Positions 1 to 59,538 of a stretch of 59,538 bases of DNA are shown piece by piece. The stretch is from NCBI GenBank assembly GCA_026392155.1, contig JAPLCP010000078.1, positions 403-59,940 of the forward strand, in the 5' to 3' direction. The position numbers were made by a program, and so were the translations under genes. Source of the DNA: Armatimonadota bacterium (GTDB lineage Bacteria > Armatimonadota > Armatimonadia > Armatimonadales > Armatimonadaceae). Numbering within the stretch: the first letter of the stretch is position 1; each line of letters begins with the position of its first letter. The notes below the pieces were generated by a model. It worked only from the letters and a program-made list of their open reading frames with translations. It did not search any database and was not told the DNA's origin.

Positions 1-2
1 TC

Positions 3-578
3 AATAGTGTTAGCACTGTTGGACAAGGGAATGATATATCAGAGACTGTAGAGTTATTTCAATTACCTGATACCGGAGCAATTACTCTATTTTTACAACA
101 AAAACAAAAACCTGGACAACTGCCTAAGCCAAAACCGAAAAAATGTCACCAGAACTGTCAAACAAACCCAATACCAACGAACTGTAATGGAAAAACGGAG
201 TGGGATGTTCCTGGGAAGATAGATGATTCAGATGGTGGAGGATATGATTGGGTTACTGAACCGTATAAACTTGTAGTTACTGGTGATAATAAACTTATAG
301 TCCGAAAATATTTTGGCGGAAATTTTGAAATAGGTATGACTATAGAGACAACTTATAAGTGGAGAACTGTTCGAAAAAAACGAGTGCAGTTTACAGATCA
401 TTATGAGTGTATAGATGGCAAACCTAAATTCGTTTCAACTAGAGTATGTGTTCGTAAGGGGGAAATGATGAAATTTCTACCTGCTTGGTGGGCTGAAATT
501 TTTGCCGTTCAGAATGGTGAAACTACTTGGGATCCGCCACTTACCCAACCACCATCTTGTTACACAATTAGACATTAG
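3..578 (+). CDS. C-terminal part of an unknown AT-rich protein (5' truncated)
   Basis: The frame is open from the left edge to a TAG at 576-578, giving about 191 residues with no start in view. An internal ATG at 336 exists, but the frame is open well upstream, so the gene begins outside the window. I do not recognise the family. The visible part has a lysine/proline-rich linker (PKPKPKK), six or more cysteines, an acidic DDSDGGG stretch and several tryptophans, suggesting a secreted or surface protein stabilised by disulfides. Base composition is clearly AT-rich compared with every gene to its right, and codon choice (AAA, GAA, ATA, TTA) differs, which suggests recent acquisition. It is followed 22 nt later by a strong terminator, so it is transcribed separately from what follows. 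Confidence 0.7.
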   Translation, partial: NSVSTVGQGNDISETVELFQLPDTGAITLFLQQKQKPGQLPKPKPKKCHQNCQTNPIPTNCNGKTEWDVPGKIDDSDGGGYDWVTEPYKLVVTGDNKLIVRKYFGGNFEIGMTIETTYKWRTVRKKRVQFTDHYECIDGKPKFVSTRVCVRKGEMMKFLPAWWAEIFAVQNGETTWDPPLTQPPSCYTIRH

Positions 579-600
579 AGTTAAAATAAGAGTAAGAGTG

Positions 601-625
601 CGGGGGCGACTTGCCCCCGTTTTTT
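601..625 (+). terminator. Rho-independent terminator of the left-edge gene
   Basis: A perfect 7-bp stem (CGGGGGC / GCCCCCG) with a GACTT loop occupies 601-619 and is followed by six T residues at 620-625. It lies 22 nt after the stop of the left-edge gene. Confidence 0.9.
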
Positions 626-757
626 GCATGAAAAACAACGTCCGATAATATTTATTATGTTTCATAATGGCAATGGACGCTACTGCTTGTAACGCGCAAA
701 GATATTAATCAGTGAGCCATAGACCAAGCAAGCCGTAGAGACGCTCGACCTTTTACT

Positions 758-2722
758 TTAGACGGTTCGCAAAAGATAGCTTTTCAGCCACTCGTGGAAG
801 CGCTTTTGGCGGTCGATCCGCAGATCGGGCGGGCCGCCTCGGCTGAGCTCGTGGCTGGCTTCGGGGCCGAACCGGAGATAGCTGACCTCGGCGGGGCTGG
901 TGCGCTTGACGGCTCTAAAGTACTCGTCGCCCTGGCTGATCGGGCAGCGCAGGTCGCCTTCGGAGTGGACGATCAAGAGCGGCGTCTTGACGTTTCCGGC
1001 GTAGGTGATCGGGGAATTTCGGCGGAAGCTCTCCGTGTCGTCGGTGTGGTTGGAGAGAAAGTAGCTGTGGTCGGTCTGGACGAAGTCCGTGGTGCCGCCG
1101 AAGCTCTGGAGGTTGTAGACACCATGCTCGGCGATGGCGCAGGCGAACCGATCGGTGTGCCCGACAATCCAGGCCGTCAGGTAGCCACCGTAGCTGCCCC
1201 CCATCACGGCCAGGCGCGACGGATCGCTCCAGCCTTGCGCAATCGCGTCGTCCACGCACGCCATGCAGTCGTCCATTGCCGGTGCGCCCCAGTTGTCACG
1301 AATCGCCCCCGTCCACGCCTCGCCGTAGCCTTTTGAGCCACGCGGGTTGGGATAGATCACGGCAAATCCGGCGGCAGCGAGCGCCTGATACTCGTGGAAG
1401 AGATGCCAGCGCCCGTACATTAAATGCGGGCCACCGTGGATATAGAGAATGGTCGGGAATGGGCCGTCGCCCTCCGGGATCAGCGCAAAGCAGGGCACCT
1501 CCCCCACCGAAAACGCCTTAGGCTCGATAAATTTTACTTCGGCGCAGAGCGCGGCGTTTAGCTCGCTGAAGCGCGTGCCATCTACATAGATATCGCCCGC
1601 ATCGTGGCTGGTGAGGCGCAGAGTTGCTGTCTTTCCTGCGGCCAAGCTGACACCCACCTCGGAGCAGCCCTCTGGCGTGAGCTTCTCTGGCACTCCCCCA
1701 TCCAGCCCGATCTTGTAGACGCTCACCTCGCCCTGGTCGGAAGCCACAAAGACAACACTCTCGCCGTCATCGTCCCAGAGCGGCCCGTTATCGCCGCGTC
1801 CGTAGACCTCGCCTAAGGCATTGTCGCCCGCCGTGACATCCCAATGGGGCGTGAGATCACGTGCCGCGCCACTCTCCACTTCGACGACCCACGGATGGAC
1901 ATTCCACGTCCCCCAGACCTCGTCGGCGTGGTCATGGCCCAGAAATGCGATGTGTTTCCCCTCCGGCGACCAGGCGAGATTTCCCTTTGGCCCCAGCGTT
2001 CCGATCTCACGTGGTGTGTCCCCACCCAGCTCCCGGACAAAGAGTGCCGTCGCTCCCATCTGCAAATCGGGGTTGGGGGCCGTATTTTGGGTGTAGGCGA
2101 TAAACTTCCCGCACGGCGACCAGCAGTAGCTCCCAAAGTCCCGGTCACCGGCGGTGAGCTTGGTCACTTCTCCCGTTGCCAGAGTTAGTGTGTGCAGGTC
2201 GAAAAAGGCCGACGGAATCCAGCCCGCACCCTCGTTGCGCCAGCGCAGGCGCGTGATCAGGCGTGGCGGCGTGGACTGGTTGGCTTTCTTTCGCGCCTCC
2301 ACAGCGCTCTCACTGAATTCTTCATCAGCAGGCCGAAACGAGAACAGTAGCTTGCTGCCATCGGGCGAGAACGCCAGCTCCCCGATGCTTCCCTGAGGCA
2401 AGTCCGAGATTTTTATCGCCTCGCCACCACCTCGTGCAATCTGCCAGATCTGTGACTTTTTCTCGTGAAGGCGCACAAAGACAAGGCTCTGGCTATCTGG
2501 TGCCCAGCGATGATTGGAGACACTCTCGCCTTGCGTAAAGACTTTTGGCTCTGGCGGGGAAAAAGGGTTTGTCTCAGCCACATAGAGCTGCGTCTCGTAG
2601 CGGTTCTTCTTCTCGTTAACCGTCTTGACAACAAAGGCGACATGGGTACCGTCGGGTGAGAGGCGCGGCTCCGAGGGAGCGGCAAAGCGCAGGAGATCTT
2701 CGATATTGGTTAAGCGTGACAC
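758..2722 (-). CDS. S9 family serine peptidase (acylaminoacyl-peptidase/dipeptidyl-peptidase type)
   Basis: A 654-residue protein with the prolyl-oligopeptidase architecture. An N-terminal beta-propeller of WD40-like repeats (SPDG motifs recur through about residue 370) precedes a C-terminal alpha/beta-hydrolase domain. The catalytic triad is readable: Ser510 in GGSYGGY, Asp590 in SEGDLRCP and His624 in EASHEL. No signal peptide is evident, so it is probably cytoplasmic and cleaves short or N-acylated peptides; the substrate cannot be read from sequence. The start is GTG at 2720-2722. The recombinase stop lies only 4 nt upstream, so it may be the last gene of the cdaA operon. A TAGAAT box 6 nt before the GTG may also give it its own leaderless transcript. 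Confidence 0.92.
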   Translation of the reverse strand: MSRLTNIEDLLRFAAPSEPRLSPDGTHVAFVVKTVNEKKNRYETQLYVAETNPFSPPEPKVFTQGESVSNHRWAPDSQSLVFVRLHEKKSQIWQIARGGGEAIKISDLPQGSIGELAFSPDGSKLLFSFRPADEEFSESAVEARKKANQSTPPRLITRLRWRNEGAGWIPSAFFDLHTLTLATGEVTKLTAGDRDFGSYCWSPCGKFIAYTQNTAPNPDLQMGATALFVRELGGDTPREIGTLGPKGNLAWSPEGKHIAFLGHDHADEVWGTWNVHPWVVEVESGAARDLTPHWDVTAGDNALGEVYGRGDNGPLWDDDGESVVFVASDQGEVSVYKIGLDGGVPEKLTPEGCSEVGVSLAAGKTATLRLTSHDAGDIYVDGTRFSELNAALCAEVKFIEPKAFSVGEVPCFALIPEGDGPFPTILYIHGGPHLMYGRWHLFHEYQALAAAGFAVIYPNPRGSKGYGEAWTGAIRDNWGAPAMDDCMACVDDAIAQGWSDPSRLAVMGGSYGGYLTAWIVGHTDRFACAIAEHGVYNLQSFGGTTDFVQTDHSYFLSNHTDDTESFRRNSPITYAGNVKTPLLIVHSEGDLRCPISQGDEYFRAVKRTSPAEVSYLRFGPEASHELSRGGPPDLRIDRQKRFHEWLKSYLLRTV

Positions 2723-2726
2723 GCCG

Positions 2727-3680
2727 CTATTCTACCTGGTTTGGTGCCGCCACAAGCGCCGCCAGGGTTCCCTGGACATTGCGCTCACGGTCGCGATAGC
2801 GCATGAGCACGGCGAGGCTCTTGTGGCGCGAGAAGTCCAGCACTTCCTCAATCCCAATCCCCGCCGCCGTTGCCGCTTTACAGGCTTCCGTAATCGCCGT
2901 GTGCCGGAGGCCATGCGGGCGGGCGGAGATCCCCAGCGTTTCGGCATACTGCGCCACAATACGATGGACACTGCGCCCCGTCAGTCGCCCATCCCCTTTC
3001 CCTTTGCCGCTGCGATCCTGGCTCGTAAAGAGCGCTCCTTCGGCACTGCCTCGGACGGCAAGCCAGTCACGCAAGGCACGCCGTGTGGGCTCAGGAAGCG
3101 TGAGGGGAACCTTCTCCAGGCGACCTTTTCCGAGCACCCACAGCCGCTCGTCCTCGACATCGGCGACATCCAGCCCACAGACCTCCGCCCGGCGCAGCCC
3201 CAGATCGTAGAGGAGGCGCAGGATCGCATGGTCACGGGGCGCGGCTTCGGCGAGGGCGATGAGGCTCTGGACACTCTCCCGGCCTGGCCCGCGGGTGTCG
3301 CGGTAGGCTTCACTGGCAAGATTGGAGACCTCCAGCACCCACGCACTCTGTCCCAAGAGTCGGGCAAGTTTGGTGAGCGAGCGCAGTGCCGCCAGCCGCC
3401 GGTTGATCGTGGAGGGCGAGAGTTTTCTATGCCGCAGGTGCGTCCGGTAGGCGAGCGCCCGCCGGTTTGCCTCGCCTGCCGAAAGAGCTAGCAGTGCCGC
3501 AACCGCCTCCTCCGCAGAAAGCTCACAAAACGCGGCAAAGTCTTCCCAATCGCGCCGATACGCCGCCATTGTTGTCGCGCTGTGGCTCTCCAGAAAGAGC
3601 GCCAGAAGCCCCGCCCGTTCACCCAGAGGGTACCCGGGCGGGGCTGGAGAGCCTTCGGCAGTGCTTACCTCATGCACCAC
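2727..3680 (-). CDS. Tyrosine recombinase, XerC/XerD-like
   Basis: A 317-residue site-specific recombinase. An N-terminal SAM-like core-binding domain (about residues 15-110) is followed by the catalytic domain with the expected residues: Arg in LGLRRAEV, Lys in GKGRLEK, HxxR in HGLRHT, His in SRHKS and the nucleophile Tyr295 in LMRYRD. Length matches Xer proteins (about 300). The frame stays open a further 70 codons upstream, but that stretch lies inside glmM. GTG at 3678-3680 (or 3675-3677), overlapping the glmM stop by a few bases, is the credible start. It could serve dif-site chromosome dimer resolution. Nothing phage-like surrounds it, so a mobile-element integrase role is less likely. 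Confidence 0.88.
   Translation of the reverse strand: MVHEVSTAEGSPAPPGYPLGERAGLLALFLESHSATTMAAYRRDWEDFAAFCELSAEEAVAALLALSAGEANRRALAYRTHLRHRKLSPSTINRRLAALRSLTKLARLLGQSAWVLEVSNLASEAYRDTRGPGRESVQSLIALAEAAPRDHAILRLLYDLGLRRAEVCGLDVADVEDERLWVLGKGRLEKVPLTLPEPTRRALRDWLAVRGSAEGALFTSQDRSGKGKGDGRLTGRSVHRIVAQYAETLGISARPHGLRHTAITEACKAATAAGIGIEEVLDFSRHKSLAVLMRYRDRERNVQGTLAALVAAPNQVE
2729..2734 (-). promoter_or_regulatory. TAGAAT -10-like box 6 nt before the S9 peptidase GTG
   Basis: TAGAAT on the minus strand ends 6 nt before the GTG start, with no Shine-Dalgarno sequence between. It also encodes the last codons and stop of the upstream recombinase, so it may be coincidental. Confidence 0.35.
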
Positions 3681-4977
3681 GAGCCTCGCGGATGACGTTG
3701 GCGACGTGCTCGCAGACCTGGAGAACTTCTCCTTCGCTGGGGGCCTCGGCCATGACCCGGATGAGTTTTTCCGTCCCAGAGGCACGCACGAGCAAGCGCC
3801 CCCGGCCCTCCAGAGACTTTTCCGTTTCAAGAATCGCGGACATAATTGCCGAATCGGCTTCCCAGCCATCGCGCTCACGAACCGCGACATTGATGAGCTT
3901 TTGGGGCAGCGTGGTCATGTTGTCGTACCAGGTTGCGAGATCGCGGCCCGAGTCCTGGACAATCTTGAGGATCTGTAGCGCGGTGAGCAGGCCATCGCCT
4001 GCCGGGGAGAGCTGCGGAAAGAGAATATGCCCGGACTGCTCACCGCCCAGTCGAGCGCGGGTTGTCTCCAGAAGCTCCGCCACATATCTATCTCCCACAT
4101 TGGCTCTCTCCAGCCGAACCTGTGCGGTCTGCAGGGCCAGCTCCAGCCCCATGTTGCTCATCACGGTACCGACCACCGTGTCCAGCTTCCACCAGAGCGC
4201 TCCCGTGAGAAGAATCCGGTCGCCGTCGAAGATCCGTCCGTGACGATCCGCAAGGATCACGCGGTCCGCATCGCCATCAAACGCCAGGCCTGCATCCGCA
4301 CCTTCAATTTTTGTGCGAGCTGCCAGCCCCTCAGCGTGCGTCGAGCCACAGGACTCGTTGATATTGACACCATCAGGCTCGCAGTGGATCGCGACCACTT
4401 CCGCCCCAAGTCGTTCTAATAAAGGCTTGGCAAGAAACGAGGCAGCACCATTGGCGCCATCAATCACGAGTTTTAAGCCCGCTAGAGTCGTCTCCCCCAG
4501 CGTCGCGACGAGAAAGTCCGCGTAGGCTGCCACAGAGCCACTGTCTTGGGTAAGCTTGCCCACTCCCCCACCAGCAGGACGAGCGAAGTCATTGCCGAGG
4601 TTCGATTGAATCTGAGCTTCGGTGGCATCGGCGAGCTTCTTGCCATCGGGGCCAAAGAACTTGATTCCATTATCCTGCATGGGATTGTGCGATGCAGAGA
4701 TGACAACACCTGCACTCGCACCCGTGGTGCGCACCACGTAGGAGACTCCGGGGGTTGGAACCACACCCAGCGCCAGAACATCCGCGCCCTGCGAGAGCAA
4801 GCCCGCCGTAAGCGCCGCCTCCAGCAAGTCCCCTGACCGACGTGGGTCTCGCCCGATGACGAACCGTCCGCCTCCCAGCGTCTGTGCTGCCGCCCGGCCC
4901 AGAGCGAGAGTGAACTCGGGTGTGAGCTCTGTGTTTGCAATCCCGCGAACCCCATCTGTCCCAAACTTGAGTGCCAC
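3670..4977 (-). CDS. glmM: Phosphoglucosamine mutase
   Basis: Converts glucosamine-6-phosphate to glucosamine-1-phosphate, the step before UDP-GlcNAc and hence peptidoglycan. The 435-residue protein has the alpha-D-phosphohexomutase fold. The N-terminus reads FGTDGVRGIAN, the phosphoserine loop SASHNP places the catalytic serine at residue 96, the Mg-binding loop is DGDADR, and the C-terminal phosphate-binding loop is RASGTE. These motifs and the length distinguish GlmM from the phosphomannomutase-type enzyme at 21018. It is the third gene of cdaA-cdaR-glmM; its ATG follows the cdaR stop directly. In Firmicutes this order is conserved and GlmM binds and modulates CdaA. Confidence 0.96.
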   Translation of the reverse strand: MALKFGTDGVRGIANTELTPEFTLALGRAAAQTLGGGRFVIGRDPRRSGDLLEAALTAGLLSQGADVLALGVVPTPGVSYVVRTTGASAGVVISASHNPMQDNGIKFFGPDGKKLADATEAQIQSNLGNDFARPAGGGVGKLTQDSGSVAAYADFLVATLGETTLAGLKLVIDGANGAASFLAKPLLERLGAEVVAIHCEPDGVNINESCGSTHAEGLAARTKIEGADAGLAFDGDADRVILADRHGRIFDGDRILLTGALWWKLDTVVGTVMSNMGLELALQTAQVRLERANVGDRYVAELLETTRARLGGEQSGHILFPQLSPAGDGLLTALQILKIVQDSGRDLATWYDNMTTLPQKLINVAVRERDGWEADSAIMSAILETEKSLEGRGRLLVRASGTEKLIRVMAEAPSEGEVLQVCEHVANVIREARGA

Positions 4978-5934
4978 TTACTGCCCTTCTTTCTTCATTT
5001 GCTTATTTACTTTTGGCAGTGCCACGCGCAAAGAGAGCTGAACCACTTTCCCAGCAACCATACTGACTCCCGGCGGCGGTAAGAGCGCGATTTTCCGCGT
5101 TTCCGACTGCGCCAGCCCTGCAATATCCACAGGAACGGACAGCGCGGTCAGCTTACTCAGGGTCACGGGATCGCCCTGAACCACCATCATACTGGGAGTA
5201 AACTCATACCCACTCAGTGCGACACCTGGCGAGGGCTGTCCCGTTAGGTTCGCCGAGAGCACCAGGGTCTTGGTGGCGGGCCGCTGACGGAGCTTAAGGG
5301 AGACGCGTACCCGTGTCGGCTGCAAGGTGACATTGGAGACAACCTGCTGCTGGTCGTCTTGGGCGACCACGGGAACCTCACGACTCACCAACCCTGTTGA
5401 GCCGCTATTGTTGAGTAGTGCGACAATTCGCTCCACGCGCTCCACATCGGAGGCGAGCCCTGTCACCATCACTTGTGTGGGCTCTGGCTCTGGTGCATCG
5501 TACTCAAAGCCTGGAGGAGGCTGATTCTCGAACAAGACTCCTACCGCCACCATTTTTTGTGTCCGTGCCTCCAGCTCGACCTGAAGCATGGGAGGGGCCT
5601 CAACAGAGACGCGACCACGTACCGCCTCGGGCAGGATATAGGTGACGGGCAAAAAGCTCTTACCTACTTTCGCCCCTGTGGCATTCACCGAGGCGCGTAG
5701 CCCCGATTTCCGCACGATCTCTAGCTCATCGGCAGACCCGGTCAGGGTGACCTGCTCCGACGGTGGCGCGACTTTGATGGCCAGATCTGGGGCTATCCCG
5801 GTCACTTCGGGAAGAACAGGCATGCTACTGGTCCGGCTTGGCGTACGCTGGGTACTGGCGATGATGTAGAGCAAGACCGAGAGAGCCAGAGACAGAAGCT
5901 TGTACTCCCAGTTGCGCCGCAGGAGGCTCATCAT
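4978..5934 (-). CDS. cdaR: YbbR-domain protein, CdaA regulator
   Basis: A 318-residue single-pass membrane protein. A short cytoplasmic N-terminus (LLRRNWEYK) is followed by one membrane segment (about residues 12-28) and then extracytoplasmic YbbR-type beta domains, seen as repeated strands such as VQVELEAR, PTRVRVSLKLR and the recurrent V.V...G.PSPGV pattern. In Firmicutes CdaR binds the diadenylate cyclase CdaA and adjusts its activity. The call rests on the YbbR-like repeat pattern together with its position between cdaA and glmM. Its ATG overlaps the cdaA stop by 4 nt, and its own stop abuts the glmM ATG. Confidence 0.88.
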   Translation of the reverse strand: MMSLLRRNWEYKLLSLALSVLLYIIASTQRTPSRTSSMPVLPEVTGIAPDLAIKVAPPSEQVTLTGSADELEIVRKSGLRASVNATGAKVGKSFLPVTYILPEAVRGRVSVEAPPMLQVELEARTQKMVAVGVLFENQPPPGFEYDAPEPEPTQVMVTGLASDVERVERIVALLNNSGSTGLVSREVPVVAQDDQQQVVSNVTLQPTRVRVSLKLRQRPATKTLVLSANLTGQPSPGVALSGYEFTPSMMVVQGDPVTLSKLTALSVPVDIAGLAQSETRKIALLPPPGVSMVAGKVVQLSLRVALPKVNKQMKKEGQ

Positions 5935-6788
5935 GGCGCGGGCTTCTCCTTGTTGTGGCTACTGCGACGTGGCAGGTGCAGGCGTGGTGGGGTTTTCTTC
6001 GCTCCTTTTCCAAAGGCCGTGAGGAGCTTCTCCCGCAAGAGATCTGCACTCTGGCCCCGGTCTAGCTTCCCACCAATGGAGAGCGAGATGGTTCCCGTCT
6101 CTTCGGAGACAATCACGACAACGGCATCGGAGTTTTCGGAGGCTCCCATCGCGGCACGGTGGCGCATGTGGACATTCGTCGCAATATTGGGGGCATCAGA
6201 GAGCGGTAGAGTGCAGCCCGCAGCGACCAGTCTGCCATTGCGCAGGATCACTGCCCCATCGTGAAGAGCCGTCCCGGAGTAGAAAATCGTGGTAAGCAGC
6301 TCGGGAGTCACGACGGCATTCAGTGTGGTGCCGGTTGTAATCACATCGTCTAGCCCTGTCTCCCGTGCGAGTAGGATCAGTGCTCCTGTTTTCCGCGCTG
6401 AGAGCAGGGTCGCCGCCGTGACAACCGCTTCGACAGTCTCGGTGATATTTTCTTGCCGCGCCGCGCTCAGGGGCGCTCCCCAGAAATCTAATCTCCCCAG
6501 TCGCTCTAAGACTTCACGTAGCTCAGGGTAGAGCAAGATCACAATCGCGACCGGCCCGAGAGGCGTCACCGACTGCAAGAGCCAGTTGAGAGTCACCAGC
6601 CCCAGAACATTGGAGGCCAGAACGAGGAGAAAAAACACCCCGATTCCGATGAGAATCTGCCATGCCCTGCGCCCCTTGGCAAGGAGAATCAAGCGGTAGA
6701 GAATATAGGCAACGACAACTATATCTAAGGCCGCTAGGAAGACAGCCTTAAAGTCAAAGGAGCGCAGGCTAGCAAGAATAACAGGCAT
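5931..6788 (-). CDS. cdaA: Diadenylate cyclase CdaA
   Basis: Makes the second messenger c-di-AMP from two ATP at the membrane. Three N-terminal membrane segments (about residues 12-85) lead into a DisA_N/DAC domain. The catalytic motif DGA is at residues 177-179 (LHDGAVILRNGRL) and the RHR motif at 209-211 (MRHRAAMG). The protein is 285 residues, the usual CdaA length is about 270, and the start ATG is at 6786-6788. It is the first gene of a tightly packed cdaA-cdaR-glmM operon, which couples c-di-AMP production to cell-wall precursor synthesis. A TATACT box lies 12 nt upstream of the start, so the operon promoter probably gives a very short leader. Confidence 0.95.
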   Translation of the reverse strand: MPVILASLRSFDFKAVFLAALDIVVVAYILYRLILLAKGRRAWQILIGIGVFFLLVLASNVLGLVTLNWLLQSVTPLGPVAIVILLYPELREVLERLGRLDFWGAPLSAARQENITETVEAVVTAATLLSARKTGALILLARETGLDDVITTGTTLNAVVTPELLTTIFYSGTALHDGAVILRNGRLVAAGCTLPLSDAPNIATNVHMRHRAAMGASENSDAVVVIVSEETGTISLSIGGKLDRGQSADLLREKLLTAFGKGAKKTPPRLHLPRRSSHNKEKPAP

Positions 6789-6800
6789 AGATTAGCGATC

Positions 6801-6806
6801 AGTATA
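6801..6806 (-). promoter_or_regulatory. -10 box (TATACT) for the cdaA operon
   Basis: TATACT on the minus strand ends 12 nt upstream of the cdaA ATG. There is no clear Shine-Dalgarno sequence in the short gap. Confidence 0.5.
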
Positions 6807-6835
6807 CCTGAAGGGGTCTCAGCAGCATCGACGCT

Positions 6836-7354
6836 CTAAGCGGCGTTGACAGCAGCCACTGCGGCAGCATAGTCGGGCTCTGAGGCAACTTCTGGCACGA
6901 TCTCCGCATAGGTAACCATGTCATTCTTATCTACCACAAAGACCGCGCGGGCGTAGAGGCCCAGCTCTTTAAGATAGACTCCCCAGCTCTTTGCCAGCGC
7001 CATCTCGCGGTAGTCCGAGAGCATCGTCAGGTTCTTGACATCCTCCGCCTGGCACCAGCGGCCCTGGGCAAAGGGCAGGTCCGCCGAGACCAGGAAAACC
7101 GCGACATCATCGCCAAATGCCTGGCTGGCTTCGCTGAACTTCTTGCCCTCGATCGAGCAGACTCCCGTATCCACCGAGGGAACCAGCACGAAGAGCTTGG
7201 TCTTTCCCGCCCCCGCTTCCAGCGGATTGACCGCCGCTAAACCCGCCCCAATCAGAGTCGCACCGGGCGCTTTTGCTCCCACGGTCAGCTCAGCACCCAC
7301 TAGGGTCATTGGGTTTCCCTTAAACGTCACCACACCACTTCGTTCCACAGACAT
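6836..7354 (-). CDS. tpx: Thiol peroxidase (atypical 2-Cys peroxiredoxin)
   Basis: Reduces hydrogen peroxide and organic hydroperoxides using thioredoxin. The 172-residue protein carries the peroxidatic cysteine C66 in the Tpx motif PSVDTGVC and the resolving cysteine C101 in AQGRWCQAED, 35 residues apart as in Escherichia coli Tpx (C61/C95). The start is the ATG at 7352-7354, preceded by a good GGAGGA ribosome site 8 nt upstream; a TTG one codon earlier is possible but not needed. It is cytoplasmic, with no signal peptide. The gene has no functional link to its neighbours. Confidence 0.95.
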   Translation of the reverse strand: MSVERSGVVTFKGNPMTLVGAELTVGAKAPGATLIGAGLAAVNPLEAGAGKTKLFVLVPSVDTGVCSIEGKKFSEASQAFGDDVAVFLVSADLPFAQGRWCQAEDVKNLTMLSDYREMALAKSWGVYLKELGLYARAVFVVDKNDMVTYAEIVPEVASEPDYAAAVAAVNAA

Positions 7355-7396
7355 CAATCAAATCCTCCAGAATCACAAGACTCAAACCAGCCTAGG

Positions 7397-8962
7397 TTAG
7401 TTCCCGCTTAAGTACTCATCCACGGTGCGCACGCCCATCTCTTCGCCACGGTTATAGGACTCCAGGGCGGTGAGGAGTGCACGGGCCGTGTCTAGGCTTG
7501 TCATACAGGGGACGGCACGCTCCACACTGGCGCGGCGGATCAGTGCCCCTTCTTGCTCAATGCGCCTGTCTTTGCTAATCGTGTTGATCAGCAGACCGAC
7601 CTCGCCGCTGTAGATCAAGTCAATCAGATCGGGCTTGCCTTCGCTGATCTTATTAACGGGCGTTGCCTCGACACCATGTGACGAGAGAAACTTGGCCGTG
7701 CCCGCCGTCGCATAGACCTGAAAACCCTGTGCCACAAAATCTTTCAGGAGAGGAAGCGCCTCGTCTTTGTCCGCATCGGCAAGGGTTGCAAGCACCGCTT
7801 TTTTGAGCGGTAGGTTAATGCCGCTGGCAACCAGCGCTTTAAAGAGCGCACGAGGGTAGTCTAAATCTTGACCCAAAATCTCTCCTGTTGACTTCATCTC
7901 GGGGCCGAGGGTGTTGTCCACCCCGACCAGCTTTTGGAACGAGAACACGGGGGCTTTGACTGCTGGGTTTGCCTGCTCGGGATACAGCCCGTTCTCGTAG
8001 CCCTGGCTCTCCAGCGTCTCCCCTAAAATACAGCGCGTCGCCGCCTTCACCATCGAGACACCCGTGATCTTCGAAAGATAGGGCACGGTTCGGCTAGAGC
8101 GTGGGTTGACCTCAATGACATAGGGAATCTCGCCCTCACAGACAAACTGAATGTTCATCAGGCCGACCACGTTCATGGCTTTTGCGAGCTTAATCGCGTA
8201 CTCGGAGATCAGATCTTTGGTTTTTTGTGAGACCGTCTGGGGGGGGTAGACGGCCATAGAGTCGCCGGAGTGCACCCCTGCCCGCTCGATATGCTCCATG
8301 ATGCCTGGAAGCAAGCAGCGATCCCCATCTGAGATGCAGTCCACCTCCAGCTCTTTGCCGATGATGTAGCGGTCCACCAGAATCGGGGCCTTGGGCGAGA
8401 CATCCACGGCGTACTTCATGTAGCTGGCCAGCTCGTCGTCGTTCTGCACAATCTCCATCGCCCGCCCGCCCAGCACATAGCTAGGGCGTACCAGGCACGG
8501 ATAGCCAATCTCGCGTGCGACGTCGAGCGCCGCTTCCGGAGTCACTACTGCGCGGCCCTCCGGCTTGGGAATGCCCAGCTCCCGAAGTAACTGCTCAAAC
8601 TGCTCACGGTCTTCGGCAAGATCAATCGAGTCCGCCGACGAGCCCAGAATCGTGATCCCTGCCTCAACCAAGGGGCGCGCAAGGTTAATGGCGGTCTGCC
8701 CCCCGAACTGCACGATCACGCCCTCAATGGGAGCTTCGCGGTCTATGACATTCAGGACATCTTCTGCGGTGAGCGGCTCAAAGTAGAGCTTATCGGACGT
8801 GTCAAAGTCGGTGGAGACGGTCTCGGGGTTGTTGTTGAGAACAATCGCTTCGTAGCCCGCCTCACGTAGCGCCCAGACGCAGTGAACCGTGCAGTAGTCA
8901 AACTCGATACCCTGACCGATACGAATCGGCCCCGACCCCAAAACCAGAATCTTTTTCTTCAT
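7397..8962 (-). CDS. carB: Carbamoyl-phosphate synthase large chain, C-terminal half only
   Basis: The 521-residue protein corresponds to the second half of standard CarB (about 1070 residues). It begins [20 protein letters not shown], which aligns with the start of the second repeat of Escherichia coli CarB. It contains the second ATP-grasp domain (about residues 1-390; EVNPRSSRT at about 280) that phosphorylates carbamate, then the MGS-like allosteric domain (about 390-521; [11 protein letters not shown]). No N-terminal half is fused or adjacent; the gene upstream is a sugar kinase. This points to a split carB whose other half lies elsewhere, as is known in some archaea and in Aquifex. The start ATG has GAGGT a few bases upstream and a TACAAT box about 65 nt upstream. 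Confidence 0.93.
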
Positions 8963-9043
8963 GCAGACCTCAATAAAGTGGCCCGCCGCGCTGCCAGCCC
9001 CGCGAACCCTGACATTGTATCGTATGTCTGCTGGAGATAATGG

Positions 9044-9826
9044 CTACAGCCGCGCGGCGGCCCAGCAAGCGGCTCCAACAATCCCCGCCTCGTTTTGAAG
9101 AGCCGCCGGAACAACCGGAGTGCGCAGTGAGAGGAGTGGGAAGAATTTATCCGCTTTCTTGCTCACGCCGCCCCCCACGATAATCAGATCGGGCCAGAAA
9201 AGATTCTCCACCATCGTCAGGTAGCGGTTGACACGCTTGGCCCATTTTTCCCAAGACAGATCCTCGCGCTCACGGGCAGAGTCGGCGGCGTAGGTCTCGG
9301 CGTCCATTCCCTTGAGCTCTAAGTGTCCCAGCTCGGTGTTGGGGATGAGCTTGCCATCCAGAATCAGCGCGGTACCGATTCCAGTGCCGAGGGTGCAGAG
9401 AAAGATCAGGCCGTCCTTGCCCTTGCCCTCGCCAAAGGTCGCCTCCGCAAGCCCTGCAACATCGGCATCGTTGCCAATCGCAACCGGCGAGCAGCCCGTG
9501 GCCTCGGCGATCATCCCGGCGGCGTCTTTTCCGATCCAGCTCTTGTCAATATTTGCCGCCGTCGAGACGGTTCCGTACTTCACCACGGCAGGAAACCCCA
9601 CACCGATGGGCCCCTTCCACTCAAAGTGCGCGACGATCTGTGCCACGGTGGCGACAACGGCCTCGGGAGTCGCGGGCTGTGGTGTCTCCAATCGAAACCT
9701 CTCCCCAATTAGCTCACCCGTTGTCACGTCCACTGGGGCTCCCTTAATGCCCGTTCCCCCAATGTCAATGCCTAAAATAATCGTCGGTCTTACTGCCGCC
9801 ACTGTTGCTGTTGTTCGTCGTGCCAT
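9044..9826 (-). CDS. ppgK: ROK family kinase, polyphosphate glucokinase-like
   Basis: Phosphorylates glucose, probably with polyphosphate as well as ATP. The 260-residue protein has the ROK phosphate-binding loop [11 protein letters not shown] near the N-terminus, the second phosphate motif [13 protein letters not shown], and a [12 protein letters not shown] segment resembling actinobacterial PpgK. The ROK-repressor HTH and the usual ROK zinc-cysteine cluster are absent, consistent with PpgK. ATG at 9824-9826 is chosen because GGAGGA lies 8 nt upstream; a frame extension of 42 codons further upstream lacks support. It is divergent from the beta-mannosidase-like gene across about 140 nt, so shared control of sugar use is possible. 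Confidence 0.85.
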
Positions 9827-9966
9827 CGTGTCCTCCAAATCCTTAGATTCGGTAACAAACGCATTGAATCCTTCCCGAGATTTGCGGAAACTGTGGTCAT
9901 TCCGTTTTGCAGAAACTATAGGACTTGAAGAAAGCCCTTGTGTCGGGTACAACGCAGGGGCTTTTT

Positions 9967-12522
9967 ATGCAACTGATCTCTACTTCTCTTGACTCTCATT
10001 GGGAGCTTGCCGAGCGTCTTCCGGCGGGCCGTGACCTCTCTCTTCTTTCAGGTGGCGAGAAGCTCTGGCTCCCTGCGACCGTTCCCGGCCATGTCCACAC
10101 CGATCTGGTAAAGGCAGGCGTCATCGCCGATCCGCTTGCCCGGCTCGCGGAGTGGGGCGCACGCTGGGTGGATGAGTCCGACTGGACCTACCGCACGATA
10201 TTTTTTGTAGACGCGGAGCGCTTGGCTGCGAAAGGTTCCGACGGCAAGCACTTTCTGCACTTTAACGGCCTCGATACCCTGGCGCGTGTGGAGCTCAATG
10301 GGAAGCATGCCGGGCAGGCGGACAACTACCACCGGGCATGGCGCTTCGATGTTACCGAGCTCTTGAAAGAAGGCGAGAACGAGCTCCGAGTAGAGTTCGA
10401 CTCCGCCCTGCGAGTGGGGCGCGAGAAGGCGGCGGCCTATATCGGTGATGGTAAAAGTGATCGGGGCAAGACAACCTACTTCAACTTCCCGCCTCGCGCT
10501 TTTGTCCGTAAACCACAGTACATGTTTGGCTGGGACTGGGGGCCGGAGCTGGTCTCCTGCGGCATCCACGGCCATGTCGAGCTGGTAACCGTGCCTCGGG
10601 CAGAGATTTTGCACTGGAAGCTGGACTACAAATTTATCAGCCAGAGTGTTGTGGACATGGACTTTCATGTCACCCTTCGCAAGTACGACAGCCAGCCACT
10701 GATTGTCAAAGCGGTGCTCTTTGCCTCGGGTGATACGACTCCTTCGAAGGTTTTGGAAGGTCCTCCTGGCGAGTACACCGTCCCTCTTCATATCAATAGT
10801 TTTGTCACCGAGCGCTGGAATCCCAACGGGGTAGATGGCCCGCGCAAGCGCCATCTGCTCAACCTGCGCCTGCTTGCCATCCCCGACAATGACCACGATG
10901 AGCCTGAGCCGATTCACCGATTGGCTGCCTCGGTGGGCTTCCGTGAGATCGAACTCGTTCAAGAGGCTGATGCGGATGGCGGGGGGAAGTCGTTTCAGTT
11001 CAAGGTCAATGGGCAGCCGCTCTTTGCCAAAGGGGCCAACTGGATCCCGGATCATAGCCTGCCGACGACGATCACAAAACACCAGCTTCGCCGGCGGCTC
11101 ACGGCAGCGCAAGAGGCGGGCTTTAACATGCTTCGGGTCTGGGGCGGCGGGCTCTACGAGAGCCAGGACTTCTACAGCCTCTGTGACGAGCTTGGGATCT
11201 TGGTCTGGCAGGACTTTGGTTTTGCCTGCGCCACGTATCCCGACGATGACCCGGCGTTCGTGCAAAGTGTGCGCGAGGAGGCCAGTGCCAATGTCCGTCG
11301 GCTCCGTCACCATCCCTGCCTGGCGCTCTGGTGCGGTGGCAATGAGAACGTCGAGCTGCACCAAGGGCGCTGGTCGGGTGCTGACCAAGCCACGAAGTTC
11401 TACGGCGAGAAGCTGATCCTGGAGACACTCCCCAGTGTTCTAGAGGCGGAAGACCCACAGACTCCCTACTGGCCCAACTCTCCCTATGGTGGCCAAGACT
11501 GCCGGGACGAAAACAGCGGCGATAGTCACTACTGGAATGTCTGGCACTCCAAAGAGCCGGGGAGCAACGGCGACTGGGTCAATTACGAAAAGTGCGACAC
11601 GCGCTTCTCCAGTGAGTTCGGCTTCGCGGCTCCGGCGGGACTGACCGCGTGGCACTCCGCACTCGCCCCTGAGGATTTGTGCGTCCGCTCGGTGAGCTCC
11701 CGCTGGCACGACAAGACCCGCAAGGGCTACGAGACCTATCTGGGCTTTATCCAGATGCACTTCCCCGAGCCGCAGTGCTTTGCGGATCTTGTCTACTTTG
11801 GCCAGTGCAACCAAGCACTCGCCTTTGCCTTTGGGATCGAGCACTGGCGACGGCGCAAGGGGCGCTGCTGGGGAACTCTCTTCTGGCAGCTCAACGACTG
11901 CTGGCCCACCCACTCCTGGTCCGTGATAGATAGCACGGGCGAGCCCAAGCTGGCCTACTACGCCATCAAGCGTGCCTATGCCCCCCTCTTGCTTTCCCTG
12001 CGGCGTTCGGGCAGAGCCATAGAGGCGCATCTCGTCAACGACACCTGGGGCGCGGTCTCTGGGAAGCTCAGTGTGCACCTCTTGACCTTTGAAGGGGAGC
12101 CCGTCTCGATGGCCGAGCAGATAGTTGTCGCACCTGCCAATGCCGCATCCGGGGCGGCACTCTCCCTTGCCATTCCCAGCTTTATCGCCGATGCAGGTAC
12201 CGATGTTTTTGTCCACGCGATATTTACCCCCGAGTCTGGTGAAATCGTTGAGAGTTTCTTGTTGCTTGCTGAGCCCAAAGACCTGCGCCTTGCCAACCCT
12301 GGCCTGCGGACGTTTATCTCCGAGCACTCGATCACGGTACAGGCTCAGCGCTTTGCCGCATTTGTCACCCTTCACTTTGAGGGTGTCTCCCATCAGCCCC
12401 AGCTCACCAACAATGGCTTTCACCTCGCACCGGGCCAGAGCAAAACGATTCAGCTCAGCCATCTCCCCGATCAAAAGACACTCTCACAGCTTTCGGCGCT
12501 GCTGCATATCCGTCATCTGTGA
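9967..12522 (+). CDS. Glycoside hydrolase family 2, beta-mannosidase-like
   Basis: An 851-residue enzyme predicted to remove terminal beta-D-mannose from mannans or N-glycan-like oligosaccharides. The order is a GH2 sugar-binding jelly roll (about 1-190; [21 protein letters not shown]), an immunoglobulin-like domain (about 200-330), a TIM barrel with acid/base Glu460 (WCGGNEN) and nucleophile Glu550 (SSEFGF), then C-terminal beta domains. The motif [11 protein letters not shown] and the [12 protein letters not shown] stretch are typical of beta-mannosidases rather than beta-galactosidases. No signal peptide is seen, so it may act on imported oligosaccharides. An in-frame ATG at 9925 would add 14 residues, but 9967 fits the family N-terminus better. 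Confidence 0.9.
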
Positions 12523-12633
12523 TTGTATGCCACCAATTTACAAGTAATAATACTGTAAAAAACTAAAAAACTAATCCGAAGTCATAATCATTCCATAATT
12601 ACCTATATCTGTTTGTTTGTGGAGAGAATGAAA

Positions 12634-13653
12634 ATGAATCATTTTGTTTCTGGGATTGCGTTGACAAGTATTCTTGTGATGCCATTGTTTGGTTGTAGTG
12701 GAGGTGGTAGTTTAGCATCGTCATCCCCGATAAAAATCGAGCTTCCATCACCCAATCAAACCCGTAATTATACGATTGGCATAGCGGGAACGCGAGGGAG
12801 TATTCCTCTCTCTTTTCTAGGTGTGTCTAATGTCATTGCGCCAGGAGGTTCTATTGCCGCAAAAAGCAAGATCAGTGCGACAAGTCTTCTCAGTGTCCCA
12901 GAAGTCTACGGTGACCGGCGCTTTGTTGGCTGGGAGTACCGTGGTACTCGATTCAGCACCTCAGCTGCCATTAGTGAGCTGCCTGCCACTCTTAACGTTG
13001 GTGAGACTATAACCGCCGTCTATGAGCCTATAGAAGCTCGCACGAGTCCCCTCGTGCCTAACTACAATCATGATGATTATTACTATTGGAAATCTCCCGA
13101 CCAGGCAAGGCTCAAAATTTACTTCGACACCACAGTGAATGGGGACTTCAAGCCTATTTTACAAGAAGGTTTTGATCGCTGGTTTAACGCTCTTGGTTCT
13201 AGCTTTGGTTATACCCTAGTGACAGATCAAGCAGAGGCACAGATCGTGGTAAAAATGGGGCCAGTCGTAGGTTCCGTTGCACAAACGTCAATCATTGCGA
13301 CAAATACAATCCCAGCCTCTTTAGTGAGTGCTTCCATTATCTTAGATCCCGCACAGCTTCCTCCCATCCAGAGTAATCGTGGGGTGATCGTCGCCCTCGC
13401 GGCACATGAGTTTGGGCATGCCTTAGGGATTAGCGGCGGCAGTACTCAAGGGCATAGCGATGATGCCGCTGACACCATGTTTCCCATAGTAACCGTCAAC
13501 ACAATCCATATTACTCCACGAGACATCAACACACTTACGAACATGTACAACGACGTGTTCAGCAGTCGTCACAAACCAGTCACACACCGCGCGGCCTCAG
13601 GGTTACTGCACAGCAAAACCATAGATTGCCCTGTAAATATCGCCACGAAGTAA
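12634..13653 (+). CDS. Lipoprotein with a matrixin-like zinc metalloprotease domain
   Basis: A 339-residue exported protein. The N-terminus has a hydrophobic stretch and a lipobox ending LFGC, so it is likely lipid-anchored. Residues about 90-140 contain a FVGWEYRG...SAAISELP...ETITAVYEP pattern like the bacterial InlB-type beta repeat. The C-terminal half has a zinc-binding motif AAHEFGHALGISGG, a further histidine about ten residues on (GHSDDAADTMFP) and a Met-turn-like methionine, resembling matrixin-type (M10) peptidases. A substrate cannot be inferred. ATG at 12634 is chosen because GGAGAGA lies 6 nt upstream; ATG 12628 and GTG 12619 are alternatives. The gene is somewhat more AT-rich than its neighbours. 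Confidence 0.75.
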   Translation: MNHFVSGIALTSILVMPLFGCSGGGSLASSSPIKIELPSPNQTRNYTIGIAGTRGSIPLSFLGVSNVIAPGGSIAAKSKISATSLLSVPEVYGDRRFVGWEYRGTRFSTSAAISELPATLNVGETITAVYEPIEARTSPLVPNYNHDDYYYWKSPDQARLKIYFDTTVNGDFKPILQEGFDRWFNALGSSFGYTLVTDQAEAQIVVKMGPVVGSVAQTSIIATNTIPASLVSASIILDPAQLPPIQSNRGVIVALAAHEFGHALGISGGSTQGHSDDAADTMFPIVTVNTIHITPRDINTLTNMYNDVFSSRHKPVTHRAASGLLHSKTIDCPVNIATK

Positions 13654-13709
13654 CCTCGCTAAAGTGCTGGAAGGAATTAGGGGTTTCCAAACCGAATCTT
13701 TCCAGCAGG

Positions 13710-14927
13710 ATGACTGACGATCTTGCTCTACTAGGAGGAGTGCCCCTCCACCCCCACCCCTGGCCGTCTTGGCCTATATGGGATCACCGTGACGAAGAAG
13801 CGGTTCTCCGCGCCCTGCGCAGTGGCCACTGGGGACGCCTTACCGGCCCGGAAGTCTCGGCATTCGAGGAAGAGTTCGCTCTGTTTCAGGAGTGCCGATT
13901 TGGCGTTGCGGTGCCCTGTGGGACAGTGGCTCTCAAGCTGGCGCTGCTCGCCCTCGATATTCAGGCAGGTGATGAGGTTATTGTGCCGCCGTATACCTTT
14001 GTTGCCACGGTTGGGGCGGTGATCCAGTGCAACGCGGTTCCCGTTTTTGTTGATATCCACCCGGACTCCTACTGCCTGGATCCTTCCCGTGTGGCGGAAG
14101 CGATCACTCCCCGAACCCGCGCCATTATCGCCGTACACCTCGGAGGACTGCCTGCAGATTTGGAGAAGCTCTGTGCTTTTGGACTCCCCGTAATTGAGGA
14201 TGCATCCCATGCGCATGGAAGCATCTATAAAGGGCGAAAAGTGGGAGGAATCGGGACACTTGGTTGCTTCTCCTTCCAAGCGAGCAAGAATCTAAACTGT
14301 GGCGAAGGAGGCATCGTCCTTACCAACGATGAAGCGCTTGCGGCGGCAGTTCGTGCTCAGTCAAGCTGGGGGGAGGGCTCCTCTGGACAGATTCTCGGGA
14401 GCAACTTCCGCATGACGGAGCTGCAGGGTGCACTGCTACGGACACAGCTCGCTCGACTCCCCGAGCAAGCGGCGCAACGTGACTCCAATGGCAGGCTCCT
14501 CGACAGCCTTCTCAAGGGTCTCCCCGGCATTCGCCCCTTGCCAAGAGAGGCTCTCGGCTGCGACAGGCATGCCTATCACCTCTACAGCTTTCGCTACGAC
14601 CAAGACGTCTGGGGCCTGCCTCGTGGCGTATTTATAGACGCAATGCGTGCCGAGGGAATCCCTGTGGATCCTGGCTATGCCACTCCGCTTTATGAGTGGC
14701 CTGTCTTTACAAACCGACGTTTTGGCCCTTGGAACGGGAGCATGGAAGGGTATGCTTCCTCCGAAAACCACCGTGCACACTGCCCCGTCATGGAGCGAGT
14801 GAGTCAAAAAGAAGGCTGCTGGATAAAACAAAGTGCATTGCTTGCGCCCCCAGAAGAGGTACAACTGATCGCAAAAGCAATCGAAAAAACCTGGGGAAAG
14901 AGAGCAGATTTAGCTCGTTTACTCTGA
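13710..14927 (+). CDS. DegT/DnrJ/EryC1/StrS family PLP aminotransferase
   Basis: A 405-residue PLP-dependent enzyme of the type that aminates keto-sugars on nucleotide carriers or makes aminohydroxybenzoate-type intermediates. Seen: GTVALKLALLAL (substrate loop), PPYTFVATVGAV, an EDASHAHG PLP-ring contact and the Schiff-base Lys193 in FQASKNLNCGEGG. The start is the ATG at 13710; upstream frame to 13626 overlaps the preceding gene and looks non-coding. No other amino-sugar or secondary-metabolite genes are adjacent, so its product is unknown. Its 3' end overlaps the remnant of the convergent vanZ gene by 9 nt. Confidence 0.9.
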   Translation: MTDDLALLGGVPLHPHPWPSWPIWDHRDEEAVLRALRSGHWGRLTGPEVSAFEEEFALFQECRFGVAVPCGTVALKLALLALDIQAGDEVIVPPYTFVATVGAVIQCNAVPVFVDIHPDSYCLDPSRVAEAITPRTRAIIAVHLGGLPADLEKLCAFGLPVIEDASHAHGSIYKGRKVGGIGTLGCFSFQASKNLNCGEGGIVLTNDEALAAAVRAQSSWGEGSSGQILGSNFRMTELQGALLRTQLARLPEQAAQRDSNGRLLDSLLKGLPGIRPLPREALGCDRHAYHLYSFRYDQDVWGLPRGVFIDAMRAEGIPVDPGYATPLYEWPVFTNRRFGPWNGSMEGYASSENHRAHCPVMERVSQKEGCWIKQSALLAPPEEVQLIAKAIEKTWGKRADLARLL

Positions 14928-15379
14928 CACATTCGGATTATTTAATGACTCAGTTTGCAGAAGCCAGCGCTCAAGCGTTTTTAGACCAAAAAAGGCGAGA
15001 GTGGTCAGGAAAACAATAGCAACTCCCACTCCATTTAATAAGAACTGCTCCAAGCGCACGTGGCGTGTTCCCTCACCATGACGAGGGAGAGGGGTCTTAG
15101 TTTAGGCTGCCCTGACTGGCAGAGCCGAATGACGAGCAGTGTCAGTACACCATAGACGACAACATGGGCGATTTTCCGAACCATCTGGGTGATCTGGTAC
15201 ATCGAAACGATTTGTGGATCGGGATAGTAAAATCCTGGCTCGATCCAATCAAAGAGCTTATGGAGAAGAATCCAGGACTGCTGATAGCTTCCTAGCTCCG
15301 TTGCTAAGAGTGCCGCGATGCCAAGCCACAAAAGTAGTGGCGCGGCATAGATCAAGATACGGAGAACGGCACGACGCAT
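14919..15379 (-). pseudogene. vanZ-family membrane protein, internally deleted and frameshifted
   Basis: The 5' part (from ATG 15379) encodes a first membrane segment, an extracytoplasmic loop and RKIAHVVVYGVLTLL, the VanZ KxxHxxxY-type second segment. It then runs out of frame to a stop at 15035. In another frame the sequence resumes as RLEQFLLNGVGVAIVFL and ends at TAA 14919-14921; this is the family's last segment (usually D..lNg.G). The third segment with the DExHQ signature is missing. A GC-rich hairpin repeat (15069-15088) sits at the junction. I infer a repeat-associated deletion that inactivated the gene. It lies 10 nt after the GH78 stop and probably shared its transcript. Confidence 0.65.
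15069..15088. repeat. Small GC-rich hairpin repeat inside the vanZ remnant
   Basis: TCCCTC (15069-15074) pairs with GAGGGA (15083-15088) around an 8-nt loop, followed by GAGGGG. It resembles the CCCTC/GAGGG hairpin at 55463-55486 and the larger palindrome at 23380-23457, suggesting a dispersed repeat class. Confidence 0.45.
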
Positions 15380-15389
15380 AGGTTTTCGA

Positions 15390-16982
15390 TTATATCGCGG
15401 CCACACCATCGGGTAGAGTGAGTGTTGTCTCGATGGTTCCGTCTGCTTGTTTTTGGTGCTCTACGGTGACTAGCCCGTAGGGTGTCGGAACCGTTCCCCG
15501 TGCCCAGGAAAGATCACCAAGGTGGGGCTTGCAGTGGATCTTTGCCATCCCTGGCTCGGCGGACGTGATTCCCAGAACCCACTGGGTGAGCCAAGCCGTA
15601 GGGCCAGCCGCCCAGCCGTGGCAGAGAGAGTGGCGTATGCCCTTGTAGCACCAGTTGCCGTACTCTGCATGGATATCATGCTTTCCTTTGAGGGGCAGCT
15701 CGTCAATTCGGGTGGCATTCTCTTTCCAGTCAAGCTCGAAGCCTTCCCAGAATGTCGTCGCTCCCAGGTCGAGCATTCCGCCCCAGTAGTGCCGGATCAG
15801 GTTCAAGCACCCTATGATGTCTCCAGCTCGCGCCCGCGCTTCCAGTACGCAGTAGCCATAAAAGGTCGAAAGCCCGCGGTACGGGTTCACCGCGAGGACA
15901 TTCCAGTTGGCGGATTGCGCCTCTTGCATCCCTGCCAAGACAACGAGTGCCTGGGCTTGCTTACTTGAGGTCAGGCGCTGAATTTTTCTTGCCTTATCAC
16001 TCGCCTCTTTGCAGCGCCGGGCAAGTCCGTCCTCGCCTAGAACGGTGCAGAGCCATGCACCCCGCTGGAGGGTGAGCACAACAAGTGCTTGCAAGCCCGC
16101 CGCGATCGCCTCTGGGTCTTCTGAGGTTGGCCACTCCAAGAAGCGGTGTCCCCCTAAAAACTCCGAGCCATCGGGGCGCACGTGTAGCAAGACACGCTCC
16201 AGTAAGCTCATGAGATAGCGTCGCTGCTGCTCCAAGTAGAGCTGATCGCCAAAGCGTGCGTACCAGTCGGCCTGAATCAGGAGCCACCAGAGCGAGTACG
16301 ACGAGATTCCATTCATCCACTGAAGGAGCGGTGTCTGGTCGCGGACATAGTCCAGGCTCGCGGGGACGATCTCATGGTTGCCAAAAACCGTCGCGACTAC
16401 CATCGCCTCCGGGTGCAAGTCCCCTATCCAGACAAGACGGTCCCGCTTAATGCCATCCCAGACATGGTCTTGCATACACAGATGCACCGTGTAGGCCCCT
16501 GTCTCCCAGATCGCATTCAGCCGCTCATCGGAGCAGGCAAACGAGCCCTGCCATGGCTCATCACGGATCAGGTGAACGGCTTCGACCGCACGTACAGAGA
16601 GCGTGATTCCGGGGTCTACGTTGTCTAGGCGCACAAACCGGAAGCCTGTCTCCCCTATCTCCGTCCGCCCCATCCAGGCCACCGGTAGACGATAGTCGTG
16701 GATGGCATGGTCTTGATCGGGCAGTCCCATTGTCTCACTAACCGACTCTCCAAAGCGCACACGAACCAGGGGATTACCCTTGGGTTGAGTGGTAGGAATG
16801 TCGAGGCGAACGCCTCCATGAAGCTCACGCCCAAAGTCTAAGATCACCCAGCTACCTGGCGGCAGTAGGCAGACTTCGTCGTTGTCTTCTAGGAGCGCTT
16901 GGGTCAGTCGGGCTTCCTCTTTCGCGACAATACGAGTTGGCTTTACAAAAAATCGAGTTCGGGGGTCACGGCGTACTTGCAT
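15390..16982 (-). CDS. GH78-like alpha-L-rhamnosidase
   Basis: A 530-residue protein predicted to hydrolyse terminal alpha-L-rhamnose or a related deoxysugar. It has a short N-terminal beta-sandwich region (DFGRELHGGVRLDI and RFGESVSE) followed by an (alpha/alpha)6 barrel. The barrel carries the GH78 signature VWDGIKRDRLVWIGDL (Asp176 in WDG) and the late motif LCHGWAAGPTAWL, then a C-terminal beta domain. It is shorter than classical GH78 enzymes (700-1000), lacking the extra N-terminal modules. No signal peptide is seen. ATG at 16980-16982 is chosen; an earlier TTG is less likely. The gene is divergent from the pncA-pncB pair. Confidence 0.85.
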   Translation of the reverse strand: MQVRRDPRTRFFVKPTRIVAKEEARLTQALLEDNDEVCLLPPGSWVILDFGRELHGGVRLDIPTTQPKGNPLVRVRFGESVSETMGLPDQDHAIHDYRLPVAWMGRTEIGETGFRFVRLDNVDPGITLSVRAVEAVHLIRDEPWQGSFACSDERLNAIWETGAYTVHLCMQDHVWDGIKRDRLVWIGDLHPEAMVVATVFGNHEIVPASLDYVRDQTPLLQWMNGISSYSLWWLLIQADWYARFGDQLYLEQQRRYLMSLLERVLLHVRPDGSEFLGGHRFLEWPTSEDPEAIAAGLQALVVLTLQRGAWLCTVLGEDGLARRCKEASDKARKIQRLTSSKQAQALVVLAGMQEAQSANWNVLAVNPYRGLSTFYGYCVLEARARAGDIIGCLNLIRHYWGGMLDLGATTFWEGFELDWKENATRIDELPLKGKHDIHAEYGNWCYKGIRHSLCHGWAAGPTAWLTQWVLGITSAEPGMAKIHCKPHLGDLSWARGTVPTPYGLVTVEHQKQADGTIETTLTLPDGVAAI

Positions 16983-16992
16983 AGGCGCCAAT

Positions 16993-16998
16993 AGTATA
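16993..16998 (-). promoter_or_regulatory. -10 box (TATACT) for the GH78 gene
   Basis: TATACT on the minus strand ends 10 nt before the ATG at 16982, with no Shine-Dalgarno sequence between. It lies back to back with the pncA promoter. Confidence 0.45.
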
Positions 16999-17043
16999 TC
17001 CGGTAGACTATGAAAATTAGGCGAAACTTTTTTGTGTTATATT

Positions 17044-17049
17044 TACACT
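17044..17049 (+). promoter_or_regulatory. -10 box (TACACT) for pncA, probably leaderless
   Basis: TACACT ends 8 nt before the pncA ATG, and the 8-nt gap contains no ribosome site. Confidence 0.5.
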
Positions 17050-17057
17050 AATAAGCT

Positions 17058-17828
17058 ATGAAACGACAACTTTTTATCATTGACCCGCAGGAGGACTTCT
17101 GCAACCCGATATCGGGCGCACTCTATGTTGCGGGTGCTGAGTCCGATATTGAACGCATTGCCACGCTCTTATGCTTGCCCTGCGACTTCGATGCCATACA
17201 CGTGACCCTCGATACGCACCACCTTCTCGATATCGCCCACCCACTCTGGTGGAAAGACCTGAGAGGGGCTCCCCCCGCCCCGTTTACGATCATCGAGGAC
17301 TTGAGTCAGTGGCATGCCGCCAACCCAGCGCACCAAACAAGAGGCGAGGCCTATGTAGGAGCCCTGGCACGCAATGGGCGCTACCCTCTCTGTATCTGGC
17401 CACCCCACTGCCTGATTGGGAGCGCGGGCCATGCGGTCGCCGCCAAGCTGTTCTCCGCGCTCTGTGACTGGGAGAGGCGCACGGGTAAGAGTGTGAACTA
17501 TGTCCGTAAAGGCGAGAACCCCTTTACGGAGCACTACAGTGCGATCGCCGCAGATGTCCCCGATCCAAGTGACCCTGCGACTCTGCCCAATAAGGCCCTC
17601 CTCACCTCACTGGCCCAGGCCGACGAGATTCTAGTTTGCGGGGAAGCGGGAAGCCACTGTGTCGCTAATACGGTTCGCGACCTGGTTGCCCACGGGATTT
17701 CTGCTCAAAAGCTCACGCTCCTTACCGATGCTTTCTCGCCCGTTCCGGGCTTTACGCACTTCCAGGACGCGTTTCTCGCCGAGCTCAAGGCCGCTGGCGC
17801 ACGGCTCACGACCACGAAAGAAATATAA
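17058..17828 (+). CDS. pncA: Nicotinamidase / isochorismatase-like cysteine hydrolase
   Basis: Hydrolyses nicotinamide to nicotinate for NAD salvage. The 256-residue protein has the catalytic triad of the family: Asp9 (FIIDPQEDF), Lys151 (YVRKGENPF) and Cys201 (AGSHCVANT), plus a DTHHLLDIAHP metal-binding segment. Bacterial PncA is usually about 190-215 residues, so this one carries some extra sequence around residues 70-120. The specific nicotinamidase call rests mainly on the pncB gene 9 nt downstream, which uses the product; the family also includes isochorismatases and other amidases. Confidence 0.87.
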   Translation: MKRQLFIIDPQEDFCNPISGALYVAGAESDIERIATLLCLPCDFDAIHVTLDTHHLLDIAHPLWWKDLRGAPPAPFTIIEDLSQWHAANPAHQTRGEAYVGALARNGRYPLCIWPPHCLIGSAGHAVAAKLFSALCDWERRTGKSVNYVRKGENPFTEHYSAIAADVPDPSDPATLPNKALLTSLAQADEILVCGEAGSHCVANTVRDLVAHGISAQKLTLLTDAFSPVPGFTHFQDAFLAELKAAGARLTTTKEI

Positions 17829-17837
17829 AGAAACAAT

Positions 17838-18992
17838 ATGATCGTCTCACTACTCGATACCGATCTCTACAAGTTCACCATGATGCAGGTGGTCTGGGGA
17901 CGCTACCCGCAGGCGCAAGCGGAGTATAAGTTCCAGTGCCGCAGCGCCGACGCCGACTTGACTCCCTTTGCGACCGAGATTCGGGCGGAGCTTGACAAGC
18001 TCGCTGGGCTACGTCTCCAGCCGGACGAGGCCGCGTTTCTGCGCTCGATTCGCTATATCCGCCCGGAGTTTGTGGACTTTCTGGAGAGCTTTCGCCTCGA
18101 CCCCAGCCAGATCGAGATTCAAATGGAAACCGGCTTTGAGCTACGGATTCGTGGCCCGTGGCTGGAGACTATTCTCTTTGAGGTACCCGTTCTTGCCACG
18201 ATCAATGAAATCTGGTCGCGTCACCACTTTCCCCTCACGGTGGAGCGTGAAGCAGAAGGGCTGCGGCGCTTGGAGGAAAAAAAACGGCAACTCTTAGGCA
18301 CTTCTATTCCCGTTCGGGTCATGGAGTTTGGGACGCGGCGGCGCTACAGCCAGGCGTGGCAGGAGCGCATTGTCGAGCAGCTCGCTCCCCAGCTTATTGG
18401 CACCAGCAATGTGCACCTGGCCCACAAGCTGGGCCTCAAGCCCTTTGGAACCATGGCCCATGAGTTTCTTCAGGCGGGGCAAGCACTCGCCCCCCTCCTC
18501 CATTCCCAAAAATTCATGCTGGAAGAGTGGATGCAGTTCTACCGAGGCGATCTAGGGATTGCGCTCTCGGATGTCTTTGGCTTCGACGCGTTTCTGGCCG
18601 ACTTCGACCGACTCTTTGCCAAGGCCTACGACGGCTGCCGCCACGACTCAGGCGATCCGGCTATCTGGGGGGAGAGGCTACTGGCGCACTACGAGAGCCT
18701 TGGCGTCGACCCGCGCCACAAAACTGCCGTCTTCTCCGATGGCCTGAGTATCCCAAAGGCCACTGCACTCGCCGAGCGCTTTGACACGCGCATTCGGACG
18801 ATCTTTGGAATCGGCACCGACTTAACCAACGATCTAGGGGAAAAGGCCCTACAAATTGTGATCAAGCTCGTGCGCCTCAATAACCAGCCCGTCGTTAAGC
18901 TCTCCGACTCACCCGGAAAAGCCATAACAGACGATGTGGGGTATCTGGAATATGTCCGTGCGGCGTTTGCAGCTGGCATAAGAAGGAATTAA
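17838..18992 (+). CDS. pncB: Nicotinate phosphoribosyltransferase
   Basis: Converts nicotinate and PRPP to nicotinate mononucleotide (Preiss-Handler pathway). The 384-residue protein starts with the characteristic LLDTDLYKFTMMQ. It has FGTRRR (about residue 160), GTSNVHLAHKLGLKPFGTMAHE (about 190-215; includes the region around the phosphorylatable histidine), DSGDP for the phosphate and FGIGTDLTND near the C-terminus. The length is typical of the Escherichia coli PncB type. It forms a two-gene NAD salvage unit with the nicotinamidase upstream; the intergenic gap is only 9 nt. Confidence 0.96.
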   Translation: MIVSLLDTDLYKFTMMQVVWGRYPQAQAEYKFQCRSADADLTPFATEIRAELDKLAGLRLQPDEAAFLRSIRYIRPEFVDFLESFRLDPSQIEIQMETGFELRIRGPWLETILFEVPVLATINEIWSRHHFPLTVEREAEGLRRLEEKKRQLLGTSIPVRVMEFGTRRRYSQAWQERIVEQLAPQLIGTSNVHLAHKLGLKPFGTMAHEFLQAGQALAPLLHSQKFMLEEWMQFYRGDLGIALSDVFGFDAFLADFDRLFAKAYDGCRHDSGDPAIWGERLLAHYESLGVDPRHKTAVFSDGLSIPKATALAERFDTRIRTIFGIGTDLTNDLGEKALQIVIKLVRLNNQPVVKLSDSPGKAITDDVGYLEYVRAAFAAGIRRN

Positions 18993-19048
18993 GACGGGCA
19001 CTGACGAATGCTCTGTCTGTTAGTTTTACCTAGAGAAGGAGTTTCGTT

Positions 19049-21004
19049 TTGACCCGTTCTGTGATTGTCTCGATGTTCGCTCTGACCGCCCTCTCCGCTT
19101 CGGCCTGGGCTCAGGGCACGACCGTGGGAACCCTTGCCATTGTTCGTCAGGTGGAGGTTACCCGAACCAGGGCCACACCACAGATTCGGGAGCGTGTGGA
19201 GCGTGAGCCTGCAACACATGGCGAGAGTGTCTTCTCCGAGCAGCTGATCCGCACGCTCAAGCGCTCGTTTGCCGAGGTGAGCTTCAAAGACGGCTCTCTT
19301 GTGCGCCTGAAAGACCGCAGCGAGGCGATTGTCCGCCAAGAGAAACCCGGCACGGGTATCTACTTAATCAGCGGGACAATCTGGGTGCGAGCCGGGAGTG
19401 CGCCGGTTCAAGTGGATACCCCCACGGGAGTCGTGACGGCCACGCAGGCCGTGTTTGAAGTCACCGTTGCCGACAACCAGACAACAGTTCTGTGCTACGA
19501 TGGCAGCCTTCAGCTCAAACGCGACACGCGCACGGTGATGGTCAAGGCCGGTGAGTTTGCGGGAGTCAAAGTAACCGGAACCCAAGTTGCTTTAGATACT
19601 TCGACCTCGATCCCTGGCAATCAGCTTCCGAGTGACCACAATGGGCCACGGGTAGCGTGGTGGCAGATTCTCAACACGGAGCGTGGCCTACTCACCGTGC
19701 CCGGAAGTAGCGCAGGCATGGCGATTCGCTCGTCGGCTCTAACGGAAGCGATCCAAGCAACCCTCAACCTCCCACCCGCACCCGGTGAGATCGTGAAAAA
19801 CCCTGCCGATAAAGCGCGCCTGCTTTCCATTGCGCAGTCCTCTGTGGTTCCCGCCATCGAGCGAACACTGGCCTCGGATGCGACCCTAACTCTCAGCGGC
19901 TACCGACAGAAGTTTGGCGGCGATGACATTAGCCAAGCCTTCACGCTCGCAGGCACGGATCTAAGCTTCCTCCGCAACAAGGGAATCGGCAATGTCGGGA
20001 GTCTCTTCGATGCGCTGAATGCCTCGGGAGCAAGCTTTGGCGTGGACCTGCGCTCTCGTGGGGCGGCCACGAATCGCTCCGTCTACCGCCCCTCGGCGTG
20101 GCAAGGGCCGAGCAACTCCAAAACCCCGCTCTTCGATGGAGCGCAGAGCTCCAACAACCTGGTGCTCCTCGGGGCAGTGGCGGCGGCGGCACTAGGCGGG
20201 GGGGTAAAAGCGACGGATTTTAACCTGGACGGAGATGCCTTCGGATTCACGGCAGATCCTCAGGCGATTGGGGCGCGTGGACGGCTCCACGGGACGCTGG
20301 GCAAGTCGCGCTATATGTTTGAGGGCAATAGTATCAACTTGCTCACCGGGTCAAACACAGGCGGCTTTAGTGCCCTCTCCGTAGCCTCTATCGAGCATGA
20401 TGTCAGCCCGAACCTGACGGTCTTTAGTGGGCGGCGCCGGTTCTATAGTGGCCCCGCGCTCCTCTCGCTCAACCGGTCCCAGCTTTTAGGGGAGCGCTAC
20501 AGCTCCGTTGGGGCAACCCTCAACAAGAACGGCGTGAAGGCCGAGGCTGCCTGGCTCTACGACTCCAACCCGGATGTCCGTGGCGCACAGAGTGGCTTCC
20601 TTGCCTCCGCGACCAAGCAAGTCGGCGGTGGGACGTTGGGAATCCAAGCGCTCCGGGTCGGTAGCCTGAATAATGGCACGGGGTACTCGGTGAGTGGCAC
20701 GCTTCCCTCCGGTAAAGGAGCCGGTCAGCTTGATCTCTACGGCGAAGTCGGTATTGCGCCAGACAAAGCGGGAATTGTCACGCTCGGAGCCTACCTCCCC
20801 TGGATCTACCAGACCAGTGATCTGGATCTCTACGTAGAGTACTCATCGCACCAGGATCTCGGCAATAGCTTTACCGTGGTTGCCAACCGTGAGCTAAGCC
20901 AAGGGCTGAGCCTGAAGGCATTTTTGGGAAACGGCAAGCGCACTTTTGTCGAGAAAAATGGCACGTTCGGTGGAATCGGACTAAGCTACGCACTGGGACG
21001 ATAG
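19049..21004 (+). CDS. Secreted FecR-domain protein
   Basis: A 651-residue exported protein starting at TTG 19049, supported by AAGGAG 7 nt upstream. A signal peptide covers residues 1-21 (cleavage near AWAQG). A FecR domain (about 65-160) is visible as VSFKDGSLVRLKDRSEAIV, SGTIWVRAG, VQVDTPTGVVTATQAVFEV and YDGSLQL. The rest is rich in glycine, serine and short amphipathic strands (YMFEGNSINL, LTVFSGRRRFYSG, GTLGIQALRVG) ending in SYALGR, as in an outer-membrane beta-barrel; that is an inference. There is no sigma factor or TonB receptor nearby, so it is not a classical FecR signalling protein. It may be a surface or envelope structural protein. Confidence 0.82.
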   Translation: MTRSVIVSMFALTALSASAWAQGTTVGTLAIVRQVEVTRTRATPQIRERVEREPATHGESVFSEQLIRTLKRSFAEVSFKDGSLVRLKDRSEAIVRQEKPGTGIYLISGTIWVRAGSAPVQVDTPTGVVTATQAVFEVTVADNQTTVLCYDGSLQLKRDTRTVMVKAGEFAGVKVTGTQVALDTSTSIPGNQLPSDHNGPRVAWWQILNTERGLLTVPGSSAGMAIRSSALTEAIQATLNLPPAPGEIVKNPADKARLLSIAQSSVVPAIERTLASDATLTLSGYRQKFGGDDISQAFTLAGTDLSFLRNKGIGNVGSLFDALNASGASFGVDLRSRGAATNRSVYRPSAWQGPSNSKTPLFDGAQSSNNLVLLGAVAAAALGGGVKATDFNLDGDAFGFTADPQAIGARGRLHGTLGKSRYMFEGNSINLLTGSNTGGFSALSVASIEHDVSPNLTVFSGRRRFYSGPALLSLNRSQLLGERYSSVGATLNKNGVKAEAAWLYDSNPDVRGAQSGFLASATKQVGGGTLGIQALRVGSLNNGTGYSVSGTLPSGKGAGQLDLYGEVGIAPDKAGIVTLGAYLPWIYQTSDLDLYVEYSSHQDLGNSFTVVANRELSQGLSLKAFLGNGKRTFVEKNGTFGGIGLSYALGR

Positions 21005-21017
21005 AAAGAAAAAGAAA

Positions 21018-22394
21018 ATGCCATTTGATCCATCGCTTTACCGCGCCTACGACATTCGAGGGATCTACCCGAGTGTGATCAACGAAGAGTTTGCCTATAT
21101 CTGCGCTCAGGCTTTTGCCCGGGTGATGAATGCCAAGCGAGTCGCCGTGGGCCGTGACGTGCGCCTCAGCGGGCCGACCATGCAAAAGGCCGCGATGCAG
21201 GGACTTGTGGACCTCGGAGTTGAAGTGCTTGACCTGGGAGTGATCTCCACCGAGATGCTCTACTTCGCGTCGGGAACTCTCGACATTGACGGCGGCTTTG
21301 CGCTCACGGCCAGCCACAATCCGCGCGAGTGGAACGGCTTCAAGTTCGTGGGCAAGAAAGGCCAGCCGCTGGTACGCGAGGGGAAGCTTGGCGAGATCTA
21401 CGCCGATGCGGATGCCGCCACGCCGCAGAAAGTCGCCACGCCGGGCACGATCACGGAGACACCACTCTTAGCGCAGTACGCGGAGTATCTCCAGCAGTAT
21501 GTCCCATCAGATCTCCCCAACCTAAAAATCGTGGGGAATGTGAACTTTGGAGCCAACGGTAAGTTCGTGGATGCGGCGATTGCCAAGCTGCCTCTGGAGC
21601 TGATCCGCCTGAACTGGAACGAGGATGGCGGCTTTCCCAAGGGCACCCCTGACCCGCTCTTGCCGTCGAACCGCAAAGAGGTCTGTGAGCGCATTGTCAC
21701 GGAGAGCGCCGACTTTGGTGTGGCGTGGGACGCCGATGCGGACCGCTGCTTCTTCTACGATGAGAAAGGCCGCGCGTTTGCAGGCTACTACATCAACGCG
21801 CTTCTGATCGAGCACTTCCTCAAGCGCGAGCCCGGAGCCGCTGTGGTGATCGAGCCGCGCCAGATCTGGGCCACCGAGGCGGTTGCATTGGCAGGCCACG
21901 GCAAGGCAGTCACCAGTCGTACAGGCCACGGCTTTATCAAGGCGACCATGCGCCAGGCCAACGCGATCTTTGGCGGCGAGAACTCGGGGCACTTCTACTA
22001 CCGAGATTTCTGGTACTGCGACAACGGGATTATCACGTTCCTGACCGTGATGGGACTCTTCGCCGAGCAGCTCAAGAGCGGTGGGACGGTCTCGCAGCTT
22101 CTGGATGCCTACAAGACAAACTACCCGGCCAGCGAGGAGCTGAACTTTATCACCAGCGATGCGAAAGCCATTATCGCCGCACTCCAGGCCCGCCACCCGA
22201 GCGCCGAGCTCAGCCAGATTGACGGTGTCTCGCTCGCCGAGGGAGACTGGCGCTGTAATCTCCGCATGAGCCAGAACGAGCCCGTGCTGCGATTAAATGT
22301 CGAGGCACGCACCCCGGAAGCCCTCGAAGCCCGAGAAGCCGACCTGCTCGCCTTCATTCTCGGCAGCGGTGCCACCCTCCGCGACGATCACTGA
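21018..22394 (+). CDS. manB: Phosphomannomutase/phosphoglucomutase
   Basis: Interconverts hexose-6-phosphate and hexose-1-phosphate, feeding GDP-mannose or UDP-glucose synthesis. The 458-residue alpha-D-phosphohexomutase has YDIRGIYP at the N-terminus, the phosphoserine loop TASHNPREWNG (Ser99), the metal loop DADADR (canonical DGDxDR, with Ala for Gly) and a GGENSGHFYYRD sugar loop close to AlgC/ManB enzymes. This loop, with GEMSGH-type context, favours mannose/glucose over glucosamine. It starts 13 nt after the FecR gene and is probably co-transcribed. It may supply the exopolysaccharide cluster 3 kb downstream. Confidence 0.92.
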   Translation: MPFDPSLYRAYDIRGIYPSVINEEFAYICAQAFARVMNAKRVAVGRDVRLSGPTMQKAAMQGLVDLGVEVLDLGVISTEMLYFASGTLDIDGGFALTASHNPREWNGFKFVGKKGQPLVREGKLGEIYADADAATPQKVATPGTITETPLLAQYAEYLQQYVPSDLPNLKIVGNVNFGANGKFVDAAIAKLPLELIRLNWNEDGGFPKGTPDPLLPSNRKEVCERIVTESADFGVAWDADADRCFFYDEKGRAFAGYYINALLIEHFLKREPGAAVVIEPRQIWATEAVALAGHGKAVTSRTGHGFIKATMRQANAIFGGENSGHFYYRDFWYCDNGIITFLTVMGLFAEQLKSGGTVSQLLDAYKTNYPASEELNFITSDAKAIIAALQARHPSAELSQIDGVSLAEGDWRCNLRMSQNEPVLRLNVEARTPEALEAREADLLAFILGSGATLRDDH

Positions 22395-22513
22395 TGCGCT
22401 TGAACTTGAGCCGTTCGGCCTTTTAGGGTGGGGCGGCCAAGGGGCTGCCCAAAGAAGACTCCCAGTGCCACAGCGACTAATATAGCAAACGCGGTATCCC
22501 ATTTATCACGCAT
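22388..22513 (-). CDS. Possible 41-residue single-pass membrane protein
   Basis: An ATG-started frame encodes MRDKWDTAFAILVAVALGVF followed by a short polar tail. It has one clear membrane segment with basic residues after it, as in real small membrane proteins. Its 3' end overlaps manB by 7 nt. There is no strong ribosome site, and coding-level evidence is lacking. Confidence 0.35.
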   Translation of the reverse strand: MRDKWDTAFAILVAVALGVFFGQPLGRPTLKGRTAQVQAHQ

Positions 22514-22587
22514 TCTTGCAACCCTCACAACCCTCGTCATTCGCACCTGCATTTTCAGTGCCAGCGGCGCGTAAATAGGGGTTGAGG

Positions 22588-22593
22588 TACACT
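22588..22593 (+). promoter_or_regulatory. -10 box (TACACT) for the prepilin-like gene, probably leaderless
   Basis: TACACT ends 6 nt before the ATG at 22600 with no ribosome site between. It supports that ATG over the in-frame TTG at 22582. Confidence 0.5.
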
Positions 22594-22599
22594 ACTGCC

Positions 22600-23373
22600 A
22601 TGAACCTGCCTGGTATAAACCTGCGTCGTGGCTTCACGCTTATCGAGCTTTTGGTGGTGATCGGAATTATCGCGATACTGGCCGCGATTCTCTTCCCTGT
22701 TTTTGCACAGGCGCGTGGCCAGGCGCGAAAGACAAGCTGCCAGAGTAGCCTGCGCCAGATCGGGATGGCGATTCAAATGTACTCGCAGGACTACGACGGG
22801 ATCGCGCCCTACGCCAAAGACGCCTCGGACGCCTATGTCTCCCAGATCTGGGAAGCCTATCCGCAGTGTAAGGCCGTGATTGACGCCATGCCCTTTCTCC
22901 ATGATTCCCCCGTGCTCTTTACCAACAACTGGATGACCGGCTCGCTGACTCCCTATGTCAAGAACCGGCAGGTCTGGCGCTGCGCAGGCGACACGGGCTT
23001 TGACGTCTTAGACAACAACTTTAACTGTGGTGGCCCCTGCCCCATGAAAGCTCGTCCCTCGATGTACGAGCGCTACGGCGCATCCTATCTCTTCCGCACC
23101 GAGGTCGCTTTCCGTCGGCTGAACCTGGATACCGTCTCTGCGCAGACCAGCACGGGCCAAGAAGTCGGGATGGCACAGCTCAATATCCTCTTTGATGGCA
23201 ACGGAAGCTGGCACGCCAGTCCCCTGCGCTTCGACCCCTTAGGCTGGGACCGGAGCGGCCTGCGCTACACCACCCTCTTTGCCGATGGGCATGTCAAGTT
23301 CCTCACCAACGATGACTACCAGAAGGCCTGGAGTATCCAGCTCGCCGCCCCGAGCAGCAACCCGTGTCAGTGA
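22600..23373 (+). CDS. Type IV pilin-like (DUF1559-type) secreted protein
   Basis: A 257-residue protein with a class III (type IV prepilin) signal: basic leader ending LRRG, cleavage before FTLIELLVV, the conserved Glu5 of the mature form (residue 16) and a long hydrophobic helix. The following [20 protein letters not shown]...QDYDG and the C-terminal FADGHVKFL are features of the large prepilin-like families expanded in Armatimonadota and Planctomycetes. These are usually pseudopilins or exported structural proteins of unknown role. No other pilus or type II secretion genes lie nearby. It is followed by a GC-rich palindrome. Confidence 0.88.
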
Positions 23374-23379
23374 GATCTT

Positions 23380-23457
23380 CCCCCCTAGCCCCCGCCGAGC
23401 GGGGGAAAAACAATGTATTTTCCTTATTGTCCCCCCGCCGGGCGGGGGTTAGGGGGG
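23380..23457. repeat. REP-like GC-rich inverted repeat
   Basis: Left arm 23380-23414 and right arm 23426-23457 are near-perfect inverted copies. Each contains an inner hairpin (CCCCCGCC...GGCGGGGG class) and an outer CCCCCCTA(G/A) end, separated by about 11 nt. It lies between the prepilin-like and amidohydrolase genes, where it could act as a transcript end or a REP/MITE-type repeat. Confidence 0.75.
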
Positions 23458-23466
23458 GCTGCGTGC

Positions 23467-24888
23467 ATGCCTGACCTCACCGATCTCTTGCGCAACGCCG
23501 ATGGCCCCGTGCGCCTCAAAGCCCGCTGGGTCTTGCCTATCTCTGGCCCACTTTTCGAGGACGGCGAGGTGGCATTTGAAGGCGGCAAGCTCACGTATGT
23601 GGGGAAGGCTCGGCCCGACGCAGGGGCGCTGGATCTAGGGCTTGCGGCGATCCTGCCAGGCTTTATCAATGTCCACGCCCATATCGAGTACACGGTTCTG
23701 CGTGGCCTGCTGGAAGATATGCCATTTTTTCCTTGGATTCGCGCCCTCACGGGCCTGAAGACCTTTCTCAGCGCCGACGACTGGATCACGTCGGCGAGCC
23801 TGGGGGCGGCGGAGATGGCGGCAGCGGGAGTTACCACGATTGGCGATGCCTGCGATGCGGGGGCAACCGTGAGCGCTCTGGCTAGCTCTGGGCTACGCGG
23901 TACGGTGTTTCGTGAGGTCTTTGGCATCGAGCCTTCGCCACCCGTGGCCCAGACTCTTGATATTCTCAAGCGCCAGCTCGCACAGATGACCAGCACGCTG
24001 GTGCGCAGCGGGGCCGAGGGGCGCGTGCACCTGGGAATCTCACCGCACGCACCGTATACCGTTAGGGCCGAGCTCTTTGAAGCACTGGGTGACTTTGCGG
24101 ATCAGAGTGGCTACCTGCAGACCATCCACCTGGCCGAGTCGCCCGCCGAAGAGGCTCTTTTTCAGATCGGGGGCGGGCCGTTTAAAGAGATGTTTGACCG
24201 TCGTGGCATCCCGTGGGAGATCAAAAACATCTCGCCGATTGCCTACGCCAAGCAGTCCGGGGCGCTCGCCGCCTCCACGCTGGCGGTTCACTGCGTGCAC
24301 GCCACCGACGATGACATTACGCTTCTTGCCAATGCGGGAGCCTCAGTGGCGCACTGTCCGCGCTCCAATGGAAAGCTGGGGGCAGGACTCGCTCCCCTGC
24401 GGGCACTCAAAGCGCGTGGCTTGGACATCGGCCTAGGTACCGACTCGATGGTCTCAGGTAACTCCGTGGACTTTTTTGAGGAGATGCGCGCTGCGGTCTA
24501 CGGCGCACGGGCACGCGAGCAGGACACGCAGGCCCTCACGGCGAAAGAAGCCTTGTTCTTAGCAACTCTTGGTGGGGCTCGGGCTCTGCACCGGGAGCGG
24601 GAGCTTGGATCGTTAGAGCGGGGAAAGCAGGCGGATCTCTGTGTGGTGCGGCTTGATGGGATTCACCATGCGCCCGCGGGGGACGACAGCCCGGAAGCGG
24701 CACTGGTCTACTCGGCAAGGGCCAGCGATGTGTGCTTAACGCTCGTGGATGGCCAGGCGGTCTACGACCATAGCCGCTTCCCCACCTTGGACGTGGCCCG
24801 GCTCCGGCAGAGCGTCGGTACAACCCGCAAAAAAGTACGAATGGAAGGCGAAAAGATCCTTGGCGAAGCGAACCAGCGGCGAAAGTAG
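23467..24888 (+). CDS. Amidohydrolase family deaminase (cytosine deaminase/SAH-deaminase-like)
   Basis: A 473-residue metal-dependent hydrolase of the TRZ/ATZ/SAH-deaminase group. Metal ligands are visible: HAH in FINVHAHIEYT (about residue 75), His in TIHLAES, His in AVHCVHATDDD and Asp in GLGTDSMVS. The C-terminus has the composite beta domain (GKQADLCVVRL). Relatives deaminate cytosine, S-adenosylhomocysteine, methylthioadenosine or aminodeoxyfutalosine (in the menaquinone pathway); I cannot choose among these. ATG 23467 is taken as the start because the open frame upstream runs through the GC-rich repeat. Confidence 0.85.
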   Translation: MPDLTDLLRNADGPVRLKARWVLPISGPLFEDGEVAFEGGKLTYVGKARPDAGALDLGLAAILPGFINVHAHIEYTVLRGLLEDMPFFPWIRALTGLKTFLSADDWITSASLGAAEMAAAGVTTIGDACDAGATVSALASSGLRGTVFREVFGIEPSPPVAQTLDILKRQLAQMTSTLVRSGAEGRVHLGISPHAPYTVRAELFEALGDFADQSGYLQTIHLAESPAEEALFQIGGGPFKEMFDRRGIPWEIKNISPIAYAKQSGALAASTLAVHCVHATDDDITLLANAGASVAHCPRSNGKLGAGLAPLRALKARGLDIGLGTDSMVSGNSVDFFEEMRAAVYGARAREQDTQALTAKEALFLATLGGARALHRERELGSLERGKQADLCVVRLDGIHHAPAGDDSPEAALVYSARASDVCLTLVDGQAVYDHSRFPTLDVARLRQSVGTTRKKVRMEGEKILGEANQRRK

Positions 24889-25624
24889 TGGGAGTGGGAG
24901 CGGCACGAAAGGCGCGAGCGATGAGCTTGTCGGCTGGAGCACGCTGGCCATTGGGTTTGCGATCAGCACCCTGCTCCTGTGGAAAAACGGCGGCTGGAAA
25001 GTCTTTCGCGCTCCCACGGGCATGAGCGTGATGGAGTTCAACCTCTTTAACATCTGCATGCTCCTGACCGTCCCGTTCACCTGGATCTTGATCGTGCTTC
25101 GTCGTGAGGTCAGCGACTTTGGCTTTACGCCAGGCAATGCACGAGGCGCGATGATTCTCTCGCTGATTGTCGGGGTGGCCTACATTCCGGTTCTCGCCCT
25201 CTTCTCCGGCCAGAGAGCGTTCCAGGACTACTACACCCGCGTGCTCATGGATGATCGCGTGCTGATTGGGGTAGGTTGGGCCAAGGGCCAGCTCTCCGGG
25301 GGACAGATTGACTACGGCCGCTTTGTCCAGCACGAGCTGGTGATGTGCATGTACATGCTGGCCTGGGAGTGGTTTTTCCGGGGCTACTTGCTCTTTGGGC
25401 TCCGCAAGATCATGCCCACCTGGGCCGCCGCCATTGTGCAGGTGATTCCGTTCTTTATCCTACATCTGGGAAAGCCCCCCGCAGAGTTCTGGTCGTCGCT
25501 CGCCGGTGGCCTCCTGCTCGCTCCCATCGCGATCCGCTACAAGTCGTTTCTGCCGTGTTTCTTGATGCACTACTTCATCTCGCTGGGCAACGATATCGCG
25601 GTTCTCTACTTTCACTTCCGGTAA
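24860..25624 (+). CDS. CPBP family intramembrane metalloprotease (Abi/CAAX type)
   Basis: A polytopic membrane protein with six to eight segments and the CPBP motifs near the C-terminus: WEWFFRGYLLFGL (motif 1, normally EExxxR, here Glu-Trp), FILHLGKP (motif 2 histidine) and FLMHYFISLGND (motif 3). Such proteases process prenylated or secreted peptides, or protect against bacteriocins. The frame continues upstream inside the amidohydrolase without a credible start; TTG 24860 gives a sensible soluble N-terminus of about 25 residues but has only a weak ribosome site, so the start is uncertain. It ends 55 nt before the first glycosyltransferase, so it may lead the exopolysaccharide operon. Confidence 0.78.
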   Translation: MAKRTSGESSGSGSGTKGASDELVGWSTLAIGFAISTLLLWKNGGWKVFRAPTGMSVMEFNLFNICMLLTVPFTWILIVLRREVSDFGFTPGNARGAMILSLIVGVAYIPVLALFSGQRAFQDYYTRVLMDDRVLIGVGWAKGQLSGGQIDYGRFVQHELVMCMYMLAWEWFFRGYLLFGLRKIMPTWAAAIVQVIPFFILHLGKPPAEFWSSLAGGLLLAPIAIRYKSFLPCFLMHYFISLGNDIAVLYFHFR

Positions 25625-25679
25625 TATATCCAGGTAATTGTTGCAGGGTAGGCACTTTGTGACCGACAATAGGAGCGCA

Positions 25680-26861
25680 ATGCGTCTGCTGATTGTCTCA
25701 CCCTGGTTTCCCTATCCGCCGGATAATGGGTCGCGACTTCGTGCCTGGCACTTAATTCAGCGCTTGGCACAGCACCACGATGTGCGCCTTGTGGTAGGGC
25801 AGCAAGACGATGCCATAGGCCGCGAGATTCCACTCGATGTTCCCACAACAATCGTTCCCTGGGTCTGGCACCAACCCGGTGCGACGGGCAAACAAGGGGC
25901 GCTCAAGGCGCTTTTCTCCGCAATACCACGCTCGATCTTGGAGACACCTAACCCCGCTTTTGTCGAGGCAATCGCGCAAGAGCTTTCGCGGAAACCGGAT
26001 GCAGTGCTTGCCATGGAGCTAGGTAGCGATGCCTATCTTCCTGACGTCCTCCCCTGCCCCGTGATCCTGGATCAAGTGGAGCTCTCCGGACTGGAGCAGA
26101 CTTGGCGGCGCGCGATGAGCCGTCGGGAACGGACGGCACGTTGGCTGACGTATCATAAGGGAAAGAGCTACTGGCAGCGGCGGCTCGCTCGGTACGATCT
26201 CCTCACAGCGGTCTCGGAAGCGGAAGCGCTGTCGGTAGAAGCCATTGTCGGAGGCGGAAAGGCCGTCGCGGTCGTCCCCAACGGTGTCGCGACGGCAGAT
26301 TTCTGCCTTCAGACCAAGCCGAAAGGGGTTCCTGGAAGGCTTATCTACAACGGAGCGCTTTCCTATTCTCCTAATAAAGACGCGGTACTCTGGTTTGTGA
26401 AGACCATCCTGCCGAAGATTACAGAGAAAGTGCCCGAAGCCCACTTAATCGTCACAGGGCGCTCCGAGTCCGCGCCCGCAGAGCTTGTCACCCACCCTCA
26501 GGTGCAGCTGACCGGCTTTGTCCCTGACCTGAAGCCGACTCTCGCGGAGGCAAGGGTCTGCGTGACCCCGCTTCGTTCAGGGGGCGGGACACGGCTGAAG
26601 ATACTGGAGGCCTGGGCGGCGGGGATTCCCGTGGTCGCAACCACCATTGGCGCGGCAGGACTAGAGGGCAGTCGGGAGGGTGAGCACCTGTTTGTGGCAG
26701 ACACGCCGGATGCGTTTGCCCAAAAAGCAGTCCTGCTGCTACAAAACGAAGCGCTGAGTCGGAAGATATCGGGGCAGGCCCGCACTCTGGCGGAGGAGCG
26801 CTTTGACTGGGATGTAATTGTGGGACGACTAGAGAGAGCACTGAACCTCGTGACAAAATGA
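25680..26861 (+). CDS. Glycosyltransferase family 4 (GT-B), first of the exopolysaccharide cluster
   Basis: A 393-residue GT-B glycosyltransferase transferring a nucleotide-activated sugar to a lipid-linked acceptor. The N-terminus MRLLIVSPWFPYPPDNGSRL matches the family-1/Stp1-like group found in exopolysaccharide loci. The C-terminal donor domain has VPNGVATADF, GALSYSPNKDAVLWF and LRSGGGTRLKILEAWAAGIP, with the conserved Glu. The ATG has AGGAG 4 nt upstream. The gene overlaps the next by 4 nt (ATGA), beginning a chain of such overlaps that indicates one translationally coupled operon. Confidence 0.92.
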   Translation: MRLLIVSPWFPYPPDNGSRLRAWHLIQRLAQHHDVRLVVGQQDDAIGREIPLDVPTTIVPWVWHQPGATGKQGALKALFSAIPRSILETPNPAFVEAIAQELSRKPDAVLAMELGSDAYLPDVLPCPVILDQVELSGLEQTWRRAMSRRERTARWLTYHKGKSYWQRRLARYDLLTAVSEAEALSVEAIVGGGKAVAVVPNGVATADFCLQTKPKGVPGRLIYNGALSYSPNKDAVLWFVKTILPKITEKVPEAHLIVTGRSESAPAELVTHPQVQLTGFVPDLKPTLAEARVCVTPLRSGGGTRLKILEAWAAGIPVVATTIGAAGLEGSREGEHLFVADTPDAFAQKAVLLLQNEALSRKISGQARTLAEERFDWDVIVGRLERALNLVTK

Positions 26862-28504
26862 GCAAGGTAAGCAACGAATATAACGACGAGCTAGCAATCT
26901 GGAGCGACAACTCCGAGAGCCCATCCAAGGATCTGATCAGCAGAGCAGCGGAGCTAAAGCTCAAGCTCCTGGGAGGCGCCGCCGTTCTGGGGACAGCCCT
27001 GGGGCTGGGCGGTGTGTTGGCTGCGGATGCTGGTACGAAGGGAATGGTCTGGCTCGCGATTGTCGTCTTAGGGATCGTCGGTATTGTCACGGTTGCCAGC
27101 TATCTCGAAGTCGGCATGACGATCTTTGTAGCGCTTTGTTGGTTTCTCTTTAAAACACCGGGAATTGCCCAAGGCCAAGGCGGTGGCGGCGAGCAGGGAC
27201 TCGCACTCAGCCAGATGGGGCTTATGCTACTGCTCGCCGCCTGGCTCCTGCGACGTATCTTCCGAAAGGAAGGGCCCCTCTACCGTTCCCCTCTCACAGC
27301 GCCTATTGTTGCCTATCTTTTTGTTTGTCTCTGGTCTACGGCACACAGCATCCTCTTCACGGATAGTGCCATCGAGCGTGGTCTCGTCTCACGGACACCG
27401 CTGCCCGTCAACATCCTCGAAGTGGCCTTGCGGGTTCTTGCGCTCGGTGGGCTTTTACTGCTGGCAAACACCATCACCCGCTGGGGCAAGAAGCGCCTGG
27501 CGGTGATGTTCTTACTTGCGGGCGGACTCCTCTTTATTTTCTCACTTCAGGGGGGGGCCAATACCATGGAGCACCCCCATGGGCTTGCGGTCTTTGTGCC
27601 AGGTCAGGGCTACGGGGCTTTTCCGCAGATGCTGGCGATGGCGGCCATGGCGGCACTGGCACTGGCGGGCAAGGGGAGGCGCTGGCAACAACTTGGGATG
27701 GGGCTTGGCGCGCTGATTATCTTTGGCTGGGCATTTATCAAAAATGCAGAGTGGGTCTCTGGCTGGCTTTCGGGTGGAGTTGCGCTGGCTATCGTGGTCT
27801 ATAATACCAAGCGCCGCTTGTTTTGGATGGGAGTTGGGCTTATCGCCTTTATCGTTCTTCTCAAGTTTGAGTACTTTTGGGATAAGTTCTACAAGATGAA
27901 CTTCTACGCCGGTGGCCACATGAACTGGGGCCTCGCCTCTCTGCGGGGTGAGGAGATCGGAGCGCTGGAGAACGACCGAAGTCGTATGCTACGCGCTGCC
28001 TTCCAGTATGCCGATGCGTTCCCACTGGGGATTGGCCTGGGAAACTACAAGAACTTCAATCTCTACTACGGCTCTCCCGCCGTCTGGAACTCGACTACGT
28101 TTACATCAGCACATGGCACCTACGCACAGACACTCTCCGAGCTAGGTTGGGCAGGTATTTTGACGCTGCTCTGGCTACAAGGTGCGACTCTCGTGACTCT
28201 GTACCGCTACTGGAGAGCTCTGCCAAACGGCACGTGGGAAAAGGCTTGGCTCCTGGCAACCTACGCGGGAGCTTGGGGAATGTTTGCCTCGACATTTCTG
28301 GGCGACTATATCTTCCCCAGCTACCACAACGGTGGGATGGCGTCATTCGGAGGAACGGTCTATCTCTGGCTCTTCGTGGGGTTTGGCGTGAGCTTGGCGC
28401 GTCTCCAAGGGCTGAAGTGGGACGATGTGAGTGGGAAGAAGAAGAAAAGTGAGCGCGTGGTGCCGCAGCCACGCTGGGCTCGTCCCCTGGAGCCACGCTT
28501 GTGA
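26858..28504 (+). CDS. O-antigen ligase/polymerase-like membrane protein (Wzy/WaaL family)
   Basis: A 548-residue protein with a soluble N-terminal stretch of about 30 residues followed by about 12 membrane segments. The large loop with GALENDRSRMLRAAFQ and LGIGLGNYKNF...SAHGTYAQTLSELGWAG is the Wzy_C/O-antigen-ligase signature region, with the His (SAHGTY) and Glu (LSELG) seen in this family. It joins oligosaccharide repeat units on undecaprenyl carriers or transfers chains. It is the only polymerase candidate in the cluster. It overlaps its neighbours by 4 nt on both sides (ATGA at 26858, GTGA at 28501). Confidence 0.87.
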   Translation: MSKVSNEYNDELAIWSDNSESPSKDLISRAAELKLKLLGGAAVLGTALGLGGVLAADAGTKGMVWLAIVVLGIVGIVTVASYLEVGMTIFVALCWFLFKTPGIAQGQGGGGEQGLALSQMGLMLLLAAWLLRRIFRKEGPLYRSPLTAPIVAYLFVCLWSTAHSILFTDSAIERGLVSRTPLPVNILEVALRVLALGGLLLLANTITRWGKKRLAVMFLLAGGLLFIFSLQGGANTMEHPHGLAVFVPGQGYGAFPQMLAMAAMAALALAGKGRRWQQLGMGLGALIIFGWAFIKNAEWVSGWLSGGVALAIVVYNTKRRLFWMGVGLIAFIVLLKFEYFWDKFYKMNFYAGGHMNWGLASLRGEEIGALENDRSRMLRAAFQYADAFPLGIGLGNYKNFNLYYGSPAVWNSTTFTSAHGTYAQTLSELGWAGILTLLWLQGATLVTLYRYWRALPNGTWEKAWLLATYAGAWGMFASTFLGDYIFPSYHNGGMASFGGTVYLWLFVGFGVSLARLQGLKWDDVSGKKKKSERVVPQPRWARPLEPRL

Positions 28505-29340
28505 GAGATCTCTCCATTGTGATCGTCTCCTGGAACACCAAAGCGCTCCTGCGGGACTGCTTGGAGAGCATTCGCAACCTAAACCTAGATGCCGAGGTCT
28601 TTGTCGCGGATAACGCCTCATCGGACGGTAGTCCTGAGCTGGTTGAGGCGGAGTTTCCTAAGGTGACACTGATCCGTACGGGAGCCAACCTCGGCTTTGC
28701 CAAGGCCAATAACCTCGCGCTCAAGCAAGCCACAGGTCGCTACTGGCTGCTCCTCAACTCCGACACCCTCGTGCCCGACGGCGCCCTGGAAGCGCTGGTC
28801 GCCGCGCTAGACGCACACCCTGAGGCAGCCGTGGCAGGCTCGCTTCTTCTCAATGTCGATGGCTCGCTTCAGCCAAGCTGGGCTCGCTTCCCGAGCTTCA
28901 AGAGCGAGCTAACCGGTGAGCTGGAGCGTAGTCAGTGCCCCTACACAGATGCCCAGCTCAGCGATCCCACTGCCCGTGCCTCTCTCGCGCCGTTCACCTG
29001 TGACTGGGTGGGGGGCGCGGTCTACGGTGTGCGGGCCAGCGCGGCTCAGAAAGCGGGGCTACTCGATGAAAAATTCTTCATGTACAGCGAAGAGACCGAG
29101 TGGTGCCATCGCTTGAAACGCGTCACGGGTGGCACGACGATGCTGGTGCCCGCTTCCACCGTGACCCATCTGGGAGGTGGCTCCAGCCGCGCGGTTCCGA
29201 AGGCGACCCGGCGGCGCATGTGGCGCTCCAGTCTGCGCTTTTTCCGTCTGACTCAGGGGCCCCTCGTTGGCCTACTGCCCAGCGCGGTCGCCACCGCCCG
29301 TTTCCTTCTCTCCCCATTGCGGAGACAGCAGGGAGCATGA
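28501..29340 (+). CDS. Glycosyltransferase family 2 (rhamnosyltransferase-like)
   Basis: A 279-residue GT-A enzyme starting at GTG 28501. The N-terminus VIVSWNTKALLRDCLESI is typical of WbbL/rhamnosyltransferase-like GT2 proteins. The metal-binding Asp-x-Asp equivalent appears as LLLNSDTLVPDGAL, and the acceptor loop as GAVYGVRASAAQKAGLLDEKFFMYSEETEWCHRL (read in parts). It has no membrane segment, so it is likely peripheral. It probably adds one sugar, plausibly a deoxyhexose, to the lipid-linked repeat unit. It overlaps the next gene by 4 nt. Confidence 0.9.
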   Translation: MRDLSIVIVSWNTKALLRDCLESIRNLNLDAEVFVADNASSDGSPELVEAEFPKVTLIRTGANLGFAKANNLALKQATGRYWLLLNSDTLVPDGALEALVAALDAHPEAAVAGSLLLNVDGSLQPSWARFPSFKSELTGELERSQCPYTDAQLSDPTARASLAPFTCDWVGGAVYGVRASAAQKAGLLDEKFFMYSEETEWCHRLKRVTGGTTMLVPASTVTHLGGGSSRAVPKATRRRMWRSSLRFFRLTQGPLVGLLPSAVATARFLLSPLRRQQGA

Positions 29341-30416
29341 GAGTCGTACTGGATGCCCGTCCCCTCTCCCATCCGCAGTCGGGTGGGTATCGTTCGTATG
29401 TGATGGCTCTTGTGCAAGGGCTCGCGGAGCTTGCATCCACCGATGTGGAGATCTTGCTCTACTTGGATCGGCCCGTGGACTTTAGCCTTCCCTTTGAGAC
29501 GCGCATTCTCAGTAGCTCACGCCTCAAAACCGACTTTGCTCTTTTTGCGCAGCAAGTCAAGCGAGATCAGCCGGATCTGGTGCATGGCACGGTGAACTAC
29601 TTACCCGTAGGCATTTCGTCTAAGACGGTGCTCTTGCTCTACGATGCCCTGCTCCTCAAGCGCTATCCATGGGAAGGAGTGGTGCAGCGCTCACTGCGCC
29701 AGCGGCTCCTCAATGCCTACTGGGCGGGCCTGATGCGTCACTCAGCACGTACCGCCACATCGGTATTTACGATTTCGCAGGGCTCAGCGCAAGAACTCGC
29801 CTCTGTGCTCGGAGGCAGCCCTCAGCGCTTTTTGGTCGTTCCTCTTGGAATCTCCCTCCCGCTGCCTCGTGCGGGTGTGGTGCGCGAGCCAACGACGATT
29901 CTGGCCATTGCCGCCCCGGATGCCCGGAAAAATATCGAGGCGCTCTACGAGGCACTGCCACTCTTAGACGATCTAAACCCCACCCTGAAGCTGGTCTGCA
30001 CAACGGTAAGAACCGCGGCAGCAGCCGAGACAGAAGTGGCGCGGCGCGGGCTGAAAAACGTCCAACTTTTACGCAATTTAGACAATCAAGCACTCTCAGA
30101 TGCCTACGCCACTGCCCGTGTCTTTGTATTCCCGTCACGGTTGGAGGGCTTTGGTCTCCCGCCCTTGGAAGCGATGCAGGCCGGAACCCCCGTTGCTGCC
30201 TCGAATGCCCTTCCGATGCCGGAGATTCTCGGAGCAGCTCCCCTCTACTTTGATCCGGAAAAGCCCGCCGAGCTCGCCGCTACCGTTCGTTGCCTACTCA
30301 CCAACGCCGACGAGTGGAGCGAGCGCTCTCATGCAGGGATCGCTCAGGCAAAGCGCTACTCTCTTAAGGCGATGGCAGAGGGAACACTCTCTCTCTGGCG
30401 GGAGCTTGCCGCATGA
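29337..30416 (+). CDS. Glycosyltransferase family 4
   Basis: A 359-residue GT-B enzyme starting at the ATG that overlaps the previous stop (ATGA). MRVVLDARPLSHPQSGGYRS and the spacing resemble mannosyltransferases of the WbaZ/MtfB-like GT4 group. The donor-site region reads FVFPSRLEGFGLPPLEAMQAGTP, with both glutamates of the EX7E motif, followed by ASNALPMPEILGAAPLYFDP. The open frame upstream to 29100 lies inside the GT2 gene and is not coding. It is the fourth sugar enzyme of the cluster. Confidence 0.92.
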   Translation: MRVVLDARPLSHPQSGGYRSYVMALVQGLAELASTDVEILLYLDRPVDFSLPFETRILSSSRLKTDFALFAQQVKRDQPDLVHGTVNYLPVGISSKTVLLLYDALLLKRYPWEGVVQRSLRQRLLNAYWAGLMRHSARTATSVFTISQGSAQELASVLGGSPQRFLVVPLGISLPLPRAGVVREPTTILAIAAPDARKNIEALYEALPLLDDLNPTLKLVCTTVRTAAAAETEVARRGLKNVQLLRNLDNQALSDAYATARVFVFPSRLEGFGLPPLEAMQAGTPVAASNALPMPEILGAAPLYFDPEKPAELAATVRCLLTNADEWSERSHAGIAQAKRYSLKAMAEGTLSLWRELAA

Positions 30417-31627
30417 GCAAGCCTCATGTTTTGTTTCTCGCCCACCTGCTACCCTGGCCCTTAGAAGGCGGGGGGCAGATTAAGTCGTATCATGTTCTGC
30501 GACAGCTCGCGCAGGCATACGATATCAAGCTCCTGGCGCTGATCCGAAAACCCGAGGAAGCCCAAAATGCCGAGCCTTTGCGGCAGTTCTGTGCGCTGGG
30601 CATTGAGATGATTCCCCTACGGCGCACCAAGCTCACCAATCTCATGGCAGCGGGAAGTGCGGTGCTAACGGGGCGCTCGTTTCTCGTGAGTCGTGACCAC
30701 ACTCCCGCTCTGCAGGCTGCCGTGGAGCGTGAGCTGGCAACGGGGAGCTACAAGGCACTTCACCTAGATCATCTGCAGATGGCAGCGTTTGTCCCTGCAC
30801 AAACGCCCGGGACTCGGGTGATTTTGGATCAGCACAACGTGGAATATCGCATACCCCAGCGCATTGCCCAAACGGCTAAGAATCTCGCGATCCGCCTCTA
30901 TGGAGCGGGAGAATGGAAGCGTCTGCGACGCTTTGAGCAAGCCGCTCTCCGTCGCGCTGATCTCACTTTGGCAGTGTCCGACGAAGATAGGCAAGCCTTA
31001 CAGGATTTAGCCGGCGCAGAGTTGGGTAGAATAAAGACACTATCTATCGGGGTCGACACGGATTATTTCGCCTCCTCCCCGCGCACCACGCACTCCAAGA
31101 CACTGGTTTCGATCGGAACCATGTACTGGCCACCAAATATTGACGCTATATCCTGGTTTTGTCGGGAGATTCTGCCGAAGATCAGAGAGAGAGAGTCTGA
31201 GGCAAAACTTATGGTCGTGGGAGCACGACCAACGGCGGAGATACTCGCGCTTGCGGAAGCTTACGCGGTAACCGTGACGGGCTCAGTACCTGATGTACGT
31301 CCTTATGGCACAGACTGTGGAGCATTTATTGTCCCACTGCGCTCCGGGTCAGGGATGCGGGTCAAGATTCTGAACGCGCTTGCCATGGGCCTACCGACAG
31401 TCTCGACAACAATTGGTGCGGAAGGAATAGAGGTGACAGACGGCGAGGATATCTTATTGGCAGATACGGTGGAGGACTTCGCAGCGGCGACGCTGCGTCT
31501 GCTCTCGGATCCGGACCTTGCCGCACGCCTCGCCGAAAATGGTCGAAAGTTAATGGAAGAGCGCTATGGCTGGGATGCTATCGGGGTGCAGCTCCGGCAG
31601 TACTATGCGGAGGTACTCGCACCGTGA
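30413..31627 (+). CDS. Glycosyltransferase family 4 (Stp1-like)
   Basis: A 404-residue GT-B enzyme. The N-terminus VLFLAHLLPWPLEGGGQIK and the DQHNVEYR segment after the first Rossmann fold are typical of the sugar transferases found in PEP-CTERM/exopolysaccharide loci. The donor site reads LRSGSGMRVKILNALAMGLP, where Asn takes the place of the first Glu of EX7E; this occurs in some members but may alter donor use. It overlaps both neighbours by 4 nt (ATGA and GTGA). Confidence 0.9.
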   Translation: MSKPHVLFLAHLLPWPLEGGGQIKSYHVLRQLAQAYDIKLLALIRKPEEAQNAEPLRQFCALGIEMIPLRRTKLTNLMAAGSAVLTGRSFLVSRDHTPALQAAVERELATGSYKALHLDHLQMAAFVPAQTPGTRVILDQHNVEYRIPQRIAQTAKNLAIRLYGAGEWKRLRRFEQAALRRADLTLAVSDEDRQALQDLAGAELGRIKTLSIGVDTDYFASSPRTTHSKTLVSIGTMYWPPNIDAISWFCREILPKIRERESEAKLMVVGARPTAEILALAEAYAVTVTGSVPDVRPYGTDCGAFIVPLRSGSGMRVKILNALAMGLPTVSTTIGAEGIEVTDGEDILLADTVEDFAAATLRLLSDPDLAARLAENGRKLMEERYGWDAIGVQLRQYYAEVLAP

Positions 31628-32811
31628 GGCTCCTCTTTATCTCACCCTATGTCCCCTCCCCCATTCGGGTGCGCACCTACCAGATCTTGCGTCACCTTGC
31701 GCCACTGGGCTGTGAGATCACCCTGGTCGCGCTAGAAGATGCGCCGGTCTCCGAGAGCGCACGTGCAGAGCTTGAAACCTGGTGTCAGGAAGTTCACGTG
31801 GTGCCACTGCGCAAACCTGCCGCCGCACTGCGCTGCTTGCTAGCTCTTCCCACCCCCACTCCTATTTCGGTCGCCTACTGCAAGCCGCCAGAGTTAAAAA
31901 AACGCATCACAGAGCTTGTCAAGACGAAACAGTTCGATGTCGCTCACGTCGAACATCTGCGAGCATCTTCGATCCGGCCCGCTCTGGGAAATCTTCCGTG
32001 TGTTCTGGATGCTGTAGACTGCATCACGGCCCTACAGCACCAGATGTTTGAGCAAGGTGAGAGTGCCAAGCACAAGCTGATCGCCTGGGAGGAGTGGAGC
32101 AAGCTGCGCTCATGGGAGCCTCGCGCCTATGCCCCGTTCAACCAGCTCGCCGTGACAAGCGCGTACGATTGCCACGAGCTACAGCTACTCGATTCGAGTC
32201 TACGTCCGGAGATCATTCCTAATGGGGTGGACCTGGATTATTTCCAGCCCGTTCCAAACCAAGCCCGAGAAAGCGACACGATTATTTTCAGTGGAAAAAT
32301 GAGCTACCGTGCCAATGAGGATGCAGCCTTAGGGTTTGCCTCTACTCTCTGGCCACGTCTCAAAGAGATGCGCCCTAATCTCCGCTGGCTTATTGTTGGG
32401 AGCGAGCCAAGTCCCGCCATTCAGCGTCTTGCACAAGACCCTGCCATTGAGGTGACCGGCTATGTATCGGATATCCGTCCCTACTTGAGTCGTGCAAGTG
32501 TGGCCATCTGTCCTCTTCGCATTGGTGTTGGGATTCAAAATAAAGCCCTGGAAGCGATGGCGATGGCCTGCCCCGTGGTTGCTTCGCCGATTGCAGGACG
32601 CGCACTCCAACATGCCGAAGACGATGGCGGCATCGCGATTGCAAAGACAGAGGAAGAGTTTCTCTCGGCGTGCCTAAGATTCCTCAGTGATCCCTCTTGT
32701 GCGCAAGCTACCGGAGCAGCGGCACGGCGCTTTGTCGAACGTCACCACCGCTGGGATTGCGCCGCCAAGCGTTTTCTTGAGCTCTATACTCAAGCGATTG
32801 CCTCAATATAA
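31624..32811 (+). CDS. Glycosyltransferase family 4 (Stp1-like)
   Basis: A 395-residue GT-B enzyme with GTG start overlapping the previous stop by 4 nt. MRLLFISPYVPSPIRVRTYQ and VDCITALQHQMF in the first domain, then IPNGVDLDYF, FSGKMSYRANEDAALGF and LRIGVGIQNKALEAMAMACP in the donor domain, match the Stp1/EpsH-associated sugar transferase group. It resembles the enzymes at 25680 and 30413, suggesting the three arose by duplication and then diverged in sugar specificity. Confidence 0.9.
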   Translation: MRLLFISPYVPSPIRVRTYQILRHLAPLGCEITLVALEDAPVSESARAELETWCQEVHVVPLRKPAAALRCLLALPTPTPISVAYCKPPELKKRITELVKTKQFDVAHVEHLRASSIRPALGNLPCVLDAVDCITALQHQMFEQGESAKHKLIAWEEWSKLRSWEPRAYAPFNQLAVTSAYDCHELQLLDSSLRPEIIPNGVDLDYFQPVPNQARESDTIIFSGKMSYRANEDAALGFASTLWPRLKEMRPNLRWLIVGSEPSPAIQRLAQDPAIEVTGYVSDIRPYLSRASVAICPLRIGVGIQNKALEAMAMACPVVASPIAGRALQHAEDDGGIAIAKTEEEFLSACLRFLSDPSCAQATGAAARRFVERHHRWDCAAKRFLELYTQAIASI

Positions 32812-32846
32812 ACAAAGTGTATAAACAGGAACACGATCACACAGAG

Positions 32847-33536
32847 ATGAAAACCCAGGTATATTCTAACCAGCAATTAATTGCGGCCCCTTCTGTGCCT
32901 TTTGCCAGCAAAAATATGCTCTATTTTGCCGTTAAACGTCTGATTGACATCCTCGGTTCGTTTTTTGGGCTCGTAGTGCTCTTTCCTGTTTTTGTCGTTC
33001 TTGCTATATTGGTTCGTCTTTCCTCAGCAGGGCCAATTCTTCACCGAAGACGCGTTCTTTCTCTTCAAAAGTATGAAGGTGGCGTCCCCCAGAGCTTTGA
33101 TGCCTTTAAGTTTCGAACAATGGTGACCAATGCCGATGAGTTTCTCAAAGAGCATCCGGAGCTCATGGCCGAGTTTCAGAAAGACTTTAAGTTACGCGAT
33201 GACCCCCGTGTCACCAAGATTGGCCATAAGCTGCGACGCGCGAGCCTGGATGAGCTTCCCCAGCTCTTCAACGTGCTTTCGGGTCAGATGACGCTGGTGG
33301 GCCCACGCATGATCTCGCCTCCTGAGCTAGAGATGTACGGCGAGTTTGGCACGAAGCTTCTTTCGGTAAAGCCAGGTCTGACGGGGCTCTGGCAGGTGAG
33401 TGGGCGCCAGAATGTCTCCTACACGGAGCGCGTTAAGCTGGACATGTACTACATTGACCATCGCTCCATTGGTATGGACATCCAGATCTTGCTAAAAACC
33501 GTCGTCAGTGTGCTGAAACGCCAGGGAGCGTACTAG
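32847..33536 (+). CDS. Polyprenyl-phosphate sugar transferase (bacterial sugar transferase, WcaJ/ExoY-like)
   Basis: Starts each repeat unit by moving a sugar-1-phosphate onto undecaprenyl phosphate. The 229-residue protein has one membrane segment (about residues 32-58: LIDILGSFFGLVVLFPVFVV) and the C-terminal catalytic domain: FDAFKFRTM, DDPRVTKIGHKLRRASLDELPQ (split here for length), VLSGQMTLVGPR and KPGLTGLWQVSGR. It lacks the extra N-terminal membrane segments of full-length WcaJ, so it is the short ExoY/WecP type. ATG 32847 is preferred; GTG 32817 would add ten residues. A 35-nt gap from the previous stop may give it some separate control. Confidence 0.93.
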   Translation: MKTQVYSNQQLIAAPSVPFASKNMLYFAVKRLIDILGSFFGLVVLFPVFVVLAILVRLSSAGPILHRRRVLSLQKYEGGVPQSFDAFKFRTMVTNADEFLKEHPELMAEFQKDFKLRDDPRVTKIGHKLRRASLDELPQLFNVLSGQMTLVGPRMISPPELEMYGEFGTKLLSVKPGLTGLWQVSGRQNVSYTERVKLDMYYIDHRSIGMDIQILLKTVVSVLKRQGAY

Positions 33537-33539
33537 GCC

Positions 33540-35258
33540 ATGAACCGCCTGGTTCGCAATGTCTTGCTGTTATTGCTCTTAGCCGTTCCCTGCCTGGCCC
33601 TGCTTCCACGGCTCAACTCACCCACACCGCTCTCCGAAAGTGGGCTGGATCAGCTCCTGGCATCGCGCTACACTGCCGCAACAAATCGCCTCGGAACTCC
33701 CCTGATTCGGCCTTTAGAAGCCGCTCGGCTCGTTTCGTATGGCGATGGTGCTCTCCCCGATCTCCGGCACGGCATTCTCTATACGGGCCTCGCTTCAGTG
33801 AGCATGAAGGTGCTCAAAGAAACAAAGGGGGGACAAGGCCAGCGGGCAACGACACTTCTCGGGATCATACTTTTGCTCAGTGGCGGACTCACCACTCTCT
33901 GGCTTTCCTCCCGCTGTTTCCCCAGACGAAATGCACGTTGGGCGGCTCTCTTTTTTGTGTGGAGTGGTGGGGCGATTCTGGCAACGATTACCCCCGGCCC
34001 CGGATTACTCCTCGCAATTCTTGGCGCACTGCTCTGCGCGGCACTCTTACCTCTGGATGTGAGTGCTTCGGACAAACGGGCATCTGTCGGGCAGGCACTT
34101 GCCGCCGGTGCTCTCTGGGGGCTGCTGTTCCTGACGATCTACTCAGGGCTCCTGCTCCTGCCGTTTCTAATCTGGCACGTCTGGAGCGTCACGCGCCGTG
34201 ATCCCCGCGCGATCGCGGTCTTCCTGCTAGCGGCGGGGATCTTTGCCGTCCCTCAGCTTGCCCGCGCCTATAAAGTCACCAAGAATCCTCTCTACCATAG
34301 CCGGTGGATCGAGCTGGCCATGCGGACGGACTCCTACCCTGGAACGACACTTTATCACTCGGGGTCACTTCCTAAGGCGATCATGAACTATCTTCCCAAC
34401 GGGGGCGTTTCCGAAGTTGCCAGCAAGTCCAGCCGAACGCTCATCGAAGTATTGTCCCGTGCGATCTCCACGCTTGGGCTTGGCTTGATCCTCTTTATCG
34501 CCTCTAGCCTGATACGCTTTGCGGACCACCGTCTCAATCAGCTCCGTCGCCTGCTGTTTATGATCATGCCGCTCCACCTGGCGGCGCTGAGTTTGTTCTT
34601 TTCTGCCGAGGAGTGTGTCAGTGTCTTACTGTTCTATGCGCCGCTAGTGATGACACTGGGCGCAGGCTTCTTGGAGACAGTCGTTCATGCGCGCCGTCTT
34701 CCCCGGCTTCATGCACGTGGAGTCCTATTGTTCTGGATTGTCGCCTGCTGCGTCTCCGGAGTGAGCCAGCTTCTGGCCCTGCGCACCGCCCCCGCGCCTG
34801 CACGCCTCTACGCCTTTCTCGGGCCAAGTGGGGCAAACTTGGAGCGCGTCCAGAACAATACCGATGGCGTTTTAGCGGCGGATGATCCGTTCACCATGGC
34901 GCACTATGCCAATGTCCCGGTCACGTTTCTGCCCGCTAGCGCAACGGATTTCCAGGAGCTAGAAGGACGGCTCAATAAACAGATTGTCGCTTTTGGGGTG
35001 ACTCCAGCTCTGCGCTGGGATCGTCCTGAAGATGCGGCCATTGCACCGTGGGCGGAGACCTACCGACGTGTCATTGGGCTATTCTCTATTTCGGAGCTTC
35101 TTCCCCCTGCGGAGCGGGATATGCTCAGCAACCGTATCTTTTATCCCGAGTCCATTCGGTCCTCCATCCGGACGTTTCAGGTAACCCCCGTCCGAGAGCC
35201 GAGCAGCCGCGGCGACTACTCGGCGATCTTCTGGGACCTGATGTACCTGAGATCCTAG
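33540..35258 (+). CDS. Large multi-pass membrane protein of the exopolysaccharide cluster (GT-C-like?)
   Basis: A 572-residue protein with an N-terminal hydrophobic segment and about nine further membrane segments up to residue 400, then a soluble C-terminal domain of about 170 residues. The layout (long first periplasmic loop, segments, C-terminal periplasmic domain) resembles GT39/ArnT-type glycosyltransferases that use polyprenyl-linked sugars. I see no clear catalytic motif, so this is only a fold-level guess. It begins 3 nt after the sugar transferase stop and ends the operon, overlapping the convergent NUDIX gene by 4 nt. No Wzx-type flippase signature was recognised. Confidence 0.7.
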   Translation: MNRLVRNVLLLLLLAVPCLALLPRLNSPTPLSESGLDQLLASRYTAATNRLGTPLIRPLEAARLVSYGDGALPDLRHGILYTGLASVSMKVLKETKGGQGQRATTLLGIILLLSGGLTTLWLSSRCFPRRNARWAALFFVWSGGAILATITPGPGLLLAILGALLCAALLPLDVSASDKRASVGQALAAGALWGLLFLTIYSGLLLLPFLIWHVWSVTRRDPRAIAVFLLAAGIFAVPQLARAYKVTKNPLYHSRWIELAMRTDSYPGTTLYHSGSLPKAIMNYLPNGGVSEVASKSSRTLIEVLSRAISTLGLGLILFIASSLIRFADHRLNQLRRLLFMIMPLHLAALSLFFSAEECVSVLLFYAPLVMTLGAGFLETVVHARRLPRLHARGVLLFWIVACCVSGVSQLLALRTAPAPARLYAFLGPSGANLERVQNNTDGVLAADDPFTMAHYANVPVTFLPASATDFQELEGRLNKQIVAFGVTPALRWDRPEDAAIAPWAETYRRVIGLFSISELLPPAERDMLSNRIFYPESIRSSIRTFQVTPVREPSSRGDYSAIFWDLMYLRS

Positions 35259-35797
35259 CGCGATGCGAGAAGGCGCTGGGCCATTGTCAGGCAGGCAATA
35301 GACTTCATGTCCTGAATCCGGCCGTCGCCAATCGCGGCAAGCGCGTCGTCTAAGCTCAAGGGAACCGTCTCGACAAACTCATCGTGGTCGGTGTGTGCAT
35401 CAGGACACGGCGTGAGATCCTCGGCGAGATAGCCCCAGATCTTTTCGGTGCAGTAGCCCGGAGCCACATAGGCCTCGTAGAGTGGGATGAGCGTTCCTGG
35501 CGTGAAGCCAATTTCTTCGCCAAGCTCACGTGCCGCGGCCACGGCGGGGTCTTCGTCGTCCTCAATTCCCCCAGCGGGCACTTCGAGCAAAAGTCCATTG
35601 GTGGGAAGGCGAAACTGACGAACCAGCAAGACATTGCCATTGGCATCCAAAGGCACGACGGCGATGGCACCACTGTGCTCGACAATCTCCCGCTTGCCAC
35701 TCTTGCCATTGGGCAACGTCACAGTGTCCACACGAAGTCTTACGACACGCCCTTCATACTTCCGCTCACTCGCGGTTACGGTCTCGGTTAAGTTCAT
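35255..35797 (-). CDS. NUDIX hydrolase, ADP-ribose pyrophosphatase-like
   Basis: A 180-residue protein predicted to hydrolyse ADP-ribose to AMP and ribose-5-phosphate. The Nudix box is complete: GGIEDDEDPAVAAARELGEE followed by IGF, preceded by VRQFRLPTNGLLLEVPAG, which is the ADPRase (NudF-type) context. The ATG at 35795-35797 overlaps the preceding stop by 4 nt and has GGAG 9 nt upstream. It is the second gene of a two-gene unit with the hypothetical protein at 36273. Confidence 0.9.
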   Translation of the reverse strand: MNLTETVTASERKYEGRVVRLRVDTVTLPNGKSGKREIVEHSGAIAVVPLDANGNVLLVRQFRLPTNGLLLEVPAGGIEDDEDPAVAAARELGEEIGFTPGTLIPLYEAYVAPGYCTEKIWGYLAEDLTPCPDAHTDHDEFVETVPLSLDDALAAIGDGRIQDMKSIACLTMAQRLLASR

Positions 35798-36273
35798 TGA
35801 TTTGTCTCCAAAAAGGTTGGGTTGAGGAGCCACTCGGGGATAGTCACCGGCTCCAGAGAACGATCCAGCTCGCCTGAAAGCAAGCGGTCAGGGAGCTCGC
35901 GCTCCGCAAGCGCGAGGGCTTCTTCTAGAGCAGTCTCAGGCACTTCTTCTTCGCCCTCAAACACACTGTACTCCATCAGCAAGCGAGCCCCAAAGTCATC
36001 CACGAGAAAGACTGCCCAGGGGAGATCGTCTTCTACACCACTGGCATCCCAGACTGTGGCGGTATAGCCGGAAGTCCCCACGTAGGCAAGGCTACACTCC
36101 ACTTCCTCGATGTCAAACTCGCTTCCCAGGGGCAGAACGGTCGGCCAGTCGAGTGTGGCAGGTGTCTCATCAGGCACTTCTATCTCGTTCCAGGACGCGA
36201 GAAGAACGTGCTCAAACCAGCGGTGTCGGCTCTCCAAGGCCGCGAACTCAGGATCATCTGGGGTATATAACAT
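35794..36273 (-). CDS. Conserved-looking hypothetical acidic protein
   Basis: A 159-residue, strongly acidic cytoplasmic protein that I do not recognise. It has no signal peptide or membrane segment. Central strands (CSLAYVGTSGYTATVW, LPWAVFLVDDFGARLLMEY) suggest a small alpha/beta or beta fold, and the C-terminal half is a Glu-rich helix (ALEEALALAERELPDRLL). It is coupled to the NUDIX hydrolase by a 4-nt overlap. A TAGAGT box lies 6 nt before its ATG, suggesting a leaderless two-gene transcript. Confidence 0.75.
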   Translation of the reverse strand: MLYTPDDPEFAALESRHRWFEHVLLASWNEIEVPDETPATLDWPTVLPLGSEFDIEEVECSLAYVGTSGYTATVWDASGVEDDLPWAVFLVDDFGARLLMEYSVFEGEEEVPETALEEALALAERELPDRLLSGELDRSLEPVTIPEWLLNPTFLETNQ

Positions 36274-36279
36274 GGTTCT

Positions 36280-36285
36280 ACTCTA
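36280..36285 (-). promoter_or_regulatory. -10 box (TAGAGT) 6 nt before the hypothetical/NUDIX operon
   Basis: TAGAGT on the minus strand ends 6 nt upstream of the ATG at 36273; the gap has no ribosome site. Confidence 0.45.
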
Positions 36286-36304
36286 TCACAATCAAGTTAT
36301 TGTA

Positions 36305-37312
36305 TCAAATACAACCACAAGCCGCGGCGACTTGAAAAAAGACCGGATCCTGCGCGACATTACGCCCCATACTCGTCACCGAAATACCGTGCTCCACGAG
36401 GAGAGACAGGCCAGGCTCTGGGTCGGCAAGCTGGAAGTCAATTTCTAGGTTAGAGGGTAAGGGGAGATTTTTGGGCCAGCCTGCGGTTACCCGCCCTCCC
36501 ACAAGGCCGAGCACAGTCCGACTATGATGCGAGACTCCTTGGTGCCGCGGGCGTGGGTCGGCCTCGGAGGCGCGGAGGCAACAGATCGCCTCCCCCCCGA
36601 GCGCTTTGGTCACTTGGAGCACCCACGCTTGCTCGATCCCGGAGAAACCGAAGCGCGTTCCCGTCCCCGCATTCCCCGGCCCCGGTGCGACAATGATCAA
36701 GTCCGCGTGCTCTAGGTGCCGTGCCACTAAAAGTGCGGAGGGTAGTGTCACACACTCATGATCGCCGCCAAATGCCTGCCCACAGGTCAGGGTGGTGTCT
36801 AGTAATCTTGCATCCTGAAGCTGGCGGACGAGCCGTGAAAATCCCAGGGGAAGCGCGGCCGAGTCGGTCATGATATAGGCAACGCGACAGTTGGGATTTG
36901 TTGCCTTTGCCGCTGCTGCTACGGGTGCGAGCTGGCTATGGAGCAGACAGGCCACCACGCGGACGCCGTCCAGTGTCTCCGGGAGAGGCGCTTGCAGAGC
37001 TTGCTCCGTCGCCATTACCGCGTGCTGGAGGGGAGTGTAGCGTAGCTTGATAATGTGCCCGAGCTTCGCACTTTCGGGGAGCGCTGGGCCGGACATCACA
37101 AAGTCAACTCCCCCGGTTCCCAGAGAAAGCGCTGTTGCAGTCACATTGAGGACAATGGCATCTCCCACACCCAGAGGGCCGGTGAGCGTTGGGTAGGCAA
37201 CAAACGGGCGCTGGTGTGTCTCACCGGCCACTTGGGCTACGCCCCAGAGAGCTTGCGAGTTGGCGCGTGTAATCGCCACGATGGTGGCAGGAAGGGCATC
37301 CAGTCGTGGCAT
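36305..37312 (-). CDS. DUF3866 family protein
   Basis: A 335-residue protein matching the DUF3866 family: GVGDAIVLNVTATALSLGTG, GHIIKLRYTPLQ, YIMTDSAALPLGFS, CGQAFGGDHECVTLPSALL, APGPGNAGTGTRFGFSGIEQ and RHQGVSHHSRT are its conserved blocks. No function is established for the family. The GxGNAGTGT and SHHSRT motifs look like ligand-binding loops. It starts one base after the LCP stop on the same strand, so the two genes are almost certainly co-transcribed; the pairing could hint at an envelope role, which is inference. Confidence 0.85.
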   Translation of the reverse strand: MPRLDALPATIVAITRANSQALWGVAQVAGETHQRPFVAYPTLTGPLGVGDAIVLNVTATALSLGTGGVDFVMSGPALPESAKLGHIIKLRYTPLQHAVMATEQALQAPLPETLDGVRVVACLLHSQLAPVAAAAKATNPNCRVAYIMTDSAALPLGFSRLVRQLQDARLLDTTLTCGQAFGGDHECVTLPSALLVARHLEHADLIIVAPGPGNAGTGTRFGFSGIEQAWVLQVTKALGGEAICCLRASEADPRPRHQGVSHHSRTVLGLVGGRVTAGWPKNLPLPSNLEIDFQLADPEPGLSLLVEHGISVTSMGRNVAQDPVFFQVAAACGCI

Positions 37313-38800
37313 CTAGCGCAGTGCGGACTGCTCACCGAGACGCTCGGCAAGATCTGGCCCTAGAACGACCACGATATCGGGCTTGGCCTCTTTCAGGGTT
37401 CCCGTCGTATCCACCCCTGTGTCTTTTTGAACCAAACCGCCTCCCAAGAGCCTAGCCACCGCATCGGCACGCGATCTATTGGTAGCTTTCGCAAATAAAA
37501 TCGTGGTGGAAGTCACCTTCGCCATCGGCTCGCTCACGTAGTTGGCATCGAAGTCGCCACGATCTCGTAGTATCTCCGCGGCACGACGGGCCGCTCCCGA
37601 GATATCGGTAGCATTGTGCACGGCAACCGTCGTGACCCGATTGGCCGCACGCTGATCGCCTTTCACAAGCCACTGAACCAGTGCCTCTGTCTTACGCCGA
37701 TCGGGAATGAAGAAGTAGGGCCTTACTTTCTCAAACTCCCCCGAGAGAGTCGCGGAGGCAACTTGATCGGGCTTGGCACTCCGAAAGATCGAGGCAATCG
37801 CCAAAAGCTGGTCGTGGCTAAGGTTGGTATCGAACTGTTTGAACGCGGTATTGACAATCTTGTCCGCTCGATAGAACTGTTTTGTCCCGGAAGCGATCAT
37901 CGCACGGATCATGTTCTGCTGGCGTGCCATGCGGCGCGTGTCGCCATTTTCAAGGCATTTATTGAGCGCGGCGATCTCGGCGGCGGGCTTGAGACGGAAC
38001 GTCGTGCGGCCTGTTGCAATCGGGGAGCCATCTGGGTTGCGCTGATAGATATCCACTTCACGGTAGCGACAGTAGCCAATGGCATCATTGGCATTGGCAA
38101 TATGAATCGCTCCTTTGGGAAGCTTGACATGCAGGCCCGCTTTGTTGTCGTGGTACTCAAACGCATCAATGGTCTCAACATTGACACCACCTAGCTCTTC
38201 CACCAGATTACCGACAGCATCCGGCTTAATGGCAAGATAGTAGTCAGGTTGTACCCCTGTGATTTCTTCAACCGCATTGCAGAGAAGCTTTGGTCCCGCG
38301 ATTCTGGGGTAGGTATCTTCCCGGATGGTTGCATTGATCTTGCCCGTCTTACCTGCCACACGAATGCGCGTATCGCGAGGAATCGAGAGTGCCGTTGCAC
38401 GCTGATTTTTAAAGTTCAGCGTCAGGAGCATGATAGAGTCCGCGCGGCTTGACTTCCCGGTGTAGCGCTGGTAGTTCTTGTCGTACTCGTAGTCTTTACC
38501 GATTAAGAGGACGGTGATCTGATCTTGCTGGTTTTTAGGGAAAAACTTTTTTGGGTTGGAAATAATCCCAATTGTATTGGTGCCCGCGATCCCAATGATG
38601 CTCTTTCCCGCCAAAATAGCCGCCACAATCAACCCGCTGAGAACCACAAAACCAAAAAGTTTCCGTAAGGGATTCACGCGTTTCTTGCGGCGACGGGGAC
38701 GGCGACCCGCAGGCTGAGAAGGCACCGACGTCGGTGCACTAGTACGGCGGGCGGGAGGAGGGGGAGATGATCGTCCATTCACAGGTCGTTTTCCAGTCAC
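37313..38800 (-). CDS. LytR-CpsA-Psr family protein with C-terminal LytR_C domain
   Basis: A 495-residue membrane-anchored phosphotransferase that attaches polyprenyl-linked glycopolymers to peptidoglycan. A basic, proline-rich cytoplasmic tail (residues 1-45) precedes one membrane segment (about 48-68). The LCP domain follows, with LLIGKDYEYD, SRADSIMLLTL, LSIPRDTRI (conserved Arg-Asp), YYLAIKPDAVGNLVEELGGV and YCRYREVD. A LytR_C domain (about 395-485) starts VAVHNATDISGAA. The start is GTG at 38798-38800, with TATAAT 8 nt upstream and no ribosome site. Lying 2 kb from the exopolysaccharide operon, it may anchor that polymer. Confidence 0.92.
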   Translation of the reverse strand: MTGKRPVNGRSSPPPPARRTSAPTSVPSQPAGRRPRRRKKRVNPLRKLFGFVVLSGLIVAAILAGKSIIGIAGTNTIGIISNPKKFFPKNQQDQITVLLIGKDYEYDKNYQRYTGKSSRADSIMLLTLNFKNQRATALSIPRDTRIRVAGKTGKINATIREDTYPRIAGPKLLCNAVEEITGVQPDYYLAIKPDAVGNLVEELGGVNVETIDAFEYHDNKAGLHVKLPKGAIHIANANDAIGYCRYREVDIYQRNPDGSPIATGRTTFRLKPAAEIAALNKCLENGDTRRMARQQNMIRAMIASGTKQFYRADKIVNTAFKQFDTNLSHDQLLAIASIFRSAKPDQVASATLSGEFEKVRPYFFIPDRRKTEALVQWLVKGDQRAANRVTTVAVHNATDISGAARRAAEILRDRGDFDANYVSEPMAKVTSTTILFAKATNRSRADAVARLLGGGLVQKDTGVDTTGTLKEAKPDIVVVLGPDLAERLGEQSALR

Positions 38801-38808
38801 TAAACAGA

Positions 38809-38814
38809 ATTATA
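38809..38814 (-). promoter_or_regulatory. -10 box (TATAAT) for the LCP gene, probably leaderless
   Basis: A consensus TATAAT on the minus strand ends 8 nt before the GTG; no Shine-Dalgarno sequence follows it. Confidence 0.6.
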
Positions 38815-38847
38815 TCCTAAATTGGTTCCCAAGTTTAGGGCATGAGG

Positions 38848-38853
38848 TAAACT
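38848..38853 (+). promoter_or_regulatory. -10 box (TAAACT) for hisC, probably leaderless
   Basis: TAAACT ends 7 nt before the GTG start of hisC. The gap CTTTCTC contains no ribosome site. It is divergent from the LCP promoter. Confidence 0.55.
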
Positions 38854-38860
38854 CTTTCTC

Positions 38861-39967
38861 GTGATCTCTGAACGCCTCTTGGTCTCTGACCGAATTTCTC
38901 GTCTTATCCCCTACCAGCCCGGCAAGCCCATTGACGAAGTCAAGCGTGAGCTAGGCATCATGGGAGAGGTGATTAAGCTCGCCTCCAACGAAAACCCTCT
39001 TGGGCCCTCTCCGAAGGGAATCGCCGCGCTGCAAGCCATTCTGCCGACACTGGCTCTCTATCCAGATGGTGCCTGTCATGCACTCCGACAAGCCGTCTCT
39101 GAGAAGCTAGCCGTCTCTCCAGATTCTCTGATCTTTGGCAATGGCAGTGATGAGGTCATCCACATGCTGGGCCTCTCGCTTCTCGAAGAGGGCGATGAGA
39201 TCGTGGTGGGCGATCCGACCTTTGTTCTCTACGAAGCCGCCGCGACTCTGGCGGGAGCCAAAACCGTAAAAGTGCCTCTGACTCCTCTTGAGATGAAGCA
39301 CGACGTTGCGGCGATGGCCGCTGCCATCACTCCCAAGACGCGCTTGGTCTTTGTTGCCAATCCCCACAACCCCACAGGCTCCGTGATCTCCCGAGCCGAT
39401 GTCGAGACACTGCTCGCCGCCTTGCCTCCTCGTGCGTTTCTCGTTTTGGATGAGGCCTATATCGAGTATGTGGAAGACGATCCCGAGTTCCCAAGATCTA
39501 CGGAGTGGATCAAAGCGGGTGCACCGGTGATCGGTCTGCGGACGTTCTCCAAGCTCTACGGCCTTGCGGGTTTCCGCGTGGGCTACGGCGTGGCCGCTCC
39601 CGAGGTGATTTGCCTGCTCAACCAGCCCCGCTCGCCGTTTAATGTCAATCTCGCGGGGCAAGTCGCCGCCGCTGCCGCGCTCTATGACGACGACTTTATC
39701 GCGCAGAGCCGCAAGAACAACGATGATGGCATCGCGCAGCTTATCGCGGGGTTTGAGAAACTGGGCCTGAGCTGGGTGCCCACACGCGCCAACTTTATCG
39801 TGGTGAATACCGGCAAGCCCGCCAAAGCGATGTTCGATGCGCTCCTGAAGCGGGGAATTATCGTCCGGGCCTTTCCCAAAGACCTGCCGACCCACCTGCG
39901 CGTCACCATTGGCACCCCCGAGCAAAACGCGCGATTTTTGGAGGCACTTGAAGCGTGCCTGACCTAG
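38861..39967 (+). CDS. hisC: Histidinol-phosphate aminotransferase (or related aromatic aminotransferase)
   Basis: A 368-residue class I/II PLP aminotransferase that converts imidazole-acetol phosphate to histidinol phosphate. Seen: [13 protein letters not shown] at the N-terminus (HisC hallmark), [17 protein letters not shown] and the Schiff-base Lys231 in [17 protein letters not shown]. HisC-like enzymes also act on phenylpyruvate and prephenate. The overlap with a DAHP synthase gene downstream (13 nt) makes an aromatic amino acid role plausible. The start is GTG at 38861, supported by the TAAACT box 7 nt upstream. Confidence 0.92.
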
Positions 39968-40791
39968 AGCGCCCCTACCGGCTGGCCGCGCGGGATGGTC
40001 AGGCCGAGCCAACCGTGGTCACGATTGGGCAGCTACGTATTGGGGAAGGTTGCCCCGTTGTGGTGATGGCGGGACCGTGTACCGTCGAGAGTCGAGACCA
40101 GACCCTCACCACGGCTCAGTGGATCAAAGCCCAAGGCGCGACCGTACTTCGTGGGGGAGCCTACAAACCCAGCACGTCACCGTATGGCTTTCAGGGCTTG
40201 GGAGCCGAAGGCTTGGAGATTCTCGCGGAGGCAAGAGCCGTGACAGGTCTGCCGATTATTACCGAAGTGATGGATCCGCGCAGTGTCGAGCTGGTCTGCC
40301 GCTACGCCGATATCTTGCAGATTGGGACACGTAGCATGCAAAACTACGATCTCCTGCGCGAGGTAGGAAAAACAAAGACGCCGGTCTGCCTCAAGCGCGG
40401 AATGTCCGCGACGCTCACCGAGTGGCTCCAAGCGGCGGAGTATATTCTTCTGGGCGGCAACCCCAACGTGATCTTATGCGAGCGCGGCATTCGGACGTTT
40501 GAAACCTACACGCGCAACACGCTCGACCTGGCCGCCGTCCCGGCGCTGAGAGAGCTTACCCATCTCCCAATTATCGTGGATCCCTCGCAGGGCACAGGCC
40601 GCGCCTCACTGGTGGCCGCGCTTAGCAAAGGCGCAGTCGCCGTTGGTGCCGATGGGCTCTTGATCGAAGTGCATCCCGACCCCAAGAACGCGCTCAAAGA
40701 TGCGCTCCAGCAAGTAACACCTGAGGAGTTCGCCGCGCTAATGCACGGCCTTCGCCCCATCGCCGATGCCATCAATCGAGGAGTCGCATGA
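39955..40791 (+). CDS. aroF: 3-deoxy-7-phosphoheptulonate (DAHP) synthase, type I beta
   Basis: First step of the shikimate pathway: phosphoenolpyruvate plus erythrose-4-phosphate to DAHP. The 278-residue TIM-barrel protein shows [63 protein letters not shown] and IVDPSQGTG, all hallmarks of the KDO8P-synthase-like type I beta enzymes. It lacks the N-terminal ferredoxin-like or C-terminal chorismate mutase regulatory domain found in some relatives, so it may be unregulated or need a partner. GTG 39955 lies within the end of hisC; the two are translationally coupled. Confidence 0.94.
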
Positions 40792-41132
40792 AACGCTTTA
40801 TCGGACTTCTGGTCGCTCTTGTGATTTGCGCCGTGATCACGCTCCTGAGCCTGACCATGGCGACCTCCGCTGCTACTATTGGAGTGGAGGGTAGCTACGA
40901 CATGGCGCCTGCCCAGACCCAGCAGTTTCTCGGAGCCGCCGCGCAAAAGCTAGGCGGGAAGCCGAGCGAGCCAGGCAGCTACACGATCCCCGTGCTTCCT
41001 TGGTCAACCGTCACCGTAAAGGCCACGGTGACGCCGCAAGCCGAGGGTAGCCGGGTGACATTCTACGGCCACGCCACCAAGCTCAAAGAGCTTAAACAGC
41101 TCCTCGACCAGCAGCTCCCTCCGCTAAAATAG
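40788..41132 (+). CDS. Small membrane-anchored or secreted hypothetical protein
   Basis: A 114-residue protein with an N-terminal hydrophobic segment (residues 4-30) acting as signal peptide or anchor, then a compact domain of alternating strands ([31 protein letters not shown]) and a C-terminal helix. I do not recognise the family. The ATG overlaps the DAHP synthase stop by 4 nt (ATGA), making it the third gene of the hisC operon. Its 3' end overlaps the convergent MerR-like gene by 41 nt. Confidence 0.7.
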
Positions 41133-41508
41133 TACTCTCAAACGCCTCTGGCTTTCGCGCCTGACTGGTCTGTCGGCGTAGCTCCCCTACTTCTGCTCTG
41201 AGTGTGGCAAGCTCGCTGGCCTGCGTTCGTAGGAGCGCTAACACTTCCTCAAGCTGACTCTCCGTCGTCCGACGGAGAGTTTTTTCTTTGGCCGTCCCAC
41301 GCCTTGCCAGCTCTTGGCGAATCTGCTCGCTGGGCATCCCAGACTTCTTCCACGCAACCAACTTAATGAGTTGCTCCTGAGTGCTTTCTGGGTAGCGGCG
41401 CCGTTTCCCCTGGCCCTCGGCGGGCAAAAACGCCTCAAACTCGTCCCGCCACACTCGAAGCGTGCTCTCAGGAAGCTCGCATTGTCTTGCGATTTCGCGC
41501 ATTGTCAT
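41092..41508 (-). CDS. MerR-type helix-turn-helix protein with C-terminal coiled coil
   Basis: A 138-residue protein. An N-terminal winged-helix motif of MerR/RacA type (MREIARQCELPESTLRVWRD; then RRRYPESTQEQL) is followed by GMPSEQIRQEL and a coiled coil (about residues 80-118: LEEVLALLRTQASELATLRA). A C-terminal ligand domain is absent, so it resembles small chromosome-binding or phage-type MerR proteins. The recurring helix could also suit a transposase-like DNA binder, but no catalytic part exists. TATAAT lies 6 nt before the ATG. It overlaps the preceding convergent gene by 41 nt. Confidence 0.78.
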   Translation of the reverse strand: MTMREIARQCELPESTLRVWRDEFEAFLPAEGQGKRRRYPESTQEQLIKLVAWKKSGMPSEQIRQELARRGTAKEKTLRRTTESQLEEVLALLRTQASELATLRAEVGELRRQTSQARKPEAFESTILAEGAAGRGAV

Positions 41509-41514
41509 GATGTG

Positions 41515-41520
41515 ATTATA
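41515..41520 (-). promoter_or_regulatory. -10 box (TATAAT) for the MerR-like gene, probably leaderless
   Basis: A consensus TATAAT on the minus strand ends exactly 6 nt before the ATG at 41508; the gap CACATC has no ribosome site. Confidence 0.65.
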
Positions 41521-41605
41521 CAGTTATTTTGCGATAATGCGCAACAATACCATAAACCCATTTTGTGTCCTTAAATTAATATTTACGGACACAAGACAAC
41601 TACGC

Positions 41606-41611
41606 TAAAAT
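41606..41611 (+). promoter_or_regulatory. -10 box (TAAAAT) for lhgO
   Basis: TAAAAT ends 9 nt before the ATG at 41621. The gap starts with AGG, so a minimal ribosome site cannot be excluded. Confidence 0.45.
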
Positions 41612-41620
41612 AGGTAACGA

Positions 41621-42805
41621 ATGGTTTACGACTTTGCAATTGTGGGCGGTGGGATTGTCGGACTGGCGACCCTGCACGAGCTCACCCAAAAACTCCCCCA
41701 AGCACAGCTGCTGCTGATCGAAAAAGAGGAGCGCTGGGCCGCGCACCAGACAGGGCACAACAGCGGGGTGATTCACTCCGGAATCTACTACAAGCCAGGG
41801 AGCGCCAAAGCCCGCCTCGCCGTTGCGGGGGCACGGAGCATGACCACGTTCTGCCAGACGCATGGCATTGCCCATGACATCTGCGGGAAAGTGATTGTCG
41901 CCACCGATCCCAGCGAGCTTTCCCGATTGGACTCCCTGGCAGAACGAGCAAAGGTCAATGGGATTGTCGCGCATCGCCTCATGCCCGAGCAGCTTCAGGA
42001 GCACGAGCCCCATGTCCGAGGAGTCGCTGGGATTTTTGTTCCTAGCACGGGCATCATTGACTACATAGAAGTAGCACAGAAACTCGCTCAGCTCAGCAAT
42101 GAGCACGGGGCACAGTTATGCCTGAATACAAAGCTCCTGGGAGTAATCCACAAGCCCGATAGTGTGACCCTGCAAACCACGCAAGGAGACTTTACGACGC
42201 GCTTTCTCATCAACTGCGGTGGGCTCTACAGCGACCGGATCGCAGCTCTCTCCGGAGCCACTTCCCACGCCAAGATCGTTCCCTTTCGCGGCGAGTACTT
42301 TGAGCTGATCCCCGAGAAACGCTCGCTCGTCAAGGGCCTCATCTACCCGGTGCCCAACCCAAGCTTTCCGTTTCTGGGTGTACACTTCACCCGCATGACC
42401 GATGGCAGTGTCCATGCAGGGCCCAATGCCGTCTTGGCACTAGCACGCGAAGGCTACCGAAAGTCTGATCTGAACCTCGGAGAGCTGCGCGAAATGCTTA
42501 CCTACCCCGCTCTCTGGAAGCTTGCAGTAAAGCACGGAGGGGAAGGGGCGAAAGAAATTCTGCGCTCACTGAGCAAGACACTCTTTGTCCGCTCGATGCA
42601 AGCCCTAATACCAGAGATTCAGGCAGAGGATGTCACTCCCGCGGGCGCGGGAGTTCGTGCGCAGGCACTAAAAAACACCGGTGAGCTGGTAGACGACTTC
42701 TTATTGGTGCGGGGGGAGAGGCAGCTTCATGTCTGCAACGCCCCCTCTCCCGCCGCCACCGCGTCCTTGGAAATCGCCAAAGAGATTGTTCAGAATCTTG
42801 GCTAG
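41621..42805 (+). CDS. lhgO: L-2-hydroxyglutarate oxidase/dehydrogenase-like FAD enzyme
   Basis: Oxidises L-2-hydroxyglutarate to 2-oxoglutarate. The 394-residue DAO-superfamily flavoprotein has the N-terminal dinucleotide motif DFAIVGGGIVGLATLHEL, the substrate/FAD loop AAHQTGHNSGVIHSGIYY characteristic of LhgO, INCGGLYSDRIA, FRGEYFEL, and GPNAVLALAREGY near the active site. The C-terminus has VCNAPSPAATASLEIA. The length is the same as Escherichia coli LhgO (about 400-420). It stands alone, convergent with the alanine-rich lipoprotein gene (2-nt gap). Confidence 0.93.
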   Translation: MVYDFAIVGGGIVGLATLHELTQKLPQAQLLLIEKEERWAAHQTGHNSGVIHSGIYYKPGSAKARLAVAGARSMTTFCQTHGIAHDICGKVIVATDPSELSRLDSLAERAKVNGIVAHRLMPEQLQEHEPHVRGVAGIFVPSTGIIDYIEVAQKLAQLSNEHGAQLCLNTKLLGVIHKPDSVTLQTTQGDFTTRFLINCGGLYSDRIAALSGATSHAKIVPFRGEYFELIPEKRSLVKGLIYPVPNPSFPFLGVHFTRMTDGSVHAGPNAVLALAREGYRKSDLNLGELREMLTYPALWKLAVKHGGEGAKEILRSLSKTLFVRSMQALIPEIQAEDVTPAGAGVRAQALKNTGELVDDFLLVRGERQLHVCNAPSPAATASLEIAKEIVQNLG

Positions 42806-42807
42806 GA

Positions 42808-43365
42808 CTACTTACCGCCGAGGAGTCCCTTGGCGGCATCGCCTGCGCCTTTGAGCGCATCACCCGCACCTTTGACGGCGCTTCCGGCTCTCTCCATGCC
42901 CCCCTTGACGGCCTCCGCACCGGCTTTTGCCTTCTCGGCTCCCGCCTTGGCAGCATCTGCGGCTCCCTTGGCCTTCTCCCCTAGCTCACCGGGGAGCTTG
43001 GATGCTGCTTCGCCCGCTTTATCGGCAAGCGCACTGGCTTTTTCGGCTCCGGCTTTGGCTTTCTCCGCACCCTCTTTTACCGTCTCCGTAATGCCCTTGT
43101 CTCCCTCCATCTTGGGAGCCTCAGGTTTGGGTGTTGCGGCCTTTTTATCGGAGGGCTCAGCCGTAGGCTTGGGGGCGTCTGCAGCAGGCTGTTCGGGTTT
43201 GCTTGCGGGAACCTCGGCTTTAGGTGTGGTTTCCTGTGGCTTTGCGGCATCCGCAGAAACCGGAGCGGGAGCGGACTCTTCCGCCGGTTTGTTGTCGCAG
43301 CCCACGGCCAGTGCGCCGAGAACCATCATGCCCGCAAGCAGGGCGAGCCATCGTCGTGTTTCCAA
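42808..43365 (-). CDS. Alanine/lysine-rich repetitive lipoprotein
   Basis: A 185-residue predicted lipoprotein. TTG at 43363-43365 is the start, with AAGGAGAG immediately upstream. The signal peptide ends in the lipobox LAVGC. Then comes a Pro/Ala/Lys-rich spacer (residues about 25-90) and a C-terminal region of imperfect Ala-Lys-Gly helical repeats (EKAKAGAEKASALADKAGEA; AADAAKAGAEKAKAGAEAVK), ending KGLLGGK. The periodicity resembles LEA- or apolipoprotein-like amphipathic helices. A wall- or membrane-binding spacer or desiccation role is possible but unproven. Composition bias makes homology searches unreliable. Confidence 0.75.
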   Translation of the reverse strand: METRRWLALLAGMMVLGALAVGCDNKPAEESAPAPVSADAAKPQETTPKAEVPASKPEQPAADAPKPTAEPSDKKAATPKPEAPKMEGDKGITETVKEGAEKAKAGAEKASALADKAGEAASKLPGELGEKAKGAADAAKAGAEKAKAGAEAVKGGMERAGSAVKGAGDALKGAGDAAKGLLGGK

Positions 43366-43469
43366 TTTTCTCTCCTTGAGTCGAAATCAGACTATTTTAC
43401 CGATCGTGCATTGACGATCGTGCCAGAATAGGGGATAATTTTTTTAGGATTTTTCAAGGGAGACTTTTC

Positions 43470-45722
43470 ATGACCCAAAATCGGACTCGCGGTGGGATCT
43501 TACTGGCACTGACCGTGCTGGCGACAGGACTTGCCGTTATCGGCCCGCGGGCACGCGCAAACACCAAAGCGGCTACTCCGCAGTTTCTGCGCGATGTCGC
43601 GCCTATCTTAGATAAAAAGGGCTGCTCGGTTGCGGCCTGCCACGGAAAGTTTGGGGGACGCGGGGGGCTCCAGCTCTCCCTCCTCACGCTCACGCCTTCC
43701 GATGACTTTGAGCCAATCGTGCGCGGCGGTCGTGGTCGGCGCGTGAACCTGTTGGAGCCAGAGAAAAGCCTGCTTCTGATGAAGGCTACCAACAAGACTG
43801 CTCACACAGGCGGTGAGCGCTTCTCCGAAAAATCTCCCGAGTACAAGACCATCCGGGACTGGATCGCCGCCGGAGCGCCGTTTGATGAGGCCGTGGATGC
43901 GACTCTGAGCAAGCTGACGGTGACGCCCGCGCAGATCACGCTTAGCAAAGTCGGGCAGCGGGTGCCGCTCAAAGTCGTGGCGAGCTTCTCCGATGGCACC
44001 AGCCGCGATGTGACTGCACAAGCCAACTACGAGACAAGTGATCCCGCCGTGGTAACCGTGGACGAAAAAGGCACCATGACTGGCAAGCGCTGGGGCGGAG
44101 CCGCCGTTGTCGTGCGCTATCTCGGAACCGTCCACGCCGCCTCTCTGACGTTGCCACGCGAAGACAAAGCCCCCTACCCGAAGCTCGCGCCAGGAAATCT
44201 GATAGATGAGCTGGTCTATGCGAACTTAAAGCGCCTCAATGTCCAGCCGTCGCGCCTCACCAACGACTCCGAGTTCCTACGCCGTGTCTCGCTCGATGTC
44301 CGTGGAATCCTTCCCTCCGCCGACGAGTTCACCGCCTTTATCGCCGACAAGGCTCCCGATAAGCGCACCAAGATCATTGATGCGTATTTAGACTCCCCCG
44401 AGTTTGTGGACATGCGCGTTCTGCGGCTTGGCGATATGCTGCGCGTGCACCCGCGAAATCTCGGCAACAATATCAGCGGAGAGCGAAGCGCGGCACTCTT
44501 CACCGAGTGGCTCAAGGACTCTGTCGCGCAAAACACCCCCTACGACCAGTTTGTCAAGCAGCTTCTGATGGCGCGTGGCTCCAGCTATACCAACGGCCCG
44601 ACCAACTTCTATAAGATTGACCGCAACCCCGATGAGCGTATGGAGACCACAGCCCAGGCATTTCTCGGCCAGCGGATGGCCTGTGCACGCTGCCATAAAC
44701 ATCCCTTTGATAAGTGGACCACCGACGACTACTGGAACTTCGCCGCGTTTATGGGGCGTGTCGGGACACGCAACGGCAACCTCGATGGTGAGTCGGAGAT
44801 CTACTACAATCCCAACGGTCGTGTCAATAACCAGAGCGTCACCGGCAAGAACCGGGGAAAAGATGCCCCTCCAACCCTCCTAGGAACGGGCGCCGCTTTA
44901 GACACCAGCAGTATGCGCTCCAGCCGTAGCAACACGAATAATGGCCCGGACCTAGTAGGCGTTCTGGCAGACTGGGTCACGAGCAATGACAATCCCTACT
45001 TTGCCAAAGCAACCGTGAATCGTGTCTGGAGCCACTATCTGGGCCGTGGTGTCGTGCACCCTGTAGACGACATGCGGGCCACGACTCCTTCCTCCGTTCC
45101 TGGCCTGCTGGAGGCCCTCGCCAAAGACTTCACCGACCATAAGTACGACCTGAAGCACACGATCCGTACGATCCTGAGCTCCAAGACCTACCAAACCTCC
45201 AGCGAGGTGAATGCCACCAACGCGCTCGACAACCAGTTCTTCAGCCACTTCTACCCGCGCCCCATGCTCGGCCAGGTGCTTCTGGACAACCTGAACTTGG
45301 CAACAGGCAGCACGGAGCGCTTCGGCGACTTCCCCACCGATACGCGTGCCACACAGCTCTCCCTGCCCAGCGGCTCGTTCTTCATGGACTGCTTTGGCCG
45401 CTCCCAGCGCGAGTTCCTCGCCGAGCTTGAGCCCAAGAACGAGCCGACCTTGGTGCAGGTGCTCCATGTCTTAAACTCGCCCTACGTGGACCAGAAAGTT
45501 CGCGCTGGCAACGGAACCGTGGCCACACTCCTCCGTGATAAAACGCTCGCCAACGACGCGCTGATCAAGCAGCTCTACCTACGCACCCTCAGCCGTCTCC
45601 CCGATGCCAAAGAGCTCGCCGCCGCCCTTGCCCACCTCACCACCAGCCCCAAGCGCGACGAAGCCGTGCAAGATCTCATGTGGGCCCTGATCTCCTCTCG
45701 AGAGTTCTACTTCGTGAGCTAA
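43470..45722 (+). CDS. DUF1549/DUF1553 secreted protein with haem-like CxxCH motif and an Ig-like domain
   Basis: A 750-residue exported protein of the family abundant in Planctomycetes and Armatimonadota. After a signal peptide (about residues 1-32) there is a PSCyt1-like start (CSVAACHGKFGG, a CxxxCH form). A bacterial Ig-like (Big_2) domain follows (about 150-230; PAQITLSKVGQRVPLKVVAS), then DUF1549 (DELVYANLKRLNV, RRVSLDVRGILPS) with a canonical CARCHKHPFDKW, and DUF1553 (NPYFAKATVNRVWSHYLGRG, LSSKTYQTSS). The usual partner DUF1501 gene is not adjacent. Ribosome site AGGGAG lies 8-9 nt before the ATG. The biochemical role is unknown; a periplasmic electron-transfer or polysaccharide-related role is often guessed. 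Confidence 0.88.
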   Translation: MTQNRTRGGILLALTVLATGLAVIGPRARANTKAATPQFLRDVAPILDKKGCSVAACHGKFGGRGGLQLSLLTLTPSDDFEPIVRGGRGRRVNLLEPEKSLLLMKATNKTAHTGGERFSEKSPEYKTIRDWIAAGAPFDEAVDATLSKLTVTPAQITLSKVGQRVPLKVVASFSDGTSRDVTAQANYETSDPAVVTVDEKGTMTGKRWGGAAVVVRYLGTVHAASLTLPREDKAPYPKLAPGNLIDELVYANLKRLNVQPSRLTNDSEFLRRVSLDVRGILPSADEFTAFIADKAPDKRTKIIDAYLDSPEFVDMRVLRLGDMLRVHPRNLGNNISGERSAALFTEWLKDSVAQNTPYDQFVKQLLMARGSSYTNGPTNFYKIDRNPDERMETTAQAFLGQRMACARCHKHPFDKWTTDDYWNFAAFMGRVGTRNGNLDGESEIYYNPNGRVNNQSVTGKNRGKDAPPTLLGTGAALDTSSMRSSRSNTNNGPDLVGVLADWVTSNDNPYFAKATVNRVWSHYLGRGVVHPVDDMRATTPSSVPGLLEALAKDFTDHKYDLKHTIRTILSSKTYQTSSEVNATNALDNQFFSHFYPRPMLGQVLLDNLNLATGSTERFGDFPTDTRATQLSLPSGSFFMDCFGRSQREFLAELEPKNEPTLVQVLHVLNSPYVDQKVRAGNGTVATLLRDKTLANDALIKQLYLRTLSRLPDAKELAAALAHLTTSPKRDEAVQDLMWALISSREFYFVS

Positions 45723-45728
45723 ATATCT

Positions 45729-46312
45729 ATGTCAGCGACAACTTTCTCACTGGATAGGATGGTCAGCGCTGTGGAAAAAGTAAAGGCGCGACTCTTGCGT
45801 GCCGCAGAGGCACTCGATAATGCCGGTCTCGCCTACGCCGTTGTCGGGGGGAACGCCGTCGCCTCCTGGGTCTCTTCCGTAGACGAAGCCGCGGTTCGCA
45901 AAATACGCAAGATGTGAACATGCTACTTCGGCGCGGCGATCTGGAAAAGGCCAAAGTGGCGCTGGAGGCAGTTGGTTTTATCTTTCGACACGTCCGCGGC
46001 ATTGATATGTTCCTCGATGGCCCCGATGCCAAAGCCCGCGACGCGGTGCACATTGTCTTTGCCAATGAGCGAGTCGTTGACACGGATATCCTGCCACACC
46101 CCGACGTATCCGAATCTGTCCGAGCCGACCGATTTCAGGTGCTCTCGCTCGAAGCATTGGTGCAGATCAAGCTCACGGCCTACCGCGACAAAGACCGGGT
46201 GCATTTGCGTGACTTGATTGAAGTGGGACTGATTGACGAAACTTGGCCGACAAAGTACCCACCGGAGCTTGCCGCGCGCCTGCAACTGCTCTTAGACGAT
46301 CCCCATGGATAA
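45729..46312 (+). pseudogene. Nucleotidyltransferase-family protein, frameshifted
   Basis: Two frames together give one protein. The first (45729-45917) ends SVDEAAVRKIRKM after the motif YAVVGGNAVASWV; the second continues NTQDVNMLLRRGDLEKAKVA...LSLEALVQIKLTAYRDKDRVHLRDLIEVGL to 46312. The break is at an A-run, 45900-45903; one extra A, or two fewer, would restore VR(K)NTQDVNMLLRR. It resembles AbiEii/MNT-like nucleotidyltransferases (GG motif, then DxD; here DVN). The break separates the GG motif from the Asp motif, so neither piece is a complete active site. It could be a true mutation, a sequencing error or recoding. The macro-domain gene follows 3 nt later. Confidence 0.75.
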
Positions 46313-46315
46313 ACA

Positions 46316-46780
46316 ATGATACCAGAACTTGTCTGGGGAGACATTTGTGAGGAGCCTGTTGAGGTGATCGTGAACGCCTGGAATCGCAATATCATCCCGT
46401 GGTGGCTGCTCTTGCCGCAAGGTGTCTCGGGGGCGATCAAGAAGCATGCGGGCTTTGGGCCGTTTCAAGAGCTGGCACGTTTCGGGCCGATGCCGCTGGG
46501 AAGTGCGCGTCTCACCACGGCGGGACGGCTTCCCCATAAAGGCATTATTCATGTCACCGGGATCAGCATGCTCTGGCAAGCGTCGGAGTTCTCAATCCGT
46601 GAGTCGGTGAAGAGTGCGATGCAGATTGTGGAAGAGAAGAAGTTCGGGTCAGTGGCGTTTCCCGTGATCGGGGCGGGTTCAGGCAGCTTTAACACAGAGC
46701 GTGCACTGCAGATCATGCTCGCGACGCTGGAAGATATCTCGACAACGGCCACAGTTCGCATCGTGCGCTACAAAAAATAA
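46316..46780 (+). CDS. Macro domain protein (ADP-ribose binding)
   Basis: A 154-residue stand-alone macro domain. Seen: WGDICEEPVEVIVNAWN (the D-I...NAAN adenine/ribose region), GVSGAIKKHAG (the catalytic-loop equivalent), PLGSARLTTAGRLP..GIIHVTG and FPVIGAGSGSFN (phosphate loop). Such domains bind or remove ADP-ribose from proteins or nucleic acids. Trp replaces the second Ala of the NAAN motif, and a hydrophobic IIPWWLLLPQ insert lies between it and GVSGAI. It lies only 3 nt after the frameshifted nucleotidyltransferase gene, implying one operon. The gene ends next to a bidirectional hairpin. Confidence 0.85.
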   Translation: MIPELVWGDICEEPVEVIVNAWNRNIIPWWLLLPQGVSGAIKKHAGFGPFQELARFGPMPLGSARLTTAGRLPHKGIIHVTGISMLWQASEFSIRESVKSAMQIVEEKKFGSVAFPVIGAGSGSFNTERALQIMLATLEDISTTATVRIVRYKK

Positions 46781-46781
46781 A

Positions 46782-46808
46782 AACCGGGGCAGAGTCTCTG
46801 CCCCGGTT
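46782..46808 (-). terminator. Terminator between macro-domain and Spy-like genes
   Basis: A 12-bp perfect stem (AACCGGGGCAGA / TCTGCCCCGGTT) with a 3-nt loop. On the minus strand it is followed by TTTATTTTTTG, a canonical U-tract, so it mainly ends the Spy-like gene. It may also stop plus-strand transcripts from the macro-domain gene. Confidence 0.85.
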
Positions 46809-46819
46809 CTTACAGCAGC

Positions 46820-47239
46820 TTAGTTGCCGCCGTCTTTCTTCTTTTTCTTCGCGCCGCCTGCCGCAGCCTTCTTCATCTCCTCGAACTTCTTCTTTTGCTC
46901 GGGAGTCAGCACGTCCTCGACGGACTTCATGAGGTTCTTGGTGAGCTCCATCATCTTAGTGCGCTTTTCTTTAGGCTCGGTGACATCTGCCAGCTTCTTG
47001 CGCTCGTCGGTCATGGTCTTGAACGCGGGCTTCAGTTTGTCCATCTGCTCCGTTGTAAGGCCAAGCTCTTTCTCAAGAGCCTTGGGGTTCATTCCCCCGC
47101 CCCGCCGCTGGCCCTTACCACCCTCTTGGCCCGGTTTGGCATCGCCACCCTTACCTGGTTTGGTGTCCTGAGCGAAAGCAGATGTCGCGACAAGCGCCAG
47201 TGCAGTGGCAAAGAGCATCGAAAAACGGTTAAGTTTCAT
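46820..47239 (-). CDS. Spy/CpxP-like periplasmic protein
   Basis: A 139-residue exported protein. A signal peptide (about residues 1-21, cleavage near AFAQD) is followed by a Gly/Lys-rich low-complexity stretch. A helical region carries two LTxEQ motifs, LGLTTEQMDKLKPAF and VLTPEQKKKFEEM, the signature of Spy/CpxP family chaperone-like proteins. The C-terminus is a poly-lysine tail (KKKKKDGGN). ATG 47237-47239 is chosen because AAGGAA sits 7 nt upstream; frame upstream is not coding. It is likely a secreted stress or folding helper. Confidence 0.82.
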   Translation of the reverse strand: MKLNRFSMLFATALALVATSAFAQDTKPGKGGDAKPGQEGGKGQRRGGGMNPKALEKELGLTTEQMDKLKPAFKTMTDERKKLADVTEPKEKRTKMMELTKNLMKSVEDVLTPEQKKKFEEMKKAAAGGAKKKKKDGGN

Positions 47240-47332
47240 TTTTTGGTTCCTTTCGAAGCACCTTAGTGCGTTCTGCCCTCTCAGACGCAAGGCTTTAGAG
47301 AAGGTTCAAACACGCGATTGTGAAAAATTTGG

Positions 47333-47338
47333 TAGAAT
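47333..47338 (+). promoter_or_regulatory. -10 box (TAGAAT) for the 41-residue membrane protein, probably leaderless
   Basis: TAGAAT ends 7 nt before the ATG at 47346, with no ribosome site between. Confidence 0.5.
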
Positions 47339-47345
47339 GCTGCCT

Positions 47346-47471
47346 ATGGCCACACGGCAACAACGTAGCATCAAATCCAAGTCTCGCTCCCGCACCGCGC
47401 CTTTCTGGCTCCTCTTCGTGATTCTCATGATTGGTTTAGTCTTTTATTTCGGCTTTATCAAGGTTGACTGA
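47346..47471 (+). CDS. 41-residue single-pass membrane protein
   Basis: A small gene with a basic N-terminus (MATRQQRSIKSKSRSR) and one hydrophobic helix (APFWLLFVILMIGLVFYFGF) ending KVD, a layout typical of small integral membrane proteins with the N-terminus inside. ATG 47346 is preferred because of the TAGAAT box 7 nt upstream; ATG 47337 is an alternative. The 3' end overlaps the convergent BNR gene by 14 nt. The function is unknown. Confidence 0.6.
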   Translation: MATRQQRSIKSKSRSRTAPFWLLFVILMIGLVFYFGFIKVD

Positions 47472-48531
47472 GCCGCACGTGCCGAATGGTCTCTCCGTCT
47501 CCTCCACTGAAGCTATAAGTCAGGTGCACCGAGCCATCCGATGCCTGCAGTAGCGACGGATACGACTTGCTTGCTTTCTCGCCCTCATCAACGTGCATCG
47601 TGCCAATCCAGTGCTTACCTTCGTCTTCCGAGTACGAGAGCGCAAGCTGGTGGCGCCCGTCTTCGGTGTCGTTGTAGCACAGAAGCCAGCGCCCATCGCG
47701 CAGCTTAAGGACATCTACGCTCGAGCCGGGATTGAGGAGCTGGTTGTGGGTGGCGACCGTCCAAGTCAGCCCATTGTCCCTCGACTCACTCACGAGCATC
47801 CGCTGTGGCGCGGGGCCGTTGTTGCGACAAAATGCCACGATCACACCATCTTTGCGCCGCACTAAGCTGGGCTGAACCGCTCCCGGCCCGATCAGCGGCT
47901 TGGAGCAGCTCCAAGTCTGCCCCGCATCTTCGGTGATGGCGACCAGCGAGAAGTTATAGCCATCGGAGTAGAGTGGCAGGAGCATTCGCTTGCCCTCAAT
48001 CAGTGGCTTGCAGCGCCCCATCCAGCCCATCCGCCGCTTGAGCTTATTCTCCGCCATCGCCAGCAGCTCCCCGCGGTACTTCTCCAGCTCAGGATAGGTC
48101 GCCAGCACTTCTGGCAACTTGGCACGCACCTCGGCAGGAAACTCATCATCGCCTGGCTTGAGCGGCACGACTCCAGAATCGTCCCACTTCCCGATTTTTC
48201 GCCCCACTTTGTACTTGAGAAGCGTGCTCTCCCAGTTGTTATCCAGCTGCATCCCATAGAACAGCCAGAGCCGCCCGTCGCCATTGACGGCCAAGACGCA
48301 GTTTGTATCCGGAAAGCCCGGCGTGTCGGCCAGCACAAATGGCTTCGACCAGTTCCCTCCCTTGAGAGGCTTGGTCGCTCCCATAATCCGTACATCGTCG
48401 GCCTTGCGCTCGCCCGAGCCCATGTACCAGCAGACCAGAAGCTGGCCACGGGGAAACTCGACGATACTGCTGCTATGGCTATGCAGCTTGCCGAGGGGGA
48501 AGATCAGCTCAGAGGAATACAGCGTTGTCAT
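47458..48531 (-). CDS. BNR-repeat sialidase-like protein
   Basis: A 357-residue six-bladed beta-propeller of the sialidase/BNR_2 family. At least three Asp-box blades are visible: TEDAGQTW, SESRDNGLTWT and SYSEDEGKHW. It begins FPLGKLHSHSSSIVEFPRGQ, with VCWYMGSGERKADD following. No signal peptide is seen, so it may act on intracellular oligosaccharides or be exported by another route. Homologues are called exo-alpha-sialidase or neuraminidase, but many act on other sugars. The ATG at 48529-48531 lies 9 nt from the arm of the inverted-repeat module, and the gene is divergent from the CE15-like esterase. Confidence 0.85.
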   Translation of the reverse strand: MTTLYSSELIFPLGKLHSHSSSIVEFPRGQLLVCWYMGSGERKADDVRIMGATKPLKGGNWSKPFVLADTPGFPDTNCVLAVNGDGRLWLFYGMQLDNNWESTLLKYKVGRKIGKWDDSGVVPLKPGDDEFPAEVRAKLPEVLATYPELEKYRGELLAMAENKLKRRMGWMGRCKPLIEGKRMLLPLYSDGYNFSLVAITEDAGQTWSCSKPLIGPGAVQPSLVRRKDGVIVAFCRNNGPAPQRMLVSESRDNGLTWTVATHNQLLNPGSSVDVLKLRDGRWLLCYNDTEDGRHQLALSYSEDEGKHWIGTMHVDEGEKASKSYPSLLQASDGSVHLTYSFSGGDGETIRHVRLSQP

Positions 48532-48540
48532 GCTCGTATG

Positions 48541-48596
48541 TTCGTGCGAGGAGTTTAAAATTCCTCGCTGGAGGCGCTACGCGCCGAACGCCCTCC
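48541..48596. repeat. Left arm of inverted repeat with operator-like palindrome
   Basis: This arm contains a 7-bp-stem palindrome at 48546-48568 (GCGAGGA / TCCTCGC) whose loop holds a minus-strand TAAACT (48552-48557) 20 nt before the BNR ATG. A second hairpin, GGCGC/GCGCC, follows. Confidence 0.75.
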
Positions 48597-48810
48597 GGGC
48601 GGAGGAGTATTATCTTCATTTGTGGCTTCGAGGCTTGGCCACGTAGTTGCGTCTGTATGGTGCGTTTTCTGGTTCTTGATATAAGCAACCGCTCGGCTCA
48701 TCATGCCCATTAGGATTTTACTTCGCTTCATACCCATAGAACGGGTGAGGCAGGCCATTTCTGATAAAACGACCGAAAAATTCTCTATCTGTCGAAATAC
48801 GTTTTGGCCT

Positions 48811-48866
48811 GGAGGGCCTTCGGCGCGTAGCGCCTCCAGCGAGGAATTTTAAACTCCTCGCACGAA
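48811..48866. repeat. Right arm of inverted repeat with operator-like palindrome
   Basis: Mirror of the left arm: the palindrome lies at 48839-48861, with a plus-strand TAAACT at 48850-48855, 20 nt before the CE15-like ATG. The spacing is the same as on the other side. Confidence 0.75.
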
Positions 48867-48875
48867 TCTAACCGC

Positions 48876-49853
48876 ATGGACGATCTCAAGGGCATTGCTG
48901 GCCCTCTCCCTCCCTTATTCGCACCAGGCACGACGGCGGAGCTGTGGCGCACGAAGCGTCGCCCGGAGCTGATGAAGCAGTTCACGGAGCTAATGTATGG
49001 CGAAGCGCCGCCTGCCGAAGCACCAAAGGTGACCGTGCTGAGCGAGAAGCCCATGGATGGGTTTCTGCTCCGCAACATTCGCCTTCACACCGGGATTCTT
49101 GGCCCTGTCTCGCTTCAGCTCACGCTGCCACTGAAGCAGTCCAAGCCCGCGACTACGTTTCTGGCGCTGAACTTCACGGGCAATGAGTCGCTGCACTCAG
49201 GCCCGACGGCGTGGAGCTTTGCGGAGGCGGCGAGGCGCGGGTTTGCGATTGCGACGGTCTGCTACGAGGAGCTGGCGGCGGATCGGAAAGAGTCGCCGCT
49301 CTATGAGTCCAAGTACCGGGCGGTCTCGCTGTGGGCGTGGGGTTTTTCGCGCCTGGTGGACTGGGCACTGACAGTTCCTGAGATCGATGGCAGAAAGCTC
49401 ATCGCGCTGGGGCACTCGCGCCTTGGCAAAGCGACCCTCTTGGCTGGCGCACGCGACGAGCGCTTTGCGGCCGTGATCCCCCACCAGTCCGGCACGGGCG
49501 GTGCGGCCCCGAGTCGTGGGACGATTGGTGAATCGGTGCAGCGCATCAACACGGTCTTTCCGCACTGGTTCAACGATGCCTACAAAAAGTTCAACGAGCG
49601 CACGGGCGACCTACCCTTCGACCAGCACTGCCTGCTCGCCTGTGTCGCGCCCCGCCCGATTCTGCTCTCCAATGCGCAAGACGACACCTGGGCCAACTAC
49701 GACGGTCAGTATGCACTATTAGATGCCGCACTGCCCGCCTGGAAGCTCCTCGGCGGCGACGAGACGCTTGTACGAAAATTTATGCGCCCCGGAAAGCACG
49801 CCATGCTCCCTGAGGATTGGACGGCTTTCCTGGCCTTTGCGGAGAAGCTCTAG
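48876..49853 (+). CDS. CE15-like glucuronoyl esterase / alpha-beta hydrolase
   Basis: A 325-residue alpha/beta hydrolase. The nucleophile elbow GHSRLGKATLLAGARDERFA matches the CE15 (glucuronoyl esterase) GCSRxGK motif, with His in place of Cys. Further family blocks are FPHWFNDAYKKF, LPFDQHCLLACVAPRPILL, DDTWANYDGQ and PGKHAMLPEDW (catalytic His region). These enzymes cleave ester bonds between glucuronic acid and lignin, or act as acetyl-xylan-type esterases on plant material. No signal peptide is seen. It is divergent from the BNR gene across the inverted-repeat module, suggesting joint control of polysaccharide breakdown. Confidence 0.83.
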   Translation: MDDLKGIAGPLPPLFAPGTTAELWRTKRRPELMKQFTELMYGEAPPAEAPKVTVLSEKPMDGFLLRNIRLHTGILGPVSLQLTLPLKQSKPATTFLALNFTGNESLHSGPTAWSFAEAARRGFAIATVCYEELAADRKESPLYESKYRAVSLWAWGFSRLVDWALTVPEIDGRKLIALGHSRLGKATLLAGARDERFAAVIPHQSGTGGAAPSRGTIGESVQRINTVFPHWFNDAYKKFNERTGDLPFDQHCLLACVAPRPILLSNAQDDTWANYDGQYALLDAALPAWKLLGGDETLVRKFMRPGKHAMLPEDWTAFLAFAEKL

Positions 49854-50475
49854 GGGTTGATTCGCCTTAGCTCGCTCATCAGGAAGTCAATATTGGTGAA
49901 CGGATCGCCTGAAGCTCGATGTCCTCGAAGTCGTCGTACGACATCGAGCCACTTTAGGTTCGGATCGGCCTGCGACCAGACATACGAGAGCCGCCCTGCA
50001 TACAGCGACGCAGTCGCCTTGAGCTTCTCGGTGAGTGTACGGATTGTCGTGACACGCTCCCGCGCCTCAAAGCTCTTGCCAACGCCACTGAGGGCCAGCG
50101 CTTCGGCAAACGCCCGCCCCAGCTTGCCGAAATCCTTTTTATCACCCCACTCGATTCCATTCGGAGCCAGGATCTGATCCCACTTCGCGAACTTAATAAG
50201 CGCACGGACTCGGGCTTCAAGCCCCTGGCCCACGAGCGCTCGGCTTCTTCGAACCAAAACGAGTGCAAGAGAGCATTGCCCTGATCGAACCACTTTTGGG
50301 CCTCGGGGTTCTTGGTGGAGATGGGAAACGGGGTGTCGCCGATGCCTTTAATAACCCAGGGCCGGGTTCGCATGCCGGAGTCAAACGCCGATCCGTGGCT
50401 GGAGTGCCCCGGCGTATCATCGGCAAGGCAGATTGAGGAGGTCAGTAGGAGCAAGAAAACCAAGAGTTGACGCAT
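49850..50475 (-). pseudogene. Decayed TPR-containing secreted protein
   Basis: The 5' part from ATG 50475 encodes a signal peptide and FDSGMRTRPWVIKGIGDTPF...WFDQGNALLHSFWFEEAERSW, the N-terminus of a TPR-protein family whose usual members are about 500-600 residues. Near 50215-50240 the reading moves to another frame. The remainder, ARVRALIKFAKWDQILAPNG...AFAEALALSGVGKSF...RINP, is the family-like C-terminus. Most of the TPR middle is absent. A single product would need both a large deletion and a frameshift, so I infer a pseudogene. Its last bases overlap the CE15-like stop by 4 nt. Confidence 0.7.
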
Positions 50476-50521
50476 TTGTCATTCTAATACATTCCCCAGC
50501 TTATAAATAGTTACTTTTCGG

Positions 50522-51892
50522 TCAGCGCCTTCTCGGCACGTCAAGGAGCGCGAGCACAAGCGCATCTTGCAAGGCACGCACCGATGAAGCTCCTCCTACG
50601 CGGTCGTAGTGGTTCATCAGAATGGAGAAGGCAAGCCGCTCGCCTGCCTTGGTCGTCACGTAGCCCGAGAGCGACGAGGCTCCAGTGAGTGTTCCGGTCT
50701 TGGCGCGGACGTTATTCTGCGCGGGCGTCTTCTTGAAGCGGTTCTTCAGTGTCCCATCCACGCCTCCAATGGGCATCGCCGCGCGGAAGTTGCTGTCCCC
50801 CGCCCGGTCTCGCAAGATTCCCATCAAGAGCTGCGCCGTGACCAAGTTCATGCGCGAGAGCCCAGAGCCGTCGGCTTGGTAAAAACCCGCCGTGGGAATG
50901 CTTCGAGACTTCAGCCACTCACGAACGACTTTCGCACCCTCCGCCGCTGAGCCTGTTTTCCCCTTGATCGCTCCCAGCGTCTTCAAAAAACACTCCCCAA
51001 AGAGGTTATCCGAGGGCTTCATAAAGTCTGCCGCGAGCTTGGAGAGCGGCGCGGAGCTGGAGACGGTGAGGGCAACTGCCTCTTTGGGGAGCTTCCCAGC
51101 TTCTAAAACGATCGTCTCCGGCACGGACACTCCTGCCCCGCGCAGTGCCTCCGCAAACCGAAGTGCCGTGAAGCGTGCAGGGTCCTCTATCGTGAGCGTC
51201 GTCCGTTTCGCATCCGCCTTGTCGCCGAGCTTACCCGTCACCACCACGATATTTTGCCCGCGCTTGCGGCTGACGGAGAGCGCTTGCTCCTTGCCGTCGG
51301 TGGTGACTGCCTTGTTCTCCACCGTGAAATAGGGTGTCGTCTCGATAAGCGGCGCTTCTCCCACCGCGCCCGGCTTGACGATCACCACCGCGACGTTTTC
51401 ATCACAGCTCAGCCCTGAGACCTGCGCCGAGTAGTAAAACTCCTCGTCGTCCCACTGCCAGCCCTCGCCTAGTGCCTCCGCATCGAAGACCGTCGCGTCG
51501 TAGAGCAGCTTGCCCTTCAGCTCCGTGACACCCGCCGCTTTCACCGCTGCCGCAAGTTTTTGCAGCTGGGCAAAGTCCAGCGACGGATCGCCGCTTCCCT
51601 TCAGAATCAGATCATCGCCCACGGAGTAGACGCCCGTGGTGTAGACAAAATCCGGCCCCAACAGCGCCAGCGCCGCCGAGCACGTCACAATTTTCATGTT
51701 CGAGGCGGGCATCAGGGACTTTTCCGAGTTGCGCTCAAACAGCAGCTTGCCCGTCTCTAGCGAGACCACACGCATCCCGACAATCCCTGGTTTGAGCGTC
51801 GGGGCAGAAAGCGTCTTCTCCAGCCGGGCGGTAATCGGAGCCGGAGCTTGGGGCGCGGCGAGAGCGATGAGACAGAGAAGCGGAGTGAGCAT
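50522..51892 (-). CDS. dacB: D-alanyl-D-alanine carboxypeptidase/endopeptidase (PBP4 type)
   Basis: A 456-residue S13 peptidase acting on peptidoglycan cross-links. After a signal peptide (about residues 1-17) the SxxK motif is at S64-K67 (ASNMKI), a SGLSRMN segment marks the SxN region, and KTG is at K398 (AKTGTLTG). The extra domain between the first two motifs, typical of PBP4, accounts for the length. TAAAAT lies 5 nt before the ATG, slightly too close for a standard leaderless start, so the transcript may begin at or inside the start codon region. It is divergent from the OYE gene. Confidence 0.93.
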   Translation of the reverse strand: MLTPLLCLIALAAPQAPAPITARLEKTLSAPTLKPGIVGMRVVSLETGKLLFERNSEKSLMPASNMKIVTCSAALALLGPDFVYTTGVYSVGDDLILKGSGDPSLDFAQLQKLAAAVKAAGVTELKGKLLYDATVFDAEALGEGWQWDDEEFYYSAQVSGLSCDENVAVVIVKPGAVGEAPLIETTPYFTVENKAVTTDGKEQALSVSRKRGQNIVVVTGKLGDKADAKRTTLTIEDPARFTALRFAEALRGAGVSVPETIVLEAGKLPKEAVALTVSSSAPLSKLAADFMKPSDNLFGECFLKTLGAIKGKTGSAAEGAKVVREWLKSRSIPTAGFYQADGSGLSRMNLVTAQLLMGILRDRAGDSNFRAAMPIGGVDGTLKNRFKKTPAQNNVRAKTGTLTGASSLSGYVTTKAGERLAFSILMNHYDRVGGASSVRALQDALVLALLDVPRRR

Positions 51893-51897
51893 TTCCT

Positions 51898-51903
51898 ATT
51901 TTA
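51898..51903 (-). promoter_or_regulatory. -10 box (TAAAAT) for dacB
   Basis: TAAAAT on the minus strand ends 5 nt before the dacB ATG. The gap AGGAA could alternatively be a weak ribosome site. Confidence 0.35.
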
Positions 51904-51925
51904 CCTTGTGTCCAGATTTGGCAGG

Positions 51926-51931
51926 TAAAAT
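51926..51931 (+). promoter_or_regulatory. -10 box (TAAAAT) for the OYE-type gene, probably leaderless
   Basis: TAAAAT ends 7 nt before the ATG at 51939, with no ribosome site between. It favours that ATG over the in-frame one at 51930, which overlaps the box itself. Confidence 0.55.
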
Positions 51932-51938
51932 GCCAGCT

Positions 51939-53837
51939 ATGAGCCAGACTGCCTTTCCTCGTCTCTTCTCGCCCTGGACCGTTCGCGGCGTCACGATAAA
52001 GAACCGCGTCGTGATCAGTGGGCACTTTGCGGGTTGGTGGGTGGATGGCGGGCTTCCCTCGGCGGCGTTTGAGAGCTATATCGAGGAGCGTGCCAAGGGC
52101 GGCGTGGGGCTCTTTGTGATTGGGGCAACCTCGCCCATGCCCGGCTCCGGGTGGATGCAGAATGTCTCCGACGAGATCATCCCGCGCTACGCCGCTTTGG
52201 CCGACGCCGGTCACCGGCATGGGATGAAAGTCTTTGCGCAGCTCTGCCATCCGGGATTTCATCCCCTGCCCGGAGTCCCGATCTTTGGCCCGATTCCCAG
52301 CACGCCCCCGACGGGGCCGCGTGGCAAGAGTGCGCCCCGGAAAGTGCCTAGTATTACAGAGCTTCAGGGGCTAATCGAAGCCCACGCGGCGGCAGCAGGG
52401 CGAGCGGCAGCGGGCAATGTGGACGGACTTGAGCTCCATGCACATGAGTCGTTTCTGCACTCGCAGATGCTCAACCCGATGTGGAACACGCGCACAGACG
52501 AGTACGGGGGCTTTGCAGGCGGCGAGCGTTTCTTACGAGAGACTCTGATCGCGATGCGGAAGGCAATTGGCGAGAGCCTGCCGCTGGGCGTGCGTGTCAA
52601 GCTCGACGACATGGAGCAACGCGGCAACACGCCCGAGGTCTACCGTGGCTTAGTACAGCGCTTGGAGGCCGACGGCCTCGTGGACTACGTGATTACAACG
52701 GGCGGCGATGCCCGTTTTCACCATGGCCCCACACCCCGCCCCGAGGGCGAGTGGCTCCCACTGGCCGCAGAACTGCGAAAAGTGACCAAGCTCCCGCTCT
52801 TGCACGCGGGGCGAATTGTCACCGCGCAGCAGGCCGAGGATGCGCTTGCGGCGGGCTGGCTCGATGCGGTCTGCATGACCAAGGCCCACATCTGCGACCC
52901 GCACCATGCCAAGAAAGCGCAGGAGGGCAGGCTCGACGATATCCGCTACTGCACCCGCTGTTTGCAGTCCTGCCACGGCGCGATGGATCGCATGACCTGC
53001 GTCTACAACCCACTCACCAGCCGCGAGGCGATTCCTGGCTGGTCGGAGCTGATCCCGGCGGAGCGAAAGAAGCGCGTCGTGGTGGTTGGCGCGGGGCCAG
53101 CTGGGATGGAAGCGGCGCTCACCGCGCACGCCCGCGGCCATGAGGTGATCGTGCTGGAGCGCAGTGCAGCAATCGGAGGTCAGGTGCTCCTCGCCGCCTC
53201 GTCGCCGCTCCGCAAGCCCTGGGCACGAATCGCCCAGTACTACCAGCGCCAGGCAAGCAAGCTGGATGTGCGCCTCAGCACCAACGCTACCCCCGAGAGT
53301 ATCCTCGCCCTCCACCCAGACTGCGTGATTGTCGCCACTGGCTCAAAACCAAATAACCTGCCGGGAACTCTGACGGTCCAAGACGTCCTAGAAGGAGGTG
53401 CTCGTTACTCTCAGCGTATTGTCATTTTTGATAATGAGGGAACCAACCGAGCACTCACCGCCTGCGATTTCCTCTTGGCTCAAGGGAAAGAAGTTCACTT
53501 CGTCACGTCCCTTCCCCGCATTCAGGGAACGGGTGATTCAATGCTGTTGGATGAGTTTTTACAGCACTTCCGGAAGCAAAATGTCCAGTTCTACCCTGGA
53601 TTTGACCTCGTTAGTATCATTTATGGTGTTGTCCTACGCAACGTCGATACCGCAGAGGAACTCGTGCTTGACGATATAGATCTAGCCGTTGTCGCAGTCG
53701 GCTCGACTCCTGACAATTCTTTAACCGATCTGCTCCGTGGAAAAGTGACGGAGCTCTACACGATTGGCGATGCGAATATCCCCCAGACGGTCGAGGCGGC
53801 AACCTACCAAGGGGCTCGTATTGGGCGGCGGGTATAA
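51939..53837 (+). CDS. NADH:flavin oxidoreductase / 2,4-dienoyl-CoA reductase-like, FadH type
   Basis: A 632-residue two-part flavoprotein. The N-terminal Old Yellow Enzyme TIM barrel binds FMN (LFSPWTVRGVTIKNRVVI; NTRTDEYGG). A 4Fe-4S cluster is expected at CTRCLQSCHGAMDRMTC, followed by an FAD/NAD(P) domain beginning VVVVGAGPAGMEAALTA. In the active-site loop the usual GAHGYL is replaced by HAHESFL, so the substrate is likely not the standard dienoyl-CoA. The start is ATG 51939, 7 nt after a TAAAAT box. It is followed by the DUF885 gene 8 nt downstream. Confidence 0.9.
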   Translation: MSQTAFPRLFSPWTVRGVTIKNRVVISGHFAGWWVDGGLPSAAFESYIEERAKGGVGLFVIGATSPMPGSGWMQNVSDEIIPRYAALADAGHRHGMKVFAQLCHPGFHPLPGVPIFGPIPSTPPTGPRGKSAPRKVPSITELQGLIEAHAAAAGRAAAGNVDGLELHAHESFLHSQMLNPMWNTRTDEYGGFAGGERFLRETLIAMRKAIGESLPLGVRVKLDDMEQRGNTPEVYRGLVQRLEADGLVDYVITTGGDARFHHGPTPRPEGEWLPLAAELRKVTKLPLLHAGRIVTAQQAEDALAAGWLDAVCMTKAHICDPHHAKKAQEGRLDDIRYCTRCLQSCHGAMDRMTCVYNPLTSREAIPGWSELIPAERKKRVVVVGAGPAGMEAALTAHARGHEVIVLERSAAIGGQVLLAASSPLRKPWARIAQYYQRQASKLDVRLSTNATPESILALHPDCVIVATGSKPNNLPGTLTVQDVLEGGARYSQRIVIFDNEGTNRALTACDFLLAQGKEVHFVTSLPRIQGTGDSMLLDEFLQHFRKQNVQFYPGFDLVSIIYGVVLRNVDTAEELVLDDIDLAVVAVGSTPDNSLTDLLRGKVTELYTIGDANIPQTVEAATYQGARIGRRV

Positions 53838-53838
53838 T
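53833..53838 (+). promoter_or_regulatory. -10 box (TATAAT) for the DUF885 gene, probably leaderless
   Basis: A consensus TATAAT overlaps the upstream stop codon and ends 7 nt before the ATG at 53846; the gap CCCTCCA has no ribosome site. Confidence 0.6.
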
Positions 53839-53845
53839 CCCTCCA

Positions 53846-55453
53846 ATGATTCCCCTTGACGAGCTTCTCGCCTCTCCCGCCGACCGTATGCCCGCGATCC
53901 TGGCACGCTTTGCCTCAGACCGCGCCGCCATCGAGCGGCGCTACCCTAATGTGTACTCACCCCTTCGCTTCGAAAAACTCACGGACTATTTCGAGACTTG
54001 GCAAAATGCTCTCAATACACTGCCTTTCGACGAGTTCACGCGCCCAGATCGCCTCGACTGGCTCCTCTTTCGCAACCTCCTCACCCGTGAGATTGAGCGG
54101 CTCCAGCGGAGCAAGGCGGAGTTCGAGGAGATTTCCGAGCTCGTGCCCTTTGTCCTGCCCCTCACAGCGCTCGATGATGCCCGTCGTAACCACGAAGCCA
54201 TCGATGCAGAAGCAGCAGCTGGGGTGCTTGATGTGGCCCTACAGTCGATTCCGTCGAAGCCAGAAGACCTAAAACAGACGCTTGGGCTGCGGGCGGCAAA
54301 GGCGACGGAGAGCGTTCTGGAGACTCTCAAAAACTGGTGGACCTTCTACGGCGGCTACGATCCCCTGGTTGGCTGGTGGTGCCGCGTGCCGTACGAGAAA
54401 CTAGAGAAAGCTCTGGCAGAGTACGCTACCACTCTCAAGCCCTCGGATAGCGACGCCATTATCGGCGACCCCGTGGGGCGTGCGGCGCTGATCGCCGAGC
54501 TACGCGCGAGCTTTATTCCCTACACCCCGGAGGAGCTGATCGCCAAAGCCGACGCCGATCGTCAGTGGTGTCTGCAGGAGCTAGAGAGAGCGGCGCAGGA
54601 GCTAGGGCTTCCCAACGGACGGGCGGCGATTGAGGCGGCTAAGCAAGACCACTGCAAGCCCGGTGAGCAAGTGGCGCTGATCCGTGATCTCACTCGCGAG
54701 GCGATTGCCTTTGTGGAAGACAACGAGCTCTTGACCGTCCCTGAAATTGCCCGTGATGGCTGGCGGATGATCATGATGTCGCCCGAGATGCAGCGCGTCA
54801 ACCCATTCTTTCTGGGCGGCGAGACGATCTGGGTTTCCTACCCCACGGACTCCATGGAGCACGACTTCAAGCAGATGAGCCAGCGGGGCAACAACAAGCA
54901 CTTTGCTCGCGCCACGGTGCACCACGAGCTGATCCCTGGCCACTACATGCAGTCGTTCTTCCAGGAGCGCTACCGTCCCTACCGACGGCAGTTCTGGACC
55001 GCCTTCTGGGTGGAGGGCTGGACCCTGCACTGGGAGTTTCTCCTCTGGGAGCGCGGCTTCCCTCAGACGTCACTCCAAAAAATAGGGATGCTTTTCTGGC
55101 GGCTGCACCGCTGCGCCCGCGTGCTATTCTCCCTAAAATTCCACCTGGGTGAGTGGTCCCCGCAGCAGTGTATTGACTTATTGGTCGAGGAAGTGGGGCA
55201 CGAGCCCAAGAACGCCGAGGCCGAAGTCCGCCGCAGCTTTGGCGGGAACTACGACCCGCTCTACCAGCTCGCCTATCTCATCGGCGGAATGCAGGTTCAT
55301 GCCCTCCACACCGAGTGGCTGGAATCAGGCAAGACCGACCGGGCTTTCCATGATGCCTTCCTGCGCGAAAATCTCATGCCGATTCCCGCGCTCCGAGCGT
55401 TTCTCCTTAACCACTCTCTGGAAAAAGACACCGACTTGCTATGGCACTTCTAA
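53846..55453 (+). CDS. DUF885 family predicted metalloprotease
   Basis: A 535-residue largely helical protein. The family motif HELIPGHYMQ at about residue 360 (consensus HEGIPGHHLQ) is a likely zinc site, followed by FWVEGWTLHWEF with a conserved Glu, and Arg/Asp-rich segments near the C-terminus. DUF885 members resemble M32/M3-type zinc carboxypeptidases; a few act on small peptides. No signal peptide is seen. The ATG is chosen because TATAAT lies 7 nt upstream with no ribosome site, suggesting an independent leaderless transcript although the OYE gene ends 8 nt earlier. Confidence 0.87.
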   Translation: MIPLDELLASPADRMPAILARFASDRAAIERRYPNVYSPLRFEKLTDYFETWQNALNTLPFDEFTRPDRLDWLLFRNLLTREIERLQRSKAEFEEISELVPFVLPLTALDDARRNHEAIDAEAAAGVLDVALQSIPSKPEDLKQTLGLRAAKATESVLETLKNWWTFYGGYDPLVGWWCRVPYEKLEKALAEYATTLKPSDSDAIIGDPVGRAALIAELRASFIPYTPEELIAKADADRQWCLQELERAAQELGLPNGRAAIEAAKQDHCKPGEQVALIRDLTREAIAFVEDNELLTVPEIARDGWRMIMMSPEMQRVNPFFLGGETIWVSYPTDSMEHDFKQMSQRGNNKHFARATVHHELIPGHYMQSFFQERYRPYRRQFWTAFWVEGWTLHWEFLLWERGFPQTSLQKIGMLFWRLHRCARVLFSLKFHLGEWSPQQCIDLLVEEVGHEPKNAEAEVRRSFGGNYDPLYQLAYLIGGMQVHALHTEWLESGKTDRAFHDAFLRENLMPIPALRAFLLNHSLEKDTDLLWHF

Positions 55454-55462
55454 CTCTCCCCA

Positions 55463-55486
55463 ACCCTCCTCGCCCTGAGGGAGGGT
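55463..55486. repeat. GC-rich hairpin at the DUF885/MFS junction
   Basis: ACCCTCC (55463-55469) pairs perfectly with GGAGGGT (55480-55486) around a 10-nt loop, with CTCTCCCCA before it. It is of the same CCCTC/GAGGG class as the hairpin in the vanZ remnant. It overlaps the first codon of the MFS gene and could be a weak terminator or a dispersed repeat. Confidence 0.5.
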
Positions 55487-56717
55487 GGCCGGCGTGAGGA
55501 ACGAACAAAGGCCGGGTGGGTCCGAGCCGCTCCCGCCAACGGTTAAGGCGCTGGGTTTTGTCAGCCTCCTCACGGATCTCTCCAGCGAGATGGTCTACCC
55601 GATCAATGGGACACTCCTGCGGATGCTGGGCGCTCCGGCATCGGTGATAGGGCTGATTGAGGGGCTAGCGGAGTCGACGGCCAGCGTCTTGAAGCTCTAC
55701 TCTGGCACGCTCTCCGATAAGCTTGGGAAGCGTAAGCCACTTGCCCTCCTTGGCTACGGCCTCGCGGCGCTTTCCAAGCCCTTGATCGGCGCGGCGGGTA
55801 TCTGGCCACAAATCCTCTTTGCACGCCTGCTGGATCGCACCGGCAAGGGACTTCGCGGCGCTCCCCGCGATGCTCTCATCGCCGATGTCTGCCCCAAAGA
55901 GCAGCGAGGCCGCGCCTTTGGCCTGCACCGGAGCCTCGACACCACAGGAGCCGTCCTCGGCCCGCTCGTCGGGTATTTCTTCCTACGCGCCAATCCCCAC
56001 GGGCTGCGCAACCTCTACTGGCTCGCCTTCAGCCCCGCCCTCCTCGGCGTACTCCTTCTCTGGCTCGCCGTCAAAGAAAAGCCAAATACAACCAAACCTT
56101 CTTCGCTTGCCGTGCCCAGAGGGCGCCCAGGTCGCGAGCAGTCGAGCGGGGAGAGGAAAATTGGTGATCCCTTTCGCCGCTACCTACTTGCTGTCGGAAT
56201 CTTTAGCCTCGTCAATTCTTCGGATCAGTTCCTGCTGATTCGTGCGCAAGAAGGGGCCGCGCTCACGCCGGAGCGTGTCTTGCTTCTCTATGCTCTCTTC
56301 AACTTGGTCGAGGCGCTTTTGGGCTACGGGGCGGGGAAGTTCTCTGACAAAGTGGGGCGACGGCCTTTGATTGTTGCAGGATGGCTGGTCTACGCACTGA
56401 CCTACGCAGGCTTTGCGCTGCTTCCTAAGGGATCGGGCTTTGGCGCTGTGCTCGGGCTTTTTCTGCTCTACGGCCTCTATCAGACCCTGACGCAAGGGGC
56501 GCAAAAGGCTCTCGCTGCGGATATGGCAGATCCCAATCACCGAGGGGCTCAGCTCGGTTTATTTCACTTAGTGGTCGGGCTAGGAGCGCTCCCCGCCAGC
56601 CTACTCGCCGGACTCCTCTATGATCATCTCTCGACCGCCGCTCCATTCTGGCTCGGTGCCGCAGGGGCTGTCCTTGCGGCACTTTTCCTTCCCCGTAGTC
56701 GCTCTAAGACGGCTTGA
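55485..56717 (+). CDS. Major facilitator superfamily transporter
   Basis: A 410-residue transporter with about 12 membrane segments. Typical MFS motifs are seen: SGTLSDKLGKRKPLALLGYG (motif A between segments 2 and 3), DRTGKGLRGAPRDALIAD in the central region and GKFSDKVGRRPLIVAGW (motif A-like in the second half). A soluble linker of about 30 residues (around residue 200-225) divides the halves. The N-terminus is likely GTG 55485 or 55494; both lie next to the hairpin repeat, so the true start is uncertain. The substrate cannot be predicted. It overlaps the convergent phosphodiester glycosidase gene by 14 nt. Confidence 0.88.
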   Translation: MAGVRNEQRPGGSEPLPPTVKALGFVSLLTDLSSEMVYPINGTLLRMLGAPASVIGLIEGLAESTASVLKLYSGTLSDKLGKRKPLALLGYGLAALSKPLIGAAGIWPQILFARLLDRTGKGLRGAPRDALIADVCPKEQRGRAFGLHRSLDTTGAVLGPLVGYFFLRANPHGLRNLYWLAFSPALLGVLLLWLAVKEKPNTTKPSSLAVPRGRPGREQSSGERKIGDPFRRYLLAVGIFSLVNSSDQFLLIRAQEGAALTPERVLLLYALFNLVEALLGYGAGKFSDKVGRRPLIVAGWLVYALTYAGFALLPKGSGFGAVLGLFLLYGLYQTLTQGAQKALAADMADPNHRGAQLGLFHLVVGLGALPASLLAGLLYDHLSTAAPFWLGAAGAVLAALFLPRSRSKTA

Positions 56718-58392
56718 CAATCACGCTCAGGAAGCGCTTATTCGGTGACGAGACCTTGATCTGGCGGGCGGCGGGTGCGGTGCTTGTGTCCCACTGAAGG
56801 GTCACGATTGCCTCGCCACGTGGGTTGGTGGTGGTGCGGCTCGGTGTAGCGACTCCCCCCGTGACAGCAAGTGCAATTGCTTCGCCCCCGAGCCGATCTC
56901 CCTCACTGTTAGCAATGGTAATCGTCAGGGTCATGCCATCCGCGGTTAATATGGCTTGTGGGACAAACTCAGGCGTGTCGAGTTTGGGCGCTACTTTTGC
57001 GGGGTCTTTTGCGACTTCGACAGGGACACGCACGGACTGGCTCCCACGCCAGACAATCACGGCGCCTTTGCCAGCGCGCTGTGCCCGAAAGCTGCCTTCC
57101 TGATCGACAAAACCAATCCCGCCTGAAACGGTCCAGACAACGCCTGTGGGATCCACGCCAGCGGGCAGAGGGAAAGTGCACGTCTCCCCCACTGCCAGTA
57201 CTCGCTCCGGGGCGGCAATTGTCAGCTCACCCAACGGCATCATCGGCGACTCCTCGGCAAAGACAAGCAGGCTATCGGCAACGGGGCGCTCGACGCCCTC
57301 TGAGGGTGAGTTGGCAACCGCGCCACGCACTGCACACGCCGATGAGCCCCCGCCATCCAGATTCACCGCCTCGACCGCGCCGAGCGCCAGCATAATTCCT
57401 GCCAGCTCAGTAAGAGACGCACCCCGCGAGAGCTTGGCCTGCCTGCCATCCACAGTTACAAAGAGCAGCTTACCATCCGCCGTGGCTCCGACCGCTGTCC
57501 GGGGATGGCGCGCCGTGGAAAAGCTCGCCCCAATCTTCTCATCCGCCAGGTTTAAGGCAAACTTCCCGCCCGCCAAGAGCCGTCCTGAGCCCGTCACTGC
57601 CTGCAAGATCTTCGCCGGATCCAGCGTCCGGTCCAGCGGCGTGGCTTTCAGTGAGATCGTCACCGCCTCCCCGGGTCTTGCCCAGGAGCTGAGCCAGTCG
57701 GTGGTGTCGCCTCCCGCAGAAAGCACTACCGTTCCGGGCTTGAGCGGCGTCAGACCGCCCACTCCCACCGACACCACTTTCCCCGTGAGCTCCGTTCCGA
57801 ACTTCAGCGGAAGGCTCACTCCCTCCACCACCACCTCATAGCGCCCCTCCGTCTTGAGGGTTTTCTCCGCGAAGATCGGGGTGAAGAGCAGAAGCTCTTT
57901 GCCCTTGCCTGGCTTGCGGTTGAGGCCATGAAGCGTCTTTCCATTGACAGTGCCCTCAAACGAGAACCGAGGGAACTGCGCCGATCCATCGTCCATGAGC
58001 ACAAATGCCGTGCGTGGCAAGCCGGGCTCCGTCACCAGCTCACCGTTTTCGACATGGAGCCCAATGGGGTTGCCCGCAAAGGGAAAGAAGCTCGCATTGA
58101 TCCCCGCGACTGCCTTTCGCCGTGCCACGGTCTTGGAGGGAATCTCCCGCCCGAGGGTCGCATCGTTGGCCCAGACGGAGTCGCCTCCCAGCGCCGCTTC
58201 GACCCGCACGCCCTTCACTTTCGGGTCAATTCGCACGGTCGTGACCACTAATGGCCCGTCTTTGTCGCCCTCCGGGATAATCTCCTGCACCAGCTCCACC
58301 CCTGGCGCAAGCTGCCGCACCACGGTTTTCTTTTTGACTGTGGGAGCCGAGAGACAAAAAAGCGCCACCAAGGCGACGAGTGGGGTAAACAT
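56704..58392 (-). CDS. Phosphodiester glycosidase (NAGPA-domain) family protein
   Basis: A 562-residue exported protein. A signal peptide (about residues 1-18) is followed by a NAGPA/phosphodiester glycosidase domain (about 35-380) with GINASFFPF, GLHVENGELV and the signature VNLDGGGSSACAV. Two C-terminal Ig-like beta domains (about 400-560) carry TNPRGEAIVTLQWD, like bacterial invasin-type Ig repeats. The family removes GlcNAc from phosphodiester-linked glycans, or acts in exopolysaccharide handling in bacteria. TAAAAT and then GAGGT lie just upstream of the ATG. It is divergent from gyrB. Confidence 0.88.
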   Translation of the reverse strand: MFTPLVALVALFCLSAPTVKKKTVVRQLAPGVELVQEIIPEGDKDGPLVVTTVRIDPKVKGVRVEAALGGDSVWANDATLGREIPSKTVARRKAVAGINASFFPFAGNPIGLHVENGELVTEPGLPRTAFVLMDDGSAQFPRFSFEGTVNGKTLHGLNRKPGKGKELLLFTPIFAEKTLKTEGRYEVVVEGVSLPLKFGTELTGKVVSVGVGGLTPLKPGTVVLSAGGDTTDWLSSWARPGEAVTISLKATPLDRTLDPAKILQAVTGSGRLLAGGKFALNLADEKIGASFSTARHPRTAVGATADGKLLFVTVDGRQAKLSRGASLTELAGIMLALGAVEAVNLDGGGSSACAVRGAVANSPSEGVERPVADSLLVFAEESPMMPLGELTIAAPERVLAVGETCTFPLPAGVDPTGVVWTVSGGIGFVDQEGSFRAQRAGKGAVIVWRGSQSVRVPVEVAKDPAKVAPKLDTPEFVPQAILTADGMTLTITIANSEGDRLGGEAIALAVTGGVATPSRTTTNPRGEAIVTLQWDTSTAPAARQIKVSSPNKRFLSVIVKPS

Positions 58393-58401
58393 AGTGACCT
58401 C

Positions 58402-58407
58402 ATTTTA
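58402..58407 (-). promoter_or_regulatory. -10 box (TAAAAT) for the phosphodiester glycosidase gene
   Basis: TAAAAT on the minus strand ends 9 nt before the ATG at 58392. The gap carries GAGGT, a possible ribosome site, so this is not clearly leaderless. Confidence 0.4.
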
Positions 58408-58479
58408 CCCGCGAATCGCAGGGTAGTTTGTGGATTTCCGGAATGCTGCTTAAGACGGGAGTTTAAGAGGGCTTCATGG

Positions 58480-58485
58480 TAAAAT
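58480..58485 (+). promoter_or_regulatory. -10 box (TAAAAT) for gyrB
   Basis: TAAAAT is followed by the ribosome site AGGAGG and the TTG start 18 nt downstream, giving a short leader. Confidence 0.45.
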
Positions 58486-58503
58486 CATTAGGAGGATCAG
58501 ACT

Positions 58504-59538
58504 TTGGCAAGTGATAAAGAGAACGAAATTTTGGGTGAGATGAACGAGGGCGACGAGGTTGTTGAAACTCCAACACTCGAAAAAATCGAGACCGTTTATG
58601 ATGGAGACTCCATCTCGAAACTTGAGGGACTAGAAGCCGTTCGGCACCGTCCTGCGATGTACATTGGTGACACGGGCATTCCAGGAATGCACCACCTTTT
58701 TCGAGAGATCATTGACAACTCCATTGATGAAGTTTTAGCGGGACACTGTACCAAGATCACGGTGATTCTCCATAAAAACCGCACGATTAGCGTCGAGGAT
58801 AACGGACGCGGTATTCCGGTGGGCATTAACTCCAAGTCCGGTAAGCCCGGAGTTGAGCTCGCTCTGACCGAGCTCCACGCGGGTGGAAAGTTCGGTGGTG
58901 GTGGGTATAAGACATCCGGTGGCCTTCACGGGGTCGGGGCGAGCTGTGTCAATGCCCTCTCGACCTGGATGGAGACCACTGTCAAGCAGAACGGCAAGAT
59001 CCACAAGATTCGCTTTGCACGGGGCAAGGTCACCAAGAAGCTACACGTCGTTGGGGAGTGCGATCCTAGCGAGACGGGCACCACCCAGACGTGGCTTGCG
59101 GATGACACGATCTTCTCCAGTGCGCTAAACGAGGAAGGCCAGCTTGCCTACTCGGCGGACCGTCTCCGCGCCCGTATCCGCGAGCTGTCGTATCTCAACA
59201 AAGAAGTCGCGATCACGTTTATTGACGAGCTCCACGATGGCGAGCCGGAGGTCTACCACCATAAACGTGGTATCGCGGAGTACGTCGCCCATCTCAATGA
59301 GAACAAAGACCCGATGCACGCACGGGTGATCTACTTCTACCGAGAGCGCGAGTACCGTGAGGGCGAGACGGCGCAGATCGAGATTGCACTCCAGTACAAC
59401 AAGGGCTACCAGGAGAATATCTACTCCTTTGTCAATAATATCAACACCCATGACGGTGGGACGCACCTCTCTGGTTTCCAGACCGCGCTAACCCGTGTGA
59501 TCAACAACTACGCCCGCAAGGCCAACTACTTAAAAGAG
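58504..59538 (+). CDS. gyrB: DNA gyrase subunit B (3' end beyond the window)
   Basis: ATPase subunit of type II topoisomerase that introduces negative supercoils. The first 345 residues are visible. After a short acidic N-terminal extension they show the GHKL ATPase: LEGLEAVRHRPAMYIGDTG, EIIDNSIDEVLAG (Bergerat Asp/Glu site), VEDNGRGIPVGI, GGKFGGGGYKTSGGLHGVGA and, near the edge, NINTHDGGTHLSGF, which begins the transducer domain. The start is TTG 58504, with AGGAGG 8 nt upstream. The neighbouring genes are unrelated to replication. Confidence 0.96.
   Translation, partial: MASDKENEILGEMNEGDEVVETPTLEKIETVYDGDSISKLEGLEAVRHRPAMYIGDTGIPGMHHLFREIIDNSIDEVLAGHCTKITVILHKNRTISVEDNGRGIPVGINSKSGKPGVELALTELHAGGKFGGGGYKTSGGLHGVGASCVNALSTWMETTVKQNGKIHKIRFARGKVTKKLHVVGECDPSETGTTQTWLADDTIFSSALNEEGQLAYSADRLRARIRELSYLNKEVAITFIDELHDGEPEVYHHKRGIAEYVAHLNENKDPMHARVIYFYREREYREGETAQIEIALQYNKGYQENIYSFVNNINTHDGGTHLSGFQTALTRVINNYARKANYLKE

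Follow-up and report, generated by a model that had tools for sequence, protein, structure and literature searches.

The module that lies between two divergent genes in a 59,538-nucleotide stretch of an Armatimonadota genome, referred to here as the window, raises the question of whether it is a regulatory site that serves both neighbors or a mobile element. On one side is a gene for a BNR_2 (sialidase-like repeat) protein on the minus strand (47458..48531), and on the other a CE15-like (glucuronoyl esterase-like) gene on the plus strand (48876..49853). A left arm (48541-48600) and a right arm (48807-48866) form an inverted match that is 97% over 60 bp and was extended to 83 nt at 86% in a repeat search. 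The distance from the arm to the ATG was 9 nt on both sides (the genes start at 48531 and 48876), as the first-pass annotation had claimed. Each arm contained the palindrome GCGAGGAATTTTAAACTCCTCGC (23 bp), whose chance expectation in the window was 0.00, and a TAAACT located 20 nt before each ATG, features that the annotation had also described correctly. Its statement that no similar arrangement occurs elsewhere in the window agreed with a palindrome search, which found no further copy of GCGAGGAATTTTAAACTCCTCGC there beyond the two arms. An Rfam search of the window gave no match, and a search of the genome_contigs collection with the CE15-like protein gave no relatives.

The genome that holds the window (G000; 4.77 Mb in 228 contigs) was compared with a single congener (G001). 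In a RecA search, the best matches among the records returned had 66-72% identity and came from Actinomycetota, Bacillota and similar groups. The CE15-like protein at the same locus of G001 was 92% identical, and the same arms occupied the same place beside the same two genes, the conservation that the annotation had proposed to look for. In G001, the arms enclosed a longer core encoding a full 164-residue Y1 (HUH, IS200-like) transposase (L048:3280-3774), which matched PF01797 (Y1_Tnp, E 1.7e-22) and NF033573 (70.8 bits, cut-off 55) and in which DHVH and YIKNQ were present. Alignment of the window core with this gene revealed that 294 bp, or 98 codons, were missing in frame, with the junction of the internal deletion at 48709..48713. 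The 58 codons that are left form an in-frame transposase remnant on the minus strand (48555..48731), upstream of the BNR gene on the same strand, that went beyond the first-pass annotation. The remnant reads MKRSKIL followed by MGMMSRAVAYIKNQKTHH... and has kept the start and the catalytic-tyrosine helix, while the HUH motif is among the deleted codons, so that the window copy would not be a functional enzyme. On this alignment, the module arose from a Y1-transposase unit by deletion and is not a classical MITE. With its matching arms and intact Y1 gene at the orthologous locus, the G001 comparison places the Y1 element between the two divergent genes since before the split of the two known species of the genus. 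In the ancestral state, a single Y1 (HUH) gene would have been bracketed by its own inverted three-hairpin arms; in the G000 lineage, the 98 codons with the HUH site would then have been lost, the arms and the promoter surviving. The transposase stop codon in G001 overlaps the BNR start codon (ATGA, L048:3771-3774), an arrangement that suggests translational coupling of the two genes.

Three successive hairpins were found in each arm. In the left arm, which is the 3' end of the element relative to the transposase remnant, these were H1 (48546-48568), H2 (48573-48585) and H3 (48589-48601), with a DNA fold z of -3.4. In the right arm, which lies upstream of the promoter, H1 (48839-48861), H2 (48822-48834) and H3 (about 48806-48818) were present with a fold z of -4.6. 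Across 20 copies of the arms, 97% of the cells in H1 and H2 were paired and there were 17 double-sided changes, compared with 4.2 in shuffles. H3 occurred in the variants CGCCC/GGGCG, CGTCC/GGACG, GGCCC/GGGCC and TGTCC/GGACA. In the compact copies, described below, and in the G001 element, an arm with a CGTCC or TGTCC hairpin was matched by a partner with CGCCC or GGCCC. Both window arms were instead of the CGCCC/GGCCC kind, the right-arm H3 corresponding to the type that the opposite arm carries in G001. Since both window arms share one H3 kind, their near-identity looks like local homogenization, with the sequence of the left arm apparently copied over that of the right. A palindrome very like the window H1, GCGAGGAGGTAAACGTCCTCGC, was also observed about 100 bp before a Y1 start in another genus (L094, G007 C48).

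Many arm copies were found in G000 outside the window. Compact inverted arm pairs of ~130 bp were located on contigs C47, C122 and C128 and halves on C139 and C152, and further copies, compact pairs included, occur in G001, giving about a dozen sites per genome. The annotation had offered the possibility that a regulator acting at both arms, each with an outward -10 box, controls the BNR and CE15 genes jointly. The position of both arm ends so close to the ATGs, with almost no other intergenic DNA, favors such a twin operator, as does the retention of the arrangement in G001. However, the TAAACT proposed as the -10 box reads TCAACT in both G001 arms and is therefore not conserved, the core is a transposase remnant, and the other copies, rather than being confined to the promoters of carbohydrate genes as an operator would be, are intergenic and adjoin unrelated genes, some of them between codirectional genes. 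The twin operator is consequently considered very improbable. The arms may have some outward promoter activity, since the two start codons have only about 18 bp between them that are not part of the element. The other proposal, a miniature transposon, held in so far as the dispersed arm pairs and the transposase in the congener copy point to a mobile element, from which we infer mobility of the unit; the classical MITE form of the proposal was not sustained. The search for copies in the genome and the congener that the annotation had recommended yielded the dispersed arms, while neither target duplications nor empty sites were visible among the arm copies listed. Only one of the seven compact or partial copies was at a shared place in both species (C122 of G000, C8 of G001), so that gain and loss are not told apart.

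The element has relatives within the genus. A PF01797 search identified three further Y1 loci in G000 (one with a frameshift) and seven in G001, among them the orthologue, for a total of 11 with the window. Gene-specific inverted arms were found at 10 of the 10 other Y1 loci, compared with 0 of 54 control genes in the same test. The intact Y1 proteins of the genus carry Y---Q--HH, and no HTH family was detected in the two that were scanned. A second internally deleted Y1 gene was observed in G001 (L114, C1:923756), which had kept its arms while its promoter had decayed; like the window remnant, it keeps the reading frame.

The closest known systems are the TIRtrons with their TIR-associated tyrosine transposases (TIRYTs; Di Nocera et al. 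2013, PMC3733652), in which a lone Y1 gene is likewise enclosed by inverted repeats that are specific to that gene. Some of these repeats are self-complementary, and they also occur scattered through the genome, singly or in pairs. As in TIRtrons, the Y1 gene here lies between inverted repeats of the non-GTAG type. However, TIRYTs mostly fall into subclass 2.1 and bear an HTH at the C terminus, whereas the proteins of this genus have a subclass 1.2-type Y motif. TnpA-Y1 subclass 1.2 (PMC6006769) shares the Y---Q--HH signature and the low copy number, but reports of it come mostly from Cyanobacteria and Bacteroidetes and describe no typical terminal structures, while all of the genes described here have structured arms. 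RAYT/REP units (REPtrons, BIMEs and REPINs; Nunvar et al. 2010, PMC2817692; and, by its title, PMC3116915) resemble the element in that a Y1 gene is flanked by two inverted palindromic repeats that differ from gene to gene and in the occurrence of non-autonomous inverted pairs elsewhere in the genome (PMC2817692). In contrast to these units, the arms described here have few copies and no conserved GTAG (GT[AG]G) head, none being found in 20 arm copies. Identity as a RAYT was rejected, as the score with the NCBIfam RAYT model was 28.4 bits (cut-off 80) and NP(L/V)(R/K)xG was absent near the tyrosine. The typical IS200/IS605 insertion sequence has no terminal inverted repeats (PMC2817692) and was ruled out by the long inverted arms at all 11 Y1 loci.

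A second feature of the core that went beyond the first-pass annotation was a promoter motif, TTTATCAGAAATGGCCTGCCTCACCCGTTCT, on the minus strand (48738..48768), with an A/T-rich tract just upstream (about 48771-48786). It was directed toward the BNR gene only, which starts 237 nt past the motif. The first clue to the motif was a match between part of the window core and sites before radC and a DUF559 gene. A wider pattern of the motif occurred at 11 sites in G000, 14 in G001 and none in 12 other genomes, and the reversed pattern had no sites. A sequence-only promoter model built from 28 sites, applied with a threshold of E < 1e-3 (the next match was at E 0.47), found 19 sites in G000 and 22 in G001 (41 in the genus) and had no matches in 59 other genomes of the phylum; the window site had an E of 4.3e-11 (model R1). 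By eye, no shared motif was seen before the Y1, comM and radC genes of G004-G014. For most of the Y1 genes and several of the DUF559 genes, the start codon was located 37 nt after the start of the motif, and if CCGTTNT is the -10 element, mRNAs with this spacing would be leaderless.

The motif precedes recA, radC and comM in both genomes, recQ (three sites), rpsF-ssb-rpsR (G001), comEA-like HhH genes (three sites) and an SLBB-HhH comEA (both genomes), giving five comEA sites in total. It is also found before eight DUF559 genes, one of them a 52-residue fragment, all 11 Y1 loci, genes for PEP-CTERM-like proteins (assigned by eye) and a few unknowns. Two near-identical copies in G000 (L173 on C157 and L176 on C145) had no obvious gene downstream. 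The set was interpreted as a putative competence and recombination regulon, known from two species. A DNA-damage (SOS-like) regulon, in which the transposases would be induced by damage and not by competence, could also account for the presence of recA, ssb, radC and recQ. However, comEA, with its five sites in two genomes, and comM, with two, are uptake and transformation genes, and the motif has no dyad, unlike LexA boxes, and sits at promoter distance. Because comEA and comM are in the set, the competence reading was preferred and the damage regulon is regarded as unlikely. The streptococcal core SigX competence regulon (PMC5069739) is similar in that one promoter element precedes recA, ssb, radC, comEA and other uptake genes, but its motif differs and the set in this genus extends to Y1 transposase and DUF559 genes; the main text of that paper does not use the word transposase. 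A weakly sigma-like protein (L174:145-921 and L179:130-909), 64% identical between the two species, has the motif upstream in both genomes and is perhaps the regulator of the set. Its Pfam matches were below the cut-off, no PDB match was significant, some sigma factors being among the matches listed, and the AlphaFold model, made from two sequences, had a mean pLDDT of 64.

The motif at the Y1 genes may simply have been inherited from one element that had captured a host promoter, in which case it would have no present regulatory meaning. All Y1 genes are homologous, and a promoter inside the arms would travel with the unit, as this explanation supposes. However, the Y1 proteins of the genus share 36-64% identity and are not monophyletic, one of them pairing with a gene of another genus with support of 97/91; despite this divergence, the motif was at a nearly constant distance from the start codon. 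A matrix was also trained on 13 sites, none of them before a Y1 or DUF559 gene; with it, sequence outside the regulon sites stops at 11.4 bits. Ten of the 11 Y1 sites scored 26-49 bits, with the window site at 44.3 bits, and the eleventh, at 8.6 bits, belongs to the internally deleted G001 gene, so that the sole decayed motif is that of a Y1 gene with an internal deletion. The motif is also shared by the DUF559 genes, which have no relationship to Y1. Mere inheritance is therefore doubtful, and the module is best described as what is likely an internally deleted TIRtron-like Y1 element with a promoter of the type shared with the DNA-uptake and recombination genes of the host.

The DUF559 genes may represent a second kind of inverted-arm unit. 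Six of the eight that bear the motif are enclosed by inverted matches, 31-115 bp long (E 1e-5 to 1e-43), the best being up to 115 bp at 95% (L083, L116, L128, L166, L172 and L177, in G000 and G001), whereas none were found around radC, comM, recA and comEA in the same test. Two of the eight were negative, and for one of these, on G000 C69, the test was not a fair one, its ORF running on into the next gene. The DUF559 arms fold less convincingly than the Y1 arms. It is conceivable, though somewhat less than an even prospect, that the Y1 and DUF559 units both belong to the competence regulon and act at the time when single-stranded DNA enters the cell, DUF559 being the nuclease of an undescribed mobile or domesticated element. 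In one open library, no DUF559 inverted-repeat units were met in titles or the openings of abstracts.

Taken with the family to which it belongs, the intact transposase would act on single-stranded DNA by cutting and joining it at the arm hairpins. A host factor, perhaps the sigma-like protein, for which the evidence is weak, would switch on the transposases along with the genes for uptake and recombination. Since their promoter type is that of recA, rpsF-ssb, radC, comM, comEA and recQ, the transposases of the genus are probably produced during the import or repair of DNA via single strands. In the window today, predicted transcription from the motif would continue across the remnant and enter the BNR gene. 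The Y1 gene within inverted arms is the known TIRtron architecture, and the promoter link to the regulon is the unexpected part; no such link to recombination or competence genes was found in PMC3733652, and searches of one open library for transposases in a competence regulon gave nothing beyond papers with words in common. These single-gene transposon-like units appear to be wired into the putative competence regulon, which suggests that DNA uptake turns on transposons of this type. If true, this class of transposase would be timed with the DNA-uptake and recombination genes, when the single-stranded substrate is at hand, the motif would provide a ready-made regulon marker for a poorly studied lineage, and the DUF559-based unit would be a second kind open to testing.

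Two observations were made near comM in other genomes. In another family (L197, G012 C45), comM is immediately followed by a Y1 gene that has inverted arms (57 bp, 82%), and after this gene the 3' end of comM occurs again as a 211-bp copy with 96% identity. At L198 (G014 C1:5270000), the 3' end of comM is duplicated (138 bp, 82%) downstream of the gene, and between comM and the duplicate are two small ORFs that, by eye, resemble a toxin-antitoxin pair.
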